Origin: Chryseobacterium sp. C-71
GTDB taxonomy: Bacteria; Bacteroidota; Bacteroidia; Flavobacteriales; Weeksellaceae
Direction of reading: 5' to 3'
Length of the DNA: 64,000 bases
Assembly (NCBI RefSeq): GCF_020911865.1
Contig: NZ_CP087131.1
Location: 1,674,001 to 1,738,000, forward strand
The notes under the pieces are model-generated. The model ran no database searches and had not been told where the DNA came from. It saw nothing but the letters and a program-made list of their open reading frames with translations. Below, in pieces: positions 1 to 64,000 of the stretch. Numbering within the stretch: the stretch's first letter is position 1; each line of letters starts with the position of its first letter. The position numbers were made by a program, and so were the translations under genes.

Positions 1-2
1 AA

Positions 3-437
3 ACCCGAAACAATACTTTCGACTTCGGAATTGCAAGAGTTTCTGACTACTCTTTCTCCTATAACCTCTTGGGACAAAGTGCTACGGGAGGAATTCTCTC
101 TCAACAATTCATTTTGGCTGATGGCGGTTTTAAATCTTTTATCCCAGGAACCGTTAACCAATTTATTACTTCAGTCAATGTTGATACCAGCGTATGGAAA
201 ATTTTCCATATTTACGCAGATGCCGGAGTTTACAAAAATAAGAACAATCCGACTCAGTTTATTTGGGATAGCGGTGTGAAAGTAAGATTAATCCCAGATT
301 TCCTTGAAATATACTTTCCGGTACAATCTACTTTAGGCTTTGAACCTGGATTTAAGGATTACGGAAAACGAATCAGGTATACTTTGATTTTAAATTTAAG
401 CACGATCATCAACGCCGCAAGAAGAGGCTGGTATTAA
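3..437 (+). CDS. C-terminal part of a probable M1-family metallopeptidase (start outside window)
   Basis: The frame is open from the first bases, with no start codon required, so this is the 3' end of a longer gene. About 144 residues are visible. They are rich in alternating hydrophobic and aromatic strands and end in an Arg-Arg-Gly-Trp-Tyr tail. From memory, the tail and the segment with FKDYGKRIRY resemble the C-terminal region of large flavobacterial gluzincin (M1-like) peptidases, but the HEXXH catalytic domain lies outside the window. The family call is therefore tentative. The gene converges on a T9SS cargo gene, with a hairpin between them. An outer-membrane strand domain of another family is the main alternative. 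Confidence 0.45.
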   Translation, partial: TRNNTFDFGIARVSDYSFSYNLLGQSATGGILSQQFILADGGFKSFIPGTVNQFITSVNVDTSVWKIFHIYADAGVYKNKNNPTQFIWDSGVKVRLIPDFLEIYFPVQSTLGFEPGFKDYGKRIRYTLILNLSTIINAARRGWY

Positions 438-442
438 ATAAA

Positions 443-476
443 AAAACAGCTACGATTGTCTTCGTGCAGCTGTTTC
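443..476. terminator. Hairpin between convergent genes
   Basis: An imperfect stem formed by aaacagct and agctgttt arms lies between two convergent genes. It is preceded by an A-run, which is a U-run on the other strand, so it could serve both genes. Confidence 0.6.
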
Positions 477-498
477 ATTGTATCAAAACTAACATTAA

Positions 499-1356
499 TT
501 AATCTTTTAGAATCTTTTGAGAAACAGGTTGGTTGTTTACTGTTCCTGTGATAATATAATTTCCTTTTTGTAATTCTGCAACATTCAAGGTAGCTCCTTC
601 TTTTACCGAAGCCGTTTTTATCAATCGTCCTGTGGAACTATAAACTTTAATATCTTTCACATCTGCTCCGAAGATAATTTCATTATTTTTCACGAATGAA
701 TTTTTAATAAAACGTGACTGCTTAGGCATATTGTTAAAATCATTTATAGCCAAAACACTTGACGACGGACTAGGAAGCGTTACAGTAAAATCAGCTCCAT
801 TATTATTGGTATCACCTGAAGTTCTGGTAATTGAATTCAAAATTGTAGGTGATGGCGCAGCTCCGGAACCTTCATATTGATTTGCTAATCCATAGCCCAC
901 GAAATCAAGAACGTTTGATGCTGCAGGGCCTGTTACCTGAGTATTATTACTTGCTAAAGCAACCTTACCAGAAGTAAGACCTATCGCTAATCCCAAACCA
1001 ACAGTTGGCGATCCGTCAAAATTGACAACAGCACCTACTATAAGATTTGGATTAATAAGATTGATAACTCCTCCCCCTTCAGTACCTTCCTGAATTAAAT
1101 AAGTTTGCCCGGGACTAAGGGTGATGGAAGGCAGCGTATGGTATTGAGTAAATCCGCCAGTTGCGGGACCATACTGAATGGTTGCTCCATTTAATGTAGT
1201 GGTAGAAGAGCCAATATTCTTCAGTTCTATGAAATCATGGGTGAGAAGTGAAATTCCGAGCACCCCTCCTCCGGTATAGACTTCATTAATTACAATCTGA
1301 GCATTAAAAAATGCAGCTATCGAAACTAGTCCGATAAAAGTAAATGCTTTTTTCAT
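499..1356 (-). CDS. Secreted lamin-tail-domain protein with T9SS sorting tail
   Basis: The 285-residue protein starts with a Sec signal peptide (MKKAFTFIGL...FFNAQ). Residues about 20-190 look like a lamin-tail domain: it opens with IVINEVYTGG, followed by DFIELKN and later LDFVGYG, a fold seen in many exported Bacteroidota proteins. The last 75 residues are a type A T9SS sorting domain (VKVY/IKVYSSTGR, LNVAELQKGNYIITG, QKILKD), which routes the protein through the type IX system and is normally cleaved. The substrate is unknown; such proteins are often surface adhesins or nuclease accessories. The next gene carries an almost identical tail. Confidence 0.8.
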   Translation of the reverse strand: MKKAFTFIGLVSIAAFFNAQIVINEVYTGGGVLGISLLTHDFIELKNIGSSTTTLNGATIQYGPATGGFTQYHTLPSITLSPGQTYLIQEGTEGGGVINLINPNLIVGAVVNFDGSPTVGLGLAIGLTSGKVALASNNTQVTGPAASNVLDFVGYGLANQYEGSGAAPSPTILNSITRTSGDTNNNGADFTVTLPSPSSSVLAINDFNNMPKQSRFIKNSFVKNNEIIFGADVKDIKVYSSTGRLIKTASVKEGATLNVAELQKGNYIITGTVNNQPVSQKILKD

Positions 1357-1467
1357 GGCGATAATATTTATTGATTCTATAATAAATTATGCAAATTTAA
1401 TACCAAATAAATAAACAAATACCACATCTTTTGAAAAATTCAAAAACAAAATTTCAACAAACAACAC

Positions 1468-1496
1468 AAAAAAACCACTCTATAAGTGGTTTTTTG
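1468..1496 (-). terminator. Rho-independent terminator of the second cargo gene
   Basis: The stem aaaccact/agtggttt has a short loop and ends in a U-run when read on the minus strand. It lies just downstream of the gene that ends at 1518. Confidence 0.75.
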
Positions 1497-1517
1497 GATT
1501 TAAATATTTTCAGATAT

Positions 1518-2456
1518 TTAGTCTTTCAAAATTTTCTGAGAAACTGGTTGATTGTTTACCGTTCCTGTTACAATGTAGTTCCCTTTTTGTAATTCAGCAA
1601 CGTTTAAAGTAGAACCATTCTTTACTGCACCAGTTTTTACAATTGCACCAGATAAAGTATAAACTTTTACATCTTTCACATCAGCTCCGAAAGTAATTTC
1701 TTCGTTTTTAACGAATGTATTTTTGATAAAGCTTGATTTTGTTTTGTTGAAATCTGAAACTGACAAAGTGCCAGCAAGACCTGTTAATGAAAAGTCATCG
1801 ACCGCAAGACCATCATCAGTACCTGTAATGTTCACATCAGTGAATCTTATAAAAACTGTAGCACCATTTGCAATATTAAGACTTGAAATTGTTCCTGCAA
1901 TTGCTGTTCTGTTAGCTGAATTATTTCCATCAAGAGCACCAGCTGTTGCAGTAGTATTAGTAGTATTATAATTTAATGCACTAACCGGTGTCCATGTTCC
2001 ATTATCTAAAGCTGTTGCATCTAAACTATATTCAAATGCAAGTTGATCAACTGCTGTACTGCCACCATATCTCCACTCTTCACCTACATAAGATATCGAA
2101 AGACCAGAAAGTGCTGCGCCTGTATTATTTACAAACCTAGCTCCAATAAATGTAGTTAAATTATTACTTGCAAGTCCTCCTAAAGCTCTATCAGTACTTC
2201 CAGTAGATCCAAAGCTGTAGCTATTTCCTGCATTTGATGAACCATCTCCAGCTGCATAAGTAGTATTAGCATTTGATCCTACTTCTAAAATTGACCACCC
2301 TGCTAATGCACCTGTCAACGTTATAGAATTAGCTGTACCAGTGTTAGCTAAAGCATCAAAATTCTGTGTGTAAGCAGTTCCTGCTGATAGCAAACTAATT
2401 TGACTGAAAGCTAGACTTGCCAACCCCACCATTGCTAAAGAATAAATCTTTTTCAT
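1518..2456 (-). CDS. Secreted jelly-roll-like protein with T9SS sorting tail
   Basis: The 312-residue protein has a signal peptide (MKKIYSLAMVGLASLAFS) and a Ser/Thr/Asn/Gly-rich body. The body contains WTPVSALNYN, ALDGNNSANRTAI and GLAVDDFSLTG, motifs I associate with a beta-sandwich module often fused to exported nucleases or phosphatases in Bacteroidota. No catalytic domain is present here. Residues about 238-312 form a type A T9SS sorting domain whose last 30 residues are nearly identical to those of the preceding cargo gene. It probably ends up secreted or attached to the cell surface. The ligand is not identifiable. Confidence 0.78.
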   Translation of the reverse strand: MKKIYSLAMVGLASLAFSQISLLSAGTAYTQNFDALANTGTANSITLTGALAGWSILEVGSNANTTYAAGDGSSNAGNSYSFGSTGSTDRALGGLASNNLTTFIGARFVNNTGAALSGLSISYVGEEWRYGGSTAVDQLAFEYSLDATALDNGTWTPVSALNYNTTNTTATAGALDGNNSANRTAIAGTISSLNIANGATVFIRFTDVNITGTDDGLAVDDFSLTGLAGTLSVSDFNKTKSSFIKNTFVKNEEITFGADVKDVKVYTLSGAIVKTGAVKNGSTLNVAELQKGNYIVTGTVNNQPVSQKILKD

Positions 2457-2604
2457 AACTTAAAATTTTATTATTAATAATTTATAATGCAAAATTAAAG
2501 GATTTTTTACACTCAAAACAATATTAAGGTTAATTTTCTGTTAACAATACTAACCCCTCTGCCATTCACATTTTTTACCTATTTTTACCAATTATTTCAA
2601 AGAC

Positions 2605-5600
2605 TTGCGGAATTCACTTCTGATATTCTTCGTTTTTTTCTTGGGCTTATCACTGAATAACGCTCAAATTTTCTCGTGGAAAAATCCCAACATCCCAAAA
2701 GACAGTATAAAGAAGGATAGTATACTTGCAGCAAGGCTTGAACAGGACATTTTTGCAAAAGACACGATGGATTTTGTAAAAACCAGCAACCGAATTATTG
2801 TTGACGAAGCCGTACTTGCTAAAAATGATAAAAAAAGATTTTTAGGAGAATTAAATTCCAAAGGATCAATTATCAGAGGAATTACTTTTGGTAATAATCA
2901 GGGGCAGTCTGTACAAAGTTCAATGGATTTACAAATTTCAGGAAAACTATCAAAAGACGTCACGATTTTAGCAAGTATTTCAGATCACAATTTACCGATT
3001 CAGGCAGATGGATACACCCAAACTCTTGAAGAATTTGACAAGATTTACATGCAGCTTAATATCAAGGACAAATCAATTCTTAGAGCCGGGCATTTAGATC
3101 TTTTAGATGATAAAAATTATTTCGCAAAATACCAGCGACGAAGCATGGGGCTTCAGTTTCAGACGCAATTCGGAACTGAAAACAAGACCTTTGCAGATGT
3201 TTCGATGGGTGTGGCACGAAGCGAATTTCACAGAATCCGTTTTCAGGGTGTGGAAGGAAACCAAGGACCTTACCGACTGACCGGAAAAAACGGTGAGCAG
3301 TTTATCACTTTGATTTCAGGGTCGGAACAGGTTTTTATTGACGGTATTTTAATGAAACGTGGTGAGAATCAGGATTACGTGATTAACTACAACACCGGTG
3401 AGGTTACTTTTACGAGTTTTCGACCAATATTCCAGCAGAATTTTATTACGATTTCGTTTAATTATACTAACCGAAATTATTCAAGATATTTATTCACAGG
3501 AAAATTGGAACATCAGCGTGAGAAATTCAGAATCGGGCTGAATTGGTTCATGGAAAATGATAATAAAAACGCACCTTTAGCTTTAAATCTGTCCAAAGAA
3601 GACGAACAGATTTTAGCCGATGCAGGGAATGATCCTAATCTGATGTATGCTCCTTCAGGTGTCGTTACAGAATATGATGTCAACAAAATACTTTACATTC
3701 TCGTACCAGATACCAACGGAAGCCACTACCAATTTTCAAACGATGTTACACAGACTCTGTACACGGTTTCGTTTACGTATTTCGGAGTGAATCTGGGGGA
3801 TTACAAACTAACACAAACAACCAATAACGGGCGTGTTTTCGAATATGTTGGTCCCAATATGGGGGATTACAGAGCCGTAAGAAAATTGCCTTCACCACAA
3901 AAATCTCAAGTATACACTGTAAACTCAGAATACCTTTTAAAAGATGGAAAAATAGGTGCAGATATTTCTTTGAGCAACTACGATCTCAATTTATTTTCCT
4001 CAAAAGATTCTGATCAGAATTTGGGCTATGCATACAGAGTTTTTGGAAATAGAACATTTACAAAAAACAACTGGAAAGGAACTCCAAGTTTTGAATATCA
4101 ATACATCGACAAGCAATTCCATATTCTAGACCGTATCAATGATGTGGAATTCTCTAGAGATTTTAACTTAGCTCAGGAATTTAGCGGAAGAACACAAAAT
4201 AGATTTATTTTTAATTTTTTAAATAAATGGAATAATAAATCGGCATTAAATTATCGTGTCAACTATCTTGACGAGCAAGATTCTTACAAAGGAATCAAAA
4301 ACGATTTAGACTTCAGCTGGATCAAAGGGAAATTTCTTACCAAAGGAAACTTGTCTTACTTGGATACCAATGCTACTTTACAGGATACAAAATTTATCCG
4401 TGGAGGCGCTGCCACAGAATATACCGGCAAAAAAGGAAGCTGGGCTTTAGGCGGAAGCATGGAGCACAACGAAAAGAAATTTAATGAAACCCAATTGATG
4501 GATGTCACCAGTTTCAGCTGGAAAGAATTGTTTGTTCAAAAGAAAATCGGTGATAGTACAAGAACCAAGCTTTTAGCTAAAATGTACATCAGAGATAACG
4601 ACTCTGTGCGTGACAATAGACTTCAGAATATGAACAGGATCTTGGGATTCATGGCAGAAAGTCAATTAATTAAAACAGAAAAAACGACTTTAAATGCTTT
4701 GATTCATTATAGAAAATTCTTCTATAAAAATGAAGATGTAGATATGAATCAGAATAAAGATTTTGTTGTAGGAAACATACTTTACAATCAACAGTTATTC
4801 AAAAACGGAATGCGTTTGCAGGCATTTTACGAATTAGGAAACGGACAGGAGGCACAACGTGAGTTCCAATACATCAAAGTGACCGACGGGCAAGGTGTGT
4901 ACAAATGGACCGACTATAATGGTGACGGCGTTCAACAGCTCGATGAATTTGAAATTGCAGAATACTCAGATTTGGCACAATACATTAGGATTTACACCAA
5001 TTCTGTGCGGTATATTCCTTCCAACAAAAACAAATTGCAGTTGGCGTTATTTGTGAATCCGGCAATTATATTTGATTCAGAAAATAAGTTTTTAAAGCGC
5101 TGGAATTTTAATGTATCCTTAAATTCACAAAATTCTTATTTCAAAAGAGAAAAAGTTTTGGTTTTGAATCCGTTTGAAAAAAGTGATGATCAGATTCTCA
5201 AAAACCAGAATATTTTAGCTTCCGTTCAGTTTAACCCAACCGAAATATCCGGGTGGAACGGAAATTATCGTTTCATTGCCAACGACAACCTCATCAATGC
5301 CAATTTCAGTAACGAAGAACGGAATCAGACTTCGCATTTCGTCAATCTTGGATATTGGTTTAATAAAGAATTCAGGGTAGATTGGGAAAACTCTGTTCAT
5401 GATTTACAAAACTCCTCTCAACTTTTTGCAACGAGAGATTACCGACTGAATAATTTTGAGACAAAACCAAAAGCAACGTACAAGTTTACCGACGCCATAC
5501 AAGCCGAATTTTCTTCAGCTTACCGCGAAAAGAAAAGAGTGGATGGCGAAGAGTTCTTAAAAGCTTTTGACATCACCGGAACACTTCAGTGGGAACGCAA

Positions 5601-5838
5601 GAAAACTTCCATCAGAGGAAATTTCTCATTCATCAACAATAATTTTACCGGAAACAATTTCAGCATTGTAGGAAACCAAATGCTCGATGGTTTAAAACCA
5701 GGCAAAAATCAGGTCTGGAGTGTCTTTGTACAGCAGGCAATCAATTCTTTCTTACAATTAAATTTAAATTATGAAGGCAGAAATTCGGGTGACCGTACGA
5801 TTCACATTGGGAGTATGCAGGTCAAGGCGAGTTTTTAA
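2605..5838 (+). CDS. Large outer-membrane beta-barrel-like protein, function unknown
   Basis: The 1077-residue protein uses a TTG start chosen because it directly precedes a signal peptide (MRNSLLIFFVFFLGLSLNNAQ); no in-frame ATG lies near it. After an unstructured, charged region (residues about 25-90), a segment with GITFGNNQG and VFIDGILMKRGEN is followed by long runs of alternating polar and aromatic residues typical of a Bacteroidota outer-membrane barrel. The DGxLxxRGxDY...YNTGEVTF pattern recalls modules of the T9SS translocon protein SprA, though this protein is less than half its length. An acidic DYNGDGVQQLDEFE stretch (about residue 770) resembles a calcium-binding EF loop. The exact family is not recognised. 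Confidence 0.6.
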   Translation: MRNSLLIFFVFFLGLSLNNAQIFSWKNPNIPKDSIKKDSILAARLEQDIFAKDTMDFVKTSNRIIVDEAVLAKNDKKRFLGELNSKGSIIRGITFGNNQGQSVQSSMDLQISGKLSKDVTILASISDHNLPIQADGYTQTLEEFDKIYMQLNIKDKSILRAGHLDLLDDKNYFAKYQRRSMGLQFQTQFGTENKTFADVSMGVARSEFHRIRFQGVEGNQGPYRLTGKNGEQFITLISGSEQVFIDGILMKRGENQDYVINYNTGEVTFTSFRPIFQQNFITISFNYTNRNYSRYLFTGKLEHQREKFRIGLNWFMENDNKNAPLALNLSKEDEQILADAGNDPNLMYAPSGVVTEYDVNKILYILVPDTNGSHYQFSNDVTQTLYTVSFTYFGVNLGDYKLTQTTNNGRVFEYVGPNMGDYRAVRKLPSPQKSQVYTVNSEYLLKDGKIGADISLSNYDLNLFSSKDSDQNLGYAYRVFGNRTFTKNNWKGTPSFEYQYIDKQFHILDRINDVEFSRDFNLAQEFSGRTQNRFIFNFLNKWNNKSALNYRVNYLDEQDSYKGIKNDLDFSWIKGKFLTKGNLSYLDTNATLQDTKFIRGGAATEYTGKKGSWALGGSMEHNEKKFNETQLMDVTSFSWKELFVQKKIGDSTRTKLLAKMYIRDNDSVRDNRLQNMNRILGFMAESQLIKTEKTTLNALIHYRKFFYKNEDVDMNQNKDFVVGNILYNQQLFKNGMRLQAFYELGNGQEAQREFQYIKVTDGQGVYKWTDYNGDGVQQLDEFEIAEYSDLAQYIRIYTNSVRYIPSNKNKLQLALFVNPAIIFDSENKFLKRWNFNVSLNSQNSYFKREKVLVLNPFEKSDDQILKNQNILASVQFNPTEISGWNGNYRFIANDNLINANFSNEERNQTSHFVNLGYWFNKEFRVDWENSVHDLQNSSQLFATRDYRLNNFETKPKATYKFTDAIQAEFSSAYREKKRVDGEEFLKAFDITGTLQWERKKTSIRGNFSFINNNFTGNNFSIVGNQMLDGLKPGKNQVWSVFVQQAINSFLQLNLNYEGRNSGDRTIHIGSMQVKASF

Positions 5839-5900
5839 AATTTAGATGAAGGTTATAACAGAAAATAAGGTAATATTTTCCATTTCATGAGTTTTAAATT

Positions 5901-6002
5901 GAACCACTTCGTGGTTCTGTAAAATTCCGCCAAATATACATCACCTTCTTATTGTCCATGGGTTTCACCCACGGCTATTAATATTGAACCACTTCGTGGT
6001 TC
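5901..6002. repeat. Twin palindromes flanking a third hairpin (REP-like cluster)
   Basis: The palindrome gaaccacttcgtggttc occurs at 5901-5917 and again at 5986-6002, both preceded by att(g). Between them, ccatgggtttcacccacgg (about 5957-5975) forms another hairpin. No ORF crosses the cluster. The 5839-6095 gap holds nothing else recognisable. Confidence 0.7.
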
Positions 6003-6095
6003 GCAACAAAATCTTAATGCCCACACCCTTCTATAGGATCAATAACTTTTACTTTTTACTTGGCTCTTTATACTTTTACCTTTCTACATTTTCCT

Positions 6096-6103
6096 TATAT
6101 TTG
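6096..6103 (+). promoter_or_regulatory. Putative promoter -7 box (TATATTTG) of the riboswitch operon
   Basis: It matches the Bacteroidota -7 consensus TAnnTTTG and lies 12 bases upstream of the first riboswitch base, so transcription would start just before the aptamer. No clear -33 TTG was found. Confidence 0.55.
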
Positions 6104-6115
6104 TTCAGTAATAAT

Positions 6116-6183
6116 ACACGGGGTGCCGCAAGGCTGAGATCATACCCGATAACCTGATTTGGATAATGCCAACGTAGGGATGT
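6116..6183 (+). promoter_or_regulatory. TPP riboswitch (THI element)
   Basis: The aptamer is recognised from its conserved blocks in order: cggggtgc, then ctgaga (6134-6139), then acccg (6145-6148 region), then acctgatttggataatgcc and cgtaggga. The outer P1 stem is closed by aca at 6116-6118 with tgt at 6181-6183. The class binds thiamine pyrophosphate and represses downstream genes. The next 78 bases to the first start codon hold a hairpin rather than an obvious U-tract terminator. The operon downstream is therefore expected to respond to thiamine status. Confidence 0.95.
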
Positions 6184-6209
6184 CTGCTTAAAATATTTTC
6201 ATTTTATGC

Positions 6210-6251
6210 TTTATTCGTTCGCATGCTTATCTGTGGTCTGAACTGAATAAA
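6210..6251 (+). promoter_or_regulatory. Hairpin between riboswitch and start codon (possible expression platform)
   Basis: The arm tttattc (6210-6216) pairs with gaataaa (6245-6251), and gttc (6217-6220) pairs with gaac (6240-6243) across a one-base bulge. The hairpin ends 10 bases before the ATG and has no U-run, so a translational effect is more plausible than termination. This is inferred by eye, without folding. Confidence 0.35.
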
Positions 6252-6261
6252 TCAACATAAA

Positions 6262-6984
6262 ATGGAAGTAACAAAGTATTCCGGAGAACTTATCCCACAA
6301 CAAGACAAAAACTGGCAAGGAAGACCCGAATGGTTTTTCAATAGAGAACATACCGACACCTACGAATTATGGTATGAAGGCAGATACAAACGAGCCGAAA
6401 TCTGGCAGAAAAAAGTAATGGAACAGCTCATTTCCAAAGATCAACGAGTAAAAACATTATTAGAATTCGGATGTGGTACTACCCGATTTACACGCTGGTG
6501 GAAAAATATCGGGATTGAAGCAACCGGCGGAGACATTTCTCCTCTCATGTTATCACAAGCCGTTCATCTTTTCGAAGGCGATCTGGTGATGGCAGATTCT
6601 CATTTTATGCCTTTTAAAGATCATACGTTCGATTCATTGGCATTCATCACAACATTTGAATATTATAAAGATTCTGTAAAAGTTATTCGGGAGGCAGCCC
6701 GAGTTGCGAAGTACGGAATTGCAATGGGAATGATGAACAGGAACTCCCCAAAGGTCGCAAGAAGAAGAGTGCAACAGCTGTTCGGGAAAAATCCTTTTTA
6801 CGTGACCGCAACTTTCTACACTCCGAAAATGCTGACAGAGATTATCGAAAAAGCTTTAGTCGGAAGAAAATATACAATTGAATGGACATGCACCGGACTT
6901 CCAAAATGGTTTCCTGTACAGCAATGGAACCTTCCGGTAGGCGATTTCTTTGGTTTATACATCCAGCTAAATGATGTGGAATGA
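6262..6984 (+). CDS. Class I SAM-dependent methyltransferase in TPP-riboswitch operon
   Basis: The 240-residue protein has a Rossmann SAM-binding fold: motif I LLEFGCGTTRFTRWW (about residues 67-81), an acidic second strand ATGGDIS (about 92), and a third block DSLAFITTFEYYKD where methyltransferase motif IV lies. The N-terminal part (PEWFFNREHTDTYELWYEGRYKRAE) recalls methyltransferases that act on small metabolites or proteins, but the substrate cannot be read from the sequence. It is the first gene after the riboswitch and overlaps the next gene by 4 bases (ATGA), so the two are probably translationally coupled. A Trm112-like gene in the same operon may encode its activating partner. The link to thiamine metabolism is inferred from regulation alone. 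Confidence 0.8.
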   Translation: MEVTKYSGELIPQQDKNWQGRPEWFFNREHTDTYELWYEGRYKRAEIWQKKVMEQLISKDQRVKTLLEFGCGTTRFTRWWKNIGIEATGGDISPLMLSQAVHLFEGDLVMADSHFMPFKDHTFDSLAFITTFEYYKDSVKVIREAARVAKYGIAMGMMNRNSPKVARRRVQQLFGKNPFYVTATFYTPKMLTEIIEKALVGRKYTIEWTCTGLPKWFPVQQWNLPVGDFFGLYIQLNDVE

Positions 6985-8030
6985 TTGAAACCTTAGGAAA
7001 AATAAATCATTCCCAATTTGAAGATTTCCTGAAACAGCGATGCGGAAAAAAACGTGATGAAGTACGCGTCGGTCCTGAGTTTGGTGTTGATGTCTCCGTA
7101 GTCGATCTGCATGGCGGAAAAGCGATGGCTTTGACGAGTGATCCTCTTTCTTTGATTCCGTCTTTAGGTTTGGAAGAATCGGCTTGGCTGTCAGTTCATC
7201 TTATGGCGAATGATATGGCGACCACAGGCTTCGCACCGACGTTCGGACAGTTTGTTTTAAATCTTCCTGCTCATCTTTCTAAAAATGATTTTGAAATTTA
7301 TTGGAATTACATTCATCAGTTTTGTAAAGATATTGACGTAAGCATTACCGGCGGACACACGGGATTTATCGAAGGTCAAAACTCTACTATTGCAGGTGGC
7401 GGAACTTTTATTACCATTGCTCAGAAAGAAGAAATTTTAGTTTCGAAATATGCAAAACCCGGCGATTCAATTTTAGTGACCAAAACAAGCGCACTTTCAT
7501 CGGTTGCCATTTTAGCAATGAGTTTTCCGGAAACTGTAAAAAATAAAGCAGGGAAAGAATTTTACTATTCAGCATCGGCTTCCTTTTACGAAACCTCATC
7601 ATTGAAAGACGCCCTAACTGCCGTACAAAATAAGAATTCAGGAGTGACTGCGATGCATGATGTAACGGAAGGCGGCGTTTTGGGAGCGATTTACGAACTA
7701 GCCATAGCATCAGGAAATGGAGCAGAAATATTTAATGAAAAACTTCCGATTGGAGAAGTCCAGTCAGAAGTTTGTAATTTGTTTTCGCTAGATCCGAGAT
7801 ATTGCATTGGTGCGGGGTCAATGATCATTACATGTAAAAAAGAGAAGGCTTCGGAGATTATTTCAAGATTGGAGGCAAATCATATTCCATGTACAGAAGT
7901 TGGCGTGATTACCGAAAAATCTGACGGAATTAAATTAATTGAAAACGAACAAGCAACTGATTTAATGTATTTCGAGGAAGACCCTTATTGGAAAGCATTC
8001 TTTAACGCTTATAAAAACGGCTGGAAATAA
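6981..8030 (+). CDS. HypE-like / AIR-synthase-related protein in TPP-riboswitch operon
   Basis: The 349-residue protein belongs to the PurM/HypE/ThiL/SelD ATP-binding fold. Visible family marks are VGPEFGVDVSVVDL (N-terminal), MALTSDPLS, HLMANDMATTGFAP (about residues 73-86), ITGGHTGFIEG (about 120) and the C-terminal half starting at AMHDVTEGGVLGAIYELA (about 215). These fit the HypE-like branch best. The HypE C-terminal Cys that receives the carbamoyl group in hydrogenase maturation is not seen; the protein ends NAYKNGWK. No hydrogenase genes are nearby. Control by a TPP riboswitch suggests an ATP-dependent step on a thiamine intermediate, analogous to ThiL, but that is inference. It shares one base with the next gene. 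Confidence 0.8.
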   Translation: MIETLGKINHSQFEDFLKQRCGKKRDEVRVGPEFGVDVSVVDLHGGKAMALTSDPLSLIPSLGLEESAWLSVHLMANDMATTGFAPTFGQFVLNLPAHLSKNDFEIYWNYIHQFCKDIDVSITGGHTGFIEGQNSTIAGGGTFITIAQKEEILVSKYAKPGDSILVTKTSALSSVAILAMSFPETVKNKAGKEFYYSASASFYETSSLKDALTAVQNKNSGVTAMHDVTEGGVLGAIYELAIASGNGAEIFNEKLPIGEVQSEVCNLFSLDPRYCIGAGSMIITCKKEKASEIISRLEANHIPCTEVGVITEKSDGIKLIENEQATDLMYFEEDPYWKAFFNAYKNGWK

Positions 8031-8659
8031 TGAAAAAGCAAACCATACAATCAGGAATCTATCTGATTATCGATCCTTCGATGGATGAGGAAATTCTTTT
8101 TTCTAAATTGAATTTAATTGTAAAAGAAAAAATATCAGCCATTCAGATCTTGGACAATTTTAAAGAAAATCAGAATATTGAAGAACTGCTTTTAAAAAGT
8201 CATGAGATTACTTCGTCAAATAATATTCCCTTGATCATCAATAATCGCTGGGAATATTTAAATCAAATTCATTTTGATGGAATTCATTTTGATGAAATTC
8301 CTGAAAATTTCATTCAGATTAAAAAAGAGATCCATTGCGATTTCATTACAGGAATTACCTGTAATAATGAACTTTCAACGATTGAATATGCCGAAGAAAA
8401 TCAGTTCGATTATATTTCTTTCTGCTCGATGTTTCCGTCAAAAACCGCAAACAGTTGTGAACTGGTAAATTTTGAGACTGTTCAGAAAGCGAAAAGTATT
8501 TTCAGTGGAAAAATCTTTTTAGCTGGAGGAATTGATTTCAATAATATTAAAAATTTAAGTGAATTAAATTATGACGGAATAGCCGTCGTTTCAGGAATTA
8601 TGAGTGCAGAAAATCCGTCAGAAACCATTAGAAATTACCATCAAAAAATTAAAAAGTAA
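8030..8659 (+). CDS. ThiE-like thiamine-phosphate synthase family protein, divergent
   Basis: The 209-residue TIM-barrel protein resembles ThiE, which joins the HMP pyrophosphate and thiazole phosphate moieties of thiamine. Matching landmarks are IPLIINNRWEYL (about residues 65-76, ThiE has NDR), FDGIHFDE (ThiE GVHLGQ), DYISFCSMFPSKT (about 128, ThiE YIGxGPxFxTxTK) and IFLAGGIDFNNI...GIAVVSGIM (about 165-190). Several positions that hold substrate in true ThiE have changed, including the Asp of NDR, the HLGQ loop and the QLR-K motif. It may be a paralogue or TenI-like protein rather than the main ThiE. The start overlaps the upstream stop by one base. Confidence 0.75.
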   Translation: MKKQTIQSGIYLIIDPSMDEEILFSKLNLIVKEKISAIQILDNFKENQNIEELLLKSHEITSSNNIPLIINNRWEYLNQIHFDGIHFDEIPENFIQIKKEIHCDFITGITCNNELSTIEYAEENQFDYISFCSMFPSKTANSCELVNFETVQKAKSIFSGKIFLAGGIDFNNIKNLSELNYDGIAVVSGIMSAENPSETIRNYHQKIKK

Positions 8660-8662
8660 AAA

Positions 8663-8929
8663 ATGAGAATAAAAACCATAGAAAAACTATGTTGTCCGTT
8701 TGACAAATCAGATTTAGATTTAACCATCATTTCGCAGGATGAAACTGAAAATATTATGGAAGGTTTACTGATCTGCGACGACTGCAAAAGAGTCTTCCCC
8801 ATCATCAGCGGAATTCCGATTATGTCACCCGACGAATACCGTGAATTTAAACTGGAACAACCCGTTTTAGAACGCTGGGAAAAGCATTTGGAAGGAAAAA
8901 AAGTGGAGAATTTCAAACTAATTTCTTAA
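8663..8929 (+). CDS. Trm112-like small zinc protein
   Basis: The 88-residue protein has a zinc-ribbon-like pattern: LCCPFDKSDL near the N-terminus and LICDDCKRVFPIISGIPIM in the middle, followed by a charged tail. This matches the Trm112/YcaR family, in which the C-terminal half of the ribbon ends in YPI-x-GIP. In eukaryotes and archaea, Trm112 binds and activates several SAM methyltransferases. It starts three bases after the ThiE-like gene and closes an operon that begins with a SAM methyltransferase, so a heterodimer with that enzyme is a reasonable guess. Bacterial members have largely unknown roles. Confidence 0.75.
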   Translation: MRIKTIEKLCCPFDKSDLDLTIISQDETENIMEGLLICDDCKRVFPIISGIPIMSPDEYREFKLEQPVLERWEKHLEGKKVENFKLIS

Positions 8930-8977
8930 CGATAACAGCAATAGATAATTTCAAAATGCTGAAAGTTTAGAATTTCG

Positions 8978-8985
8978 TAAATTTG
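8978..8985 (+). promoter_or_regulatory. Promoter -7 box (TAAATTTG) of dus
   Basis: It is a perfect TAnnTTTG match. Only four bases (cagc) separate it from the dus ATG, so the transcript would be leaderless or nearly so. Confidence 0.7.
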
Positions 8986-8989
8986 CAGC

Positions 8990-9985
8990 ATGATAAAAAT
9001 AGGCAACATAGAACTGCCGGAATTTCCGCTTTTGCTCGCTCCGATGGAAGATGTAAGTGATCCGCCGTACAGACGACTGTGTAAATTACATGGTGCAGAT
9101 ATGATGTATTCAGAATTTATCTCTTCTGAGGGCTTGATCCGTGATGCGATGAAAAGCAGAAAGAAGCTGGATATCTTCGATTATGAAAGACCTGTAGGAA
9201 TTCAGATTTTTGGAGGTGACGAGGAAGCTATGGCGATGTCTGCAAGAATTGTAGAGACCGTAAACCCTGATTTGGTGGACATCAATTTTGGTTGCCCGGT
9301 AAAAAAAGTGGTTTGCAAAGGTGCCGGAGCCGGAGTTTTGAAAGATGTTGACATGATGGTTCGTCTGACGAAGGCTGTTGTAAGCTCTACAAGTCTTCCT
9401 GTGACGGTGAAAACGCGTTTGGGATGGGACAGCAATTCAATCAATATCGATGAAGTGGCTGAACGTCTTCAGGAAACTGGGATTAAAGCTTTGACGATTC
9501 ATGCAAGAACGCGTGGCCAGATGTATAAAGGTGAAGCCGACTGGGAACATATCTCAAGAATCAAGCAAAACCCGAATATCGAAATTCCTATTTTTGGAAA
9601 CGGTGATATCGATTCGCCTGAAAAAGCCTTAGAATATAAAAATAAATATGCCTGCGACGGAATTATGATCGGCCGTGCTGCGATTGGTTATCCGTGGATT
9701 TTTAATGAGATCAAACATTTCTTTGAAACAGGGGAACATCTCGATGCACCAACAATTTCAGACCGACTTTTAGCTGTACGTCAACACGCTGAATGGAGTG
9801 CAGAATGGAAAGGTGAGAAATTAGGCTTAATCGAAATGAGACAGCATTACAGCAATTACTTCAGAGGGATTCCTCATTTTAAAGATTTCAGAAGAAAGTT
9901 TCTGGAAGTATATTCTTTAGTTGAAATGGATGAGGTGATTAAAGAAACTGAAGGATTTTATGCTGAATATCAGGCACAGGTTTAA
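8990..9985 (+). CDS. dusB: tRNA-dihydrouridine synthase
   Basis: The 331-residue FMN enzyme reduces uridines in tRNA D-loops. Family marks include LLLAPMEDVSDPPYRRLC at the N-terminus, VDINFGCPVKKVVCKGAGAG (about residues 95-115, with the catalytic Cys in the CPVKKV region), VKTRLGWD (about 144), LTIHARTRGQMYKG (about 170) and GNGDI...GIMIGRAAIGYPWIF (about 202-235). Length and order fit the DusB subfamily. Its own promoter lies next to the ATG, so it is probably transcribed separately from the riboswitch operon. A repeat and a hairpin terminator follow it. Confidence 0.93.
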   Translation: MIKIGNIELPEFPLLLAPMEDVSDPPYRRLCKLHGADMMYSEFISSEGLIRDAMKSRKKLDIFDYERPVGIQIFGGDEEAMAMSARIVETVNPDLVDINFGCPVKKVVCKGAGAGVLKDVDMMVRLTKAVVSSTSLPVTVKTRLGWDSNSINIDEVAERLQETGIKALTIHARTRGQMYKGEADWEHISRIKQNPNIEIPIFGNGDIDSPEKALEYKNKYACDGIMIGRAAIGYPWIFNEIKHFFETGEHLDAPTISDRLLAVRQHAEWSAEWKGEKLGLIEMRQHYSNYFRGIPHFKDFRRKFLEVYSLVEMDEVIKETEGFYAEYQAQV

Positions 9986-10002
9986 GCTGAGGTTGAGGAT
10001 AA

Positions 10003-10135
10003 TTTGAAACATTAAGGTTTATTAAGAAGTTTAGATTAGTTAAGCTGAGCTTCGCTTTAAGCATCATGCTAAATTAAAATCTTTTTGCTTTGCTTAATGG
10101 AACTTAACTCCTTAAATTATTCTTAATGGTTCAAA
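10003..10135. repeat. MITE-like imperfect palindrome, copy A
   Basis: It is bounded by tttgaaacattaag (10003-10016) and cttaatggttcaaa (10122-10135), which are inverted repeats with one mismatch. The interior is rich in ttaag/cttaa words. A related element with the same outer ends lies at 39691-39813. No ORF is present. Confidence 0.6.
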
Positions 10136-10148
10136 AATATATAAAAGC

Positions 10149-10174
10149 AAACCCATCAAAATTTTGATGGGTTT
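10149..10174. terminator. Bidirectional terminator between dus and the repeat-protein gene
   Basis: A perfect 26-base palindrome (arms aaacccatcaaaa and ttttgatgggttt) lies between convergent genes. The A- and T-tails on both sides fit termination in both directions. Confidence 0.8.
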
Positions 10175-10199
10175 GTTTATTTTCGGTTGATGAAACCTA

Positions 10200-10514
10200 T
10201 TATTTTTTAATATCAGTTTTTACATCCTGATATGTTTTCTCTACAGCTTTTGCGCCTTTTTTAGCAGTTTTTTCCGTCCATTTTGCTCCTTGCTTTACAC
10301 CTTTCTCCGTGGCTTTAGCACCTTTTTTCGCGGTGTCACCAGTCCACTTCGCTCCTTTCTGAACACCTTTTTTGGTTGCGTCGGCTCCTTTTTTAGCTGC
10401 AGTTCCTACAGCTTGAGCGTCTTTTTTCACTGTTTCTTTTACAGTTTGCTTTTCTTGTGCATTGGCAGATAATGTAATCAATAAAATTGCCAGAATTGAA
10501 ATTATTTTTTTCAT
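10200..10514 (-). CDS. Secreted Lys/Ala-rich protein with three 22-residue repeats
   Basis: The 104-residue protein has a signal peptide (MKKIISILAILLITLSANAQ). The mature part is built of three 22-residue units of the type (T/A)AKKGAxATxKGVxxGAKWTxx, roughly residues 36-101, the last one degenerate. The composition (Lys, Ala, Gly, Thr) and the 11/22-residue periodicity resemble LEA-like or histone-H1-like amphipathic helices. The basic mature chain could coat nucleic acid or membranes outside the cytoplasm. No enzyme motif is present. The function is unknown and the gene stands alone between two palindromic terminators. Confidence 0.65.
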   Translation of the reverse strand: MKKIISILAILLITLSANAQEKQTVKETVKKDAQAVGTAAKKGADATKKGVQKGAKWTGDTAKKGAKATEKGVKQGAKWTEKTAKKGAKAVEKTYQDVKTDIKK

Positions 10515-10649
10515 TGTATTTAAAAATTTAGATTAAAATTACTATTTTATTTTACTTAAAATCAAAATTTTTAGTTTTTTTGAGGAGTATCGGGTTGTTC
10601 GAGTTTTTTATTGGTTGAATAAGGTTGTCATAAAATATATGGAAACAAC

Positions 10650-10674
10650 AAACCCATCAGATTTTGATGGGTTT
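10650..10674 (-). terminator. Terminator of the ruvX-def-DUF5606 operon
   Basis: The ten-base arms aaacccatca and tgatgggttt lie just downstream of the DUF5606 gene, with T-rich sequence following on the minus strand. The arms match those of the hairpin at 10149-10174. Confidence 0.75.
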
Positions 10675-10694
10675 ATTGTTTTTAGGAAATTAAA

Positions 10695-11258
10695 TTATCC
10701 CATTTTTCTGTGTGTACTTTTTGTAGCCGCTTTTGCTCCTGTACTTGCTTTCACTTTTGGAGTTGCAGGTTTGTCAGCTTTTGGAGCCGCTTTTTTCGGA
10801 GATGCTTTGTCTGCGGTGATATCACCTTCAGCGCTTTCTCCTTCTACAGTCTCAGGCTCAGCTTTTACGAAGCTTTCCGGAGTAATATATCCTGCTTTGT
10901 GAAGGATATTGTACCATTGAGCTAATTTTTTGATATCAGAAAAATAAACTCTTTCTGTATCATAGTTTGGAAGAGATACTCCCATAAATTCTTTCAACTC
11001 ATCTTCGGTAGATTTGTGAGAAATTGTTTCTTTGTACTCGTAGTTTTTAGCAATATTTTCAAAAACTTCGAACAAAGGAACTTCTTTATCGAATGTGAAC
11101 ATTGCGATATTATCTAACAAGCTCACCTGGCTTGAGTTACCGATGCTCACTTTCTTTTTTGTTGTAACGTCTTCAATAATAAATCCGTTTTTCAATTGCG
11201 AAACTAATTTGTAAAGACCTGGTTTACCAGAAATCGAAATTATTTTTTCTAACAGCAT
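10695..11258 (-). CDS. DUF5606 protein with Lys/Ala/Pro-rich tail
   Basis: The 187-residue protein has a folded N-terminal part of about 140 residues (MLLEKIISISGKPGLYKLV...WYNILHKAGY) that matches what I know as DUF5606, a Bacteroidota family of unknown function. The first 60 residues look like a small beta-barrel (KPGLYKLVSQ, GFIIEDVTTKKKVSI). The last 40 residues are low-complexity Lys-Ala-Pro repeats (SPKKAAPKADKPATPKVK) resembling histone-H1 tails and are probably disordered and able to bind nucleic acid. It lies 77 bases downstream of def and is probably in the same operon. Confidence 0.65.
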   Translation of the reverse strand: MLLEKIISISGKPGLYKLVSQLKNGFIIEDVTTKKKVSIGNSSQVSLLDNIAMFTFDKEVPLFEVFENIAKNYEYKETISHKSTEDELKEFMGVSLPNYDTERVYFSDIKKLAQWYNILHKAGYITPESFVKAEPETVEGESAEGDITADKASPKKAAPKADKPATPKVKASTGAKAATKSTHRKMG

Positions 11259-11335
11259 AATCTTATTTTTTTTAAATTTTTAGCAATCTGCTCAAGACAA
11301 ACTGCAGTTTATTATTTACTTATTTTCTATTTTAA

Positions 11336-11908
11336 TTACTTTGGAAACCTCATTTTGTAGCTGATCGATACATCACCCTGAGAAATTTTAACCAATTTAC
11401 CTTTTACCAGTTTTTTCTTTAAAGAACTTAAATGATCGGTAAACAAAGTACCTTCAATATGGTCATACTCATGTTGAATTACGCGGGCTCTAATATCGGA
11501 AAAAGTTTCTTTATGCTTAACAAAATTTTCGTCATAATATTCTATAACGATCGTACTTTTTCTTTTGACATCTTCTCGTACATCAGGAATCGAAAGACAG
11601 CCTTCATTAAATTTCCACTCTTCACCCGATTCTTCAAGAATCTGAGCGTTGATGAATACTTTTTTGAAGTCTTTCAACTCTTCAGCAATATCTTCATAAT
11701 CTTCATCTCCTGCCAAAGGCGAAACATCTACTATAAAGAGACGGATGTCTAAACCAATTTGCGGTGCTGCAAGACCAATACCATTGGCACTATTCATCGT
11801 ATCAAACATATTGTCGATGAGCTCCTGCAAACCAGGATAATCTTGATCTATATCTTTTCCTACTTTTCTCAAAACAGGATCTCCAAAGGCTCTAATTGGT
11901 AAAATCAT
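11336..11908 (-). CDS. def: Peptide deformylase
   Basis: The 190-residue metalloenzyme removes the N-formyl group from new proteins. All three family motifs are present: GIGLAAPQIG (about residues 43-52), EGCLSIP (about 102-108, metal-binding Cys) and QHEYDHIEG (about 145-153, two metal-binding His and the catalytic Glu). Length is normal for the family. The start overlaps the ruvX stop by four bases, indicating translational coupling. Gene order ruvX-def-DUF5606 reads as one leftward operon. Confidence 0.95.
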   Translation of the reverse strand: MILPIRAFGDPVLRKVGKDIDQDYPGLQELIDNMFDTMNSANGIGLAAPQIGLDIRLFIVDVSPLAGDEDYEDIAEELKDFKKVFINAQILEESGEEWKFNEGCLSIPDVREDVKRKSTIVIEYYDENFVKHKETFSDIRARVIQHEYDHIEGTLFTDHLSSLKKKLVKGKLVKISQGDVSISYKMRFPK

Positions 11909-12321
11909 CTTGTTCTTTGTTCTAAAAAATTCTGCAATATGATGGTTGCACTTACTCTATCTATTAATCCTTTCTCCTGTCTTTGTTTTTTACTTTTTCC
12001 GCTTTGGGAAATAAAAAACGAAGCCATTTTTGACGTAAATCTCTCATCCAAACGATGAACCTGAATGTTGGGAAATTCTTTACTGAAAAGTTCTATAAAT
12101 TTCAGAATATCCGTTTCCACCTCAGAAAGATTCCCCTTTAAATCTGTCGGAAGACCTACAACAATATCTTCAACTTTGTTTTCATTGAAATATTTTTTCA
12201 AAAATTCCATCAAAAACTTTGTTTCTACAGTCTCCAGCGCACTGGCAATAATCCTCATATCATCGGTCACCGCAATGCCACAACGAGCCTTTCCGTAGTC
12301 TATTGCAAGGATTTGTCCCAT
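11905..12321 (-). CDS. ruvX: Holliday-junction resolvase-like YqgF/RuvX
   Basis: The 138-residue protein has an RNase H-like fold: ILAIDYGKARCGIAVTD at the N-terminus (first catalytic Asp), VGLPTDLKG (about residue 57), HRLDERFTS (about 96) and a final LIDRVSATIILQNFL carrying the last acidic residue. The family is linked to pre-16S rRNA 5' processing in E. coli and was originally proposed to be a junction resolvase. It is the first gene of the leftward operon and has a TAAATTTG box seven bases before its ATG. Confidence 0.92.
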   Translation of the reverse strand: MGQILAIDYGKARCGIAVTDDMRIIASALETVETKFLMEFLKKYFNENKVEDIVVGLPTDLKGNLSEVETDILKFIELFSKEFPNIQVHRLDERFTSKMASFFISQSGKSKKQRQEKGLIDRVSATIILQNFLEQRTR

Positions 12322-12328
12322 AAGTCTG

Positions 12329-12336
12329 CAAATTTA
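12329..12336 (-). promoter_or_regulatory. Promoter -7 box (TAAATTTG) of ruvX
   Basis: It is a perfect consensus on the minus strand, followed by seven bases and the ruvX ATG, so the leader is very short or absent. Confidence 0.65.
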
Positions 12337-12435
12337 AGAAATTTTAATGATTTTATTCATAACGCAGTTTTTTTTATAAAATGATGTTACATTCCATATT
12401 TTTTTTTATAATTTTAATATTCCAAACTCAGAACT

Positions 12436-12912
12436 ATGAAGAAACTCATCTTGGTAAGACACGCCAAAAGCGACTGGCCGGAAGAAACCGAAGACTTCGA
12501 CAGACCATTGGCAGACAAAGGGTTACAAGATGCCTTGAAGATGTCTAAATTTTTAAAGAATAGCAATGTTGCTATCGATTACTTGATCTCAAGCCCTGCG
12601 GTAAGAGCGCTGAATACCTGCAAAATTTTTAATCAGACCTATAGGCTCAACTATATTACGAACGAAAAATTGTACAATCCTTCTGAAAATAATTTTCAAT
12701 CTGTGATTTATGATTTGAATGATAATGTCGATTCGGTCGCATTTTTCTCACACAACAACGGAATTTCAAATTTCGCCAATTCTATTTCGGAAGATATTTT
12801 TCATTTTCCAACGTGTGGTGTTGCGGGTTTTGAAATTAACTGCGATTCGTGGTCACATTTTGATGGTGCTGATAAGAAATTATTGTTCTTTTATGAACCG
12901 AATAAGCTTTAG
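12436..12912 (+). CDS. SixA-like histidine phosphatase
   Basis: The 158-residue protein belongs to the histidine phosphatase branch with the RHAKS motif (LILVRHAKSDW, residues 4-14; His is the phospho-acceptor). Further marks are DRPLADKGLQDA (about 23), the SSPAVRAL block (about 52) with the second Arg, and FSHNNGIS (about 102) with the second catalytic His. E. coli SixA removes phosphate from phosphohistidine in histidine-containing phosphotransfer proteins; the target here is unknown. A metalloprotease gene follows after 11 bases. Confidence 0.85.
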   Translation: MKKLILVRHAKSDWPEETEDFDRPLADKGLQDALKMSKFLKNSNVAIDYLISSPAVRALNTCKIFNQTYRLNYITNEKLYNPSENNFQSVIYDLNDNVDSVAFFSHNNGISNFANSISEDIFHFPTCGVAGFEINCDSWSHFDGADKKLLFFYEPNKL

Positions 12913-12923
12913 CTATCTTAATT

Positions 12924-13796
12924 TTGAAATTTAAATTTCTATATTTTTCCATTCTGGTTTTTATTCTTTCATGTCAAAATAAAGAAAATACTTATTTTCA
13001 AAGTATTGCTGTAAATGATGTAAAACTATCACGCCCACACTCTAGTGAATGGAGATATAATCACAAAGAAAAATTTCAGACGTTTGACGATTTTAAAAAA
13101 TTAAAAAAGATAAAACCTGAAGCAGCAAAAAATATAATTTATTTGCAGCCTATTGGAGAATTTAATGATTTACAGGAAAAGCAAATTAAGTTTACTAAAG
13201 AGTATTTAAAGATCTATTTTCAGCTGGAAACAAAAATTCTTCCAACTATTTCTAATGAGATCTTTCCGAAAAACATCAGAAGAATTTCTAAAAATGGGCA
13301 AGAGCAAATTCTCGCAGGTTATGTTCTGGACAGTGTTTTAATTAAAAGAAAACCAAAAGATGCTGTTGTTTTAATGGGAATTACAGAAAGAGATTTGTTT
13401 CCAAAACCTGAATGGAATTATGTTTTCGGACTGGCTTCTTATCAAAAAGGAGTTGGCGTAACCTCAATATACAGATTTGCTGATGGAAATAATTTATCTG
13501 AATCTAAATTCAATAAAAGTTTGGAAAGATTAATAAAAATTAGCTCGCACGAGATCGGTCACATGTTTGGAATCAGCCATTGCCTGAACGCAAACTGCGT
13601 GATGAATGGAACAAATAACCTTAGTGAAACAGATGCTCATTTCGCAAGAGCTTGTTCGCTTTGTCAGTACAAACTCAATTCAAGTTTAAAATATGATGAT
13701 AAAAAGCGCTTGCTTGAGTTGAAGAAATTCTTTGAAGAAAATTCTTTTAACGCGGAACTTTCAAGAGCAGAAAAAGATTTAAATTTAGTTCAATAA
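12924..13796 (+). CDS. Archaemetzincin-family zinc metalloprotease, lipoprotein
   Basis: The 290-residue protein shows the full archaemetzincin signature: HEIGHMFGISHCLNANCVM (about residues 211-229), followed by a CSLC pair (about 245). The first three His bind the catalytic zinc, the Glu is catalytic, and four Cys hold a second zinc; a Met follows. A TTG start was chosen because it gives a lipoprotein signal (LVFILSC, Cys about 17); the next possible start would cut into that signal. The 11-base gap to the preceding phosphatase suggests cotranscription. The substrate is unknown, and the family is rare but recurrent in Bacteroidota. Confidence 0.87.
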   Translation: MKFKFLYFSILVFILSCQNKENTYFQSIAVNDVKLSRPHSSEWRYNHKEKFQTFDDFKKLKKIKPEAAKNIIYLQPIGEFNDLQEKQIKFTKEYLKIYFQLETKILPTISNEIFPKNIRRISKNGQEQILAGYVLDSVLIKRKPKDAVVLMGITERDLFPKPEWNYVFGLASYQKGVGVTSIYRFADGNNLSESKFNKSLERLIKISSHEIGHMFGISHCLNANCVMNGTNNLSETDAHFARACSLCQYKLNSSLKYDDKKRLLELKKFFEENSFNAELSRAEKDLNLVQ

Positions 13797-13820
13797 AAAA
13801 ACGGACTAAAGCCCGTTTCC
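13797..13820. terminator. Bidirectional terminator
   Basis: The stem aaacgg/ccgttt with a short interior lies between convergent genes and has A/T runs on both sides. Confidence 0.6.
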
Positions 13821-13842
13821 TTGATTTTATTTCTAAAATTAA

Positions 13843-15384
13843 TTATTTTCTTTTCAGATCCAAATCATCAAAATCAAAACTAAAATCTGTAATATCTGAA
13901 ATTGCTTTCATTTTTGCAGATTCTGCCTTTCCGTTTTCATCATAACTGAAAATTATGTATGCATCGGCATCGTAACTTCTGTCATCCCATTTGATAATGA
14001 AAGAGTTGTTTGAATAAGGAAGCAGTTCACCTTTTAATCTAGGAGAGTTTTTACAAGAAATTCTATAACTGTTTCCCTGCTGAGCAATTTCTACATCACC
14101 AAACCAGACATCATTGTATTTTCCTACAAATTGTTCCGCTTTTGGCTGAAGGTTTTTATCTTTTTTAAATGCATCTGACTTTGCAAAAGCATCTTTCTTT
14201 TGTTTTTCATATTCAGCGTTGGCTTTTGACATTCTATCGTCGTATGTTTTCAGCCAATTTCTGTCGACTACACCTAAATATGAATCTTTCAAAGTATTTG
14301 TAATCGTGTTAAAAGCTGCACCAGACTGTTGATTGGTTAAAACAACAATCCCTAATTTCATATCCGGAATTAGAGTAAACTGAGTTACCGTTCCAATTAA
14401 TCCGCCTGTATGCTGAATTTGTTTATGACCTTTCACATCGCTCAAAAACCAACCTAAACCGTAACCATAAAAACTGGTGTCATAAGGATTTTTCATCGCA
14501 ACCGGACTTGCAATCTGCAAATTGAAAAGCTGCTGAATCTGTTTGTCTGAAACTAATTTTTTACCGTCTTTAGTCGTAAAATTATTCAACAGACATTCTG
14601 CCCAAATCGTCATATCTTTGATGTTACTCATAATTCCGCCTGCTGCATTTCCTGTTTCATTCCAGTCGTGAGGAACAGCGATTGCTTTTCCGTCAACCGG
14701 TGCATGAGCGTCAATTTTATTTGATATAGCTTTTGCTCTGCTGTAACTTCCGAAACTTGAAGTCATTCCAACAGGTTTCATAATTTTTTGTTCAATAAAA
14801 TCGGCCCAACTTAATCCTGAAATTCTGGTAATAACTTCTCCAGCAACAATAAACATGATATTATTGTAGTCCAAAGTTGTTCTAAAAGGGTTTTCAGGTT
14901 TTAAATATCTTACATTATGAACGATATCTTTCACCGTTAAATTTCCACCTTCTGGAAAAAACATCAAATCTCCCTGGCCCAAACCTAATCCGGCTCTATG
15001 AGTCACCAAATCTTTGATTGTAACATTTTGAGAAACATAAGGATCATACATCTGAAATTCTGGAATATATTTTGAAACTTTATCACCCCAGTTCAATTTT
15101 CCTTCATCTGCTAAAATTGCTAAAGCAGTACAGGTAAATCCTTTTGAATTAGATGCAATTCCTACCAAAGTGGTATCATCCATGGGTTGTTTAGACGTTA
15201 AAGAGCGTACTCCGAAACCTTTTGAATAAATAATTTTCCCATCTTTGATGACTCCGACAGACATTCCCGGAACATCGAAAGTTTTTAAAGTATTTTGAAT
15301 GAGTTCATCCAGTTTTTTTTCTTCAACCTGCGCAAATGTGATAAAAGAGACAAGAACAAAGAATAGAGATAGCTTCTGCTTCAT
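13843..15384 (-). CDS. Exported class C beta-lactamase-fold serine hydrolase with DUF3471-like tail
   Basis: The protein has about 513 residues from the start at MKQKLSLFFVL, preferred over a start nine codons upstream because it opens the signal peptide (cleavage near FAQ). The catalytic domain carries SNSK (Ser nucleophile and Lys, about residue 76), the YxN-type DYNN (about 174) and HTGG (about 327), the three penicillin-binding motifs. The C-terminal 130 residues look like the DUF3471 lipocalin-like add-on of this family. Members are mostly peptidases or esterases rather than antibiotic resistance enzymes. The gene is convergent with the archaemetzincin gene. Confidence 0.85.
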   Translation of the reverse strand: MKQKLSLFFVLVSFITFAQVEEKKLDELIQNTLKTFDVPGMSVGVIKDGKIIYSKGFGVRSLTSKQPMDDTTLVGIASNSKGFTCTALAILADEGKLNWGDKVSKYIPEFQMYDPYVSQNVTIKDLVTHRAGLGLGQGDLMFFPEGGNLTVKDIVHNVRYLKPENPFRTTLDYNNIMFIVAGEVITRISGLSWADFIEQKIMKPVGMTSSFGSYSRAKAISNKIDAHAPVDGKAIAVPHDWNETGNAAGGIMSNIKDMTIWAECLLNNFTTKDGKKLVSDKQIQQLFNLQIASPVAMKNPYDTSFYGYGLGWFLSDVKGHKQIQHTGGLIGTVTQFTLIPDMKLGIVVLTNQQSGAAFNTITNTLKDSYLGVVDRNWLKTYDDRMSKANAEYEKQKKDAFAKSDAFKKDKNLQPKAEQFVGKYNDVWFGDVEIAQQGNSYRISCKNSPRLKGELLPYSNNSFIIKWDDRSYDADAYIIFSYDENGKAESAKMKAISDITDFSFDFDDLDLKRK

Positions 15385-15426
15385 TTTTTTAATTTTTCCA
15401 AAGTTAATCAATTCGGGATTATTGAG

Positions 15427-15434
15427 TAAATTTG
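15427..15434 (+). promoter_or_regulatory. Promoter -7 box (TAAATTTG) of the phosphoesterase gene
   Basis: It is a perfect TAnnTTTG, 25 bases before the ATG at 15460, in the divergent region between two genes. Confidence 0.6.
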
Positions 15435-15459
15435 CTTTTTAAAGAAATTCTCATCAGCA

Positions 15460-15957
15460 ATGACCAAAATCCTTCTCCTCTCCGATTCCCACTCATACAT
15501 CGATGATCGAATTTTAGATTATGGAAAACAAGCAGATGAAATTTGGCATTGTGGAGATTTTGGAAGTTTTGAAATCATTGAACAATTAGAAAAAATAAAA
15601 CCGCTAAAAGGTGTTTATGGAAATATTGACGGCGCAAAAATCCGTTCTGAATTTACGGAAGTGAATCGTTTCTTTTGTGAAGACGTAGAAGTTTTAATGA
15701 TTCATATCGGTGGTTATCCTAATAAATATACAACTTTAGCGCAAAAAGAAATTTCAGAGAAAACGCCGAAATTATTTATTTCCGGACATTCTCATATTCT
15801 GAAAGCAATGTTTGATCAGAAAAATAATTTACTACACCTCAATCCTGGAGCTTGCGGAAAACAAGGCTGGCATAAAATGAGAACAATGATGCGGTTTGTA
15901 ATTGATGGTGAGGAAATTAAGGATTTGGAGGTGATTGAGTTAGGATCGAAAATTTAA
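15460..15957 (+). CDS. YfcE/MJ0936-type metallophosphoesterase
   Basis: The 165-residue calcineurin-like phosphoesterase has metal-binding motifs LLLSDSHS (residues 5-12), IWHCGDFG (about 28), VYGNIDG (about 52), HIGGYP (about 82) and ISGHSH (about 108, followed by LNPGACG). Short length and motif order fit the YfcE group, which hydrolyses phosphodiesters in vitro and has no firmly known cellular substrate. It has its own promoter. About 100 non-coding bases separate it from the Smr gene. Confidence 0.9.
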   Translation: MTKILLLSDSHSYIDDRILDYGKQADEIWHCGDFGSFEIIEQLEKIKPLKGVYGNIDGAKIRSEFTEVNRFFCEDVEVLMIHIGGYPNKYTTLAQKEISEKTPKLFISGHSHILKAMFDQKNNLLHLNPGACGKQGWHKMRTMMRFVIDGEEIKDLEVIELGSKI

Positions 15958-16055
15958 TTTATAAATACAAAAAGCAATAATGATTTTCACCAATAACACT
16001 AAAATAGTTTATGGAAATTTGTGATGTAATTTGTGTCCATTAGTATTTAAAATAT

Positions 16056-16550
16056 ATGAAAATAGGCGATAAAGTTTCGGTGGTTGATGAAGATTTGAGC
16101 GGAGTAATCACTTCTGTAAATGGAAATATCGTGGTTTTCAAAGATGAATATGGTTTTACTTATCAATATCCGAAAGAAAAACTGGTTCCGAAAAATGCTT
16201 CTATCTATGAAAATATGAAGGTTGTACAGAAGGCGGAACCAAGAAAGGTGACTTCTAAAAAACATGATAAAAATCCTTTAGTTCTTGACTTACATTTTCA
16301 TAATTTGGTTAAAAATCCGAATGACTATGATAGTTTCGAGAGATTGTTTATACAAAAAGAAAAACTCATACAAACTATTAATTTTTGCAGAAAAAATCAT
16401 TTGAAAAGACTTGAAATCGTTCACGGAATTGGCGATGGCGTGCTTCAAAAATTAGTCCGGGACGTACTTGAAAGCCAGACAGGTCTGGATTTTTACAACA
16501 AGGAAATACTTCATCATCAATCGGGTGCGGTAATGGTAGAATTTCACTAA
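16056..16550 (+). CDS. Smr-domain protein with N-terminal SH3-like segment
   Basis: The 164-residue protein has an N-terminal small beta-barrel-like segment (MKIGDKVSVVDEDLSGVI...YPKEKLVP, residues 1-47). A basic linker follows, then a C-terminal Smr domain with LDLHFHNL (about 77-84), EIVHGIGDGVL (about 129-139) and a final GAVMVEFH. Smr domains, first known from MutS2, have nicking or RNA-cleaving activity. The LDLH and HGxGxG motifs that are important for it are intact. It lies 18 bases before DUF3822, but a promoter box at the junction suggests a second start point. Confidence 0.87.
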   Translation: MKIGDKVSVVDEDLSGVITSVNGNIVVFKDEYGFTYQYPKEKLVPKNASIYENMKVVQKAEPRKVTSKKHDKNPLVLDLHFHNLVKNPNDYDSFERLFIQKEKLIQTINFCRKNHLKRLEIVHGIGDGVLQKLVRDVLESQTGLDFYNKEILHHQSGAVMVEFH

Positions 16551-16555
16551 ATTTG
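16548..16555 (+). promoter_or_regulatory. Promoter -7 box (TAAATTTG) of DUF3822-rsmD
   Basis: It is a perfect match that overlaps the Smr stop codon and precedes the DUF3822 start by 13 bases. Confidence 0.6.
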
Positions 16556-16568
16556 CAGCAATTGATAT

Positions 16569-17285
16569 ATGAATTTACTTACTTTACTTTTTACCAAAGA
16601 CGGACTAATCTATCAGATTTCCAAGAACAAAAATGTTTTGGAAGAAAAGTCTTATCTCGTGAATGAAGAATCTCCTGCAAATTTTATTGCTGACAAGTTG
16701 GAGGAAGCTTTGCTGAAACAAAGATATGATGAAGTGTCTGTAATCTCAGCGCTTAATCATTTTACTTTGATGCCGGAAGGTTTTTCTGAGCACGATGCAG
16801 GATATGATTTAATTGCCTTCAATGCGCCTGTTGACAAAGAAAATGAAGAACTGATGCTTTCAGTAAATAAGAAATTTCATGTTCAGTTTTATTATACTTT
16901 TCCTAAAGATTTTTACACAAAAATTAAAGATCTTTCAATTCCTGTGAAATTTAATTTTTCAGGAGAGAAGTTTTTAAACTCGATTCATAATAAAAACAAT
17001 AAAGAAATTCACATCAATCTTTATCATAATCAATGTGAGTTTTTTGCGATTGCCAACAAAAAAGTGATTTTATACAACAATCTTGATGTCAACTCAGAAG
17101 TAGATTTTCTTTATTTCGTGATGTTTACATTAAGTAAAATCGGTTTCGGAATCAACGACACCAACTTTTTTGTGTACGGTGAAACAACAGAAAACGAAAC
17201 ATTTATTTCAGAACTTCAGAAGTTTGTGAAGAATATAAAAATTGTTTTTGATAATATTCCAAACAAGAATTTCATTCTAAACTAG
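16569..17285 (+). CDS. DUF3822 family protein
   Basis: The 238-residue protein without signal peptide matches the Bacteroidota DUF3822 family. The family shows a weak actin/ASKHA-like pattern: a short N-terminal LLTLLFTKDGLIYQI strand pair, EVSVISALNHFTLMPEGF in the middle and FFVYGETTEN near the end. No catalytic residues are defined. The location immediately upstream of rsmD is the usual one for this family as I remember it, suggesting a link to ribosomal RNA modification or coenzyme supply, but this is inference. No unusual features are seen. Confidence 0.7.
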   Translation: MNLLTLLFTKDGLIYQISKNKNVLEEKSYLVNEESPANFIADKLEEALLKQRYDEVSVISALNHFTLMPEGFSEHDAGYDLIAFNAPVDKENEELMLSVNKKFHVQFYYTFPKDFYTKIKDLSIPVKFNFSGEKFLNSIHNKNNKEIHINLYHNQCEFFAIANKKVILYNNLDVNSEVDFLYFVMFTLSKIGFGINDTNFFVYGETTENETFISELQKFVKNIKIVFDNIPNKNFILN

Positions 17286-17357
17286 GTTGCAGGATGCAGA
17301 TTTTGGGATTTAGTCCTTCTCTGCTTACCTATAATCTACACCCTAAAACCTAAAAAA

Positions 17358-17954
17358 ATGTACAGAATAATTGCCGGCAAGTGGAAAGCCAAAAAAATAG
17401 CAGCTCCCAAAAACTTTGACGTAAGACCGACCACCGATTTTGCGAAAGAAGCTTTGTTCAGCATCATCGAAAACAAATACGATATGCAGGCGAGTTCTGT
17501 GCTTGATCTTTTTGCAGGAATCGGCTCGATTACTTTTGAATTTGCTTCAAGAGGCTGCAAAGATGTGACTTCAGTTGAATTAAACCCTAAACACACCTCA
17601 TTTTTAAATTCTACCGCTTCAGAATTAGGATTTAGCTTAAATGTAAGTGTGCAGCGTGGCGATGTTTTTGATTGGCTGAAGAAATTCAGAAATAAAAAAT
17701 CTTACGAGATTGTTTTCTCTGACGCGCCATTCGAGACCGAAGAGAAAAAGTATATGGAACTGATTTCTTTGGTTTTAAAGAACAAATATCTAAAACCCAA
17801 CGGAGTTTTCATCGTAGAGCATCAAAGCAGAATGAAGCTCGATCATCCCAATTTGGTTGACAGCAGAAAATACGGAAATATAACGTTCAGCTTTTTTGAA
17901 CCTATCGAGGAAGAAACAACGGATTTAGAAGAAACAGATCATCAGGAAATTTAA
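17358..17954 (+). CDS. rsmD: RsmD-family rRNA methyltransferase (m2G966), variant motif IV
   Basis: The 198-residue protein opens with YRIIAGKWKAKKI and VRPTTDFAKEALFSII, which are diagnostic for RsmD. The SAM-binding motif is VLDLFAGIGSITFEFASRG (about residues 50-68), followed by VELNPKH. RsmD normally has a (D/N)PP(Y/F) motif IV, whose residues hold the target guanine; here the motif reads SDAPFE (about 122-127), with Ala in place of the first Pro. Activity may persist, since the Asp, second Pro and Phe are kept. The gene ends inside the arm of its own terminator. Confidence 0.87.
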   Translation: MYRIIAGKWKAKKIAAPKNFDVRPTTDFAKEALFSIIENKYDMQASSVLDLFAGIGSITFEFASRGCKDVTSVELNPKHTSFLNSTASELGFSLNVSVQRGDVFDWLKKFRNKKSYEIVFSDAPFETEEKKYMELISLVLKNKYLKPNGVFIVEHQSRMKLDHPNLVDSRKYGNITFSFFEPIEEETTDLEETDHQEI

Positions 17955-17972
17955 TTCCTGATTTTTTTTGTT
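17941..17972 (+). terminator. Terminator overlapping the rsmD stop codon
   Basis: The arms atcaggaa (17941-17948) and ttcctgat (17955-17962) are followed by a run of eight T. The left arm lies within the last codons of rsmD. Confidence 0.8.
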
Positions 17973-18000
17973 TAAATTAGTAAGTATAAAATGAATAACG

Positions 18001-18600
18001 ATGAGCTTTTTAGATAAAATAAAAAACCGATACACGGTAAAAAAATACAATCCTCAAGCAAAAATCAGTCAGGAAAAAATTGATGAACTGAAGGCGATAT
18101 TAAATTTAAGTCCGTCTTCGATCAACAGTCAGCCCTGGAATTTTGTATTTATCAAAACACAAAATATCAAAGAGCAATTGTCTAAATTTTCTTATCACAA
18201 CAAACAAAAAGTAATTGACTGCAGTCATGTTATCGTTTTTCAGGTGCTCAAAAGCTCAGAACATTTTGAAAACCAGATGAATGATTATCTTAATGAAGTT
18301 GGAGTAAATTTTTATAACACTCTGGTAAAACCGAATGGCGAAGAATGTATAAAATCATGGATGACTCATCAGGTCTATCTTTCGCTGGGTGTATTTCTCT
18401 CAGCCTGTGCTGATATGGAAATTGATTCTACTCCGATGGAAGGAATCCAATCGGATCAATACGATGCTATCATCAATAATCTAGATTATAAATCTGTTTT
18501 TGCAGTAGCCATCGGTGAAAAGTCTGAGGATGATAAAAATCAATTGACAATTACACCAAAAAGAAGATTAGATTCTGAAAAGATAATTGTAGAACTCTAA
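18001..18600 (+). CDS. Nitroreductase-family NAD(P)H oxidoreductase
   Basis: The 199-residue FMN flavoprotein shows the NfsB-type pattern: YTVKKYNP at the N-terminus (flavin phosphate contact), LNLSPSSINSQPWNFVFI (about residues 35-52), SWMTHQVYLSLGVFLSACADMEIDSTPMEG (central; the quinone/nitro site helix and the glycine turn) and a C-terminal KRRL. Enzymes of this group reduce quinones, nitroaromatics or dihydropteridines. The physiological substrate is not evident. A terminator separates it from the convergent murI. Confidence 0.88.
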   Translation: MSFLDKIKNRYTVKKYNPQAKISQEKIDELKAILNLSPSSINSQPWNFVFIKTQNIKEQLSKFSYHNKQKVIDCSHVIVFQVLKSSEHFENQMNDYLNEVGVNFYNTLVKPNGEECIKSWMTHQVYLSLGVFLSACADMEIDSTPMEGIQSDQYDAIINNLDYKSVFAVAIGEKSEDDKNQLTITPKRRLDSEKIIVEL

Positions 18601-18605
18601 AACTA

Positions 18606-18632
18606 CAAAAAGACTCAGCGATGAGTCTTTTT
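18606..18632. terminator. Bidirectional terminator between nitroreductase and murI
   Basis: The stem aaagactca/tgagtcttt with loop gcga has flanking A and T runs, so both convergent genes can use it. Confidence 0.8.
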
Positions 18633-18635
18633 TAT

Positions 18636-19466
18636 TTATAATACTTTCAGTTCTAAATCGATTGTCTTTCCGAAGAACTTTTTTGAAATTTTCTCAAAGT
18701 TTTTGGTAATATCCGAAAGGTAAAACTGGTATGTTGCCTTCGGATTGCTGGTATTGAGAAGATGATATTTATCTAAAATGATATTCAGGTGATTTGCTAC
18801 AATATTCGGAGAATCGATAACACGAACACGGTTTCCGTAATATTGTTTGATTTCGTCAATCAATAACGGATAATGCGTACAGCCTAAGATCAACGTTTCT
18901 ATATTTTTAAGCTTCGCATTGCTCAAATAATTGTAAATGATAGAATGCGTAATAGGATGATTTTTGAAGCCCTCTTCGATTGCAGGAACCAATAACGGCG
19001 TCGCCAATTCGTCTACTTTGATAAACTTATTGTGCTTTCGGATGCTTTTCTTGTATAAACCAGAATTTACAGTAGCTTTCGTTGCAATCACCCCCACATT
19101 ATTATGGATTTCGTATGCTACTTTTTCAGCCACTGGATTGATCACGTCAATCACAGGAACTTTTCCGGCAACTGCTTCCATTACTTCATTTAAAGCGTTT
19201 GCTGTGGCAGTATTACACGCAATAACGATTGCTTTACAGTTTTGTTCCAATAAAAAATTGGTGATTTTCGTAGCATATCCTATAATTGCTTCTTTGGATT
19301 TTTCACCGTAAGGAAGATGTTTGGTGTCTCCGAAATAAATGAGATCTTCATTGGGAAGAAGTCTTTTAATTTCTTTGGCAACCGTCAAACCGCCAACACC
19401 ACTATCAAAAATACCGATAGGCTGCTGAGGCGAAAGATGCGAATAATCTTGTTTTTTAGTTTTCAA
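18636..19466 (-). CDS. murI: Glutamate racemase
   Basis: The 276-residue enzyme makes D-glutamate for peptidoglycan. Motifs: IGIFDSGVGGLTV (about residues 17-29), YFGDTKHLPYG (about 46-55), VIACNTATANA (about 81-91, first catalytic Cys) and LGCTHYPLL (about 193-201, second catalytic Cys). The in-frame start is TTG at 19464-19466; no ATG is available upstream. A TATTTTTG box lies 17 bases further up, consistent with a start near here. Confidence 0.93.
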   Translation of the reverse strand: MKTKKQDYSHLSPQQPIGIFDSGVGGLTVAKEIKRLLPNEDLIYFGDTKHLPYGEKSKEAIIGYATKITNFLLEQNCKAIVIACNTATANALNEVMEAVAGKVPVIDVINPVAEKVAYEIHNNVGVIATKATVNSGLYKKSIRKHNKFIKVDELATPLLVPAIEEGFKNHPITHSIIYNYLSNAKLKNIETLILGCTHYPLLIDEIKQYYGNRVRVIDSPNIVANHLNIILDKYHLLNTSNPKATYQFYLSDITKNFEKISKKFFGKTIDLELKVL

Positions 19467-19483
19467 ATGAATGAAATTTTATG

Positions 19484-19491
19484 CAAAAATA
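19484..19491 (-). promoter_or_regulatory. Promoter -7 box (TATTTTTG) of murI
   Basis: It matches TAnnTTTG on the minus strand, 17 bases upstream of the TTG start codon. Confidence 0.5.
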
Positions 19492-19573
19492 GTGAAATTG
19501 TTGGATGCAGGATGTCGGATGCTGGAAGTTTTTCACATAATGCTCCAGCATCTTCAGAATTTAATAACCTAAT

Positions 19574-20698
19574 TTAAACCTGAAACAAATCTGAAGCTAT
19601 TCCGTCTGCCATAAACCAGTGTTTTTCAGGAATTTTTAAGTGATTATTTTCTTTAATTAAAATTCCGTCAGCGATTTTCTGTTGAATTTCTTTATGAAAC
19701 TGGTCTAAAATATCTTCTTTAAACTTACTTTTTAAACTTTCAAGATCGACTCCCCAAGTTGTTCTCAATCCGATCATGATCATTTCATTAAACTGATCTT
19801 TAGGAGAAAGAATTTCTGTCTCTTTAGCAAGAAGATTAGAACTTAATTTTTTAATATATTGTTGATTGTTGGCTACATTCCAACTTCTCACATCAAATCC
19901 GTTGTAAGAATGTGCAGAAGGTCCGATTCCCAAGTATTCGTTATACTTCCAATATGCAGAATTATGTCTCGAATGAAAACCTTTTTTAGCAAAATTGGAG
20001 ATTTCATAATGCTCAAACTCATGATCTTTAAGAAAATCAATCATATAATAAAACTCTCGGTTCTGTTCTTCTTCCTTTGGATTTGAAACTTTTCCGTTCA
20101 CGATCCATTTTTCTAAAGCAGTTTTTGGCTCGACCGTCAGTGCGTATGACGAAATATGGGGAACTTCAAGTGCAATGGTTTTGTTTAAATTTTGTTTCCA
20201 AATTTCTAAACTTGAGGTTGGCGAACCGTAAATTAAATCAATACTTAAGTTTTCAAAGCCAAAATCCTGAGCTCTTTTGATAGAACCTTCGGCATCAGAA
20301 GCATTATGCGCACGATTCATCAGCCTTAAATCTTCATCAAAAAAACTTTGCGTCCCAATTGACAGTCGATTTATGTGAGAATTTGAAAGTTGTTTTAAAA
20401 AGTTTTTGTCTAAATCGTCCGGATTTGCCTCCAAAGTAATTTCAATATCAGCATTAAAACTGAAATATTTTAAGACCTCATCAATTAAAGACTTGATTTC
20501 GTCACCCGAAAGAATAGAAGGCGTTCCTCCACCAAAGTAAAGTGACTGTAAATTTTTGTTTTGAAGTTCATCTTTACGGAGAAAAATCTCTTTTTTCATC
20601 GCAGCAACCATCTCATCTTTAAAATTCAAAGACGTTGAAAAGTGAAAATTGCAATAGCTGCACTTCTGTTTGCAGAAAGGAATGTGAATGTAGATCAT
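19574..20698 (-). CDS. hemW: HemW-like radical SAM protein
   Basis: The 374-residue radical SAM protein carries the cluster motif CKQKCSYCNF (residues 8-17). It is followed by SLYFGGGTPSIL (about 50), ITLEANPDDL (about 88), RLSIGTQSF (about 111) and the HemN C-terminal domain (GLRTTWGVDLESL). The residues that define oxygen-independent coproporphyrinogen oxidase HemN are absent from the N-terminus, where the chain starts directly at MIYIHIPFC. This fits HemW, which binds and passes on haem, better than HemN. The PorP/SprF-like gene upstream ends at 20751, with a hairpin in the 52-base gap. Confidence 0.88.
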   Translation of the reverse strand: MIYIHIPFCKQKCSYCNFHFSTSLNFKDEMVAAMKKEIFLRKDELQNKNLQSLYFGGGTPSILSGDEIKSLIDEVLKYFSFNADIEITLEANPDDLDKNFLKQLSNSHINRLSIGTQSFFDEDLRLMNRAHNASDAEGSIKRAQDFGFENLSIDLIYGSPTSSLEIWKQNLNKTIALEVPHISSYALTVEPKTALEKWIVNGKVSNPKEEEQNREFYYMIDFLKDHEFEHYEISNFAKKGFHSRHNSAYWKYNEYLGIGPSAHSYNGFDVRSWNVANNQQYIKKLSSNLLAKETEILSPKDQFNEMIMIGLRTTWGVDLESLKSKFKEDILDQFHKEIQQKIADGILIKENNHLKIPEKHWFMADGIASDLFQV

Positions 20699-20700
20699 AA

Positions 20701-20728
20701 AAAAAGCTCTGAAAAAATTCAGAGCTCA
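20701..20728 (-). terminator. Terminator of the PorP/SprF-like gene
   Basis: The arms agctctgaa and ttcagagct lie between the PorP/SprF-like stop and the hemW start and are followed by a U-run on the minus strand. Confidence 0.75.
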
Positions 20729-20750
20729 AATTTATTTAAATTATATCAGA

Positions 20751-21701
20751 TTAATATCTAAATCCTCTATGATTAATGAAGTTATCAAAGTTATAACCTA
20801 CACCAAGCATAAAGCTGTTTCCACCGTACTCCTGGATGTCAGACATTCCAAGGTTGTAAGTAGCACCCACCATGAATTTGTTGAATCTTACTTTTACAAC
20901 TGGTGAAATACTCAACTGCTGGTTGTCAAATCTGTTTTGAACACCTCTGTAGCTTACCCCGAAAGAGAATGCATTGATGTCATTTGAGAATGTAGCCATC
21001 AAGTTTAAATCCATCATTCTGGTAGAATTCGTATTTAAATTGATTAAAGCTGAAGGAGTAATGGCAATATTGTCTGCAATCTTCCAGTCGTATCCTAAGT
21101 TTAAGAAGAATTTGATTGGTGATGGCTCGTAGTTGTTTACGATAGACTCGTCATTGCTTAATGCAATATCGTTTACGGAAATACCTCCAAATAATCCTTT
21201 ATAAGTAGCCGCTAAACCGAAGTTTGCATATGCCATAAAAATATTACTTTCGTTTCCTTGCAATAATGGATCGTAACCGTCTTCTGTGTTAATTTTAGAA
21301 TAATCAAAATTCATATTGTAAAAGTTAACACTTGTACCAAAAGAAAACTGATCTTTTCTTTCACCATCACTGCTTAAAGGGATGAAGTAAGAAGCTCCTG
21401 CTGTAATTCCTCCTGCAGATATAGGACCGTTGCTATCTCTAAAAACGGAAATACCCGCTCCCACTCTATCAAAAATATTAGCATTAATCCCGACAGACTG
21501 AACGTTCGGAGACTCGCTAAATTTTGAAAATTGTTGTTGATAGTTTAGATTAAGCTGTACATAGTCCGTTTTACCATATTGTGCAGGGTTGAACAGGAAC
21601 TCACCATCTAAAAGATATTGCTGATAGTATGGTAATGATTCTTGTGCTTTGTACGCATTAGACAAAAGAGCTAAACATACGATAGCATATAGTTTTCTCA
21701 T
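20751..21701 (-). CDS. PorP/SprF-family type IX outer-membrane protein
   Basis: The protein has about 316 residues from the ATG at 21701, chosen over a TTG 18 bases upstream because it opens the signal peptide (MRKLYAIVCLALLSNAYKAQ). The start of the mature protein, SLPYYQQYLLDGEFLFNPAQYG, is the hallmark of PorP/SprF. Outer-membrane strands follow and the chain ends in aromatic residues (HRGFRY). Family members help T9SS cargo, often large adhesins, reach or stay on the surface. SprF-type genes usually sit next to their cargo; here the neighbours are hemW and rluD, so the partner is probably elsewhere. Confidence 0.87.
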   Translation of the reverse strand: MRKLYAIVCLALLSNAYKAQESLPYYQQYLLDGEFLFNPAQYGKTDYVQLNLNYQQQFSKFSESPNVQSVGINANIFDRVGAGISVFRDSNGPISAGGITAGASYFIPLSSDGERKDQFSFGTSVNFYNMNFDYSKINTEDGYDPLLQGNESNIFMAYANFGLAATYKGLFGGISVNDIALSNDESIVNNYEPSPIKFFLNLGYDWKIADNIAITPSALINLNTNSTRMMDLNLMATFSNDINAFSFGVSYRGVQNRFDNQQLSISPVVKVRFNKFMVGATYNLGMSDIQEYGGNSFMLGVGYNFDNFINHRGFRY

Positions 21702-21752
21702 AACAAATCTTGATTTCAATTCAACAAATATAAAAAAATTCTCAATATATTT

Positions 21753-22817
21753 TTAGTTTTCTAAATAATTTCTCCATTTTTTTACGGCATCCGTCATATC
21801 TTGGGGCATTGGGCTCTCAAAATACAATTCCTTTTTGGTAGTGGGATGTATAAATCCTAAAGTATGGGCATGAAGTGCATGTCTTGGTAAAATATCAAAT
21901 ACATTTTTCACAAAGTGCTTATACTTAGGTAGATTAACTCCTCGAAGGGCGACATTTCCTTCATATCTTGCATCATTAAAGAGTGTATGACCAATATGTT
22001 TGAAATGCGCACGGATTTGGTGGGTTCTTCCTGTTTCCAATTTACATTCTACCCAAGTCATGTATTTAAATCTTTCTAAAACTTTATAATGCGTTACGGC
22101 ATGCTTCCCCATGCTTCCGTCTGCATAAGTGTACATCTGCATTCTATTCTTAGGATGTCTGCCTATGTGACCCGTTATGGTGCCTTCGTCATCTTTTACG
22201 TTGCCCCAAACAAAAGCCCAATACAATCTTTTGGTTTTTCTTTCAAAAAACTGCTTTGCAAGAAAACTTAGTGAGTATTCGTTTTTGGCAATTACTAAAA
22301 GTCCTGAAGTATCTTTATCAATTCTGTGAACCAATCCTACTCTATCCAAATCTGATTTTTCACCTTTCTTATCAAAATGAAAAGCCAGTGCGTTCACCAA
22401 AGTTCCATCCCAATTCCCAAATCCTGGATGTACTACCATTCCGGGATCTTTATCTACAACAACCAAATCGTCATCTTCATAAACAATATTAATAGGGATA
22501 TCCTGAGGAATAATCACATTCAATCTCGGTGGATGCGCAAGCAACAAAGAAATCTGATCTCCGGGCTTTACACGATAGTTTTGCTTTACAGGATTTCCGT
22601 TAACCACAACATTCCCGGCTCTGCAGGTTTGCGAAATTTTATTTCTTGAAGAATTCTGACGGAAGTTTAAGAGAAATTTATCAATTCTTAAAGGTTCCTG
22701 CTTACCATCAACGATAATGTTCACATGCTCATACAAACCTTTGTTTTCCTCATCAATATCTACATTGTTGGGATCTAATAATTCTTCGTCTAAAAAATCT
22801 TCGTTATCTTCTGTCAT
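21753..22817 (-). CDS. rluD: RluD-type 23S rRNA pseudouridine synthase
   Basis: The 354-residue protein has an acidic N-terminal stretch (DNEDFLDEELLD), an S4 RNA-binding domain (LRIDKFLLNFRQNSSRNKI, about residues 38-57) and the RluA/RluD catalytic domain. The active-site Asp is in GLVHRIDKDTSGLLVIAK (about 162-179). Motif III lies in TGRTHQIRAHF (about 261-271). This enzyme class modifies helix 69 of 23S rRNA in E. coli; the exact target here is assumed. The PASTA gene lies upstream on the same strand, with a terminator between. Confidence 0.92.
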   Translation of the reverse strand: MTEDNEDFLDEELLDPNNVDIDEENKGLYEHVNIIVDGKQEPLRIDKFLLNFRQNSSRNKISQTCRAGNVVVNGNPVKQNYRVKPGDQISLLLAHPPRLNVIIPQDIPINIVYEDDDLVVVDKDPGMVVHPGFGNWDGTLVNALAFHFDKKGEKSDLDRVGLVHRIDKDTSGLLVIAKNEYSLSFLAKQFFERKTKRLYWAFVWGNVKDDEGTITGHIGRHPKNRMQMYTYADGSMGKHAVTHYKVLERFKYMTWVECKLETGRTHQIRAHFKHIGHTLFNDARYEGNVALRGVNLPKYKHFVKNVFDILPRHALHAHTLGFIHPTTKKELYFESPMPQDMTDAVKKWRNYLEN

Positions 22818-22836
22818 TCTATTCTTTTTACATAAA

Positions 22837-22866
22837 AGGCTTCAACATTTTAAAGTTGAAGCCTGA
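22837..22866 (-). terminator. Terminator between the PASTA gene and rluD
   Basis: The ten-base arms aggcttcaac (22837-22846) and gttgaagcct (22855-22864) are followed by T-rich sequence on the minus strand. Confidence 0.75.
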
Positions 22867-22886
22867 ATTTTTTATCAATATATTTT

Positions 22887-23948
22887 TTATTGAATCGTTA
22901 CCTTCTTAGCTTTAGGCTTATCAGCCACAGGTGTTGTCGTCGGTTTAGCCTTATTGTCTGTACTGGTTGTAGTGGTCTTAGGCTTCACTTCAGTGGTTTT
23001 TGTTGTACTTACAGGCTTAGACGTTGCAGAAACTGCCGGCTTCGGACTAGCCGGTTTTGGTGTAACTGCAGGTGGCGGTACCGCATTTACCGGCTCATCC
23101 TGAAAATTAGGAACTTCTTCATATCTTATCGGAGGAAGTGTAGTATCAATTTTCATTCTGTATGTAGAATTTAGCTGATCAATTCTGTCACGTAATTCCG
23201 CAGGAGTTTTCTTACTTGCCCAAAGGTCTATCTGCATCCCCTGATCTCGTGCATCACCTGCCGCAGGATCTTGATAATATACGATGTCAGATTCATCTTT
23301 CCCACCATCTTCATGCTCTACAATTCCTACTTCAAAAAGATTTCTGGCAATATATGCTCTTGCTTCTTTTACAGTAAGGCCTACAACATTAGGAATGGTA
23401 ATATTTCTCATAGGACCAGACCCAATTACAACATCAACGGTAGAAAATCTAGGTAAAAGTGATCCAGGTTTTAAAGAATTACCTTTAAATAAAATTCTAA
23501 GAACCGCATCTTTTTGAATACTCGGCTCAAAGATAGTATCACCAACCTTCAACCCTACCCGATCAAGTCTCTGGAATGCCAATCCTGAATATTTATTGAT
23601 AACATCAGGAACGATAACAGGAGCCCAGCTTTTAGGGTTCACCATCAGTTGAATTGCTCTTCCGTCTTTCACACGAGATCCGGGTGCAGGATAAACTTTC
23701 AAAACCTGAAGAGGTCTGAATTTCGGATTATACGCAGCGCTGTCTACTTCGTAGTCGAGCCCGTTGTCTTCTAATATTTTGACGGCGTCATGTACAGATT
23801 TATTAATAACGTTAGGAACAGGAATTTCCTGACCATGGTTGGTATGATACTCTAACCAACGAAACGTAAGCCATACCAATCCCACAAAAATTGCGATTGC
23901 TACTAGCAAATTAACTAAAACTTTCCAATTGAAAAGTGATTTAAGCAT
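22887..23948 (-). CDS. Membrane-anchored protein with three PASTA domains
   Basis: The protein has about 353 residues from the ATG at 23946-23948, preferred over an upstream start because it places the transmembrane segment (VLVNLLVAIAIFVGLVWLTF) at the N-terminus. Three PASTA units follow: VPNVINKSVHDAVKILEDNGLDY, VPDVINKYSGLAFQRL and IPNVVGLTVKEARAYI. They lie at about residues 45-110, 115-185 and 190-260. The last 80 residues are Pro/Thr/Lys-rich and probably disordered. PASTA units bind peptidoglycan or muropeptides. There is no kinase domain. The neighbouring ddl gene supports a cell-wall role. Confidence 0.83.
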   Translation of the reverse strand: MLKSLFNWKVLVNLLVAIAIFVGLVWLTFRWLEYHTNHGQEIPVPNVINKSVHDAVKILEDNGLDYEVDSAAYNPKFRPLQVLKVYPAPGSRVKDGRAIQLMVNPKSWAPVIVPDVINKYSGLAFQRLDRVGLKVGDTIFEPSIQKDAVLRILFKGNSLKPGSLLPRFSTVDVVIGSGPMRNITIPNVVGLTVKEARAYIARNLFEVGIVEHEDGGKDESDIVYYQDPAAGDARDQGMQIDLWASKKTPAELRDRIDQLNSTYRMKIDTTLPPIRYEEVPNFQDEPVNAVPPPAVTPKPASPKPAVSATSKPVSTTKTTEVKPKTTTTSTDNKAKPTTTPVADKPKAKKVTIQ

Positions 23949-24073
23949 ACTTAAAAATACTTGAATTATAACGGCAAATATAACTAATAATTTTTGATTG
24001 CACTTTTTATTTAACAGAATTAGCATTTGTTTCAAATTTTCTGAAATTCAATTCGTGCGTGATATAATTTCAT

Positions 24074-24081
24074 TAAATTTG
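24074..24081 (+). promoter_or_regulatory. Promoter -7 box (TAAATTTG) of ddl
   Basis: It is a perfect TAnnTTTG, six bases before an upstream ATG (24088) and 21 before the preferred start (24103). Confidence 0.65.
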
Positions 24082-24102
24082 CCTTAAATGATACAAACGG
24101 AT

Positions 24103-25092
24103 ATGAGCAAAAAACACGTTGCCGTAGTAATGGGAGGCTATTCTGACGAATATAAAGTTTCCCTGAAAAGTGGACAATTGATCTATGATTCTTTAGACAG
24201 AGATCTTTATAATGTATATAAAATTGTCATTCTCAAGGATGAATGGTATTTTTTAGATGAAAATGAGAACAAACTTCCTATTAATAAAGGAGATTTTTCG
24301 GTTAATTTAAATAATAATGAAACTTTAAAATTTGATGTCTGCTTCAACATTATCCACGGAACTCCCGGTGAAAACGGAATTTTGCAGGCGTATTGGGATG
24401 CAATCGGACAAACCTATACCGGTTGTGATTTTTACCAAAGCGCTTTAACGTTTAATAAAAAAGATACTTTAGCCGTTTTATCTAAGTATGGAATTCCGTC
24501 TGCGAAAAGTGTGTATTTAAGAAAAGGAGAAGATATTAACGTTGATGAAATTATCGAAAATCTTGGACTTCCTGTTTTTGTAAAGCCCAATCAATCTGGT
24601 TCTTCATTGGGAATTTCTAAGGTAAAGGATTCTTCTGAATTAATTGCTGCAACAGAAATTGCTTTTAAAGAAGATAATGAAATTTTAATTGAAAGTTTCC
24701 TCGACGGTATGGAAGTTTCCGTAGGTGTGATAGATTTCAAAGGCGAAACTATTGTTTTGGGAATTACAGAAATTGTTCCTCAAAATGAGTTTTTCGATTA
24801 CGAAGCGAAATATGAAGGCGCTTCGGAAGAAATTACTCCGGCAAGAATCGATGCTGAAACCACAAAAAGAGTGGAAGAAATTGCAAAAAGAGCTTACGAT
24901 TCTTTAGGAATGAGTGGTTTTTCAAGAAGTGAATTTATTTTAATGGATGGCATTCCATATATGCTGGAAATGAATACCAACCCTGGATTTTCTCCGGCAA
25001 GTATTCTTCCTCAACAGGCGAAAATCTATGGAATTTCGATTAAAGATCTTTGCGGAAACGAGGTTGAAAAAGCTTTACAAAAAAGAAACTAG
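24103..25092 (+). CDS. ddl: D-alanine--D-alanine ligase
   Basis: The ATP-grasp enzyme makes D-Ala-D-Ala for peptidoglycan. From MSKKHVAVVMGGYSDEYKVS it has 329 residues; an ATG 15 bases upstream (24088) is also possible and would be almost leaderless given the promoter. Landmarks are FNIIHGTPGENG (about residues 85-96), VFVKPNQSGSSLGISKV (about 160-176), EDNEILIESFLDGMEVSVGV (about 198-217) and the metal site MLEMNTNPGFSPAS (about 290-303). Next downstream is coaD, 70 bases away. Confidence 0.94.
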   Translation: MSKKHVAVVMGGYSDEYKVSLKSGQLIYDSLDRDLYNVYKIVILKDEWYFLDENENKLPINKGDFSVNLNNNETLKFDVCFNIIHGTPGENGILQAYWDAIGQTYTGCDFYQSALTFNKKDTLAVLSKYGIPSAKSVYLRKGEDINVDEIIENLGLPVFVKPNQSGSSLGISKVKDSSELIAATEIAFKEDNEILIESFLDGMEVSVGVIDFKGETIVLGITEIVPQNEFFDYEAKYEGASEEITPARIDAETTKRVEEIAKRAYDSLGMSGFSRSEFILMDGIPYMLEMNTNPGFSPASILPQQAKIYGISIKDLCGNEVEKALQKRN

Positions 25093-25166
25093 ATATTTAG
25101 AAGTTAGATATTAGAGTAAATAACAACTCATAATTGATAACCCATAACTTATAACTTTATTTGCGC

Positions 25167-25631
25167 ATGAAAATTGCTGTTTTCCCGGGGTCTTTTGATC
25201 CTATTACATTAGGACATTACGATATTATTGAGAGAGCTGCGGCACTTTTCGACAAAGTGATTATTGCCATCGGACAAAATTCTCAGAAGAAATACATGTT
25301 TCCACTTGAAAAAAGAATGGAATTCATCCAAAATTCGGTCGCTGACTTTCCCAACGTCGAAGTAGATCATTTTGAAGGACTTACGGTCGATTACTGTTTC
25401 GAAAAAAATGCTCAGTTTATCCTTCGAGGTTTAAGAAATCCTGCAGATTTTGAATTTGAAAAAGCCATCGCTCACACCAATCGCACTTTAGCCCACAAAA
25501 AACTCGAAACCGTTTTCTTACTGACCTCATCAGGAAAATCATTCATCAGCAGCAGCATCGTGAGAGAAATTATCAATCATGGCGGCGAATATGAATTATT
25601 GGTTCCGGACGCAGTGCGCGTTGAAAAATAA
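25167..25631 (+). CDS. coaD: Phosphopantetheine adenylyltransferase
   Basis: The protein has 154 residues from ATG 25167, chosen over a TTG two codons upstream. It catalyses the penultimate step of coenzyme A synthesis. Motifs: VFPGSFDPITLGHYDII (residues 4-20; the TxGH nucleotide site), RGLRNPADFEFE (about 88-99) and LTSSGKSFISSSIVRE (about 121-136). Length and motifs are standard. A TTTATTTG sequence ends three bases before the ATG, suggesting another very short leader. Confidence 0.95.
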   Translation: MKIAVFPGSFDPITLGHYDIIERAAALFDKVIIAIGQNSQKKYMFPLEKRMEFIQNSVADFPNVEVDHFEGLTVDYCFEKNAQFILRGLRNPADFEFEKAIAHTNRTLAHKKLETVFLLTSSGKSFISSSIVREIINHGGEYELLVPDAVRVEK

Positions 25632-25681
25632 TCGATAAATGATCGTTGATAATTGATTCATTTATCATCATTAATAAATAT

Positions 25682-26314
25682 ATGCATCAACAGTTCAATC
25701 TCATCATAGAAATTCTCGGAACCATATCCTTTGCGATGTCTGGGAGCTTTGCTGCGATGCAGAAGCGACTTGATCCGTTCGGAGTTTTGATTATTGCCTT
25801 CGTTACTTCGGTTGGTGGTGGAACGGTAAGAGATTTACTCTTGGATATTCCGGTTTTTTGGATGCATGATCTTTTGATGTGCGGTCTTATTTTGGCAACG
25901 AGTATTTTCTCAATGATCTTTAAATCGATTGAGAAAAATTTCAAAGTCACTTTATTTATTTTCGACAGCTTCGGATTGGGATTATTTACGATTATCGGCG
26001 TACAGAAAGGTCTAAATGCAGACATCCATCCTTTGATTTGTATAGGATTAGGAACCATAACGGGCTGTTTTGGAGGAATTATTCGGGATATTTTATTAAA
26101 TAGAATCCCATTAATTTTTAGAAAAGAAATCTACGCAAGTGCCTGTATTATCGGCGGTTCAACTTTTTTATTACTGACCCATTTTACTACACTTTCTTAT
26201 ACTTTCATTCAGATTTTCACAATTTTAATGATTGTAAGCGTCAGAACCTTAGCCGTGAAATACCATTGGCAGATTCCTAAATTTTATGGATATGAGAGTA
26301 ATTCTGAAATGTAG
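25682..26314 (+). CDS. TRIC-type channel / UPF0126 membrane protein
   Basis: The protein has about 210 residues from ATG 25682, chosen because a start 36 bases upstream would only add a poorly conserved stretch. It has two homologous halves of three membrane helices, each with the glycine-rich motif: VTSVGGGTVRDLLLD (about residues 38-52) and ITGCFGGIIRDILLNRIP (about 124-141). Structurally known members of this prokaryotic family form trimeric cation channels. The family has also been annotated as glycine transporter. The gene follows coaD by 50 bases on the same strand. Confidence 0.87.
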   Translation: MHQQFNLIIEILGTISFAMSGSFAAMQKRLDPFGVLIIAFVTSVGGGTVRDLLLDIPVFWMHDLLMCGLILATSIFSMIFKSIEKNFKVTLFIFDSFGLGLFTIIGVQKGLNADIHPLICIGLGTITGCFGGIIRDILLNRIPLIFRKEIYASACIIGGSTFLLLTHFTTLSYTFIQIFTILMIVSVRTLAVKYHWQIPKFYGYESNSEM

Positions 26315-26332
26315 ATTGAGTTACAAAACATA

Positions 26333-26364
26333 AAAAATGCACCAAACGATTTGGTGCATTTTTA
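26333..26364. terminator. Bidirectional terminator
   Basis: The arms aaatgcaccaaa and tttggtgcattt, with a tetraloop-sized gap, lie between convergent genes and have A/T tails on both sides. Confidence 0.8.
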
Positions 26365-26386
26365 TTTTATTTAAATCAATTATTTC

Positions 26387-26953
26387 TTAAAACTTCCCTC
26401 TGTTTCTCATGTGAGGATTGTGAATATGCTTCTGCATTGTAGGCATTTTCAACTGATCTTTCATCATTTTGATCTGATCGGTCATCATTCCAGCAGTATC
26501 CAATGCTTTAGCTTCATCCAGAAGTCTTTGTCCTTCCTGTCTTCTTCCTTTAGAAATTGCACCTGCAGCTAGATTTAAAGTAGCCATTGCTCTGTCGTGC
26601 TTCATATTGAGACCATATTCCAATGCTTTTTTCATCAAAGGCTCAACTTTCGTAGGATGATCCTGAGCCAAAACCAAACCTTGTAAGTAGTGGTAATAAC
26701 CGTATTGGGTTTTATGAAGCTCTGTTTTATAATCTTTAATATTATTTAAAAACTTTGACGCTTTTACCATATCCTGTTTTCTCAGTTGCCAGAATGCCAA
26801 AAGGATATTTTCGTTTTTAAAGAAAAGAAAAATTGGCAAAGCAGCCAAAAGGAAAACCACGATTCCCCAGCCTAAGTTTCTTGTGAAAATCATCATATAT
26901 AAGCCTCCCAAAATAAGAAGTGCCCCTACTACGATTTTTATGTATTTATTCAT
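26387..26953 (-). CDS. Small membrane protein with TPR-like C-terminal half
   Basis: The 188-residue protein has two N-terminal transmembrane helices (VVGALLILGGLYMMIF and GWGIVVFLLAALPIFLFF, residues 8-46). A helical cytoplasmic part with tetratricopeptide-like pairs follows (KASKFLNNIKDY, GYYHYLQGLVLAQ, ATLNLAAGAISKGRRQEGQRLLDEAKAL). The last 30 residues are Met/His/Asn-rich. No named family is recognised beyond a general membrane-TPR protein common in flavobacteria. It may act as a scaffold. The gene is monocistronic by spacing. Confidence 0.6.
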   Translation of the reverse strand: MNKYIKIVVGALLILGGLYMMIFTRNLGWGIVVFLLAALPIFLFFKNENILLAFWQLRKQDMVKASKFLNNIKDYKTELHKTQYGYYHYLQGLVLAQDHPTKVEPLMKKALEYGLNMKHDRAMATLNLAAGAISKGRRQEGQRLLDEAKALDTAGMMTDQIKMMKDQLKMPTMQKHIHNPHMRNRGKF

Positions 26954-27039
26954 TATTAAAATTTAGAAGTGCAAAGATAATAAATTTGGTTGATTGTTCA
27001 TTGTATATCGTCTTTTGTAAAATTATCGCCCATCAACGT

Positions 27040-27531
27040 TTAATGTTCAATTTTCTCATACGTCTGAAAACTAAAATCGTATTGGTTTTTATCATCTTTC
27101 TCATGAAAAACCTCTTCCGTTAGCTTCCAGATTTTCGGGTCGATTTTTGGAAAAAAAGTATCGGCCTTCAACTCAGCTTTTACCAAAGTAACTTCAAGCT
27201 TATCAGCAATTTCCATGGTTTGTTCGTAGATATTTCCGCCACCGATGATGAAAACATTTTCATCGATTTTCTTTGCAAATTTCACAGCTTCTTTAATGCT
27301 TCCTACAATTAAAATTCCTTCTTCGAACCAATTTTTCTTTCTAGAAATGACAATATTGGTACGGTTTGGAAGTGCTTTCCCGATGCTTTCATAAGTTTTT
27401 CTTCCCATGATGATCGGGTGTCCCGATGTGAGGTCTTTAAAATGTTTTAGATCTTTCGGGAGATGCCAAAGCAATTGGTTATCAGCACCAATTTCGTTTT
27501 TCTCGCCCATTGCCACCACTATTGTTGTCAT
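27040..27531 (-). CDS. folA: Dihydrofolate reductase
   Basis: The 163-residue enzyme reduces dihydrofolate with NADPH. Clear marks are VVAMGEKNEIGADNQLLWHLPKDLKHFK (residues 5-32 region, with the Met20-loop and WHLPxD motif), IIMGRKTYESIGKALPNRTNIVISRK (about 41-66) and VFIIGGGNIYEQ (about 94-105). Length is typical. Transcription is leftward from a TAATTTTG box, divergent from the lemA operon. It shows no change in the motifs checked. Confidence 0.94.
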   Translation of the reverse strand: MTTIVVAMGEKNEIGADNQLLWHLPKDLKHFKDLTSGHPIIMGRKTYESIGKALPNRTNIVISRKKNWFEEGILIVGSIKEAVKFAKKIDENVFIIGGGNIYEQTMEIADKLEVTLVKAELKADTFFPKIDPKIWKLTEEVFHEKDDKNQYDFSFQTYEKIEH

Positions 27532-27546
27532 TCAATTTATTTTCTG

Positions 27547-27554
27547 CAAAATTA
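27547..27554 (-). promoter_or_regulatory. Promoter -7 box (TAATTTTG) of folA
   Basis: It matches the consensus on the minus strand, 15 bases before the folA ATG. Confidence 0.5.
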
Positions 27555-27566
27555 GCACATAATTTG

Positions 27567-27574
27567 TATATTTG
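27567..27574 (+). promoter_or_regulatory. Promoter -7 box (TATATTTG) of the lemA operon
   Basis: It is a perfect match, divergent from the folA box, and leaves a leader of about 100 bases before lemA. Confidence 0.5.
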
Positions 27575-27679
27575 GGTAGCACAACAAAATTTTAAATTAT
27601 TAAGTCTTCATCATTGAAAACCTTTTAATTTGAAGATCATTTATTCAAATAATTATTAGAAACAAATAAACACTTAAAC

Positions 27680-28288
27680 ATGAAAAACAAAGGTTGCCTG
27701 AGCGCCGGAACCATCGGTATTGCTCTACTTATTATCGTTGCTGTATTATTTTTCTGGGGAAAAAGCGGATACAATAAATTCGTAACGCAGGAACAAAACG
27801 TTAACACAAAATGGTCTAACGTTGAAACTGTCTATCAAAAAAGGGCGAACTTAATTCCTAATTTAGAAAGAACGGTGAAATCTTATTCAAAATTTGAGCA
27901 GGAAACACTGACGAAAGTTGTGGAAGCTCGTTCTAAAGCTACATCGATCAACATCGATCCTACAAATATGACTGAAGCTGATATGGCCAAATTCCAAGCA
28001 GCACAGGGAGAATTATCTGGTGCACTGAGCCGATTGATGGCAGTTGTTGAGTCTTACCCAAATTTGAAAGCAGATCAACAGTTTATCAATTTCCAGAGAG
28101 AATATATTGCGATTGAGAACAGCATTCGTTCAGAAACGGTTTACTACAACAAAGCGGCAGAAGAATACAATGTTTCAATAAAAACATTCCCGAATAATAT
28201 CTTGGCAAATTTCACCAATTTCAAAGAAAGACCACAGTTTAAAGCAGCTGCAGGAGCTGAAAAAGCACCGGACGTTTTCACAGAATAA
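27680..28288 (+). CDS. lemA: LemA family membrane protein
   Basis: The 202-residue protein has an N-terminal transmembrane helix (GTIGIALLIIVAVLFFWG, about residues 9-26) and a long helical bundle facing out. The family signature is VNTKWSNVETVYQKRANLIPNLERTVK (about 41-67), followed by a second conserved block, NLKADQQFINFQREYIAIENSIRSETVYYN. LemA occurs with TPM-domain proteins in many bacteria; its role is unclear. The stop overlaps the start of the next gene by one base (taATG), so the operon is tightly coupled. Confidence 0.92.
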   Translation: MKNKGCLSAGTIGIALLIIVAVLFFWGKSGYNKFVTQEQNVNTKWSNVETVYQKRANLIPNLERTVKSYSKFEQETLTKVVEARSKATSINIDPTNMTEADMAKFQAAQGELSGALSRLMAVVESYPNLKADQQFINFQREYIAIENSIRSETVYYNKAAEEYNVSIKTFPNNILANFTNFKERPQFKAAAGAEKAPDVFTE

Positions 28289-28716
28289 TGAGCCATTATC
28301 TAACAGATCAACAGATAGCTTCCCTTGTGGAAGCTATTCAGTCGGCAGAAGATCATTCTACCGGAGAAATTCGTGTGCACATTGATTCTACCACCGAAAA
28401 TAACAATGCAGAGATTGCTTATGAAGTTTTCAACGAATTATGTAAAGATAAAACCGCAGAAAAAAATGCGGTTCTCTTTCATATTAATTTTGAAAAGAAA
28501 TACCTCACTATTATTGGTGACACTGGCATTCATGCAAAAGTACATCAATCGTATTGGGATCATCTGCACGACTTTATCACTTCAGAATTTGCAAAAGGCA
28601 ATTATCACAAAGCTTTAAAAAGTGCCATTCTCGAAACCGGTCTCGAACTCAAAAAACATTTTCCGGTAACGGGAGAAAACCACAACGAACTTCCCAATGA
28701 GATTACGTTCTCTTAA
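28288..28716 (+). CDS. TPM-domain protein without signal peptide
   Basis: The 142-residue protein has a single TPM (TLP18.3/Psb32/MOLO-1) domain: ASLVEAIQSAEDHSTGEIRVHID (about residues 10-32), KNAVLFHINFEKKYLTIIGDTGI (about 61-83) and a C-terminal helix YHKALKSAILETGLELKKHF. It lacks a signal peptide or membrane segment and so is probably cytoplasmic, or held at the membrane by its neighbours. It lies between lemA and a second, exported TPM protein and overlaps the latter by 20 bases. This lemA-TPM-TPM order recurs in Bacteroidota. Confidence 0.85.
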   Translation: MSHYLTDQQIASLVEAIQSAEDHSTGEIRVHIDSTTENNNAEIAYEVFNELCKDKTAEKNAVLFHINFEKKYLTIIGDTGIHAKVHQSYWDHLHDFITSEFAKGNYHKALKSAILETGLELKKHFPVTGENHNELPNEITFS

Positions 28717-29500
28717 AATATTATTTTCATTTGTATTCATTTGCTTGTACACTATCGTATCAGCACAATACACTATTCCTGAAAAACCTGCGGTTTTATA
28801 TCCGGTATATGATGAAGGCAATTTGCTGACGCAGCAGGAAAAAACTGAACTCAACAATAAGCTCATTAAATTTGCAGATTCTACCTCAACGGAAATTGAA
28901 GTAATCATCATTCCGTCAACCAAAGGAGAAGACATCAATTATCTCGCAACAATGTTTGGTGAACAATGGGGAATCGGACAAAAAGACGTTGACAACGGGA
29001 TCGTTTTTTTAATTGCCACGCAAGACAGAACTATGTCAATCCAGCAAGGGCGGGCGGTTGAACAATATCTAACGGCATCAGTTGCCGGACAGATTATAGA
29101 TTATATTGTGACCCCAAATTTCAAGCAAGGAAAATGGTATGAAGGAATCAATGGCGGAACGACCGCCATTATGGATGCGGTTCAGGGAAAGTTCAAACCA
29201 TTAACCAATCATAAAAAATCAGGAGATATCAATGTTTCAAAACTCCTCCTTATCGGATTTGTGATCTTCATTATTTTGATCTTCCTTTTCAGAAATAAAG
29301 GCGGTGGCGACGATGACGGCGATGTCATGATTAGCCGAAGAGGTCGAAGAAATTATCCTGGCGGATTCTTCCCTTTCCCTTTTCCCGGCAGTTTTGGTGG
29401 TGGAGGCTTTGGCGGTGGAAGTTCCGGCGGTGGCGGCGGTTTTGGAGGCTTCGGAGGAGGCGGAAGTTTTGGTGGCGGCGGAGCTTCTGGTGGATGGTAG
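28697..29500 (+). CDS. Exported YgcG-like TPM-domain membrane protein with Gly-rich tail
   Basis: The 267-residue protein has a signal peptide (LKILFSFVFICLYTIVSAQ) and a TPM domain (PVYDEGNLLTQQEKTEL...FADSTSTEIEVIIIP...EQWGIGQKDVDNGIVFLIA, residues about 33-165). A transmembrane helix (LLLIGFVIFIILIFLF, about 180-196) is followed by a Gly/Phe/Ser-rich tail ending in SGGW. This is the YgcG/Psb32 layout. The first 20 bases overlap the upstream TPM gene in another frame. The Gly-rich tail lies on the cytoplasmic side if the signal peptide is cleaved. The function is unknown; a role in membrane stress or protein quality control is only suggested. Confidence 0.88.
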   Translation: MRLRSLKILFSFVFICLYTIVSAQYTIPEKPAVLYPVYDEGNLLTQQEKTELNNKLIKFADSTSTEIEVIIIPSTKGEDINYLATMFGEQWGIGQKDVDNGIVFLIATQDRTMSIQQGRAVEQYLTASVAGQIIDYIVTPNFKQGKWYEGINGGTTAIMDAVQGKFKPLTNHKKSGDINVSKLLLIGFVIFIILIFLFRNKGGGDDDGDVMISRRGRRNYPGGFFPFPFPGSFGGGGFGGGSSGGGGGFGGFGGGGSFGGGGASGGW

Positions 29501-29517
29501 ATTAACATAATACTACT

Positions 29518-29820
29518 ATGAAATATTCTTTACCATCAATTACATTAAACTTTATTGTGATTTGGTTAACATTAAGAATAAATGTTTCAATTTTTGAAAA
29601 GTACATAAATGCTGATGGAAAAACGAAAGCACTTTTTGGACTGATTGAATTACAATACAGCTACAAATATTGTTTTCTCTTAATTATATTGGTTTCGGTT
29701 ATCTTTTTATTTTACTCTTATAAAAACAATGAAAGGGTATTTATGAAAATCGCAGCATTAATTTTACTTGTGCTTGCAATTTTATCAATATTTACAAGTT
29801 TTTGGAAATGGTTTATTTAG
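29518..29820 (+). CDS. Small membrane protein, three predicted helices
   Basis: The 100-residue protein has three hydrophobic segments (LNFIVIWLTLRINVSIF, FLLIILVSVIFLFYSY and IAALILLVLAILSIFTSF). The loops are basic, with a KNNER stretch between the second and third helices. I do not recognise the family. It starts 17 bases after the TPM gene and ends 10 bases before a lipoprotein gene, so it probably belongs to the same transcript. Coding is supported by the tight spacing and hydrophobic periodicity only. Confidence 0.55.
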   Translation: MKYSLPSITLNFIVIWLTLRINVSIFEKYINADGKTKALFGLIELQYSYKYCFLLIILVSVIFLFYSYKNNERVFMKIAALILLVLAILSIFTSFWKWFI

Positions 29821-29830
29821 TCTGAAGCTT

Positions 29831-30247
29831 ATGAAAATAACATATTTTTTTCTACCTATTGTGTTAATTTCTTTTTCATGTTCTGAAAAAAAAGACACAA
29901 ATAAAATATCAGATCAAAAGCCTGAATCAAGCAACATTGAAATTTTTATAGAAAACAAAGATTCTGAATATGCCAAAACCGAATTAGAAAATGCAAAAAT
30001 CAGCAATGAATTTTCACCAACAAAAGTAATTCTCGATCCAAAAACAGCAGTAGAAATTTCTGAAAGCATTTTGTTTCCTATTTATGGCAAAGAAAACATC
30101 ATCAAACAAAGACCTTATGATGTACACTTCATTCATGGATATTATATCATTAAGGGAACTTTTCCAGAACCACAAATTGGCGGAACATTTATAATCATTA
30201 TCAATTCTAAAGATGGTAAAGTGATAAAACTTACACATGGAGAATAA
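29831..30247 (+). CDS. Lipoprotein with NTF2-fold immunity-like domain
   Basis: The protein has 138 residues from ATG 29831; an earlier in-frame start would overlap the preceding gene and spoil the lipoprotein signal (MKITYFFLPIVLISFSC). The mature part ends with a block that fits the NTF2-like immunity family (Imm-NTF2-2): AVEISESILFPIYGKENIIKQRPYDVHFI, then YYIIKGTFPE and GGTFIIIINSKDGKVIKLTHGE. Such domains are thought to neutralise polymorphic toxins. No toxin gene is adjacent, so this is an orphan or general copy. Its neighbours are a small membrane gene and the kef pair. Confidence 0.65.
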   Translation: MKITYFFLPIVLISFSCSEKKDTNKISDQKPESSNIEIFIENKDSEYAKTELENAKISNEFSPTKVILDPKTAVEISESILFPIYGKENIIKQRPYDVHFIHGYYIIKGTFPEPQIGGTFIIIINSKDGKVIKLTHGE

Positions 30248-30358
30248 ATATATTTCTAATCGTCAATTCCCATTTCATCAATTAAATTTTCCTTAAAACT
30301 CATCTAATTATTAATTTTTTCATCTTATTTTTCATTATATTTACTAAAAACAGGTTCT

Positions 30359-30880
30359 ATGAAGAAAACGCTGGCAGTTTTTGCGCACCCTTATCTGGAA
30401 CACTCAAACTCAAATGTAGAATTGATCAACTTCTACGTTCGTCATCAGCATTTTACCTTACGCGATCTTTACGAAGAATATCCCGATTTTCATATTGCTG
30501 CTTTTCGGGAACGAAAAAGGTTGAAAAATTACGACCGTTTTATCTTTCAGTTTCCAATCATCTGGTTCGGAATGCCGCCTTTGCTGAGACTTTGGATTGA
30601 CGAAGTTTTCGACAGAAACTGGCTCAATGAGGGTGAAGAAAATCCTTTGGAAGGCAAAGAAGTATATATTGTTGTAACTACCGGCGGAAAAGAAAGATCT
30701 TTCAGCAGAGAGGGAACGTATCACTATACTGTTGAAGAATTAATCAGCGGTCTTATTGTTTCGTTAAAAGTTTTTAAAGCCAACATCAAAGATATCATTA
30801 TCGTATATGAAGCCAATAAACTGTCAAAAAAAGAAATTATTTTACACAAACAAAAATTTGCAGAACTTTTAAATCAATAA
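30359..30880 (+). CDS. KefG-like NAD(P)H oxidoreductase (potassium-efflux ancillary protein)
   Basis: The 173-residue flavodoxin-fold protein opens with TLAVFAHPYLEHSNSNVELI (residues 3-22, FMN site). It continues with DRFIFQFPIIWFGMPPLLRLWIDEVFDRNW (about 58-87), the diagnostic block of the KefF/KefG/NQO group, and YIVVTTGGKE (about 102). In E. coli, KefF and KefG bind the cytosolic side of KefC and KefB and are needed for full activity. The gene lies one base upstream of the antiporter gene, the expected partner. The upstream TATATTTA (30336-30343) may be its promoter. Confidence 0.87.
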   Translation: MKKTLAVFAHPYLEHSNSNVELINFYVRHQHFTLRDLYEEYPDFHIAAFRERKRLKNYDRFIFQFPIIWFGMPPLLRLWIDEVFDRNWLNEGEENPLEGKEVYIVVTTGGKERSFSREGTYHYTVEELISGLIVSLKVFKANIKDIIIVYEANKLSKKEIILHKQKFAELLNQ

Positions 30881-30881
30881 T

Positions 30882-32765
30882 ATGGAATCTACTTTAGCCA
30901 TGAATACCCTGCTTTTCCTGGGCGTAGCCATTATTATGGTTCCGCTGGCAAGGAAATTAGGATTAAGCTCTGTCATCGGCTATATTTTAGGTGGAATTAT
31001 TATCGGTCCATACGCTCTAAAACTGACAGGAAAAGACGTTAACGACATTATGCATGCCAGTGAATTTGGAGTGATTATGCTTTTATTTTTAGTTGGATTA
31101 GAATTGGAACCCAGAAAATTCTGGGAAATGCGAAAGAAAATTCTAGGGTTGGGTATGACGCAGATGGTTCTTACCATTCTTTTGCTCTTTCTCATCTTCG
31201 TCACTTTCGGATGGAAAACAGACAAAGCCATTGCCGTTGCCATGTGTTTCGCCTTATCGTCGACAGCAATTGTTCTACAGACTTTACAGGAAAAAAACAG
31301 TTTCAAAACAGTTGCAGGTGAGGCATCCTTCTCTACCCTTTTATTTCAGGATATTGCGGTGATTCCTATTTTAGCGATTTTGCCTTTGCTTGCGCATTCT
31401 AAAGTGAAACATAACGAAAATGAGGTTCAGGTTTTAATACAGAAACTGCCTGAATGGTTGCAGGCTGGAACGGTCATCATGGGCGTGGTTATTTTGATTT
31501 TATTGGGAAGATACGTTTTCGTTCCTTTTTTAAGATATGTTTCAAAAGCCGGAATGACAGAATTATTAACAGCTTCTTCCCTATTTCTGGTCATCGGTGT
31601 TTCAGAATTAATGGTCTCCATAGGTCTGTCTCCTGCTTTAGGAGCTTTCCTTGCAGGTGTAATGTTGGCAAACAGCGAATTTCGTCATGAATTGGAAGCA
31701 CAGATTGACCCGTTCAAAGGATTGCTTTTGGCAGTTTTCTTTGTGAGCGTCGGTTCAACGATGAATTTTAATGTTATTGCAGCAGATCCTTTATTTATTT
31801 TCTCTACGGTTTTTACCGTTCTTGCTGTAAAATTTGCGGTTCTTTTTGCTATCGGTAAATTTTTCAAAATGGATAATCCTCAAAGCTTATTCTACGCATT
31901 CGCACTTTCGCAAGTTGGAGAATTTGCTTTTGTACTGATTAATTATGGTTCAGACCTGTATCTTTTTGGAGAAGAATTAAATGCACAGATGATGGCTGTT
32001 ACAGCGATCACCATGTGTATCACTCCTTTCTTATTAATTATTAATGATAAAATAATAACGCCAAGATTCATTAAAGGAATTCCTGACGACCAAAGTGATT
32101 TTAATATTCTTGAAAACAATATTGCACAAAAGAAAATTATCATCGTTGGTTTTGGGCATTTTGGAAGTACTGTTGGGCGTTTATTGAAAGCCAATAAAAT
32201 TACTGCAACCGTTCTCGACAGAGATTCTGACCGTGTGAAGTTGTTGCGAGGATATGGTTTTAAAGTATATTACGGTGACGCCACGAGAATTCCTGTATTG
32301 AGAGCTGCCGGAATTGATGATGCTCAAATTTTAATTCTCTGTCTTGATAATTCCGGCGATAATAAGTTTATTGCTGAACTCGTGAGCGAACAATATCCTG
32401 ATGTAAAAATCTTTGTACGTGCAAAAAACAGAATCGATGCCTATTCTTATTTAAATAACGGAATCGACAATATTTACCGTGAAACTTTAGGCACTGCAGT
32501 AGATATGGCTGTAGATGTCCTTCACGAAACAGGTATGCGAAAATATGCTGCTCGTCGTCTCGGACAACGCTTCATGGCGATTGATAAAGCCTCTATCAGA
32601 AAACTGGCAAAATCTGATGACGATGATGAAATCCGTCTGTTTACAACAAAAGAACTCCTCCAGAGAGAGGAGGAGCTTTTAGCATATGACAACCTTAATT
32701 TTGATGGTAAAAACTGGGAAGGTTCTTCATCAACTGCCGAAGAAGACGATGAGGAAAAAGATTAA
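30882..32765 (+). CDS. KefB/KefC-type potassium:proton antiporter
   Basis: The 627-residue protein has an N-terminal CPA2 antiporter domain of about 12-13 helices (residues about 5-385). Marks include LVGLELEPRKFWEMR, FALSSTAIVLQTLQEKNSF and SPALGAFLAGVMLANSEF. A cytosolic RCK/TrkA-N domain starts at KKIIIVGFGHFGSTVGRLLKANKI (about 412), with the GxGxxG nucleotide site and DRDSDR. The acidic, charged tail ends in EEDDEEKD. In E. coli such proteins release K+ and acidify the cytoplasm to protect against electrophiles, gated by glutathione. Many Bacteroidota make little glutathione, so gating here could differ. Confidence 0.9.
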   Translation: MESTLAMNTLLFLGVAIIMVPLARKLGLSSVIGYILGGIIIGPYALKLTGKDVNDIMHASEFGVIMLLFLVGLELEPRKFWEMRKKILGLGMTQMVLTILLLFLIFVTFGWKTDKAIAVAMCFALSSTAIVLQTLQEKNSFKTVAGEASFSTLLFQDIAVIPILAILPLLAHSKVKHNENEVQVLIQKLPEWLQAGTVIMGVVILILLGRYVFVPFLRYVSKAGMTELLTASSLFLVIGVSELMVSIGLSPALGAFLAGVMLANSEFRHELEAQIDPFKGLLLAVFFVSVGSTMNFNVIAADPLFIFSTVFTVLAVKFAVLFAIGKFFKMDNPQSLFYAFALSQVGEFAFVLINYGSDLYLFGEELNAQMMAVTAITMCITPFLLIINDKIITPRFIKGIPDDQSDFNILENNIAQKKIIIVGFGHFGSTVGRLLKANKITATVLDRDSDRVKLLRGYGFKVYYGDATRIPVLRAAGIDDAQILILCLDNSGDNKFIAELVSEQYPDVKIFVRAKNRIDAYSYLNNGIDNIYRETLGTAVDMAVDVLHETGMRKYAARRLGQRFMAIDKASIRKLAKSDDDDEIRLFTTKELLQREEELLAYDNLNFDGKNWEGSSSTAEEDDEEKD

Positions 32766-32766
32766 A

Positions 32767-33567
32767 TTATTGAATAGAAACACTTCCACCGCTGCTTTCT
32801 TCTTTTTTCACGGTCGTTACATTTCCTTTTTTATAAACATTGACGCTTCCTCCGGAAGAAGCAGATCCTTCAACTGTCAAACTTGCACTTACTTCAACAC
32901 TGGCACCGCTTGACGCATCAGCTTTTAGGTTTTCTACCATCACCTCTTTTGCCGAAATACTGCTTCCTGATGATGAAGTTAGATTAGCATTTTTACTTTT
33001 ACCTGAGATGGTTACTTCCCCAGCCGAAGAAGCTTCAACATTTAGATTGACCGCCCAGATATTTCCTTTAAAACTTCCGCTGCTTCCTGCATCAATATCC
33101 ATGTCATTCGCTTCAAGTTTTCCAGATATATGACCTGAACTTGAAATTTCAACATCCGTTTTATCTTGTGTAAACTGATCTCTCACTATAATAATCCCTG
33201 CAGAATTGGCTTCTAATTTCTTGAAATCTTTAGCATAAATTTTAGCTTTCACGTTATTTGTATTCATCACTCGGAAACCCGTTTTATAATGAATATGAAG
33301 TTCGCCACCGCTGTTATCAACCAAAACCTCATCGATGATGTTTGCTGGTGCGGAAATCACTACTTTTTCAACATCAGATTTAATAATTTCAGCTTCAATC
33401 GCTTGAGAAACTTCAATTTCGTCAAAATTCCCGCTAAATTCTTTTTGTTTTAAAGGTCCGTGATCTTTATTGGTGACATCAGGGAGCCATTTTGATTTTT
33501 CAGATTTTTCGTTACATGCTGAAAGAACAATAAGTCCTAAAAAAAGTAAAATTGTAGGATATTTCAT
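32767..33567 (-). CDS. DUF2807 head-GIN domain lipoprotein
   Basis: The 266-residue protein has a lipoprotein signal ending in LSAC (Cys about 18). Its body is a head-GIN/DUF2807 beta-helix: EFSGNFDEIEVSQAIEAEIIKSD (about residues 43-65), followed by rungs rich in SSG and SAG (SSGHISGKLEANDMDIDAGSSGSFKG and further). This auto-transporter-adhesin-like family is common in Bacteroidota; its function is unknown, possibly cell-envelope or adhesion. The gene is convergent with the kef antiporter, with only one base between them and no separate terminator visible. Confidence 0.82.
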   Translation of the reverse strand: MKYPTILLFLGLIVLSACNEKSEKSKWLPDVTNKDHGPLKQKEFSGNFDEIEVSQAIEAEIIKSDVEKVVISAPANIIDEVLVDNSGGELHIHYKTGFRVMNTNNVKAKIYAKDFKKLEANSAGIIIVRDQFTQDKTDVEISSSGHISGKLEANDMDIDAGSSGSFKGNIWAVNLNVEASSAGEVTISGKSKNANLTSSSGSSISAKEVMVENLKADASSGASVEVSASLTVEGSASSGGSVNVYKKGNVTTVKKEESSGGSVSIQ

Positions 33568-33849
33568 GGTTTGGTTTTAATTAATTTCGTTTGTATATTA
33601 TTAATAACAACTAAAATATAAAAAATATTACATCTTTAAAAATAATTCATTACAAATACATTTGATGCTTATTTACAATAGATTTTGACATTCATCTTAA
33701 ACATAGATATTTAATAAAACTAAAAAAATATTATCAAGCAGCAATAACCAAAATAAAAGCACAAAATATTTATCAAATAGTTTTAATATCTTTAGACTTT
33801 AATAATAAAATCACCTATGAAGATAGGCGATAGCATATATAATCTACCT

Positions 33850-35994
33850 ATGAAAAACATTTCATCAGTATTGTTAGTTTCTGCTTTGGCATTCAATTAT
33901 TCTTGTACTACCACAATGAAAACAAACGACATAAAACAGGAAATTCCTGTTCCTGATTCTTCGCTTTCTTCCAATCCGTTTATGAAGAAAAGCAAGCTTC
34001 AATACGAAACCCCGGAATTTGATAAAATTAAAAACGAGCACTTTAAACCCGCTTTTGAATTCGGTTTAAAACAGCACGATGCAGAGATTTTAAAAATCGC
34101 CAACAATTCTGAAACTGCAACTTTTGACAATACAATCGTTGCATTGGAGAAAAGCGGAGAAGTTTTAAAAAGAGCGATGATTGTATTTTCAAATCTGACG
34201 AGTGCAAATACAAATCCTACATTACAGGCATTAGACGAAGAGTACGCTCCTATTTTCGCGGCTCATTCTGACAAAATGTATCTGAATGAAAATCTTTATA
34301 AAAGAATTAAATCAATCACAGAAAACGGTTTAGATTCTGAAAGCAAAAGATTATTACAGTTTTATAAGCAAAACTTTGAAATCGCAGGAGCCAATCTGTC
34401 TTCGGCTGACAAAGAAAAATTAAAGCAGGTCAATCAGGAATTGGCTTCTCTTTCCACTCAATATTCCAATAAATTATTGGAAGCGAGAAAGCAAGGTGGT
34501 GTTTTCTTTTCTGAAGCAAAAGAATTAGACGGACTTTCCGCTGACGAAATTTCGGCAGCAGCAAGTGATGCAAAAACTGCAGGACAACCCGGAAAATATC
34601 TTTTAGCTTTACAAAATACAACACAGCAACCTCTTTTGCAAAACCTGAAAAACAGAGCAACAAGAGAAAAACTATTCAAAGCTTCTTGGACAAGAGCTGA
34701 AAAAAGCGACGGAAATGACACAAGAGAAACGATTGAAAAATTAGCCAAGCTTAGACTTAAAAAAGCTCAGATTTTAGGCAAAAAAAGTTTCGCAGAATGG
34801 AAATTACAGGATCAGATGGCAAAAAAACCTGAAGCTGCTGTAAAACTGATGAATCAAGTCGCAACTCCTGCTGTAGAAACAGCAAAACGTGAAGCAAAAG
34901 ATATTCAGGATTTGATTGATCAGCAGAAAGGAGGTTTCAAAGTAGAACCTTGGGACTGGAATTTTTATGCTGAACAGGTGAGAAAAGCCAAATTTGATTT
35001 AGATGAAAACCAAATCAAACCTTATTTTGAAATCACGACCGTTTTGGAAAAAGGAGTTTTCTTCGCTGCCGAAAAATTCTACGGATTAACTTTCAAAAAG
35101 AGAACCGATCTTCCTGTATACCATCCAGATGTTGTAACCTACGAAGTTTTCGATCATGACGGAAAATCTATCGCTATTTATTATCTTGATTTCTACACAA
35201 GGGATTCTAAAAGCGGTGGAGCTTGGATGAGCAATTATGTTGAGCAATCCTATTTATTGGGAACAAAGCCTGTAATAGTAAACTGCTACAATTACCAAAA
35301 ACCTGCTCCGGGTAAACCTTCATTAATCAGTTTTGATGATGTTTCAACAATTTTCCATGAGTTTGGTCACTCCATTCACGGAATGTTTGCAAGCCAGAAA
35401 TACCCATCACTTTCAGGAACTAATGTTCCGAGAGATTTTGTGGAATTCCCTTCTCAGATTAATGAACATTGGGCATTAGATCCTGTTGTTTTGAAAAACT
35501 ACGCTTTACATTACGAAACAAAACAGCCTATTCCACAGGCTTTGGTTGATAAAATTAAAAAAGCAGCAACTTTCAATCAAGGTTATATGACGACTGAATT
35601 GGTTTCTGCTGCAGCTTTGGATATGGATTGGCATTCTGTAACGAACGACGGGCAATTGCTTCCTGTTTTAGATTTTGAAAAACAATCTTTAAATAATCAC
35701 GGATTTACTTTGGCAACCGTTCCTCCAAGATATCACACTCCTTATTTTGCACACATTTGGGGCGGAGGATATTCGGCAGGATATTACGCTTATTTGTGGT
35801 CTGAAACTTTAGACAATGACGCTTGGGAATGGATTTCAAAGAACGGTGGCTTGACAAGAGAAAATGGTGACCGTTTCAGAAAATATATTCTTTCTGTAGG
35901 AAATTCTGTTGATTTGAATCAGGCATTCAGAGATTTTACAGGACACGATCCGGATATCAAACCGTTGTTGAGAAGCAGAGGTTTTATTAAATAA
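33850..35994 (+). CDS. dcp: M3-family peptidyl-dipeptidase (Dcp-like), lipoprotein
   Basis: The protein has about 714 residues from ATG 33850, preferred over 33817 because it starts a lipoprotein signal (LLVSALAFNYSC). The M3 zinc site is TIFHEFGHSIHGMF (around residue 500; two His and the catalytic Glu), with a downstream Glu in the NEHWA block. The C-terminal Dcp signature is FAHIWGGGYSAGYYAYLWSETLDNDAW. Dcp enzymes remove dipeptides from peptide C-termini. A lipid-anchored copy would act in the periplasm. The upstream 249 bases (33568-33816) are very AT-rich, and only promoter-like sequence was seen there. Confidence 0.92.
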   Translation: MKNISSVLLVSALAFNYSCTTTMKTNDIKQEIPVPDSSLSSNPFMKKSKLQYETPEFDKIKNEHFKPAFEFGLKQHDAEILKIANNSETATFDNTIVALEKSGEVLKRAMIVFSNLTSANTNPTLQALDEEYAPIFAAHSDKMYLNENLYKRIKSITENGLDSESKRLLQFYKQNFEIAGANLSSADKEKLKQVNQELASLSTQYSNKLLEARKQGGVFFSEAKELDGLSADEISAAASDAKTAGQPGKYLLALQNTTQQPLLQNLKNRATREKLFKASWTRAEKSDGNDTRETIEKLAKLRLKKAQILGKKSFAEWKLQDQMAKKPEAAVKLMNQVATPAVETAKREAKDIQDLIDQQKGGFKVEPWDWNFYAEQVRKAKFDLDENQIKPYFEITTVLEKGVFFAAEKFYGLTFKKRTDLPVYHPDVVTYEVFDHDGKSIAIYYLDFYTRDSKSGGAWMSNYVEQSYLLGTKPVIVNCYNYQKPAPGKPSLISFDDVSTIFHEFGHSIHGMFASQKYPSLSGTNVPRDFVEFPSQINEHWALDPVVLKNYALHYETKQPIPQALVDKIKKAATFNQGYMTTELVSAAALDMDWHSVTNDGQLLPVLDFEKQSLNNHGFTLATVPPRYHTPYFAHIWGGGYSAGYYAYLWSETLDNDAWEWISKNGGLTRENGDRFRKYILSVGNSVDLNQAFRDFTGHDPDIKPLLRSRGFIK

Positions 35995-35999
35995 ATTTT

Positions 36000-36028
36000 A
36001 AAAGCATTCATTTTTTGGATGCTTTTTG
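36000..36028 (+). terminator. Terminator of dcp
   Basis: The arms agcattca and tggatgct (one G-U pair) with a T-loop are followed by a T-run, just after the dcp stop. Confidence 0.6.
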
Positions 36029-36054
36029 TTTTCAAATGGTAGTGTTTTTTTTAA

Positions 36055-36123
36055 TCTCCCACAGATTGCACAGATTAAAATATAACGCAAGCATCCGTGG
36101 AAATCTGTGCAATCTGTGGGAGA
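36055..36123. repeat. Long inverted repeat with perfect 22-bp arms
   Basis: The arm 36055-36076 is the exact reverse complement of 36102-36123, with a 25-base loop. The core word cagattgcacagatt is repeated within each arm. It lies between dcp and the ychJ promoter and carries no ORF. It resembles a dispersed palindromic element rather than a terminator, because no U-run follows. Confidence 0.7.
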
Positions 36124-36150
36124 GATATTATTTGCGAAAAAATATTCGTG

Positions 36151-36158
36151 TAAATTTG
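36151..36158 (+). promoter_or_regulatory. Promoter -7 box (TAAATTTG) of ychJ
   Basis: It is a perfect TAnnTTTG, 19 bases before the ATG. Confidence 0.65.
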
Positions 36159-36177
36159 CCTTTTAAAATTTAAAAAA

Positions 36178-36555
36178 ATGAATTGTCCCTGCTGCTCCGG
36201 AAAAACCTACGAAGAATGCTGTAAACCTTATCACACCGGAGAAAAATTTGCTCCAACTGCCGAAGCATTGATGCGTTCAAGATTTTCTGCATTTGCCATT
36301 CCGAATGGAAAATATTTAATGGAAACAACTTCGCCCGGAAAAAGACAGTTTCACAATACAAAAGATTTGCAGGAATGGGGAGAAATCAATGAATGGACAA
36401 AACTGGAAATCGTAGACAAACCATCGATGAATAAAGTAGAATTCAAAGCACATTATACTGATGAAGACGGACAAAACCAAATTCACCACGAATTATCGCT
36501 CTTCAAAATGATTCAAAACCGTTGGTATTATGTTTCGGGAGAATTTTTAGACTAA
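36178..36555 (+). CDS. YchJ-family SEC-C zinc protein
   Basis: The 125-residue protein begins MNCPCCSGKTYEECCKPYHTGEK, a SEC-C-like zinc motif (CxCxxG...CC). It is followed by APTAEALMRSRFSAFAIPNGKYLMETT, the YchJ family signature. The rest is an NTF2-like fold with WTKLEIVDKPSMNKVEFKAHY. Only one SEC-C motif is present, whereas some YchJ proteins carry a second at the C-terminus. The biochemical function is unknown. It has its own promoter and a shared terminator with the convergent FKBP gene. Confidence 0.85.
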   Translation: MNCPCCSGKTYEECCKPYHTGEKFAPTAEALMRSRFSAFAIPNGKYLMETTSPGKRQFHNTKDLQEWGEINEWTKLEIVDKPSMNKVEFKAHYTDEDGQNQIHHELSLFKMIQNRWYYVSGEFLD

Positions 36556-36569
36556 TTATTTAACAAAAA

Positions 36570-36597
36570 AAATGTCCGATCAAAAAATCGGACATTT
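36570..36597. terminator. Bidirectional terminator between ychJ and the FKBP gene
   Basis: The perfect 11-base arms aaatgtccgat and atcggacattt with an A-rich loop lie between convergent genes. Confidence 0.85.
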
Positions 36598-36617
36598 ATA
36601 TTATTCAAATACTTTGA

Positions 36618-37118
36618 TTAATGAGCTTCGTTTCCGTCAATGCCGTGAGCATGACCGTGAGACAATTCTTCTTCAGTTGCAGGACGAGTATTTAAAATTT
36701 CAACCTGGAAATCTAAAACTTTCCCCGCCATTGGATGATTTAAATCTGCGATAACAACTTCTGGTGTAACTTCTACCACAAAAGCCTGGAAATTATTTCC
36801 TTCGTTATCAGACAAAGGCAAAATAGCTCCCACTGGTGGAATTCCCGCTTCTCCAAACATATCGATTGGCAACTGAGCAATCGCATCTTCTTGCTTTTCA
36901 CCATAAGCTTCTTCCGGCTGAATCACAAAAGCAGCAGTATCACCAGCTTTCAAACCGTGGATATTTTGTTCAAATTTAGGAATCATCATTCCCAAACCAT
37001 ATAAAAATGTAAGCGGATTTTCTGCAGTTGTTTCTTCTACAAGGATTTTGCTTCCATCCTCTTCGATAGTGTGAAGAATATACTTTACAGCTACCACATG
37101 ATTGTTATCAATAGTCAT
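36618..37118 (-). CDS. SlyD-like FKBP-type peptidyl-prolyl isomerase
   Basis: The protein has 166 residues from ATG 37118; an upstream frame extension is basic and poorly conserved. The domain starts MTIDNNHVVAVKYILHT and contains PLTFLYGLGMMIPKFEQNIHGLKAGD (about residues 33-58), the FKBP active-site core. An insert-in-flap domain around QPEEAYGEKQ and VVIADLNHPMAGKVLDFQVEI is typical of SlyD. The tail is short and His-rich (HGHAHGIDGNEAH), a weak version of the metal-binding tail of E. coli SlyD. It probably acts as a folding helper in the cytoplasm. Confidence 0.88.
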   Translation of the reverse strand: MTIDNNHVVAVKYILHTIEEDGSKILVEETTAENPLTFLYGLGMMIPKFEQNIHGLKAGDTAAFVIQPEEAYGEKQEDAIAQLPIDMFGEAGIPPVGAILPLSDNEGNNFQAFVVEVTPEVVIADLNHPMAGKVLDFQVEILNTRPATEEELSHGHAHGIDGNEAH

Positions 37119-37251
37119 ATTTCTTTTTTTGCGTGATTTTTTTTCACGATTAAACGGCACAAAGATAAGGTTTTTGAAATGATTCAAAAGATCATCATCT
37201 TCAACCCATTATTTAATATGTCATAAATATCAAGCTGAAGCGATCCGAAGT

Positions 37252-37503
37252 CTATTCTTCTTTATTTCTCGCCTGTTTTTTCTTCTGCCTCAAAACATAC
37301 AAATACAAACTCTCCACTTTTGTCCTCGCCCAATCTGTTTTTCGTAAAAACTTCAGAGAAGAATTGATGCTTGGGTTATCTGTAAAACATTTGATATTAA
37401 TTTGTTTTCCTAACTCCTCAAAACCTTGATAATATTCCACCAGTTCTTCAAGGATGGTATCAAGACGTTTTCCGTGTAAAGGATCTTTAGATTGTTGTTC
37501 CAT
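37252..37503 (-). CDS. VF530-family DNA-binding protein (DUF2132)
   Basis: The protein has 83 residues from ATG 37503; an upstream in-frame ATG (37566) runs into the tandem repeat and gives an unlikely Cys/Phe-rich leader. The sequence KDPLHGKRLDTILEELVEYYQGFEELGKQINIKCF...NPSINSSLKFLRKTDWARTKVESLYL matches the VF530/DUF2132 family, named from a Vibrio DNA-binding protein. It has a compact alpha-helical fold and ends in basic residues (RQKKKQARNKEE). The precise role is unknown. The promoter and 5' region overlap the edge of the 168-bp repeats. Confidence 0.82.
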   Translation of the reverse strand: MEQQSKDPLHGKRLDTILEELVEYYQGFEELGKQINIKCFTDNPSINSSLKFLRKTDWARTKVESLYLYVLRQKKKQARNKEE

Positions 37504-37526
37504 TTTGTAAAAATAGAGATAAAATT

Positions 37527-37978
37527 GCATTTGGTTACAAACAACATTGAAACAAACTAACTGCAACTGAATTTGGTTACAAACAGGGTTGTTTTAAATA
37601 AAATGCAAGCTCCGGAAGTCACAAACAAGATTGAAACAAACCAACTGCAATTGCATTTTGTTACAAACAGGGTTATTTTAAATAAAAGTATTCTGCATTT
37701 GGTTACAAACAACATTGAAACAAACTAATTGCAACTGCATTTGGTTACAAACAGGGTTGTTTTAAATAAAATGCAAGCTCCGGAAGTCACAAACAAGATT
37801 GAAACAAACCAACTGCAATTGCATTTTGTTACAAACAGGGTTATTTTAAATAAAAGTATTCTGCATTTGGTTACAAACAACTTGAAACAAACCAACTGCA
37901 ACTGCATTTTGTTACAAACAAGGCTGTTTTAAACAAAATACGCCTCCGGAACTTACAAACTAGGTTGTTTTGAACGAC
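37527..37978. repeat. Tandem array of 168-bp units, about 2.7 copies
   Basis: Units start at gcatttggttacaaacaac at 37527, 37695 and 37863, an exact spacing of 168. The first two units are nearly identical; the third is diverged and shorter. Inside each unit the words ttacaaacagggtt, gaaacaaac and aactgcaa recur, so the unit itself was built by duplication. Open frames run through on both strands, but none has support as a gene. Bases 37979-38303 hold nothing recognisable. Confidence 0.85.
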
Positions 37979-38303
37979 CAAAGATTTTATTCCATTCTCG
38001 AAATAGCTAAATAAAAATTACTTTTGAATAAAAAACTGTAGAATTAAATATTGGAATATACGATTGTCCGCAATCTGTCATAATTAAAAATACTTTGTAT
38101 TTCTTTGTTGAGTTAACGCCTTTATATAACTTAAGGACGGGCAATATTTAAAAATTCCTTGTTTGACCTTGCGTTAAATTAAGAACTATGATAAATTACA
38201 GATATGCATATTGAAATACCATCTGAAACAAAGTTTTCTCTACAGAATAGATTAATTTAGCAATACCAATTTTAAAGTAAAATTTACCAAAAATAAAGTT
38301 GAG

Positions 38304-38465
38304 ATGAGTAGAAATACAGATGCCAATAAAAAAATTCACAATAAGAAAATTGCCAACAAGAAGCGTAAAATTCAGGAAGCTGAACTGAAAAGAAAAAACC
38401 GTCTGAAAGAAATGCGCGAAAATAGAAAAGAAAAATCAGCCGAAGATCAACAAAACGAAGATTAA
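38304..38465 (+). CDS. Small basic protein upstream of sbcD
   Basis: The 53-residue ORF starts at ATG 38304 (MSRNTDANKKIHNKKIANKK...) and ends 2 bases before the sbcD start. It is almost a single highly charged helix: about half its residues are Lys, Arg, Glu or Asn, with an ELKRKNRLKEMRENRKEK stretch and an acidic end (AEDQQNED). No family is recognised. The tight spacing to sbcD favours a real, cotranscribed gene. The charge pattern could suit a nucleic-acid or ribosome binder. Conservation was not tested. Confidence 0.6.
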   Translation: MSRNTDANKKIHNKKIANKKRKIQEAELKRKNRLKEMRENRKEKSAEDQQNED

Positions 38466-38467
38466 AG

Positions 38468-39679
38468 ATGAAAATCTTACACACCGCCGATTGGCATTTA
38501 GGTAAACGTCTCGACCGTTTTTCAAGATTGGAAGAACAGATTTTGGTGATGGACGAAATCATTCAGATTGCCGATCAGCACAACGTCGATTTGGTTTTGA
38601 TTGCAGGAGATTTATTCGATAATTTCAATCCAAGTGTAGAGGCGACAGAACTTTTTTATAAAACTTTAAAACGTTTATCATTAAACGGAAAACGTCCTGT
38701 CATTGCTATTTCAGGCAATCACGATTCTCCGAGTCTGATTGACGCTCCTGATCCTTTAGCCCGTGAATGCGGAATTATTTTAATTGGATATCCAAAAGCT
38801 GCTATCAATCCTTTTGAATTGGAACATTTTAAAATATCAAATTCAGCAGCAGGTTTTATCGAATTAGAATTTAAAAACCAAAATTTCCCTGTCAGAATTT
38901 TGCATACACCTTATGCAAATGAAGTTCGTTTAAAAGAATATTTCGGAGAAAATAAGGAAGAAGAGCTCAACAATGTTCTGAGAGAAAACTGGAAGCAAAC
39001 TGCCGATAAATTCTGTAACGAAAACGGAGTCAATCTTTTGATGACTCATTTGTATATGAACAAAAAAGGCGCACCCATTTTAGAAGAACCCGAAGGTGAA
39101 AAACCCATAAAAATCGGAAATGCAGACCTTGTTTTTTCAGATATTATTCCACACCAGATTCAATATACGGCTTTGGGACATTTGCATGGTTTTCAGAATA
39201 TTGGAACGGAAGAAAAACCTGTGGTGTATTCGTCTTCTCCACTTTGCTACAGCTTTAGCGAGACCGGACAAACAAAATACGTTTCCATTATTGAAGCCGA
39301 ACCTAATAAGCCGGTAACTTTTGAGAAAATCGCTTTACAAAACGGTAAACAACTCGTCAGAAAAACATTTGATTCGATTGAAAATACGATTAAATGGCTT
39401 AAAGAAAATCCAAATACTTTAGTTGAACTGACTATAGAAAGCGAAACTTTTTTAAAAGCCGATGAAAGAAAACTCATTTATCAATCTCATTCCGGAATTG
39501 TGCATTTGATCCCGAAAATCAGAAATCAGGATTTTAATGAAAATCAGCTTGGTGACATTAATTTAAATCAGGATATACAATCTTTATTCAATGATTATTT
39601 TAAATCCAAAAATGGCGGTCAGGAAGCAAATGAAGAATTAATTAATTTGTTTAATGAAATTGTTAGCTCTGAGAAATAA
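38468..39679 (+). CDS. sbcD: Exonuclease subunit SbcD
   Basis: The 403-residue Mre11-type nuclease has phosphoesterase motifs MKILHTADWHLGKRLDRFSR (residues 1-20), VDLVLIAGDLFDNFNPS (about 38-54), VIAISGNHDSP (about 79-89), LLMTHLYMNKKGAP (about 190) and YTALGHLHGFQN (about 233-244). With SbcC it cleaves hairpins and blocked DNA ends in an ATP-controlled way. The gene order small ORF-sbcD-sbcC is collinear, but sbcC follows only after a 190-base gap that holds an inverted-repeat element. Confidence 0.94.
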   Translation: MKILHTADWHLGKRLDRFSRLEEQILVMDEIIQIADQHNVDLVLIAGDLFDNFNPSVEATELFYKTLKRLSLNGKRPVIAISGNHDSPSLIDAPDPLARECGIILIGYPKAAINPFELEHFKISNSAAGFIELEFKNQNFPVRILHTPYANEVRLKEYFGENKEEELNNVLRENWKQTADKFCNENGVNLLMTHLYMNKKGAPILEEPEGEKPIKIGNADLVFSDIIPHQIQYTALGHLHGFQNIGTEEKPVVYSSSPLCYSFSETGQTKYVSIIEAEPNKPVTFEKIALQNGKQLVRKTFDSIENTIKWLKENPNTLVELTIESETFLKADERKLIYQSHSGIVHLIPKIRNQDFNENQLGDINLNQDIQSLFNDYFKSKNGGQEANEELINLFNEIVSSEK

Positions 39680-39690
39680 TCCATACTATA

Positions 39691-39813
39691 AACCATTAAG
39701 ATGGATTTAAGAAGTTAAGTTTATTTAAGGGAAATAAATTTCTTAAGATAGTACTCTTCGCTTTGCTTGCAAAGCCTTAACTATTCTCAACTTCTTAAAT
39801 GTCCTTAATGGTT
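39691..39813. repeat. MITE-like imperfect palindrome, copy B
   Basis: The outer arms aaccattaag (39691-39700) and cttaatggtt (39804-39813) are perfect inverts. The interior is rich in ttaag/cttaa words, as in copy A at 10003-10135. It lies inside the sbcDC operon. Confidence 0.65.
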
Positions 39814-39869
39814 CAAATTTTAAATTTATTTTTTAAACTAAAAACCAAAAACTATCAACAACCAATTGT

Positions 39870-42800
39870 ATGATTCCAATTCAACTTACCATAGAAGGTC
39901 TTTACTCCTATCAGGAACGCCAGAAAATTAATTTTGAAAATCTTACAGAAGCTGGTTTATTTGGAATTTTCGGTTCGGTAGGTTCCGGAAAATCTTCTAT
40001 TCTGGAAGCCATTTCTTTTGCATTATACAGCGAAACAGAACGTCTCAACGCAAGAGACAAACGTGCTTACAATATGATGAATTTGAAATCAAACAAATCG
40101 TATATCGAGTTTGATTTTATTAATTATGAGAATAAAAAATTCCGTGCGACAAGAGAATTCCGACGTAATTCTAAAAATTTCGAAGATGTAAAAACGCCCA
40201 CGGTAAACTTTTACGAATGGAAAAATGAAAGCTGGATTCCTCTGGATCATTCTAATGCGGAAAAAATAATTGGATTGAGTTATGCGAATTTTAAGCGAAC
40301 CATCATCATTCCGCAAGGTCAGTTTAAAGAATTTTTAGAGCTTGGCGCAGCTGACCGCACGAATATGATGAAGGAAATCTTCAGCCTGCAGCGTTTTGAT
40401 TTACAGAATAATGTTTCAGCTTTAAATGCTAAAAACAGATCAGAGCTCGATCAGTTGGAAGGTCAGCTGAAAGGTTTTGAGGAAGTGAATGAAGAACAAA
40501 TTTTGGTTCAAAAAGAAAATTTAAAAACTGAACAGCAGAAATTTGAAGAGGTAAAAATTCAGTTTAAAAATATTGAACAAAAATACCAGCAGCTTAAAAA
40601 TTTAAAAACAGATTTTGAATCGCTGAAACAGAAAAAAACAGATTTTGAAAAACTTAGCATTCAAAAGACAAACATTGATGAATTAGAAACCAAAACTGAA
40701 CTTTTTGATAAAGTTTTCAGAATCTTCACACCGATTATAACTGAAAAAAATAAGCTTCAGAAAGAAATTTCGGAGCAGTTGAAAAATAAAGAACATCAGT
40801 TTAAAAATTTACAGGAAACTGAAGGAAAATTTGAAAACATTAAAAATAAACTTTTGGCAATTCAGCCAAAATATGAAGCTTTACATCAATCAAAAATTCA
40901 GGAGAATGATTTGAGTCTGATGCTGCAAATGCTGACATTTTCAGACGAAATTGAAACTCTAAAAGAACGAACAAAAAAGGGCTCAGAAAAAGTAAAAGAA
41001 GTTGAAGAAAATCAAAAATTAATTCAGCAAAAAGCTCAGGAACTTTCTAAACAAATTGATTTCTTAAAGCCTAAAAAATTAGATTCTAATTTACTTTTAA
41101 ATGTAGGAAATTGGTTTTCAGAAAAGAAAAAATTAGAAGAATCTTTAAAAAGTCAGGTAGAAAAAATCAATGCAAAAAAACTTGAAACTGAAAGAATTTC
41201 AGAGGAATTAAAACCTTTTGAAATCAATCTTGAAACCTTTAAAAATGATTTTAAAGCTCAGATTGAAACTTTAGAAAACCAGAAGAAAACACTTTCTGAA
41301 AAGCGAAATCATCTTGAAGTTCAACAAAAATTAGCACATTTTGCCAGTGAACTCCACGACGGAGAATCTTGTCCGCTTTGTGGTGCTTTGGAGCATCCAA
41401 ATATTGTAGAATTTGACGATGTAAATTCAGAATTAAACGAAATTCAGAAAAAAATTGAACAGATTGAAACTCAAAAAGATCAAATTCAAAAACAATCTTT
41501 AGAAATCGAAAAAATACTTGACAGAAAAAAGATTTTTGAGGAACAATTGAAATCTGAAGAAGAGATTGTAAAGCAAATTCAAATCAACATTGAAGAACAT
41601 TTAAAAAGCTTTATCTGGACAGAATTTAATGCTGAAAATCAAAATGATTTTGAAGAAAAACGTCAGCAATCTTTCTCAATAGAAAAACAAATCGATGAAC
41701 TCAATCAAAAAATAGGTTTTGAACAAAAAAATCTGGATAAGGAAAGAGAAAATCTTGATAATTATAATAAGGCTTTAGAAAAATTCAGGCTTGATGAGGC
41801 AAAAAAAGAAGAGCAAATCAAAACAAATGAAGCTAATTTAAAAGTTTTGCAATGGATTGATTATAGAGAAAAAACAATTGCTGATGTTGAAGAAATTTAC
41901 ATTAAACTTTCGCAATCTAATCTCGAAACAGAACAGAATTATCAGCAATTAATTAAAGAAGAAAAAGAAATTTCGCCAAAATTAGCCGAGCAAAAAACAA
42001 TTGTCGATCAATTAGAAAAGAGAGTTACAGAATTAGAAAAAGAGAGTTTAGAAAATGAAAATATTTTAACGAAATCCTTAGTTGATAATAATTTCAATGA
42101 CGAAAATGCTGTTAAAAATATTCTACTGCAGGAAATTAATGTTCCGGACACGAGAAATATCATTCAGCAATTCAAAATTCAGTTTGAAATTGTAAAAAAT
42201 GACATTATTAATCTGGAAATCAAGCTCAAAGATTTTTCATTTGATGAAGAACAGTTTGCAGAAACTGAAAATCAGTTTAAAGCTTTTGAAATTGATTTAA
42301 AAAATGCAAATGATTCTGTAGTAAAAATTACGACAGAAATCGAAAGACTGGAAAAAGAATTCAAGAAAAAAGAAAGTCTTTTAAAAGATTTAGCACAACT
42401 TCAAAAACGCTCAGAAAATCTGAAAATAATGACCAATCTCTTTAAAGGAGCAGGTTTTGTGCAGTACGTTTCTTCCATTTATCTTCGTCAGTTATGTGAC
42501 CACGCCAATGTTCGTTTTCATCGAATGACAAGAAATCAACTAAGTTTACAGTTGAACGAAAGCAATGATTTTGAAATCGTTGATTATCTGAATGAAGGCC
42601 GAAGCCGAAGTGTAAAAACGCTTTCCGGCGGACAAGCTTTTCAGGTTTCATTGAGCCTTGCACTGGCTTTGGCCGAAAGTGTGCAGACGAATTCGCAATC
42701 GGAGAAAAATTTCTTTTTCATCGACGAAGGTTTTGGAACGCAAGATTTGGAATCGGTGAATATCGTCTTTGAAACACTGATGAATCTTCAGAAAGAAAAC

Positions 42801-42908
42801 CGAATTGTGGGAATTATTTCTCATGTCGAAGAGCTGAAAGAGAAAATTCCGGTTTCACTACATATTACGAAAGATGAGGAAAGGGGAAGCTTGATTGAGA
42901 TTGTGTAA
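39870..42908 (+). CDS. sbcC: Exonuclease subunit SbcC (Rad50-like ATPase)
   Basis: The 1012-residue SMC-like ATPase has Walker A GIFGSVGSGKSSILEA near residue 35. Long coiled coils (about residues 170-880) are broken at C501 and C504 by the zinc-hook motif CPLCG. The ABC signature KTLSGGQAFQVSLSLALALAE and Walker B FFFIDEGFGTQD lie near the C-terminus. Two molecules pair with SbcD to process DNA ends and hairpins. Length matches the family. The terminator at 42912-42947 follows, then an IS element. Confidence 0.95.
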   Translation: MIPIQLTIEGLYSYQERQKINFENLTEAGLFGIFGSVGSGKSSILEAISFALYSETERLNARDKRAYNMMNLKSNKSYIEFDFINYENKKFRATREFRRNSKNFEDVKTPTVNFYEWKNESWIPLDHSNAEKIIGLSYANFKRTIIIPQGQFKEFLELGAADRTNMMKEIFSLQRFDLQNNVSALNAKNRSELDQLEGQLKGFEEVNEEQILVQKENLKTEQQKFEEVKIQFKNIEQKYQQLKNLKTDFESLKQKKTDFEKLSIQKTNIDELETKTELFDKVFRIFTPIITEKNKLQKEISEQLKNKEHQFKNLQETEGKFENIKNKLLAIQPKYEALHQSKIQENDLSLMLQMLTFSDEIETLKERTKKGSEKVKEVEENQKLIQQKAQELSKQIDFLKPKKLDSNLLLNVGNWFSEKKKLEESLKSQVEKINAKKLETERISEELKPFEINLETFKNDFKAQIETLENQKKTLSEKRNHLEVQQKLAHFASELHDGESCPLCGALEHPNIVEFDDVNSELNEIQKKIEQIETQKDQIQKQSLEIEKILDRKKIFEEQLKSEEEIVKQIQINIEEHLKSFIWTEFNAENQNDFEEKRQQSFSIEKQIDELNQKIGFEQKNLDKERENLDNYNKALEKFRLDEAKKEEQIKTNEANLKVLQWIDYREKTIADVEEIYIKLSQSNLETEQNYQQLIKEEKEISPKLAEQKTIVDQLEKRVTELEKESLENENILTKSLVDNNFNDENAVKNILLQEINVPDTRNIIQQFKIQFEIVKNDIINLEIKLKDFSFDEEQFAETENQFKAFEIDLKNANDSVVKITTEIERLEKEFKKKESLLKDLAQLQKRSENLKIMTNLFKGAGFVQYVSSIYLRQLCDHANVRFHRMTRNQLSLQLNESNDFEIVDYLNEGRSRSVKTLSGGQAFQVSLSLALALAESVQTNSQSEKNFFFIDEGFGTQDLESVNIVFETLMNLQKENRIVGIISHVEELKEKIPVSLHITKDEERGSLIEIV

Positions 42909-42911
42909 CAA

Positions 42912-42947
42912 AAAACCCTTTCGGCGTTTGAAATGCTGAAAGGGTTA
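42912..42947 (+). terminator. Terminator of sbcC
   Basis: The stem aaccctttcggc/gctgaaagggtt (one mismatch) follows the sbcC stop at once. The loop is a few bases long; the flanks are A-rich before and mixed after. Confidence 0.6.
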
Positions 42948-42968
42948 GCTTTAGTAGCTTGTGTTATT

Positions 42969-42973
42969 ATCTT
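42969..42973. repeat. Target-site duplication of the IS (left copy)
   Basis: The word atctt directly before the left end of the IS matches atctt at 44008-44012 directly after the right end. Confidence 0.65.
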
Positions 42974-44007
42974 AACCTGAGTTCGGGATAAGAATACAAA
43001 ATAAATTTGCAATAAAAAGCAATAATTCGTATATTCAAGTATCTAACATTCAAATATTTAAACGAACTATTGCTTATGATTTTGAAAGACCAAATTACAA
43101 ATATTTTTGTACAAGTTGATGATTTCTGTAAAGAATTTGATTTCCAAATCAAACACATGAAATTTCAGGCGCTCGGCGACCAAAAGAAGAGAAGAAACAG
43201 AAGATCTATGATGTCGGATTCTGAAATTATTACGATTATGATTGGTTTTCATCTGGGTGCACACAAAACATTTAAGCATTATTATCAGGAAATAGTTTGT
43301 GGTTATTGGAATAATTTGTTTCCCAAAGCCCTTTCCTACAATAGATTTATAGAACTTCAGCAAAGAAGCTTTGTGGTTTTTGCCTTATTTTTGAAAGAAA
43401 AATGTCTGGGTAAATGTACTGGAATCAGCTTTATGGACAGCACAACTTTGAAAGTTTGCAGAAACCAAAGGATTCACAATCACAAAGTTTTCAAAGGTTT
43501 GGCAGAGCGAGGAAAATCTTCGATGGGTTGGTTTTATGGGTTTAAACTGCATTTGGTTTGTAATGAAAAGGGAGAACTTTTATCCTTTTATATAACGAAA
43601 GGAAATATTGATGACAGAAACCCAAAGCATATCAAAAAAATGACGCAGCAGCTTTTTGGAAAACTATTTGCCGATAAAGGATATCTTTCCAAGGCTCTTT
43701 GGGAAATGCTTTTTGCTGATGGAATCCAGCTTTTTACTAAACTTCGTAAGAATATGAAGAATCATATTATGAAAATGGAAGACAAAATTTTGCTCCGAAA
43801 AAGAGCCATCATTGAAACGATCAATGATGAATTAAAGAACCATTGTCAAGTGGAACATACTCGCCACAGAAGTGTTAGTAATTTTATGATGAATATTTTG
43901 GGGAGCTTAACTGCTTATTGTTTCTTCCCCAAAAAACCATCATTAAACTTAAAAAAAGTAAATGATGGTCAATTGTTTTTAAATTTTGCTTAAACCGAAC
44001 TCAGGTT
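42974..44007 (+). mobile_element. IS982-family insertion sequence, complete
   Basis: The 1034-bp element is bounded by perfect 13-bp inverted repeats: aacctgagttcgg at 42974-42986 and its reverse complement at 43995-44007, with four more matches among the next six bases. It is flanked by a 5-bp direct repeat (atctt) and contains one intact transposase gene. It lies between the convergent sbcC and luciferase-like genes, and its right end forms part of the latter's stop codon. Intact ends and ORF suggest recent insertion. Confidence 0.9.
43076..43993 (+). CDS. IS982-family transposase
   Basis: The protein has 305 residues from ATG 43076, with a TTG two codons upstream as alternative. It is a DDE transposase of the IS4/IS5-like superfamily. 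Likely catalytic acids are in SFMDSTTLKVC (about residue 120), LFADKGYLSKALW (about 200) and KRAIIETINDELKN (about 242), an arrangement that fits IS982. The central YGFKLHLVCNEKGELLSFYITKGN block is typical. There is no frameshift or stop, so it could be active. Confidence 0.92.
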   Translation: MILKDQITNIFVQVDDFCKEFDFQIKHMKFQALGDQKKRRNRRSMMSDSEIITIMIGFHLGAHKTFKHYYQEIVCGYWNNLFPKALSYNRFIELQQRSFVVFALFLKEKCLGKCTGISFMDSTTLKVCRNQRIHNHKVFKGLAERGKSSMGWFYGFKLHLVCNEKGELLSFYITKGNIDDRNPKHIKKMTQQLFGKLFADKGYLSKALWEMLFADGIQLFTKLRKNMKNHIMKMEDKILLRKRAIIETINDELKNHCQVEHTRHRSVSNFMMNILGSLTAYCFFPKKPSLNLKKVNDGQLFLNFA

Positions 44008-45025
44008 ATCTTACTTTTGGGGCAACTTTTTCGCCAAACAATTCAATAGATTTCATCATGATATCGTGAGCAGGATCTCCGACATCCATGTGACCGATAA
44101 ATCTCGTAATCCCGAAAATTTCTTTCATGTAGTTTATTTTATCAGCAACATGATCTGTATTCCCAATAAATAAAGCACCTTCTTTTGCTCTGCCGCCTTC
44201 ATATTGCATCTTCGTGTAAGGCGCCCAACCTCTGGATTTCCCGATTCTGTCCATTTGAGATTTATAATTATGGAAATATCCATCTACAACATTTTGATCG
44301 TCACTTACAAAAGTATGCGAGTGAATTGCGATCTGCATTTCAGATTCTGGATGACCTGCGTTGAGGTATTCCTGTTTGTAAAATTCAATTAAGTTTTTGA
44401 ACTGAATTGGCATTCCTCCAATAATTGCAACTACTAAAGGCATTCCCAATTGTGCCGCACTTAAAACCGACTGTGGAGTTCCGCCAACAGCTCTCCAAAT
44501 TGGAAGCTTACCTTTATTTTTCGCTCTTGGATACACGGTTTGATTCTGCATCGGTGCACGAAGTTTCCCTGACCATGAAACGTTTTCTTCCGAATTTATT
44601 TTTAATAACAATTCTAATTTTTCGTCAAACAATTCTTCGTAATCGTTCAAGGAATAACCGTACAAAGGAAATGATTCTATAAAACTTCCACGACCGACAT
44701 AAATTTCTGCTCTACCATCTGAGATCAGATCTAAAGTTGAAAAATCTTCATATACTTTTACCGGTTCGGACGAACTCAAAACTGTTACTCCACTTGCCAG
44801 TTTAATGTTTTTGGTAACACTTGCCGCCGCTGCCAAAACCATTTCAGGTGAGGAAACTGCATAATCTGGACGGTGATGTTCTCCCATTGCGAAGACATCA
44901 ATTCCAACTTCATCCATGAGTTTTACCTGGTCGATAATTTCACGGATCTTAATTCCTGCATCTTTATATTTTCCGGTATTTTGGTCGAAACCTAAGTCGC
45001 CAAACATTCCTATTCCTAATTCCAT
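44006..45025 (-). CDS. LLM-class flavin-dependent oxidoreductase
   Basis: The 339-residue luciferase-like monooxygenase shows MELGIGMFGDLGFD at the start, VDVFAMGEHHRPDYAVSSPEMVLAAAA (about residues 41-67), SGVTVLSSSEPVKVYEDFSTLDLISDGRAEIYVGRGSF (about 77-114) and GMPLVVAIIGG (about 193). These fit the bacterial luciferase-like group that uses FMN or F420. The substrate is unknown. The stop codon TAA straddles the IS right end: its first T comes from flanking DNA and the last two As from the IS terminus. Confidence 0.88.
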   Translation of the reverse strand: MELGIGMFGDLGFDQNTGKYKDAGIKIREIIDQVKLMDEVGIDVFAMGEHHRPDYAVSSPEMVLAAAASVTKNIKLASGVTVLSSSEPVKVYEDFSTLDLISDGRAEIYVGRGSFIESFPLYGYSLNDYEELFDEKLELLLKINSEENVSWSGKLRAPMQNQTVYPRAKNKGKLPIWRAVGGTPQSVLSAAQLGMPLVVAIIGGMPIQFKNLIEFYKQEYLNAGHPESEMQIAIHSHTFVSDDQNVVDGYFHNYKSQMDRIGKSRGWAPYTKMQYEGGRAKEGALFIGNTDHVADKINYMKEIFGITRFIGHMDVGDPAHDIMMKSIELFGEKVAPKVR

Positions 45026-45201
45026 ATTGTTGATATTTATAGGACAAAATTAGGGTAATGAATGATTAAAAACGTTGATGTTTGGTAAGAACGTACATTC
45101 AAACATTAATGTCACAAATGCTTTTCACAAATTTCACAATTTAATACTAGTATAGTTCGTGAAAAAATTAGTATCTATTTGTGTTTAAGTTTAGAATAAA
45201 A

Positions 45202-45231
45202 AAATCCAATCTAAAAATAGACTGGATTTAA
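45202..45231 (-). terminator. Terminator of the DPP IV gene
   Basis: The arms aaatccaatct and agactggattt (one G-U-type mismatch) sit beyond the stop codon at 45234 and are followed by a U-run on the minus strand. The 45026-45201 gap shows nothing else. Confidence 0.7.
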
Positions 45232-45233
45232 AT

Positions 45234-47375
45234 TTATTTCTTCAGATTCTGATCAAAATAATCAGTCACTTTCTGCATCAGGTGCACTCTGTCTTTTCCG
45301 ATCACGTTGTGTGGATGTCCTGGATAAACGAAATAATCTAACTGAACTCCGTTGTCAACTGCAGACTTGATGAATTTCATAGAATGCTGCCAAACCACTA
45401 CATCGTCTTGCGCACCGTGAATCATCAACAGTTTTCCTTTTAAATTCTGAACTTTATCCAAAAGATTTGATGTTGCATAACCTTGTGGGTTTTCCTGTGG
45501 AGAATCCATATATCTTTCCCCGTACATGATTTCGTACATGCTCCAGTCGATTACAGGTCCACCCGCAACCCCCACTTTGAAAACATCCGGCTGACGAAGC
45601 ATAAAGCTTGTCGTCATAAAACCACCAAAGCTCCACCCATGGATTCCCAATCTCTCAGAATCTACATACGGAAGTGATTTTAGATATTTTACACCCTGCA
45701 ACTGATCGTTCATTTCGGTCGTTCCTAAATTTCTGAATACTGCCTGCTCAAATTTCATCCCACGGTTTGAAGAACCTCTCCCATCCATTGTGAAAATGAT
45801 GTATCCGTTTTGTGCCATGTATTCGTACCAAAGATTTCCTGAAGCCGGAAAACTGTTGGTGATCAACTGCAAATGTGGACCATTGTACAGATAAACGATA
45901 ACAGGGTATTTTTTATTCGGATCAAAATTGGTCGGAAGAATGATTTTTCCGTACAGTAAAGTTCCGTCATCAGCTTTTAGATTGATATTTTTAATTTCAG
46001 GACGCTGATAATTTTTCAGCGGATTTTCTGAGGTCAGAAGATTCGTTGATTTTAATGTTGTCGTATTGATGATATTGGCAACTCTCGGCGTATTGGTATT
46101 GCTGTAAGAATCAAACAAATGATTTCCATCACTGCTGAGAACTGCTATGTGCATTCCTTCTGCATTGTCTAATTTCTGCGTTTTGAATGTTGCCCAATTG
46201 ATTCTATATAAATGCCTTTCTGTAGGACTTTCCTGAGTAGAAACGTAATAAATTTCTTTTTTCTTCTCATTAAATCCTAAAATATCGGTAACCAGCCAAT
46301 CTCCCTTTGTCATTTGAGCAATCAAACCTTTTTCTAAACTGTAATGGAATAAGTGATTGTAACCCGTTCTTTGACTTTGCCAGATAAAATCTGTATTTGA
46401 ATTTGGAAAGAACAACAACGGATGTTGAGGCTCAACATATTTGCTGTCGGTTTCTTCAAATAAAGTTTTCACTAAATTTCCTGTCACAGCGTCATACTGA
46501 TTCATTTTTAAATGATTCTGGCCTCTGTTGAGAACTCCGACAAAGATAAATTTAGAATCGGGACTCCAGGTAATTGCTGTTAAATACTGATCTTTTTCAC
46601 CTTCAATTTTTAAGAAAGTCGTTGATCCATTTTTAATATTATATACTCCAAGCGTGACTTCGTGAGAAGTTTTTCCTGCCATTGGATATTTAATATTGGT
46701 ATTCACTGCAGGAGTTACAGACCAGTCGATGATGGGATAATCTGCAACCATCGTCTGATCCATTCTGTAAAACGCAATGTTTTCTGAATTGGGAGAAGGG
46801 AAAATTCCGCTGTCGATTCCGAATTCGTTTCTGTGAACGTTGGAAGCTCCATTGAGAATATTTTCGTTGGTATCATTCGTTACCGCAACTTCTTTTCCGT
46901 TTTTGTTGATGAATAAATTATTTCCTTTTGTATACACCAAAGTCTGATTATCAGCAAGAGTTTTCACATTCGCCGGATTATCTCCCAATGCTGCAGAGCG
47001 TTTCACTTTCCACTCATTTCCTGATTTTTCTACCCAATACATCTGATTGTTGGTTGAGAAATAAGCGTTTGAATTACTCGTGAACTTTACCGGTGGAAGA
47101 CCTTTCAGCTTTTTGTCTGCGAAACTTTTATTTAATTGATATAAAGAAATCAAAGTATCCTGTTTGCTGGTCTTCAGATCTGTCAAAAGATATCCGCCTT
47201 TCACTGCCTGAATGTATGACTTATTATCAGCAGACCATGAAAACTGAGAAATATTTTTTACCGCCAGATTGCTTCGCATACCATTGACTGCTTCTGCCAT
47301 GGTGAACTTTTGGGTCTGCGCAAAAGCAGTTCCGCCCAAAACAACCATCAATAAAGAAAATTTATGTAATTGCAT
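45234..47375 (-). CDS. S9 family dipeptidyl peptidase IV
   Basis: The 713-residue exported protein (signal MQLHKFSLLMVVLGGTAFAQ) has an eight-bladed propeller N-terminal domain and a C-terminal alpha/beta hydrolase. Catalytic residues: Ser582 in HGWSFGGFMT, Asp in HGAQDDVVVW and His in YPGHPHNVIGKDR. The propeller contains the Glu-Glu-like aminopeptidase motif region NVHRNEFGIDSG...FYRMDQTMV, which anchors the peptide N-terminus in the family. It releases X-Pro dipeptides in the periplasm. A terminator follows it. Confidence 0.9.
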   Translation of the reverse strand: MQLHKFSLLMVVLGGTAFAQTQKFTMAEAVNGMRSNLAVKNISQFSWSADNKSYIQAVKGGYLLTDLKTSKQDTLISLYQLNKSFADKKLKGLPPVKFTSNSNAYFSTNNQMYWVEKSGNEWKVKRSAALGDNPANVKTLADNQTLVYTKGNNLFINKNGKEVAVTNDTNENILNGASNVHRNEFGIDSGIFPSPNSENIAFYRMDQTMVADYPIIDWSVTPAVNTNIKYPMAGKTSHEVTLGVYNIKNGSTTFLKIEGEKDQYLTAITWSPDSKFIFVGVLNRGQNHLKMNQYDAVTGNLVKTLFEETDSKYVEPQHPLLFFPNSNTDFIWQSQRTGYNHLFHYSLEKGLIAQMTKGDWLVTDILGFNEKKKEIYYVSTQESPTERHLYRINWATFKTQKLDNAEGMHIAVLSSDGNHLFDSYSNTNTPRVANIINTTTLKSTNLLTSENPLKNYQRPEIKNINLKADDGTLLYGKIILPTNFDPNKKYPVIVYLYNGPHLQLITNSFPASGNLWYEYMAQNGYIIFTMDGRGSSNRGMKFEQAVFRNLGTTEMNDQLQGVKYLKSLPYVDSERLGIHGWSFGGFMTTSFMLRQPDVFKVGVAGGPVIDWSMYEIMYGERYMDSPQENPQGYATSNLLDKVQNLKGKLLMIHGAQDDVVVWQHSMKFIKSAVDNGVQLDYFVYPGHPHNVIGKDRVHLMQKVTDYFDQNLKK

Positions 47376-47525
47376 TGTATAAAATTGAATCTGTCAAAAG
47401 TAAGAAATAAAACTCAACCGTTAAAAAATGTTAAATTAAAACATTACTTATTTTTAAGAATGTTTTCAGAAAATTCTTAGGTAAATTAGTTTGTGAAATT
47501 CAAATAAAAACTTAAGATAAACTTG

Positions 47526-48365
47526 ATGAATAAAATTATCTACAAATATATTGTCAATAATAGAAACAGAGATCTTCATTTTTGGGAAAATGAAGGAGGA
47601 TTTACCTTACACAATTATCTTATTAAAATGAATTATTCTGAATTTTCAAAAATTTACCATGATGTTATTCATTGGGGTGTAACCGAACAGAATATTCTTA
47701 CAGACTGCCTTGCCTACGGACTTGACGGAAAGTTCATAACAGCATATGATAATGATAAAAGAATAATCGCAATGAAAATCTATGGTCAGCTTCCTGAAGG
47801 TTTTAGACATCCCGAAGTAAAGAAATGGCAGAAAAATTATAAAATACATTCTAAAACCAAAAGTAAGAATTTTAAAATTTTATCCATTCACAATCTAATT
47901 TTAAAAGAAGAATATACTGACAGTGATTATTGGTCTTTGGGTGGTGGAAGTGAACAGATACAGAATATTTTAAATAATTTCACCGAAAATGATTGGGAAG
48001 AATTAAAAACTGATATTTTACATTGGACAGAAGATCAAAGAAACATTGTGTTAGAGTCAATTGGCTATGGATTTGACAGTACTTTTACCCGAAATTTAAA
48101 TAGAAATATGATTTCCTACGGAGGGAATTTTCTACTAGATATGTTCTGCATTATTGAGAATGTTGATGTGAGACTCGATATTGCCTATTTTAGTCTCTTT
48201 ATCAATAAAAGTAATACCTCACAGATTGACAAATTGAAATTGATGAGAAATTGGATGTCTGCTAACGGTTTTAATAACCCTGAATGGATTAATTCGCCTA
48301 TCAATCCACTTGGAAACATTGATGATGCAATAGAAAAAGTACTAAATAAGAACTCTAAAATCTAA
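47526..48365 (+). CDS. Unknown protein with an internally duplicated module
   Basis: The 279-residue cytoplasmic-looking protein is of no family I recognise. Two segments are alike: NYSEFSKIYHDVIHWGVTEQ (about residues 35-54) followed by CLAYGLDGKF, and NFTENDWEELKTDILHWTED (about 151-170) followed by SIGYGFDSTF. Both units have an HW pair and end in an aromatic-Gly-hydrophobic-Asp motif. No signal peptide or membrane segment is present. Composition is AT-rich (many Asn, Lys, Ile). ATG 47526 is preferred over a TTG one codon upstream. The modular pattern recalls immunity proteins, but this is only a guess. Confidence 0.6.
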   Translation: MNKIIYKYIVNNRNRDLHFWENEGGFTLHNYLIKMNYSEFSKIYHDVIHWGVTEQNILTDCLAYGLDGKFITAYDNDKRIIAMKIYGQLPEGFRHPEVKKWQKNYKIHSKTKSKNFKILSIHNLILKEEYTDSDYWSLGGGSEQIQNILNNFTENDWEELKTDILHWTEDQRNIVLESIGYGFDSTFTRNLNRNMISYGGNFLLDMFCIIENVDVRLDIAYFSLFINKSNTSQIDKLKLMRNWMSANGFNNPEWINSPINPLGNIDDAIEKVLNKNSKI

Positions 48366-48415
48366 AAACATTTTCATAAAGTCAAATATTTGTACTAAGA
48401 AAATTTCAATCTACT

Positions 48416-48457
48416 GAAGGGGTGGCGAAAATTCTTTCAGAATTTTTGAAGGGGTGG
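48416..48457. repeat. Direct repeat gaaggggtgg around an AT palindrome
   Basis: The word gaaggggtgg is at 48416-48425 and 48448-48457, with cgaaaattctttcagaattt between, which folds on itself. It lies in the 48366-48772 gene gap. Confidence 0.6.
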
Positions 48458-48534
48458 ATTTCAAATGTGCATTCTAAGATGAATGTCCAATCGTTAATTT
48501 TTCAGACATCATTTAAATTTACAAACCACTTCCC

Positions 48535-48625
48535 TAGCCCCGATAGCAACGGTTACCCCACAGCAAGCGTTGGGAAAAAGCATTAGCGCGAGGAGTATGA
48601 GTGGATAGCGGGATGAAGCTCCCCC
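48535..48625. other. GC-rich intergenic motif resembling a flavobacterial conserved RNA/repeat
   Basis: This stretch opens with tagccccgatag and ends with gtggatagcgggatgaagctccccc, in strong contrast to AT-rich surroundings. From memory this arrangement is common between genes in flavobacteria and may be a structured RNA such as the Flavo-1 motif; I cannot confirm that. No ORF or promoter is evident. Confidence 0.45.
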
Positions 48626-48772
48626 AAATAATAGTAATTAGCAATAAGTAATGACCTAATCTAAAATTCTTGTTAAATTTATAGTAAATCTCATTTCTTA
48701 TCCTAAATCAATGAATCGGAGATTGTTCTTGGTGTAGATTTGCATTATAAATAACAACAAAAAATAAATACA

Positions 48773-49285
48773 ATGGCTACAAAATGGAATTTAGACCCAG
48801 CGCACAGTGAAATTACTTTTAAAGTAAAACACATGATGATTTCAAACATCAAAGGTAACTTCACCAACTTCACTGCAGAAATCGATGCTGAAGACGATAC
48901 TTTTGCTAACGCAAAAACTACCGCTACCATTCAGACAGATTCTATCTCTACACACAACACAGACAGAGATAACCACTTGAAATCTGCAGAATTCTTCAAC
49001 GTAGAAGCTAATCCTACGATTACTTTCGAATCTGATGCTTTAAATAATTCTGTAACAGGAAATCTTACCGTAAACGGGATTACAAAGCCAATTACGTTAG
49101 ATGTTGAGTTCGGAGGAATCAATGTAGACCCTTGGGGAAATACAAAAGTAGGTTTTTCTTTTGAAGGAAAAATCAACAGAAAAGAATTCGGATTGAACTG
49201 GAATGCAGCTCTTGAAGCAGGAGGCGTAATGGTAGGTGAAGATGTGAAAGTGGCAGGTGAACTGCAGTTTGTAAAGCAAGCATAG
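48773..49285 (+). CDS. YceI-family protein, no signal peptide
   Basis: The 170-residue protein starts ATKWNLDPAHSEITFKVKHMMISNIKGNFTNFTAEIDAEDD, which is the YceI signature (WxxDxxHSxIxFxVxH). It continues as an extended lipocalin-like barrel to LTVNGITKPITLDVEFGGINVDPWGNTKVGFSF. Exported homologues bind polyprenoid lipids; this one has no signal peptide and may be cytoplasmic. The TAGATTTG sequence at 48735-48742 may be its promoter. A clear terminator follows. Confidence 0.9.
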   Translation: MATKWNLDPAHSEITFKVKHMMISNIKGNFTNFTAEIDAEDDTFANAKTTATIQTDSISTHNTDRDNHLKSAEFFNVEANPTITFESDALNNSVTGNLTVNGITKPITLDVEFGGINVDPWGNTKVGFSFEGKINRKEFGLNWNAALEAGGVMVGEDVKVAGELQFVKQA

Positions 49286-49305
49286 TAAATTAAATATAGT
49301 TTTTG

Positions 49306-49345
49306 AGATTCGGTGGTTTGCTATAATCACCGAATCTTTTTATTT
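49306..49345 (+). terminator. Terminator of the yceI-like gene
   Basis: The ten-base arms agattcggtg (49306-49315) and caccgaatct (49328-49337) are followed by a T-run. Confidence 0.8.
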
Positions 49346-49360
49346 TAAAATATACATATC

Positions 49361-50188
49361 ATGCAACTTAACGACTTACAAAATATCAGCGATCAGTTTA
49401 AAACTACTCAGAAAATGCCCGTCCTCTTTCTTGGCCACGGCTCGCCTATGAATGCGATTGAAGAAAATCAATTCGTGCAGGGATTTAGAAATGTGGCGAA
49501 AGAAATTCCGAAACCGAATGCAATTCTGTGTATTTCTGCACATTGGTTTACACATGGAACAAAAGTCACAGCGATGGATATGCCCAAAACGATTCATGAT
49601 TTTGGTGGGTTTCCGCAGGCTTTGTTTGATGTAGAATATCCAGCTCCCGGAAATCCCGAACTGGCAAAAGAAACGGCTGAACTTTTAGCTCCCGTTTTCG
49701 TGGAAGAAGATCACAACTGGGGTTTAGATCATGGCACATGGTCAGTGATTAGACACATGTATCCGAATGCTGATATCCCTGTTATTCAGATGAGTATTGA
49801 TTATAAAAAACCGCCGCAGTATCATTTTGATTTGGCTAAAAAATTAGAAAAACTGAGAGAAAAGGGAATTCTTATTATCGGAAGCGGAAATATCGTTCAT
49901 AACCTCAGAATGATCGACTGGAAAAACATCAACACCGTTGGCGCCGGTTGGGATTGGGCTATTGAAGCAAGAGAAAAAACCAACAATTGGCTTTTGGACG
50001 GAGATTTTCAGAATCTTATTGATTATCAAAAGCAGGGACTTTCTTTGCAGTATGCGATTCCGACGCCTGATCATTATCTTCCGCTGATTTATTCTTTAGG
50101 TTTAAAAAATCAAGCTGAGGATTTGGTTTTATTTAATGATGATTTGATTGCAGGGTCTTTGAGCATGACGAGTGTAAGGATTGGATAG
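49361..50188 (+). CDS. YgiD-like extradiol (4,5-DOPA) dioxygenase family protein
   Basis: The 275-residue protein matches the LigB/YgiD class: VLFLGHGSPMNAIEEN (about residues 22-37, metal-binding His), ILCISAHWFTHG (about 56-67), DHNWGLDHGTWSVIRHMYP (about 117-135) and SGNIVHNLRMIDW (about 176-188). The C-terminus has TPDHYLPLIYSLG (about 233). E. coli YgiD opens the ring of DOPA in vitro; the natural substrate is unclear. About 15 N-terminal residues precede the usual start, so a start at M19 is possible. There is a 75-base gap from the upstream YceI-family gene. Confidence 0.87.
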   Translation: MQLNDLQNISDQFKTTQKMPVLFLGHGSPMNAIEENQFVQGFRNVAKEIPKPNAILCISAHWFTHGTKVTAMDMPKTIHDFGGFPQALFDVEYPAPGNPELAKETAELLAPVFVEEDHNWGLDHGTWSVIRHMYPNADIPVIQMSIDYKKPPQYHFDLAKKLEKLREKGILIIGSGNIVHNLRMIDWKNINTVGAGWDWAIEAREKTNNWLLDGDFQNLIDYQKQGLSLQYAIPTPDHYLPLIYSLGLKNQAEDLVLFNDDLIAGSLSMTSVRIG

Positions 50189-50232
50189 GTTAAATTTATT
50201 TTGATGATCCTTGCTCATCTTAATACTTAATT

Positions 50233-50305
50233 TTAACGCAAAGGGCACAAAGATTTTTTTAGAACTAACTGTTTTTAAGATACACAAAGCCGTTTCACTC
50301 ATAAA
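50233..50305. repeat. Dispersed intergenic repeat, copy 1
   Basis: It contains ttaacgcaaagggcacaaag near the left end and cacaaagccgtttcactca near the right end. Related sequences lie at 52082-52172 and 53911-53980. The 50189-50400 gap holds nothing else recognisable. Confidence 0.55.
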
Positions 50306-50400
50306 AGCTAACAAAGTTTCCAATTATTAGAATTTTAGAACAAGTAGAATTTATTTCACCCTCTTTTTTTATCACTATAAATTTAGTAATATTGTTTACC

Positions 50401-51570
50401 ATGAAAAAAACAGTATTCCTTTTATTGATTATTCTGCCGTTTTACCTTTCAATTGCTCAGACGATTAAAGGAAAAGTGGTGAATGATATTGAGAAACCTA
50501 TTTCAAACGTCAATATTTATTTGAACGGAACAAAGACGGGAACAATTTCTGAAGCAGACGGAAGTTTTACGCTTCAATTGCCTTCTTCGAATAACAACAG
50601 TTTGGTTTTTCAGAAGGACGATTACGAAACATTTACCATCAATACTTCTGAAGTTTTAAACAAGACCTTAAAAGTGGTTTTAATTAAAGCTAAAGAAATT
50701 GAGGAAGTACGGATTGTCCCTTATACAGAAACAGCTTACAAAAATTACATTCAGTTCTTTCTTGATTCTTTCATTGGTTATGACAAGCAGAATGTAAGAA
50801 TCAAGAATCAACGTTCACTGAAATTCTCTTATGATAAAGAAAATAAAATTCTAAAAGTAAAAGCTCCGCAGACTTTAATTATCGAAAACAAAAATTTAGG
50901 ATACACGATTGATTATAATTTAGTGGAATTTTCTGCCAATTTTAATGAAAACACTACCCGGTTTACAGGAACCAGTTTTTTCAGAGAAACGAAAAGCAAC
51001 GATAAGGTAAAGTTGAATAGAATGAATGCTTATGACGGCAGTCAGACTCATTTTTTCAGAAGTGTCTATGAGAACAAAGTTGCAGATGAAGGTTTCATTG
51101 TCAATCAGATTACTAAGTTTCCAAACTCAAAATATCCAACGGAAGAAGAGTTGCAGAGACTGAAAGATTATAAAAAATCATTAGACAAAAGTAAGTACAT
51201 CAATATTCGTGAGGAGATTTATGATATTAATAGCCGAAAACAAAGTGAAAGTCCTTATAAAATTGCCATCACAAAAACTCAGATTCCAGAGTCAGATTAT
51301 ACTAAAAAGACAGGCGACAAATTGTTTTTGGATTATGACTTTATGATGCAGATTAATTTTAAACGATATTTTTATGAACTGAAAAAAGGGCAGTTTGTGA
51401 AAGCAACAATTCCAATTATTCAGACCTCTTTTCTACATCCTGAAGGCGATACTTTTGAAGTTTATCGTGATGGAAATACTTCAAATCCCGGAATGCTGAC
51501 GAATCAGGGAGAATTTGCAAAAGATAAGATTGAAAAATTATTGCCGTTGGATTATAAATTAGGAGATTGA
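50401..51570 (+). CDS. Exported CarboxypepD_reg-like domain protein
   Basis: The protein has about 389 residues from ATG 50401; the alternative TTG start at 50392 only adds three residues. It has a signal peptide (KKTVFLLLIILPFYLSIAQ), then a carboxypeptidase-regulatory-like beta-sandwich (TIKGKVVNDIEKPISNVNIYLNGTKTGTISEADGSFTLQLP, about 20-62). The remaining 300 residues are without recognised motif and rich in Lys, Tyr and Asn. The architecture is that of many Bacteroidota envelope proteins of unknown function. The last 19 bases overlap the convergent GNAT gene. Confidence 0.75.
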   Translation: MKKTVFLLLIILPFYLSIAQTIKGKVVNDIEKPISNVNIYLNGTKTGTISEADGSFTLQLPSSNNNSLVFQKDDYETFTINTSEVLNKTLKVVLIKAKEIEEVRIVPYTETAYKNYIQFFLDSFIGYDKQNVRIKNQRSLKFSYDKENKILKVKAPQTLIIENKNLGYTIDYNLVEFSANFNENTTRFTGTSFFRETKSNDKVKLNRMNAYDGSQTHFFRSVYENKVADEGFIVNQITKFPNSKYPTEEELQRLKDYKKSLDKSKYINIREEIYDINSRKQSESPYKIAITKTQIPESDYTKKTGDKLFLDYDFMMQINFKRYFYELKKGQFVKATIPIIQTSFLHPEGDTFEVYRDGNTSNPGMLTNQGEFAKDKIEKLLPLDYKLGD

Positions 51571-52016
51571 TTTAATTCTTTCTCAAAACAAACACTATTT
51601 TCTACACCAATATACTGCCCGTAATTTGGAATTCTATAATATCCGCATTTTTCATACAAGGCAATTGCTTCTGGTTGTTTAATTCCGGTTTCTAAAACAC
51701 ATTTTTTGTACCCAAGTTCTTTTGCCCAAATCTCCAGTTGATGTAAAGTTTCAGACGCCAAACCCATTTTTCTCTTTTGAGGGTTGGTGTACATTCTTTT
51801 CACTTCCACACTTTCTTCATTAAAAGGTTTAATAGCTCCACAAGCGACAGCTTCATCTTCCAAATAAGCAACAATGCAGTGTTTCAGCATATCAATTTTA
51901 TTAAACTGATGGTAGAAAGCATGTTCGTCACCATCACGTATTGCCAAATCTGCATCTAAAAACTGTACCAGATTTTGAAAATCTTTATCTGTGGAATCAA
52001 CTCTCTTGAATGTCAT
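51552..52016 (-). CDS. GNAT-family N-acetyltransferase
   Basis: The 154-residue acetyl-CoA-dependent enzyme has the GNAT motif A VKRMYTNPQKRKMGLASETLHQLEIWAKELGY (about residues 73-105). It carries the R/Q-x-x-G-x-G/A-like pyrophosphate loop KMGLAS. Motif B is ALYEKCGYYRIPNYGQY. The acetyl acceptor is unknown. The 3' end overlaps the convergent CarboxypepD_reg gene by 19 bases. Confidence 0.85.
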   Translation of the reverse strand: MTFKRVDSTDKDFQNLVQFLDADLAIRDGDEHAFYHQFNKIDMLKHCIVAYLEDEAVACGAIKPFNEESVEVKRMYTNPQKRKMGLASETLHQLEIWAKELGYKKCVLETGIKQPEAIALYEKCGYYRIPNYGQYIGVENSVCFEKELNQSPNL

Positions 52017-52081
52017 TTTTTATTTTTGAAGCAAATTAAGAAATTTTTGATTATCCGTAGTTTACTATAATGCCTAATTTT

Positions 52082-52172
52082 AAACGCAAAGGTGCGCAAA
52101 GTTTTTATTCATAATATATTACATATTTGTCGTCCGCAAAGGCGTTTCACTCAGCAAAGATTACAAAGCATT
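52082..52172. repeat. Dispersed intergenic repeat, copy 2
   Basis: It has aaacgcaaaggtgcgcaaag at the left and cgcaaaggcgtttcactcag at the right, matching copies at 50233 and 53911. Confidence 0.55.
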
Positions 52173-52236
52173 TTTTAATTTATGAAAGATTAAAATTATA
52201 AAATTTCGGACATTAAATAAATTATTAAAAACCAAA

Positions 52237-52286
52237 ATGCTTCCGTACGACAACTAAGAATCATTTTAATTGTCGTACGGAAGCAT
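52237..52286 (-). terminator. Long-stem terminator of the S8 peptidase gene
   Basis: Perfect 17-base arms (atgcttccgtacgacaa at 52237-52253, inverted at 52270-52286) with a 16-base loop lie just downstream of the S8 gene. A T-rich tail follows on the minus strand. Confidence 0.75.
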
Positions 52287-52305
52287 CAAAATTTAATGTA
52301 ATTAT

Positions 52306-53808
52306 TTACTGTACAGCCTGCAGAACATTGATATTTCCGTATCCGTAATCTGCATTTTTTGTAGGGTAATAGGTCGAAGACTGTCTCATTTTATTTAAAA
52401 CCTGATCTCTCGTCCATAAAGGATTTTTTGACCAGACCAAAGCCGCTATTCCTGCTGTAGAAGCCGTTGCAACCGAAGAACCTCCCACATAATCGGTTTG
52501 AGCATTATAATAACTCAACACCGGAATATTATTTCCTGAAGCTCGCTCCATCTGGTAGGTAAAATCGATTTCCGCTCCCGAATGGCAGACATCGCATTTT
52601 TGGTTGGATGTATTTTCTTTTACACCAGTGATTGCTTGTGTTTCTGGCATCCAAGCCGGAAAAATAACGCCAACGAAAGTCGTAAAACTTGTAGATGTTC
52701 CACCAGCACAGAAAATTAATTTCCCTTTAGAATATGCGTATTTTACACCGTCTTCTATCTTTCCGACAGAAAAAATATGTCCCATTGACATGGAGATGAT
52801 TTTCACAGAAGTATTATTTCCTAAAGCGGTAAAAGCCGTTTTCACACCTTCTTGTTCGTGATAGCCATCCAACACGACATTGGAAGCTGCACGATATGAA
52901 ATTAAATTAGCATTATATGCCACACCAACCGGCTGTCCGAGATTATTTCTTGGAGCTGCCATCGCAGAAGCCATGCTTGTTCCGTGACCACATTTATCAT
53001 CTGCACCGTCGTAACCAGAACTCCAAGGCCAGACAGAATCTACATAGACACCGTTTTTGCTAATGGTTCGCCCGGAAGATGAACCATTATTAAAACTGCC
53101 ACTCAGCAAACCTTGGTTAAAAGAAACTCCTGAATCGATTAATCCAATCGTAATTCCTGCTCCTGTGCTGTAATTCCACGCGCTGGTAATGTTGTGTTTT
53201 GCGAATGACCACGGCGCTTTTGCATTGGGTGTAACTGTTGTATAGTCTGCTGAACTTAAAGCTGTTGATTCTAATCCGCAACCGGATGAACTTCCACTTG
53301 ATTTGGCAACACCGCTTACTTTGTTTTCATTTTCAAAATATCGGTAATCTGCAGGTTCAAAATAACGGATTGATTTTAATTTACGCAGCGCAATAACTGT
53401 TTCCTGCTTCTCGATATAAACATCAATTTGATTTAAATATTCATCGGAAGCCATAAGAAATCGGTCTTTTTTGCCTTCGTACTGTGAAATTACCTCAAGA
53501 ATTTCGTTCTGTAAAGCTTCAGAATTGGAAGATTTACTTCGGTCAAAATCATCTTTAGAATCTCCGAAACCGATGGATGCGACTTTGTTCCCCTGAACAA
53601 TTCCGCTCCAGAGAAAATGTGATGAAGATTCGTTCCAGGAAAATCTTCTTTTGGTTTTGGTCGTTTCGTTGATTTTATCATTGATTTGCCTCGTAGTGAG
53701 CGGATCTGTTTGTACAATTTCGCTCTCAATAGCCGATGTCTGAAGATCATCATTGCTGCATGAACTCAAAGCGAATGCCGTGAGTAAGAATAATACACAT
53801 TTTTTCAT
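52306..53808 (-). CDS. S8-family subtilisin-like serine peptidase, lipoprotein
   Basis: The 500-residue protein has a lipoprotein signal (LFLLTAFALSSC, Cys 17) followed by SNDD, an acidic context that fits Bacteroidota surface-lipoprotein export signals. The catalytic triad is in TIGLIDSGVSFN (Asp, about residue 219), DKCGHGTSMASAMA (His, about 270) and GGSSVATASTAGIAALVW (Ser, about 448). A prodomain-like region (about 30-190) lies before it. A CDVCHSG Cys pair (about 410) is unusual for the family. A secreted, surface or periplasmic protease is likely. Confidence 0.88.
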   Translation of the reverse strand: MKKCVLFLLTAFALSSCSNDDLQTSAIESEIVQTDPLTTRQINDKINETTKTKRRFSWNESSSHFLWSGIVQGNKVASIGFGDSKDDFDRSKSSNSEALQNEILEVISQYEGKKDRFLMASDEYLNQIDVYIEKQETVIALRKLKSIRYFEPADYRYFENENKVSGVAKSSGSSSGCGLESTALSSADYTTVTPNAKAPWSFAKHNITSAWNYSTGAGITIGLIDSGVSFNQGLLSGSFNNGSSSGRTISKNGVYVDSVWPWSSGYDGADDKCGHGTSMASAMAAPRNNLGQPVGVAYNANLISYRAASNVVLDGYHEQEGVKTAFTALGNNTSVKIISMSMGHIFSVGKIEDGVKYAYSKGKLIFCAGGTSTSFTTFVGVIFPAWMPETQAITGVKENTSNQKCDVCHSGAEIDFTYQMERASGNNIPVLSYYNAQTDYVGGSSVATASTAGIAALVWSKNPLWTRDQVLNKMRQSSTYYPTKNADYGYGNINVLQAVQ

Positions 53809-53910
53809 AGTAAAATTTTTGTTTGGTTTACCAAATTAGTATTTTCTATTGAATTACAGATACTTGATGGCTGAAATTTAATATTGAGCGCATAGAATTT
53901 TCAGCTTAAC

Positions 53911-53982
53911 ATTAACGCAAAGGCAAACTAAGATTATTTTAAATATTAATTCTTTTAAGATAACCAAGGCGTTTCACTCATT
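53911..53982. repeat. Dispersed intergenic repeat, copy 3
   Basis: It has attaacgcaaaggcaaac and, further right, caaggcgtttcactca, corresponding to copies at 50233 and 52082. Confidence 0.55.
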
Positions 53983-54017
53983 TTTGAAAAACAAGGTTTA
54001 TTCATTACTTCAAAGTA

Positions 54018-54046
54018 AAAAAGCTTCCGATGTGGAAGCTTTGATT
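54018..54046 (-). terminator. Terminator of hutH
   Basis: The arms aaagcttcc and ggaagcttt lie just beyond the hutH stop and are followed by T-rich sequence on the minus strand. Confidence 0.75.
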
Positions 54047-54065
54047 TATTTATAAACTGAAAGAA

Positions 54066-55556
54066 TTAAAAATTCACTACAAATTGTCTGTTATTAATCA
54101 ATTCAGCAATCGCCAACATATCTTTTCCAATCAATCTATCTTCTTCCAGCTTTTCAACTTTCGTACGAAGAATTGCGAAGTTTTCTTCAATGATTTTTGA
54201 ACATTTCGCAGGTCTTCTGAATTCTAAACCTTGCGCTGCAAACATCAGCTCAACCGCCAAAATATTGACTAAATTTCCTAAAACCTGATTAAATTTCCTT
54301 CCCGAGATACTTCCCATAGAAACATGATCTTCCTGACCTAAACTCGTAGGAATAGAATCTGCCGATGCAGGGAAACAAAGTGTTTTATTTTCTGTTACTA
54401 ACGCTGCAGAAGTATATTGCGGAATCATAAATCCTGAATTTAAACCTGAACTTTCCGTTAATAATCTTGGTAGACCGTATTTTCCTTCCAATAATAAATA
54501 ACTTCTTCTATCTGAAATATTTCCCAATTCAGCCGCCGCCAAAGTTGCATAATCTAAAGGCATCGCCAACAATTGTCCGTGGAAATTACCACCTGAAATT
54601 GATTCTTCAGCACTTAAAACGATTGGATTATCGGTTACAGAGTTTAATTCTATTTCAGTAAGTAATTTCAGATGTTCAAAAGCATTTCTGCTGGCACCGT
54701 GAACCTGTGGAACACATCTCATAGAATACGGATCCTGTACTCTGTCGCAATATTCGTGAGCTTTTAAGTTGTCAGAATTCTTTAAAAATTTCAACATTCT
54801 TGCAGCCACTTTCTTGCTTCCTTCAAAAGGTCTGATGTCGTGAAGTTCTTTTTTGAAAGGACTTGCCGAACCTCTATACGCTTCCAAACTCATTGCAGCC
54901 GTCATATCTGCCAAGTCTAAAAGGTATTCAAATTTCTCTAAACCTTTGATGGCATGCGCCAAAATAAACTGAGTTCCATTAATCAATCCCAAACCTTCTT
55001 TTGGCCCTAAAACCAAAGGCTCAAGACCATTTTTTTCCAGAATTTCAGCAGTTTCAAAAATTTCATTTCCAACCCAAACTTGTCCTAAACCTAAAAGTGG
55101 TAAAACCAAGTGTGATAAAGGTGCTAAATCTCCTGAAGCTCCCACAGAACCCTGCTCCGGAACTACCGGAATGATGTCTTTTTCAAGCATCAGAATAAAT
55201 CTTTCGATCACTTCCAGAGAAACTCCCGAAAAACCTTTTGACAATGCATGAATTTTTGCAATCATCATGATTTTCGAAAATTCTTTATCAATAGGTTTCC
55301 CAACACCAACAGCGTGAGAAATTATTAAATTATATTGAAGCTGTGCTGTTTCGTCAGCAGAAATTTTAACATCACAAAGCGGTCCAAACCCTGTATTGAT
55401 ACCATAAACACAACGATCTGACTCTACGATTTTCTTTACATTATCCTGAGATTTTAGGATCTGCTCCTTAGCAGTTGTATTTAATTTAGCTTTATTGGGC
55501 GTTTTACAGATTTCCAAAACATCATGGAAACTCAAAACATCTACTCCGTATATCAT
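54066..55556 (-). CDS. hutH: Histidine ammonia-lyase
   Basis: The 496-residue enzyme converts histidine to urocanate and ammonia. It makes its own cofactor (MIO) from the tripeptide A140-S141-G142 in PEQGSVGASGDLAPLSH. Active-site residues: Tyr51 in YGINTGFG, and H81 in SHAVGVG, the position where histidine-specific enzymes have His and phenylalanine enzymes a Leu. Other blocks are GLINGTQF, QDPYSMRCVPQVHG and GNFHGQLLAMPLDYA. No other hut gene lies nearby, so it may be part of an unlinked pathway. Confidence 0.92.
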   Translation of the reverse strand: MIYGVDVLSFHDVLEICKTPNKAKLNTTAKEQILKSQDNVKKIVESDRCVYGINTGFGPLCDVKISADETAQLQYNLIISHAVGVGKPIDKEFSKIMMIAKIHALSKGFSGVSLEVIERFILMLEKDIIPVVPEQGSVGASGDLAPLSHLVLPLLGLGQVWVGNEIFETAEILEKNGLEPLVLGPKEGLGLINGTQFILAHAIKGLEKFEYLLDLADMTAAMSLEAYRGSASPFKKELHDIRPFEGSKKVAARMLKFLKNSDNLKAHEYCDRVQDPYSMRCVPQVHGASRNAFEHLKLLTEIELNSVTDNPIVLSAEESISGGNFHGQLLAMPLDYATLAAAELGNISDRRSYLLLEGKYGLPRLLTESSGLNSGFMIPQYTSAALVTENKTLCFPASADSIPTSLGQEDHVSMGSISGRKFNQVLGNLVNILAVELMFAAQGLEFRRPAKCSKIIEENFAILRTKVEKLEEDRLIGKDMLAIAELINNRQFVVNF

Positions 55557-55682
55557 TTCAAAAAATTTGCTTAAAAATACACATTTTGAAGCACACTGAA
55601 AAAATCATATTTAAAGGATAAAATATTAAAAAAAGTGATAATTATTTCACTACTTTTATCGCCTATTTAAAAACTAATCTAT

Positions 55683-56447
55683 ATGAAATTCAAAGCTTTA
55701 TTAATGGTGCTTTCACTGACAAGTGCATTTTCATTTGCGCAGGAAAAAGTAAAATACACGAAAGATCAAATCAAAAAGATGGAACAATATCTTTTTAACG
55801 AAGGATTTCCCGGTCCGTCAACAAAGAAAATCTCAACCATCATTTCAAAAGACGGAACTGTAAATAAAGGTTATTGCGACAATATTGAAACCAAAAAAGG
55901 TCAGATTTACGAAATTTCTATAAAAGACAGTGCTACGAAAAAGCAAATGGTTTTCAACGCAGACAATGTGAACGAAATGTACATCTACCCTACGAAATTG
56001 GCGAAAATTTTGAAAGTTGGAAAACACATGACTAACGTAAGAAGCTTAAGCACTAAAAAACTGAGTAAAAATACGACTGATGGTCAGATTCAATTTGTAA
56101 ATCAAACCGTTTCGTTGAAAAACAAAAAAGATGATAAAGAGTTTTTAATGCAACTTATAAATCCTGAATTTAGCGAAGTTATTGCCGTTTACCACGATCC
56201 GAGAGCAAAGGAAACTTCGGGCATGACTGTAGGATTTGGGATGCAATTAGGTGGCGGACTTGCAAAATCGTTTTATGTAAAAAAAGGCGAGAAGGTTCTT
56301 TGGCTTCATAAAGATGATTTTGAAGACAACTACGATTTTCTTTTTGGTGACAATGCTGAGTTCATGAAAAAATACCCTAAAAAATCTGTAGAATGGGGAT
56401 TTTTCAGCTTTCTGGTAAATGAATACACAGAGATGACGAACGGATAA
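55683..56447 (+). CDS. Exported protein of unknown function
   Basis: The 254-residue protein has a signal peptide (MKFKALLMVLSLTSAFSFAQ). No domain is recognised in the mature part. It has a Lys-rich start (YTKDQIKKMEQYLFNEGFPGPS) and a middle block (MVFNADNVNEMYIYPTKLAKI). A weakly hydrophobic stretch (MTVGFGMQLGGGLAKSFYV) is followed by an Asp/Phe-rich region (DDFEDNYDFLFGDNAEF). The predicted localisation is the periplasm. It is divergent from hutH and precedes uvrC, from which a hairpin separates it. Confidence 0.6.
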   Translation: MKFKALLMVLSLTSAFSFAQEKVKYTKDQIKKMEQYLFNEGFPGPSTKKISTIISKDGTVNKGYCDNIETKKGQIYEISIKDSATKKQMVFNADNVNEMYIYPTKLAKILKVGKHMTNVRSLSTKKLSKNTTDGQIQFVNQTVSLKNKKDDKEFLMQLINPEFSEVIAVYHDPRAKETSGMTVGFGMQLGGGLAKSFYVKKGEKVLWLHKDDFEDNYDFLFGDNAEFMKKYPKKSVEWGFFSFLVNEYTEMTNG

Positions 56448-56468
56448 AATTATTTAATATAAATCTGA

Positions 56469-56498
56469 AGCTGTAGAATTTTCTGCAGCTTTTTTTAT
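56469..56498 (+). terminator. Terminator before uvrC
   Basis: The arms agctgtaga and tctgcagct (one G-U pair) are followed by a run of T. Confidence 0.75.
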
Positions 56499-56523
56499 GC
56501 TTTTAAATAACATCAGGATTCCG

Positions 56524-56531
56524 TAATTTTG
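56524..56531 (+). promoter_or_regulatory. Promoter -7 box (TAATTTTG) of uvrC
   Basis: It is a consensus match, only four bases (cttt) before the uvrC ATG, so the transcript is probably leaderless. Confidence 0.65.
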
Positions 56532-56535
56532 CTTT

Positions 56536-58329
56536 ATGAATCCTTCCTTAGAATTACAGCTTAAAACTTTACCATCAGAACCCGGCGTGTATCGTTATTA
56601 CGATAAAAACGACAATTTACTGTATGTAGGAAAGGCTAAACATTTAAAGAAAAGAGTCCTCTCCTATTTTAATAAAAATCTTTTAGGTTCCAGAATAAAA
56701 ATCATGGTCGGTAAAATCCATCGACTTGAAACCACCATCGTCAACAGTGAATATGACGCACTTTTGTTAGAAAATAATTTAATAAAGGAGCATCAGCCTT
56801 TTTACAATGTAATGTTGAAAGATGACAAAACTTATCCCTGGATTTGTATTAAAAATGAAGATTTTCCAAGAATTTTTTTGACGCGAACAAAGATTAAAGA
56901 TGGTTCAGAATATTATGGACCATATGCGAAAGTACGCCCGGCAAAGATTCTTTTAGATACGATTAAACATATTTATAAGCTTAGAACCTGTAATCTTAAT
57001 TTAGCTCCCACCAAAATCGATGACGGAAAATATAAAGTCTGTCTGGAATTTCATATTAAAAACTGCGAAGGACCATGTGAAGGTTTGGAAAGCAAAGAAG
57101 AGTATGATGAAAAAATCGATGCGATACGAGGAATTATTAAAGGAGATTTCCAGACTGCAAAAAAATATTTAATCAATCAAATGATGAGATATGCTGAGAA
57201 TCTGCAGTTTGAAAATGCGCAGACCATCAAAGAACGCATCGATATGCTGGAAGATTACCAGGTGAAACATACCGTGGTGAATCCGAATATTGATGATGTA
57301 GATGTTTTTGGAATGACGAGTGATGAGACAGCGGCTTATGTGAACTATTTTAAAATAAGAAACGGAAATATTATCCAAAGTTTCACCACTGAGATCAAAA
57401 AAATCATTGAAGAAAGTGATGAAGATATTCTGGAAGAAGCTTTAATTGAAATCCGTCAGAAATTTGAATCTGATTCAAAAGAAGTGCTTATTCCGTTTCA
57501 TTTGACAGTGGAAATTCCTAATGTTAAATTAATTGTTCCTAAAATGGGCGATAAAAAACGTATCGTGGAACTTTCGGAAAAAAACGCAAAGGAATACAGA
57601 ATCGAAAAGCTAAAACAGGTACAAATTGTAGATCCCGAAAGACATTCAAACAGAATCATGGCAGAAATGCAGAAACTCCTGAGAATGCCTGTTGAACCTC
57701 GTCATATTGAAGGCTTTGATAACTCGAATATTCAGGGAACCAATCCTGTATCGGCATGTGTTGTTTTTAAAGATGGAAAACCCAGCAAAGCAGATTATAG
57801 AATTTTCCACCCCAAAACCGTCGTTGGCCCTGATGATTTTAAAACGATGGAAGAAGTGATTTTCCGCCGCTATAAAAGAATGCTCGACGAAGGTGAAAGC
57901 CTGCCACAGCTGATCCTGATTGATGGTGGAAAAGGACAATTATCATCTGCTATAAAAAGTTTAAAATTACTTGGACTCTACGGAAAAATAACCATCGTTG
58001 GTATTGCCAAAAGATTAGAAGAAATTTTCTTCCCAGAAGATCCTATCCCTTTGTATCTCGATAAAAAATCTGAAACGTTGAAAGTTTTACAAAGAGTACG
58101 TGACGAAGCCCACCGCTTCGGAGTAAAGCACCATAGAACAAGAAGAACCAATTCAACCATAAAATCTGAATTGGAAGAAATTCCCGGCGTTGGCGAGAAG
58201 ACGATTGAAATGCTCTTGTCTAAATTGAAATCTGTTAAAAGAATCAAGGAAGCAAACCTTGAGATTTTGGAAGAGATTTTAGGAAAAAGTAAAGGGAAAA
58301 TAGTACATGACTTTTTCAACAACCCATAA
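56536..58329 (+). CDS. uvrC: Excinuclease ABC subunit C
   Basis: The 597-residue nuclease cuts on both sides of DNA damage with UvrA and UvrB. Domains in order: GIY-YIG (PGVYRYYDKNDNLLYVGKAKHLKKRVLSYF, residues about 14-43), a Cys-rich region (about 150-180), a UVR helix pair (FENAQTIKERIDMLEDYQ, about 217), an RNase H-like nuclease domain (IEGFDNSNIQGTNPVSACVVFKDG, about 390) and C-terminal helix-hairpin-helix motifs (IPGVGEKTIEMLLSKLKS, about 550). Length and order are standard. Confidence 0.95.
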   Translation: MNPSLELQLKTLPSEPGVYRYYDKNDNLLYVGKAKHLKKRVLSYFNKNLLGSRIKIMVGKIHRLETTIVNSEYDALLLENNLIKEHQPFYNVMLKDDKTYPWICIKNEDFPRIFLTRTKIKDGSEYYGPYAKVRPAKILLDTIKHIYKLRTCNLNLAPTKIDDGKYKVCLEFHIKNCEGPCEGLESKEEYDEKIDAIRGIIKGDFQTAKKYLINQMMRYAENLQFENAQTIKERIDMLEDYQVKHTVVNPNIDDVDVFGMTSDETAAYVNYFKIRNGNIIQSFTTEIKKIIEESDEDILEEALIEIRQKFESDSKEVLIPFHLTVEIPNVKLIVPKMGDKKRIVELSEKNAKEYRIEKLKQVQIVDPERHSNRIMAEMQKLLRMPVEPRHIEGFDNSNIQGTNPVSACVVFKDGKPSKADYRIFHPKTVVGPDDFKTMEEVIFRRYKRMLDEGESLPQLILIDGGKGQLSSAIKSLKLLGLYGKITIVGIAKRLEEIFFPEDPIPLYLDKKSETLKVLQRVRDEAHRFGVKHHRTRRTNSTIKSELEEIPGVGEKTIEMLLSKLKSVKRIKEANLEILEEILGKSKGKIVHDFFNNP

Positions 58330-58338
58330 TAAAAAACA

Positions 58339-58370
58339 AAATCAGCTCAAAATTTGAGCTGATTTTTTAT
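58339..58370. terminator. Bidirectional terminator between uvrC and the anti-sigma gene
   Basis: The 12-base arms aaatcagctcaa and ttgagctgattt with a short loop lie between convergent genes. Confidence 0.85.
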
Positions 58371-58392
58371 GAATATTTTTAATCAATTTTTC

Positions 58393-59217
58393 TTAAACTC
58401 CTCCCATTACATACATATTTTCCATGGTGGGAACTTCGCTTCCTCCTTTTTTCTCAAGAGTGATTGCAAAAGCTTGCGCATTGGTGATATTAGAGATTGC
58501 TATTCTACTGTCTTTATCTTCAGAATACATTCCGGCACTTACCGGCTTTCCGTCTGCAATTGCCCAAAGTTGATACTGCATACCTTCTGGAGCTTTTGGC
58601 AGAGAATTTGCAGATAGATAAATATCTTTGGAATTACTATCCCATAGTACTGTTGCTTTAGCCTCAGGGTGTTTGTCTACACCAGCCAATACTACTTTTT
58701 TCATATTCGGATTTGCAAAAACATCTAATTTTTGCTGCATATTCTGCATCGCCAATTGATCTGTTTTGCGTTCACTTTCTACTTTTACAAGTTGGTCATT
58801 AATTTTTGACTGACTATTCATCCAGTATAAATTAATACCTGTACTGATTAAAAATAGAACTGCTGCTGCAATTGCAAAATTCTTCCAACTGCTGCTTTTT
58901 GTATTTTTAATTTCCTGAACTTCTTTTTCCTCCTCAACTTTTTGAACGTTGTTTTGGATAGGAATGACAGGTTTTTCTAATTCAACGTTTTGTTCTTGTT
59001 GAATTTTAGCCCAAATTTTAGATTTCAAATCACTTGGTGGGGTCACAGCCTGCGCAGTGGCAAGCATCTCAAAAGTTTTTTGTGCTTCTTCAAAAGCCTC
59101 TCTTACTTCATTATTGTTCTTCATTACACATTCCAAAATACCTGCTTCCTCGGGAGAAGCATGACCTAGAATGTATGATTCTAGAATTCCGGATGATATG
59201 TATTCTTTACTATTCAA
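58393..59217 (-). CDS. Anti-sigma factor (RskA-like)
   Basis: The 274-residue protein has a cytoplasmic N-terminal part (residues 1-60; ESYILGHASPEEAGILECVMK is an anti-sigma-like domain without the zinc-binding Cys cluster). A transmembrane helix (FAIAAAVLFLISTGINLYWM, about 112-131) is followed by a periplasmic RskA/DUF-type domain with ILWDSNSKDIYLSANSLPKAPEGMQYQLWAIADGKPVSAGMY (about 192-232). It follows the ECF sigma gene by two bases. It is predicted to hold the sigma factor inactive until an envelope signal arrives. Confidence 0.85.
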   Translation of the reverse strand: MNSKEYISSGILESYILGHASPEEAGILECVMKNNNEVREAFEEAQKTFEMLATAQAVTPPSDLKSKIWAKIQQEQNVELEKPVIPIQNNVQKVEEEKEVQEIKNTKSSSWKNFAIAAAVLFLISTGINLYWMNSQSKINDQLVKVESERKTDQLAMQNMQQKLDVFANPNMKKVVLAGVDKHPEAKATVLWDSNSKDIYLSANSLPKAPEGMQYQLWAIADGKPVSAGMYSEDKDSRIAISNITNAQAFAITLEKKGGSEVPTMENMYVMGGV

Positions 59218-59219
59218 TG

Positions 59220-59786
59220 TTATTGATAATCTTTTAATAAGTCTTTTAATTTCATCAATGCATTACGCATCTTCGTTTTTACAGTACCTAAAGGCATATT
59301 CAGTTTTTCTGATATTTCACTCTGCGTGTAACCTTGATAGTATGCCAAATCTATAAGCTCCTGTTTATCAGAATCTAAAGTTCCAAGCACATTACTAAAC
59401 CCAATAAAATCTGAATTATTGGTGGTTGAAAGTTCCGCATTATTATATACGAAATCAGGAAGTGATTGGTTTTTTAATTCGTTCTGAAAGCTTTTAGATT
59501 TTAAATAATCGATTGCTGTGTTTCTTGCAATATTAATCATCCAGGTATAGAAACGTCCTTTGGCAGCATCATATTGATGAATCGAATTCCAGATTTTCAT
59601 AAAAACATCCTGAATAATTTCTTCAGTATATTCTTTAGACTGCACGATTCGGAGAATCACACCATATAATGCCCCAGAATAGTGGTCATATAAATGGTGG
59701 AAACCAGATTCGCTCTTTTCTCTGAGCAAAGCTATAAGTTCGTCTTCCGAATAGGTTGTTTTAATATGAAGTATTTTACCTACCAA
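59220..59786 (-). CDS. ECF RNA polymerase sigma factor
   Basis: The 188-residue protein has sigma-2 (GFHHLYDHYSGALYGVILRIV...EEIIQDVFMKIWNSIHQYDAAKGRFYTWMINIARNTAIDYLK, residues 27-95) and sigma-4 with helix-turn-helix YTQSEISEKLNMPLGTVKTKMRNALMKLKDLL (about 152-184). The reading frame starts at TTG 59784-59786, but this TTG is the last three bases of a TATATTTG -7 box, so the real start may be a nearby non-ATG codon such as ATT, four to eight codons downstream. No ATG is available. It is paired with the adjacent anti-sigma gene. Confidence 0.88.
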   Translation of the reverse strand: MVGKILHIKTTYSEDELIALLREKSESGFHHLYDHYSGALYGVILRIVQSKEYTEEIIQDVFMKIWNSIHQYDAAKGRFYTWMINIARNTAIDYLKSKSFQNELKNQSLPDFVYNNAELSTTNNSDFIGFSNVLGTLDSDKQELIDLAYYQGYTQSEISEKLNMPLGTVKTKMRNALMKLKDLLKDYQ

Positions 59787-59791
59787 ATATA
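59784..59791 (-). promoter_or_regulatory. Putative -7 box (TATATTTG) at the sigma-factor start
   Basis: It is a perfect TAnnTTTG on the minus strand; its TTG coincides with the annotated start codon, a conflict discussed with the sigma gene. Confidence 0.45.
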
Positions 59792-59872
59792 ATAAAATAA
59801 ATCGTGTAGACCTGAAAATCTTTTAAAAAATTTATCTCGTATATATAATTATAAACAATTATTACAATTAAA

Positions 59873-60397
59873 ATGAAAAATGCAACAACTAAAATATTTT
59901 CTACATTACTGATTATGTTGATGTTTGGAATTTATTCAGCTCAATCAGAAAACTTTAAGGCAAAAAATCCTTATTACTCAAAAACAAATACAACTCCTTT
60001 AAAAGTAAGCAATGCAGAGTGGAAGAAAATCTTAAAGCCTGAATTGTACCAAGTCGCAAGACAAGGAGCGACCGAAATGGCTTTCACCGGAAAGTATTAC
60101 GAATTTGATGTGAAAGGAACTTACTACTGTGCAGTTTGCGGAAATGCGTTATTTCTTTCTACAGCAAAGTTTGCAACAACTTGTGGTTGGCCCTCTTTCT
60201 ACGAACCATTGAGAAAAGATGGTGTAAAATATAAAAAAGACAATTCTCACAATATGGAGCGTACCGAAGTTCTTTGTGGAAGATGTGATTCTCACTTGGG
60301 ACATATTTTCGATGACGGGCCAAAACCAACAGGAAAAAGATTCTGTATGAATTCGGTTTCTCTGGAGTTTGTTCCTAATCAAAAAACAAAGAAATAA
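59873..60397 (+). CDS. msrB: Exported methionine-(R)-sulfoxide reductase
   Basis: The 174-residue protein has a hydrophobic signal peptide (IFSTLLIMLMFGIYSAQ). The MsrB domain has two zinc-binding CxxC pairs (YYCAVCGNALF, about 82-92; VLCGRCDSHLGHIFDDG, about 140-156), GWPSFYEP (about 105) and the catalytic Cys in KRFCMNSVSLEF (about 162). It repairs oxidised methionine in envelope proteins. It is transcribed divergently from the ECF sigma/anti-sigma pair and is followed by a fasciclin gene, so it may belong to that regulon. Confidence 0.92.
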   Translation: MKNATTKIFSTLLIMLMFGIYSAQSENFKAKNPYYSKTNTTPLKVSNAEWKKILKPELYQVARQGATEMAFTGKYYEFDVKGTYYCAVCGNALFLSTAKFATTCGWPSFYEPLRKDGVKYKKDNSHNMERTEVLCGRCDSHLGHIFDDGPKPTGKRFCMNSVSLEFVPNQKTKK

Positions 60398-60535
60398 ATT
60401 TAATCAACTGATTTACAGTTAAATAAAATAAATATTTAAAATATTTAAAACTAAAATCAGCAGACTGTCGTAGATACCAATAACAAAGAAATAAACTCAC
60501 AACTCAAATAATAATAATTTAAAAAATCAAAAAAA

Positions 60536-61105
60536 ATGAATACAAGATCAAAATTCGTAGCGTTAGGAATGGTTGCATTATCATTTGCACTAAGTGGAAA
60601 TACAGCTGCACAAAAAATGAAAGAAAAGACGGTAATGGTTGGCGGAGCGCCAATGTATCCTTCTAAAAATATCGTTGAGAACGCGGTAAATTCTAAAGAT
60701 CACAAAACATTGGTTGCAGCAGTAAAAGCCGCAGGTTTGGTAGAAACTTTACAAAGCGCAGGACCCTTCACAGTATTTGCTCCTACAGACGCAGCTTTCG
60801 CAAAATTACCAGCAGGAACTGTAGAAAATTTGGTAAAGCCTGAAAATAAAGAAATGCTGACTAAGATTTTAACGTATCACGTTCTTCCAGGAAAATACAG
60901 TTCAAAACAAGTTTGGGCAGCAGTGAAAGCAGGAAACGGAAAAGCAATGATGAAGACAGTTGCCGGAGAAGAGCTAACGTTCTGGACAAAAGGAAAAGAT
61001 TTATACATTACCGATGCCAAAGGTAATGAGGCAAAAGTAACCATTGCTGATGTGAATCAGTCTAATGGAGTTATACATGTAATAGACACTGTTCTATTAC
61101 CATAG
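60536..61105 (+). CDS. Exported fasciclin-domain protein
   Basis: The 189-residue protein has a signal peptide (KFVALGMVALSFALSGNTAAQ) and one fasciclin (FAS1/beta-Ig-H3) domain: NAVNSKDHKTLVAAVKAAGLVETLQSAGPFTVFAPTDAAFAKLPAGTVENLV (residues about 48-99), TKILTYHVLPGKYSSK (about 108) and the final GVIHVIDTVLLP. Such single-domain proteins serve in adhesion or envelope function in bacteria. The gene lies 138 bases after msrB and is followed by a strong terminator. Confidence 0.9.
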   Translation: MNTRSKFVALGMVALSFALSGNTAAQKMKEKTVMVGGAPMYPSKNIVENAVNSKDHKTLVAAVKAAGLVETLQSAGPFTVFAPTDAAFAKLPAGTVENLVKPENKEMLTKILTYHVLPGKYSSKQVWAAVKAGNGKAMMKTVAGEELTFWTKGKDLYITDAKGNEAKVTIADVNQSNGVIHVIDTVLLP

Positions 61106-61134
61106 TTTTAGTTTTTTATGGTTTATTTTAAGGA

Positions 61135-61168
61135 AGCCTTATCTGGATGACAGATAAGGCTTTTTTTT
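61135..61168 (+). terminator. Terminator of the fasciclin gene
   Basis: The ten-base arms agccttatct (61135-61144) and agataaggct (61152-61161) are followed by eight or nine T. Confidence 0.85.
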
Positions 61169-61931
61169 ATTTTAAAGTGAAAACTTCTTTTGAATAATCA
61201 TCGTTGCCCTTTGGCATTTCGATCACAATATTCCCATTTTCATAATATCCTATGGTTGATTCTCCTGAGTTTAATTTTACTTTAAAAGTATCTTTCTTAC
61301 TCGTCGATTTGAATGTCGCAAAAGGAACTGAGCTGTTATTTTCAACTAAAATAAACTGACTGTCATCAATCTGAACTTTCTGTAAACTTACTTTACCGTT
61401 CGTATATTTTCCTGATTGAGGAGGAGTTGAATTTTCTGTCGCCTGGCGAGTAACTTCTTTTACAGGTTCTGAAGATTGTACTTCCTGTACAACTGTTTCT
61501 ACCTGATTGGAAATTTCTTTCGGGCTTGAGACAGGAATAGTTACCAAAGCCTGTTTCAAAGCATCCTGAAAACCTTCTTCAAATTCTTTAATTGAAGTGC
61601 TGGCTTTTTGACTTGCAACTACCTTCCCATTGCAATCTTTAAATTCTAAAACAACTTTATTTCTTAAAAAACCGCTGTCATTGATTACATCTGCATTCAA
61701 AACGCTGCATGGATTTGAATTTGCTTCCGCCGTCCATTGACTCCTGTTTCCTGAAACAACTACATATTGTTTTTGTTTCAATGTTTTAGAAAGCAATATA
61801 TCCATTTTGTATTGATCGTTTTTAAATCCGCTGAATTTCTCCGGAAGGGCGATATATTTATAATCGGAAACCTTTTGGGCATACGAAAACGTAATGCAAA
61901 GAGTTGCTATAATTGTTGAAAGTTTCTTCAT
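61167..61931 (-). CDS. Exported protein of unknown function
   Basis: The 254-residue protein has a signal peptide (MKKLSTIIATLCITFSYAQ). The N-terminal half contains YIALPEKFSGFKNDQYKMDILLSKTLKQKQYVVV and VVLEFKDCNGKVVASQKASTSIKEFEEGFQDALKQAL. It resembles small periplasmic modules that form oligomeric or lipoprotein-like folds, but it is not recognised as a named family. A linker rich in Ser, Glu, Val and Thr (about 135-180) precedes a C-terminal beta domain (GKVSLQKVQIDDSQFILVENN). The gene lies 30 bases downstream of the porV-like gene on the same strand. Confidence 0.6.
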   Translation of the reverse strand: MKKLSTIIATLCITFSYAQKVSDYKYIALPEKFSGFKNDQYKMDILLSKTLKQKQYVVVSGNRSQWTAEANSNPCSVLNADVINDSGFLRNKVVLEFKDCNGKVVASQKASTSIKEFEEGFQDALKQALVTIPVSSPKEISNQVETVVQEVQSSEPVKEVTRQATENSTPPQSGKYTNGKVSLQKVQIDDSQFILVENNSSVPFATFKSTSKKDTFKVKLNSGESTIGYYENGNIVIEMPKGNDDYSKEVFTLK

Positions 61932-61961
61932 TGTAATAAATTTAAAATAATTCTGAATTTT

Positions 61962-63044
61962 TTAATCGTTTCTAAATTCTCCCATATCCAATTTCAAAGA
62001 GAAAAAGTTTGAGAAGAAATTTGATCCACCGATTCCTGAGTTGCTGATTGCATAATCAAGTGTCAAACCTCTATATCTGATTCCTAAACCTGCACTTGGC
62101 TGGAAAGAAACCTTTCTGCTTAAATCTTCAATATCCGTAATAGACTGGAATCTGTTGACTCCAACTCTCACAAAAATCATTTTCTGATAACCCAATTCAG
62201 CACCTGCATACGGAGTGATACTTGCGAAATCTGTCGAAAGAAGTGCTGCTGTTTTAGCAAAATCTACGTTGATTCCTGCTTCCGGTAAAACATATAAGCT
62301 ACTATTGATTTCAAATAACTTACTTGCACCTGCATTCAGCTTAGGCATCGTTAATTCCATTTTATCAGTAGGCGCAGGGTTAAATTCTTCCCCGTTTACA
62401 ACTGTTGATAATTCGTTTTGATTAATACTCCAGAAGTTCACCGTTGTCGTTGCATCACGAAGTATTCCCCCGAATTTCCAGCCATTATCAGCTTTATAAA
62501 TTGCTCCTACATCAAAACCAAACCCGTAACCGCTTGCAAATTTTCCTACATTTCTGTAAACAATTTTCGCGTTGACACCAACATCCAATTTTGGATTTCC
62601 ACCGGGATTGAATGCATAAGAAATAATTCCAGCATAATCTGATTGTGAAAATTTGGTAATTTTATCGTAATCAATATTTCCTTCAGTATCGATCAACTGG
62701 GTAGTATTTAAAATGTTATCAACTCCCAATCTTACAATTGAAACTCCAAAAACACCTTCCTCCAAAACTTTTGCGTAAGCCAGATAATCATATTTCGCAA
62801 TCGATTCAAAATATTCTGCGTGCATTGCTGCTCCCTGCCAGTCTTTTGTAATTCCGTTTAAACCTGCGGGATTCCACATGGGTGAATAGACGTCATCCTG
62901 ATTGGAAATCACAGCTCCACCCATTGCAAGACCTCTCGCTCCGGCACCAATATTTAAAAATTCATTGGAATATTTTCTGATAATCTGAGATTGAGAAAAC
63001 CCAAATACGAAGGGAAATAGTAATAAAAGATATTTTTTCATCAT
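61962..63044 (-). CDS. PorV/PorQ-family outer-membrane protein
   Basis: The 360-residue protein has a signal peptide (KYLLLLFPFVFGFSQSQ) followed by NEFLNIGAGARGLAMGGAVISNQDDVYSPMWNPAGLN (about residues 26-62), the PorV/UPF0164 signature, then outer-membrane strands ending FFSLKLDMGEF. PorV proteins receive T9SS cargo on the cell surface or attach to the translocon. Whether this is PorV itself or a paralogue cannot be decided here. It forms a probable leftward operon with the unknown exported gene, and an EamA transporter lies just upstream (12-base gap). Confidence 0.85.
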   Translation of the reverse strand: MMKKYLLLLFPFVFGFSQSQIIRKYSNEFLNIGAGARGLAMGGAVISNQDDVYSPMWNPAGLNGITKDWQGAAMHAEYFESIAKYDYLAYAKVLEEGVFGVSIVRLGVDNILNTTQLIDTEGNIDYDKITKFSQSDYAGIISYAFNPGGNPKLDVGVNAKIVYRNVGKFASGYGFGFDVGAIYKADNGWKFGGILRDATTTVNFWSINQNELSTVVNGEEFNPAPTDKMELTMPKLNAGASKLFEINSSLYVLPEAGINVDFAKTAALLSTDFASITPYAGAELGYQKMIFVRVGVNRFQSITDIEDLSRKVSFQPSAGLGIRYRGLTLDYAISNSGIGGSNFFSNFFSLKLDMGEFRND

Positions 63045-63056
63045 GCAATTTGATGC

Positions 63057-63935
63057 TTAGTTAATTGTTTTTTGTTTCCTGGTTTTGATCAGAGCATTCG
63101 CTACAATCGCCAAAATCATAACGAGTGAAGCCACATAAAATACTGGACTCATGTGTTCTGATTCCCCAAAGATAAAAAAAGCTAGTATAATTCCGTAGAC
63201 TGGTTCTAAATTTACTGTTAAAATTAATGTGAAAGGCGAAATATATTTCATCAGCTTTACCGACTCGAGCATCGGGAATGCCGTGAAAACACTTGCCAAC
63301 AAGCATATTAACGCCAAATCTCTGTAATTTATTTCATTCATTGAAAATATTTGACCAGATATTAAATAAAATACAGCCAAAATAAGCCAACCGCTGAAGA
63401 TTTCGTAAAAAATAATATTTCCTGGACTGGTTTTACCAAATAGTTTTCCATTGAAAACAGAAAAGATAGTCCCAAAAACTGCACATAGAATACCAAAGAA
63501 AATACCTTCTTTGTACTGAAACTCTGTTTTAAAAATAAGAAGAATACAAGCAACAATCACAACTCCCATGACAACCTCTGAAACATCTACTTTCCTTTTA
63601 AAAACGAGAGGTTCTAAAATGGCAGCAAACAATGTAGACAAAGAAAGGCAGCTTAAAGCAATTGAAACATTCGAGACTTTAATAGAATAAAAAAAACATA
63701 ACCAATGCAGCGCCATGAAAAATCCTATAGCAGAAAGCTGTAAAAAAAGTTTTTTGGAAACTTTAATACTTTCTTTTTTAAAAACTCTGATAAACACAAA
63801 TAGAAATATCGCAGCAAACAACATTCTGTAGAACACCAGAATTTGTGCATTGGCAGTAATCAGTTTTCCCAAAATTGCAGTAAATCCCCACAAAAAAACG
63901 ATCAAGTGCAATCTGAAAAGAGCTAATTTTTGCAT
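63057..63935 (-). CDS. EamA/RhaT-family drug/metabolite transporter
   Basis: The protein has 292 residues from ATG 63935, preferred over an upstream frame start that adds ten poorly conserved residues. It has ten predicted transmembrane helices in two EamA repeats (about 1-135 and 145-292), for example IVFLWGFTAILGKLITANAQILVFYRMLFA and LVASVFTAFPMLESVKLMKYISPFTLILTVNLEPVYGIILAFFIFGE. Family members export amino acids or metabolites; the substrate is unknown. The 65 bases from 63936 to the end of the window contain no further gene. Confidence 0.9.
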   Translation of the reverse strand: MQKLALFRLHLIVFLWGFTAILGKLITANAQILVFYRMLFAAIFLFVFIRVFKKESIKVSKKLFLQLSAIGFFMALHWLCFFYSIKVSNVSIALSCLSLSTLFAAILEPLVFKRKVDVSEVVMGVVIVACILLIFKTEFQYKEGIFFGILCAVFGTIFSVFNGKLFGKTSPGNIIFYEIFSGWLILAVFYLISGQIFSMNEINYRDLALICLLASVFTAFPMLESVKLMKYISPFTLILTVNLEPVYGIILAFFIFGESEHMSPVFYVASLVMILAIVANALIKTRKQKTIN

Positions 63936-64000
63936 GTCTATTGATATCAAATTTTTAACAAGCAAATTTACGAATAGGTTTTAGTAAAACACAGAAATAT

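Follow-up and report, generated by a model that had tools for sequence, protein, structure and literature searches.

A TPP-riboswitch-controlled four-gene operon of Bacteroidota as a candidate thiamine-vitamer salvage module

The closest described systems to the locus examined here are the canonical thiamine operon, the enzyme families that share its folds, and the Trm112-activated methyltransferases. In relatives of Chryseobacterium, the canonical operon has the gene order thiC-tenI-thiD-thiE-thiG-thiH-thiF (L068, L070, L073). For ThiE of B. subtilis, we take the residues that hold HMP-PP and Mg to be R59, K61, D93, D112, and K159. In HypE, a C-terminal cysteine is the acceptor of the carbamoyl group. 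The Trm112 partners characterized so far target components of translation, bacterial Trm112 orthologues use Cys and/or Asp as zinc ligands, and the function of the bacterial protein was still unknown as of 2017, according to PMC5372719. The TPP regulon lists in the available portion of PMC3766115 include, from this phylum, Bacteroidaceae only, and Bacteroidota clusters in which no known system for making or importing B1 is present have been reported (PMC10881298).

We analyzed a 64-kb stretch of the Chryseobacterium sp. C-71 genome (the window), in which four genes follow a TPP aptamer. The original prediction knew of no described thiamine pathway using this gene set, and no description of it was found in the available text of the open PMC papers searched.

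Architecture and riboswitch control of the operon

The features of the locus within the window are as follows.

6096..6103, + strand: putative -7 promoter element TATATTTG, read by eye
6109-6197, + strand: TPP riboswitch aptamer (RF00059), 68.5 bits, with the CTGAGA, ACCTGAT, and CGTAGGGA motifs intact
6198..6268, + strand: predicted expression-platform hairpin, in which CATTTTATG right after the aptamer pairs with CATAAAATG
6262-6984, + strand: gene 1, class I SAM methyltransferase, 240 aa (Pfam Methyltransf_11, 55.9 bits, above cut-off)
6981-8030, + strand: gene 2, PurM/AIRS-superfamily protein, 349 aa (Pfam AIRS 36.4 and AIRS_C 78.9 bits, above cut-off)
8030-8659, + strand: gene 3, ThiE-fold protein ("ThiE2"), 209 aa (Pfam TMP-TENI, 97.3 bits, above cut-off)
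8663-8929, + strand: gene 4, Trm112-like zinc-knuckle protein, 88 aa (Pfam Trm112p, 37 bits; cut-off 22)

The open reading frames abut as originally described, with a 4-nt overlap between genes 1 and 2, a 1-nt overlap between genes 2 and 3, and a 3-nt gap between genes 3 and 4. The identical four genes were found in the same order and on the same strand in all 32 distinct Bacteroidota loci examined (the window, L001-L013, L075-L084, L085-L091, and L095, each located via a gene 1 or gene 2 hit), and the set is therefore not a chance association. L092, whose gene set is as in L005, was taken as the same genome and left uncounted. L086, in which the methyltransferase gene is interrupted by an N-gap, was omitted from the methyltransferase invariant count and from the riboswitch counts. 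In the seven neighborhoods listed and read by eye, no further gene recurs beside the operon. Efflux-like genes lie a few kb from the operon at L076 alone.

The aptamer, called unmistakable in the original prediction, scores above the gathering threshold of its covariance model (E = 2.4e-11; gathering score 54.3) and was the sole RF00059 match in the window at the gathering threshold. By strict pattern, the pyrimidine- and pyrophosphate-sensing motifs (CUGAGA; ACCUGAU, CGUAGGGA) are complete in the window, and all three were present in 22 of 33 rows; in rows failing the pattern, the covariance model still detected the aptamer wherever it was run, except at L086. Directly upstream of the operon, the aptamer was found by covariance model in 26/26 distinct loci with readable upstream DNA, a count that includes G069 at 47.8 bits, under the gathering score. 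Among L001-L013, the Rfam model was run on 8 of 13, and L004-L007 and L012 were assessed by motif only. No operon without a riboswitch, the finding that by the original prediction would have removed the link to thiamine, was encountered among the 26, and the original view of the four genes as one TPP-controlled unit tied to thiamine is supported. A TPP riboswitch points strongly to a function in thiamine metabolism.

The CATAAAATG half of the window hairpin contains the gene 1 start codon, and folding of the leader (6198-6270) gave -18 kcal/mol (z = -3.78; 0/200 shuffles equally stable), such that this hairpin is probably the expression platform. Leaders were more stable than shuffles in seven of the eight folded (z from -2.1 to -3.8), with a hairpin and U-run in L008, L009, and L011, and the L013 leader had a stability like that of its shuffles (z = -0.02). 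The element TATATTTG fits what is presumably the Bacteroidota -7 promoter consensus, TAnnTTTG; a start 5-6 nt 3' of it would coincide with the first base of the aptamer.

Characteristics of the encoded proteins

The methyltransferase was found to be the most conserved operon member, with 93 residues invariant across 26 operons, including E68, G70, G72, and D91 of motif I (26/26) and the basic residues R167-R169. Its solved-structure matches include an 18S rRNA guanine-N7 methyltransferase. The structure model was left unused (mean pLDDT 58.1), a low value that probably stems from too uniform an alignment. Distant gene 1 relatives on plasmids (7 records, all <60% identity) and in two haloarchaeal neighborhoods were accompanied by no annotated thiamine or Trm112 gene, and no relative was found on viral contigs. 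In gene 4, C10, C11, D14, C38, and C41 are invariant in 27/27 proteins; the predicted zinc ligands C11, D14, C38, and C41 fit the Cys/Asp pattern of bacterial orthologues. The protein scored 59.5 bits against NCBIfam Trm112_arch, a model of the archaeal subfamily with a cut-off of 77. Its shared operon with gene 1 in 32/32 loci suggests that it is probably an activator of that methyltransferase.

Among solved structures, gene 2 is closest to HypE (profile matches, E = 6e-12). The "HypE-like" label of the original prediction held as sequence similarity but not as an assignment, with 76.9 bits against NCBIfam HypE TIGR02124 (cut-off 251.6), and gene 2 was likewise under the cut-offs of ThiL TIGR01379 (78.7 bits; cut-off 184.15) and SelD. 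The protein ends in NGWK, without a terminal cysteine. Gene 2 is probably an ATP-dependent enzyme.

Gene 3 had been singled out as the only product resembling a thiamine enzyme. The ThiE fold was borne out by the predicted structure (pLDDT 91.8; nearest folds ThiE), but most of the HMP-PP/Mg residues are missing. Alignment to B. subtilis ThiE recovered 0/5 of these residues in the window protein; across the operon proteins, the counterparts of R59, K61, D112, and K159 lack the respective Arg, Lys, Asp, and Lys in 27/27, and the D93 position is Asp in 4/27. Because most of the HMP-PP/Mg-binding residues are absent, gene 3 is probably not an ordinary ThiE or normal TMP synthase. Its score of 98.3 bits missed the NCBIfam thiE TIGR00693 cut-off of 145.1. 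Invariant features include Q39, H86, the GGI loop, and two cysteines, C132 and C143. Public annotation labels gene 3 "thiamine phosphate synthase".

Distribution relative to thiamine synthesis and uptake

The operon was found mainly in genomes that lack a de novo route to thiamine. In the genus sample, the methyltransferase occurred in 8/15 thiC-negative and 0/84 thiC-positive genomes (Fisher test, ignoring relatedness; p = 4e-8), the loci of three of these eight carriers having been examined (G000, G277, G508). The Bacteroidota sample gave 11/193 thiC-negative against 0/103 thiC-positive genomes (Fisher test, ignoring relatedness; p = 0.0098). Weak thiC matches below cut-off in G508 and G323 (167 and 163 bits) were scored as thiC-negative in the family, as was G508 in the genus; the family sample held 18 carriers, for 7 of which only the methyltransferase was seen. 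As 7 of the 15 thiC-negative genus genomes are without the methyltransferase, auxotrophs do not need the operon. No genome in the genus sample held both the operon and the canonical pathway, and outside the genus G322 carries the operon together with a complete canonical thi operon.

Profile searches returned no thiC match in G000 and 10 other carriers, and no full-length thiG in any of the 11 (nothing above 28 bits), compared to full thiG at 349-352 bits in 4/4 congeners without the operon. Partial ThiG matches of 22-27 bits occurred in 6/11 carriers (five exceeding the Pfam cut-off of 23), and matches of the same kind stood alongside full ThiG in the control congeners. A strong ThiD was present in 1/11 carriers, with weaker ThiD-model matches of 26-60 bits in six; we read these partial and weak matches as probable other TIM barrels and kinases. 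Thiamine pyrophosphokinase (TPK) and a canonical ThiL (242-317 bits; cut-off 184) were found in 11/11. The original prediction had suggested a comparison with the presence or absence of canonical thiL, thiE, and thiD and had listed an alternative ThiL/ThiE branch among the possibilities. Strong ThiD is mostly absent, and all 11 carriers keep ThiL, so that gene 2 fills no ThiL gap. With a canonical ThiL in all 11 and gene 2 itself scoring 78.7 bits, an alternative ThiL is unlikely and was rejected. Since ThiL is present in 224/296 genomes, including many thiC-negative genomes without the operon, its retention is not specific to the operon and was dropped as a sign of operon-made TMP.

Riemerella anatipestifer ATCC 11845 is reported to show no growth without vitamin B1 (PMC8383284), and Arenibacter E3M18 proved auxotrophic for B1, at a KS of 1.7e-10 M (PMC12448291). 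We found the operon in an R. anatipestifer strain other than ATCC 11845 (L012), with P0348 named for the species, and genes 2 and 3 in Arenibacter (P0096; P0240), where the link to E3M18 is at genus level. These B1-requiring taxa, together with G322, which holds both systems, disfavor the operon as a full pathway replacement giving prototrophy. A TonB receptor and a PnuC-type transporter in the window's genome carry TPP aptamer-like matches; apart from the operon aptamer, G000 has two TPP matches, both scoring under the gathering threshold. Because a TonB receptor with a weak TPP match is also found in canonical-pathway congeners (L069, L074), such uptake is not specific to carriers.

Candidate functions and comparison with known systems

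Among the readings offered originally, salvage survives best, with the aptamer and the thiC-negative distribution in its favor; a methylated precursor, or a damaged pyrimidine or thiazole, may be involved. We propose, with a probability of about 0.5, that the operon is a TPP-repressed thiamine-vitamer salvage or repair module, mainly of thiamine-auxotrophic Bacteroidota, ending at thiamine phosphate. Falling TPP would switch the operon on, and a thiamine-related compound (a breakdown product or damaged thiamine) would enter the cell, perhaps by way of the PnuC-type transporter and the TonB receptor that carry aptamer-like matches. Its conversion or activation would fall to the Trm112-assisted methyltransferase and to the PurM/HypE-like enzyme, at the expense of ATP in the latter case. 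Binding of pyrimidine and thiazole-phosphate groups has probably been retained by ThiE2, which may then complete thiamine monophosphate through pyrophosphate-independent, cysteine-assisted chemistry, and ThiL would turn this into TPP. We know of no thiamine salvage step in which a methyltransferase with Trm112 would be expected. Our best single guess, itself quite tentative and unlikely to hold as worded, is that methylation makes a quaternary leaving group from an amine such as AmMP, replacing the pyrophosphate of ThiD. Slightly more doubtful is the fuller version, a ThiD-free, pyrophosphate-free TMP route in which the methyltransferase/Trm112 pair would either equip a salvaged pyrimidine with such a leaving group or otherwise prime damaged thiamine, the PurM-like ATP enzyme would prepare or reclose the thiazole part, and the cysteine-bearing ThiE-fold enzyme would complete TMP.

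A thiamine-starvation response unrelated to the structure of thiamine itself is unlikely. Here the methyltransferase-Trm112 pair would methylate RNA, protein, or another cofactor, the set would aid life at low TPP, and the ThiE fold would have been recruited for another phosphate-bearing substrate. The dominance of the methyltransferase in conservation, its basic R167-R169, the 18S rRNA enzyme among its matches, and the translation-related partners of Trm112, the bacterial form being of unknown function in 2017 (PMC5372719), would all suit such a response. The ThiE/TenI-fold gene in all 32 loci and the tracking of the operon with absence of the thiamine pathway argue against it.

Amide activation is known from the PurM superfamily, and the reaction of PurM itself is the closure of a five-membered ring. 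A non-canonical branch supplying either the pyrimidine or the thiazole half of thiamine could employ such a ring closure by the ATP-dependent PurM-like enzyme, with the methyltransferase adding a methyl group and the carriers needing only the other half. Mutual exclusivity of the operon and the canonical pathway within the genus sample and the retention of ThiL in 11/11 carriers point toward this branch. We nevertheless consider it improbable: with thiC, full thiG, and mostly strong thiD absent and ThiE2 without most of the HMP-PP site, the normal coupling step is missing in carriers, and two taxa carrying operon genes need B1.

Less probable still is ordinary salvage, the alternative ThiL/ThiE branch of the original prediction, in which ThiE2 would be a divergent normal TMP synthase, gene 2 would encode an additional ThiL or an HMP-P kinase, and the methyltransferase and Trm112 would be passengers. 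Four of the five HMP-PP/Mg residues are missing in 27/27 proteins and the fifth in 23, genes 3 and 2 are below the thiE and thiL cut-offs, canonical ThiL is already present, and the supposed passenger methyltransferase is the most conserved gene. A role in producing or detoxifying an antivitamin, an analogue of thiamine, is very improbable, even though bacimethrin pathways employ a methyltransferase, because no further gene recurs in the seven neighborhoods and no shared export or analogue-making partner was thus seen.

The locus places four genes, one resembling a thiamine enzyme, under a TPP riboswitch in hosts predicted to be auxotrophic by genome content, and it opens what a bacterial Trm112 pair does to direct testing. 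If the salvage reading is true, B1 cycling models omit an acquisition route. Gene-count surveys could credit auxotrophs with thiE, given the public annotation of gene 3. A ThiD-free route, if true, would add a novel means of building or rebuilding vitamin B1, and a Trm112-type pair would then have a function in cofactor metabolism.

Compared to known systems, the operon shares TPP riboswitch control and a ThiE/TenI-fold gene with the canonical thi operon of Chryseobacterium relatives. However, it is without thiC, thiD, thiG, thiH, and thiF, adds the methyltransferase, the PurM-like protein, and Trm112, and its ThiE2 is without most of the HMP-PP site. Relative to ThiE (EC 2.5.1.3), gene 3 has no R59, K61, D112, or K159 equivalents in 27/27, has D93 in 4/27, and bears two invariant cysteines. 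TenI (thiazole tautomerase) is somewhat further from gene 3 by fold score, and the operon genomes have no ThiG product to tautomerize. Gene 2 resembles the HypE/ThiL/PurM/SelD superfamily in its AIRS and AIRS_C domains, with HypE nearest by profile, but is below the NCBIfam cut-offs of all four; it differs from HypE in having no C-terminal cysteine, and its genome holds a separate canonical ThiL. As in Trm112/methyltransferase systems, a zinc-knuckle protein and a class I methyltransferase are encoded in one operon, the difference being that the pair here stands in a thiamine-regulated bacterial operon. The TPP-controlled uptake genes of Bacteroidota (TonB receptor, PnuC-type) are alike in carrying TPP aptamer-like matches in the same genome, but they encode transport rather than enzymes and also occur in canonical-pathway congeners.

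Layout, control and conservation of the riboswitch operon

In the window, a single Rfam match reached the gathering threshold, a TPP aptamer scoring 68.5 bits against a cut-off of 54.3. The four genes behind it share one strand, and the tight packing noted in the original prediction was confirmed, with overlaps of 4 nt and 1 nt and a gap of 3 nt:

6109-6197, TPP aptamer
6262-6984, same strand as the other genes, gene 1, class I methyltransferase
6981-8030, same strand, gene 2, protein with both AIRS domains (PurM-like)
8030-8659, same strand, gene 3, TMP-TENI protein (ThiE2)
8663-8929, same strand, gene 4, Trm112p protein
8990-9985, next gene, dihydrouridine synthase

The dihydrouridine synthase gene was placed outside the operon unit because it stands behind the operon in closely related Chryseobacterium (loci L001-L007, about 2 kb further on in L006) and in none of L008-L013. 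Since the ligand motifs of the window's aptamer are intact, TPP is the expected ligand. Directly after the aptamer, the start-codon region of gene 1 pairs with a complementary segment in a hairpin more stable than all 200 shuffles (z -3.78), and in the same place the leaders of L008, L009 and L011 carry a hairpin and then a U run, resembling an intrinsic terminator. Among eight leaders folded, seven gave z values of -2.1 to -3.8 and L013 showed no significant structure. Either design would let TPP switch the operon off. It was also noted that a short inverted repeat, GAACCAC-TTC-GTGGTTC, occurs in two copies upstream of the riboswitch (5901-5917 and 5986-6002), possibly as a small repeat element.

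The scan of genome contigs returned 13 loci, from Chryseobacterium, Pedobacter, Rufibacter, Psychroflexus, Riemerella and two metagenome-assembled Bacteroidota. Gene order and upstream riboswitch, both first read from the window, held up across genomes. The four genes stood in order in 13/13 scanned loci, and the aptamer was found in 8/8, 11/11 (carriers, including the window's genome) and 7/8 loci, the match in genome G069 being below the cut-off and the one of eight without an aptamer having an N-gap. Of 296 Bacteroidota genomes sampled, 11 have the methyltransferase, as do 18 of 246 from the window's family. We inspected the loci of all 11 phylum-sample carriers and of 11 of the 18 family carriers, two genomes being common to both sets, and all four genes were present at each, with lowest identities of about 63% (methyltransferase), 40% (PurM-like) and 33% (ThiE2). 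Pairwise identities of the four proteins were correlated over 26 operons (Spearman 0.56-0.90). From the conserved gene set, the aptamers and these correlations, we conclude that the operon is passed on mostly as a unit; its distribution is patchy.

Two loci were out of the ordinary. The operon of L091 (genome G320) looks mosaic, its methyltransferase being 81% identical to the window's, its PurM-like protein 47% and its ThiE2 39%, identities out of line with the other loci. At L086:6986-13421 (G356), an N-gap cuts the operon's methyltransferase, and a small-subunit rRNA whose best match is an archaeal model lies further upstream; most likely this reflects a break in the assembly at an rRNA gene and has no biological meaning.

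Thiamine genes in carriers and non-carriers

We compared 11 carriers of the methyltransferase with four congeners lacking the operon. The thiC gene was present in 0/11 carriers and 4/4 controls, and full thiG was not found in the 11 carriers compared with 4/4 controls at 349-352 bits. Partial thiG-model matches of 22-27 bits occurred in 6/11 carriers, five of them exceeding Pfam's low cut-off of 23, and were also seen in controls. ThiD gave a strong match in one of the 11 (G250, 296 bits) and partial matches of 26-60 bits in six others (controls, 125-140), while TPK and canonical ThiL were found in 11/11. The operon's ThiE-fold gene was the only strong TMP-TENI match in carriers, the others scoring about 20-28 bits. 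Three controls had a canonical riboswitch operon of thiC, tenI-like, thiD, thiE, thiG, thiH and thiF, named by eye with profile support for thiC, thiE and thiG, plus thiD and the tenI-like gene of locus L073.

Without correction for relatedness, the methyltransferase was found in 0/84 genomes with thiC above cut-off and 8/15 without in the genus sample (99 genomes), in 1/96 thiC-positive versus 17/150 thiC-negative genomes across the family, and in 0/103 versus 11/193 in the phylum sample. The sole family exception, G322, has an aptamer-led operon of each kind, the four-gene one (L085) and a full canonical one (L096), and this genome is a useful natural test case holding both thiamine gene sets.

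The window's genome has two further TPP matches (53.2 and 45.6 bits), both below the gathering score, standing before a PnuC-family transporter with a 347-aa gene and before a TonB receptor. At the former (L055:10284-11904, contig C1, about 752-754 kb), behind the 53.2-bit match, the 347-aa gene overlaps the transporter gene and matches no Pfam family at E 0.001; L071, from a congener that has the canonical pathway, shows a similar PnuC-type and partner pair after a similar TPP match. A similar TonB gene likewise lies behind a weak TPP match in congeners with that pathway (L069, L074).

As a separate observation, a ThiC-family protein was encountered directly 3' of a SIR2-STALD gene at L093:4189-6612 (G508) and L094:4042-6428 (G323). 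It scores 192.5 and 185.6 bits to PF01964, far under the thiC equivalog cut-off, and its neighbor matches the Thoeris effector ThsA (PADLOC, 227 and 219 bits). The pair adjoins hsdM and hsdS in L093 and similar-looking genes, by eye, in L094; no TIR (ThsB) gene was seen by eye at either locus. If this is a Thoeris-like system, a ThiC-like protein standing in for ThsB would be unusual. Searching plasmids with the ThiC-like protein returned 377 records, none reaching 60% identity, and the best of them has no annotation.

Published phenotypes were then considered. Riemerella anatipestifer ATCC 11845 is described as not growing without vitamin B1 (PMC8383284); the operon is present in a different strain of this species (L012), and methyltransferase cluster P0348, with 16 members, is named Riemerella anatipestifer. 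Arenibacter E3M18 is reported to be auxotrophic for B1, its half-saturation constant being 1.7e-10 M, and the same paper describes Flavobacteriales B1 auxotrophs as having lost the pathway entirely (PMC12448291). Arenibacter proteins include gene 2 (P0096) and gene 3 (P0240), a link to E3M18 at genus level. The simplest conclusion, with these strains tied to carriers via species or genus, is that carriers do not regain de novo synthesis through the operon.

The four proteins and a possible salvage role

The ThiE2 structure model was confident (pLDDT 91.8), and its nearest solved folds were ThiE and then TenI. At R59, K61, D93, D112 and K159 of Bacillus subtilis ThiE, which we take to be the HMP-PP/Mg-binding positions, the window's protein has L and N (ungapped reading; one aligner gives a gap and D instead), then N, P and A. 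Across 27 operon ThiE2 proteins, no Arg, Lys, Asp or Lys was found at R59, K61, D112 and K159, respectively, and D93 was kept in 4/27. Structure 3o16 is the K159A mutant of B. subtilis ThiE, and the aligned residue is the window's A140. All 27 proteins share Gln39, His86, the GGI loop, Cys132 and Cys143, and 21 have a further cysteine at the C111 position. Judged from these alignments, ThiE2 probably keeps a pocket for a pyrimidine and a thiazole phosphate but has lost most of the pyrophosphate site.

By profile, gene 2 comes nearest to HypE, yet it falls under the HypE, ThiL and SelD cut-offs, and unlike HypE it lacks the C-terminal cysteine. Invariant residues number 93/240 in gene 1 (26 operons) versus 58/349 in gene 2 and 18/209 in gene 3 (27 each). 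SAM motif I is kept in gene 1, and the Cys/Asp zinc ligands in gene 4. Because Trm112 proteins activate methyltransferases, the function of bacterial ones being described as unknown in 2017 (PMC5372719), genes 1 and 4 would likely form a complex.

We give roughly even odds (about 0.5) to the operon salvaging or repairing a thiamine-related compound, because this would explain the TPP control, the near-restriction to thiC-less genomes, and a ThiE fold that has lost most of the HMP-PP site. The retained ThiL fits salvage or repair, though ThiL is too widespread to serve as evidence. Among known marine vitamers, HMP, AmMP, FAMP, HET and cHET (PMC10881298) are candidate substrates. By analogy with PurM, one possible scheme is that the ring of an opened, N-formylated thiamine is closed at the expense of ATP; in another, the best single guess though of low probability, methylation would supply a leaving group instead of pyrophosphate. 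Neither covers all four genes equally well. No description of the four-gene combination and its setting was found in the open literature searched; its component families and the riboswitch control of thiamine genes are well known.
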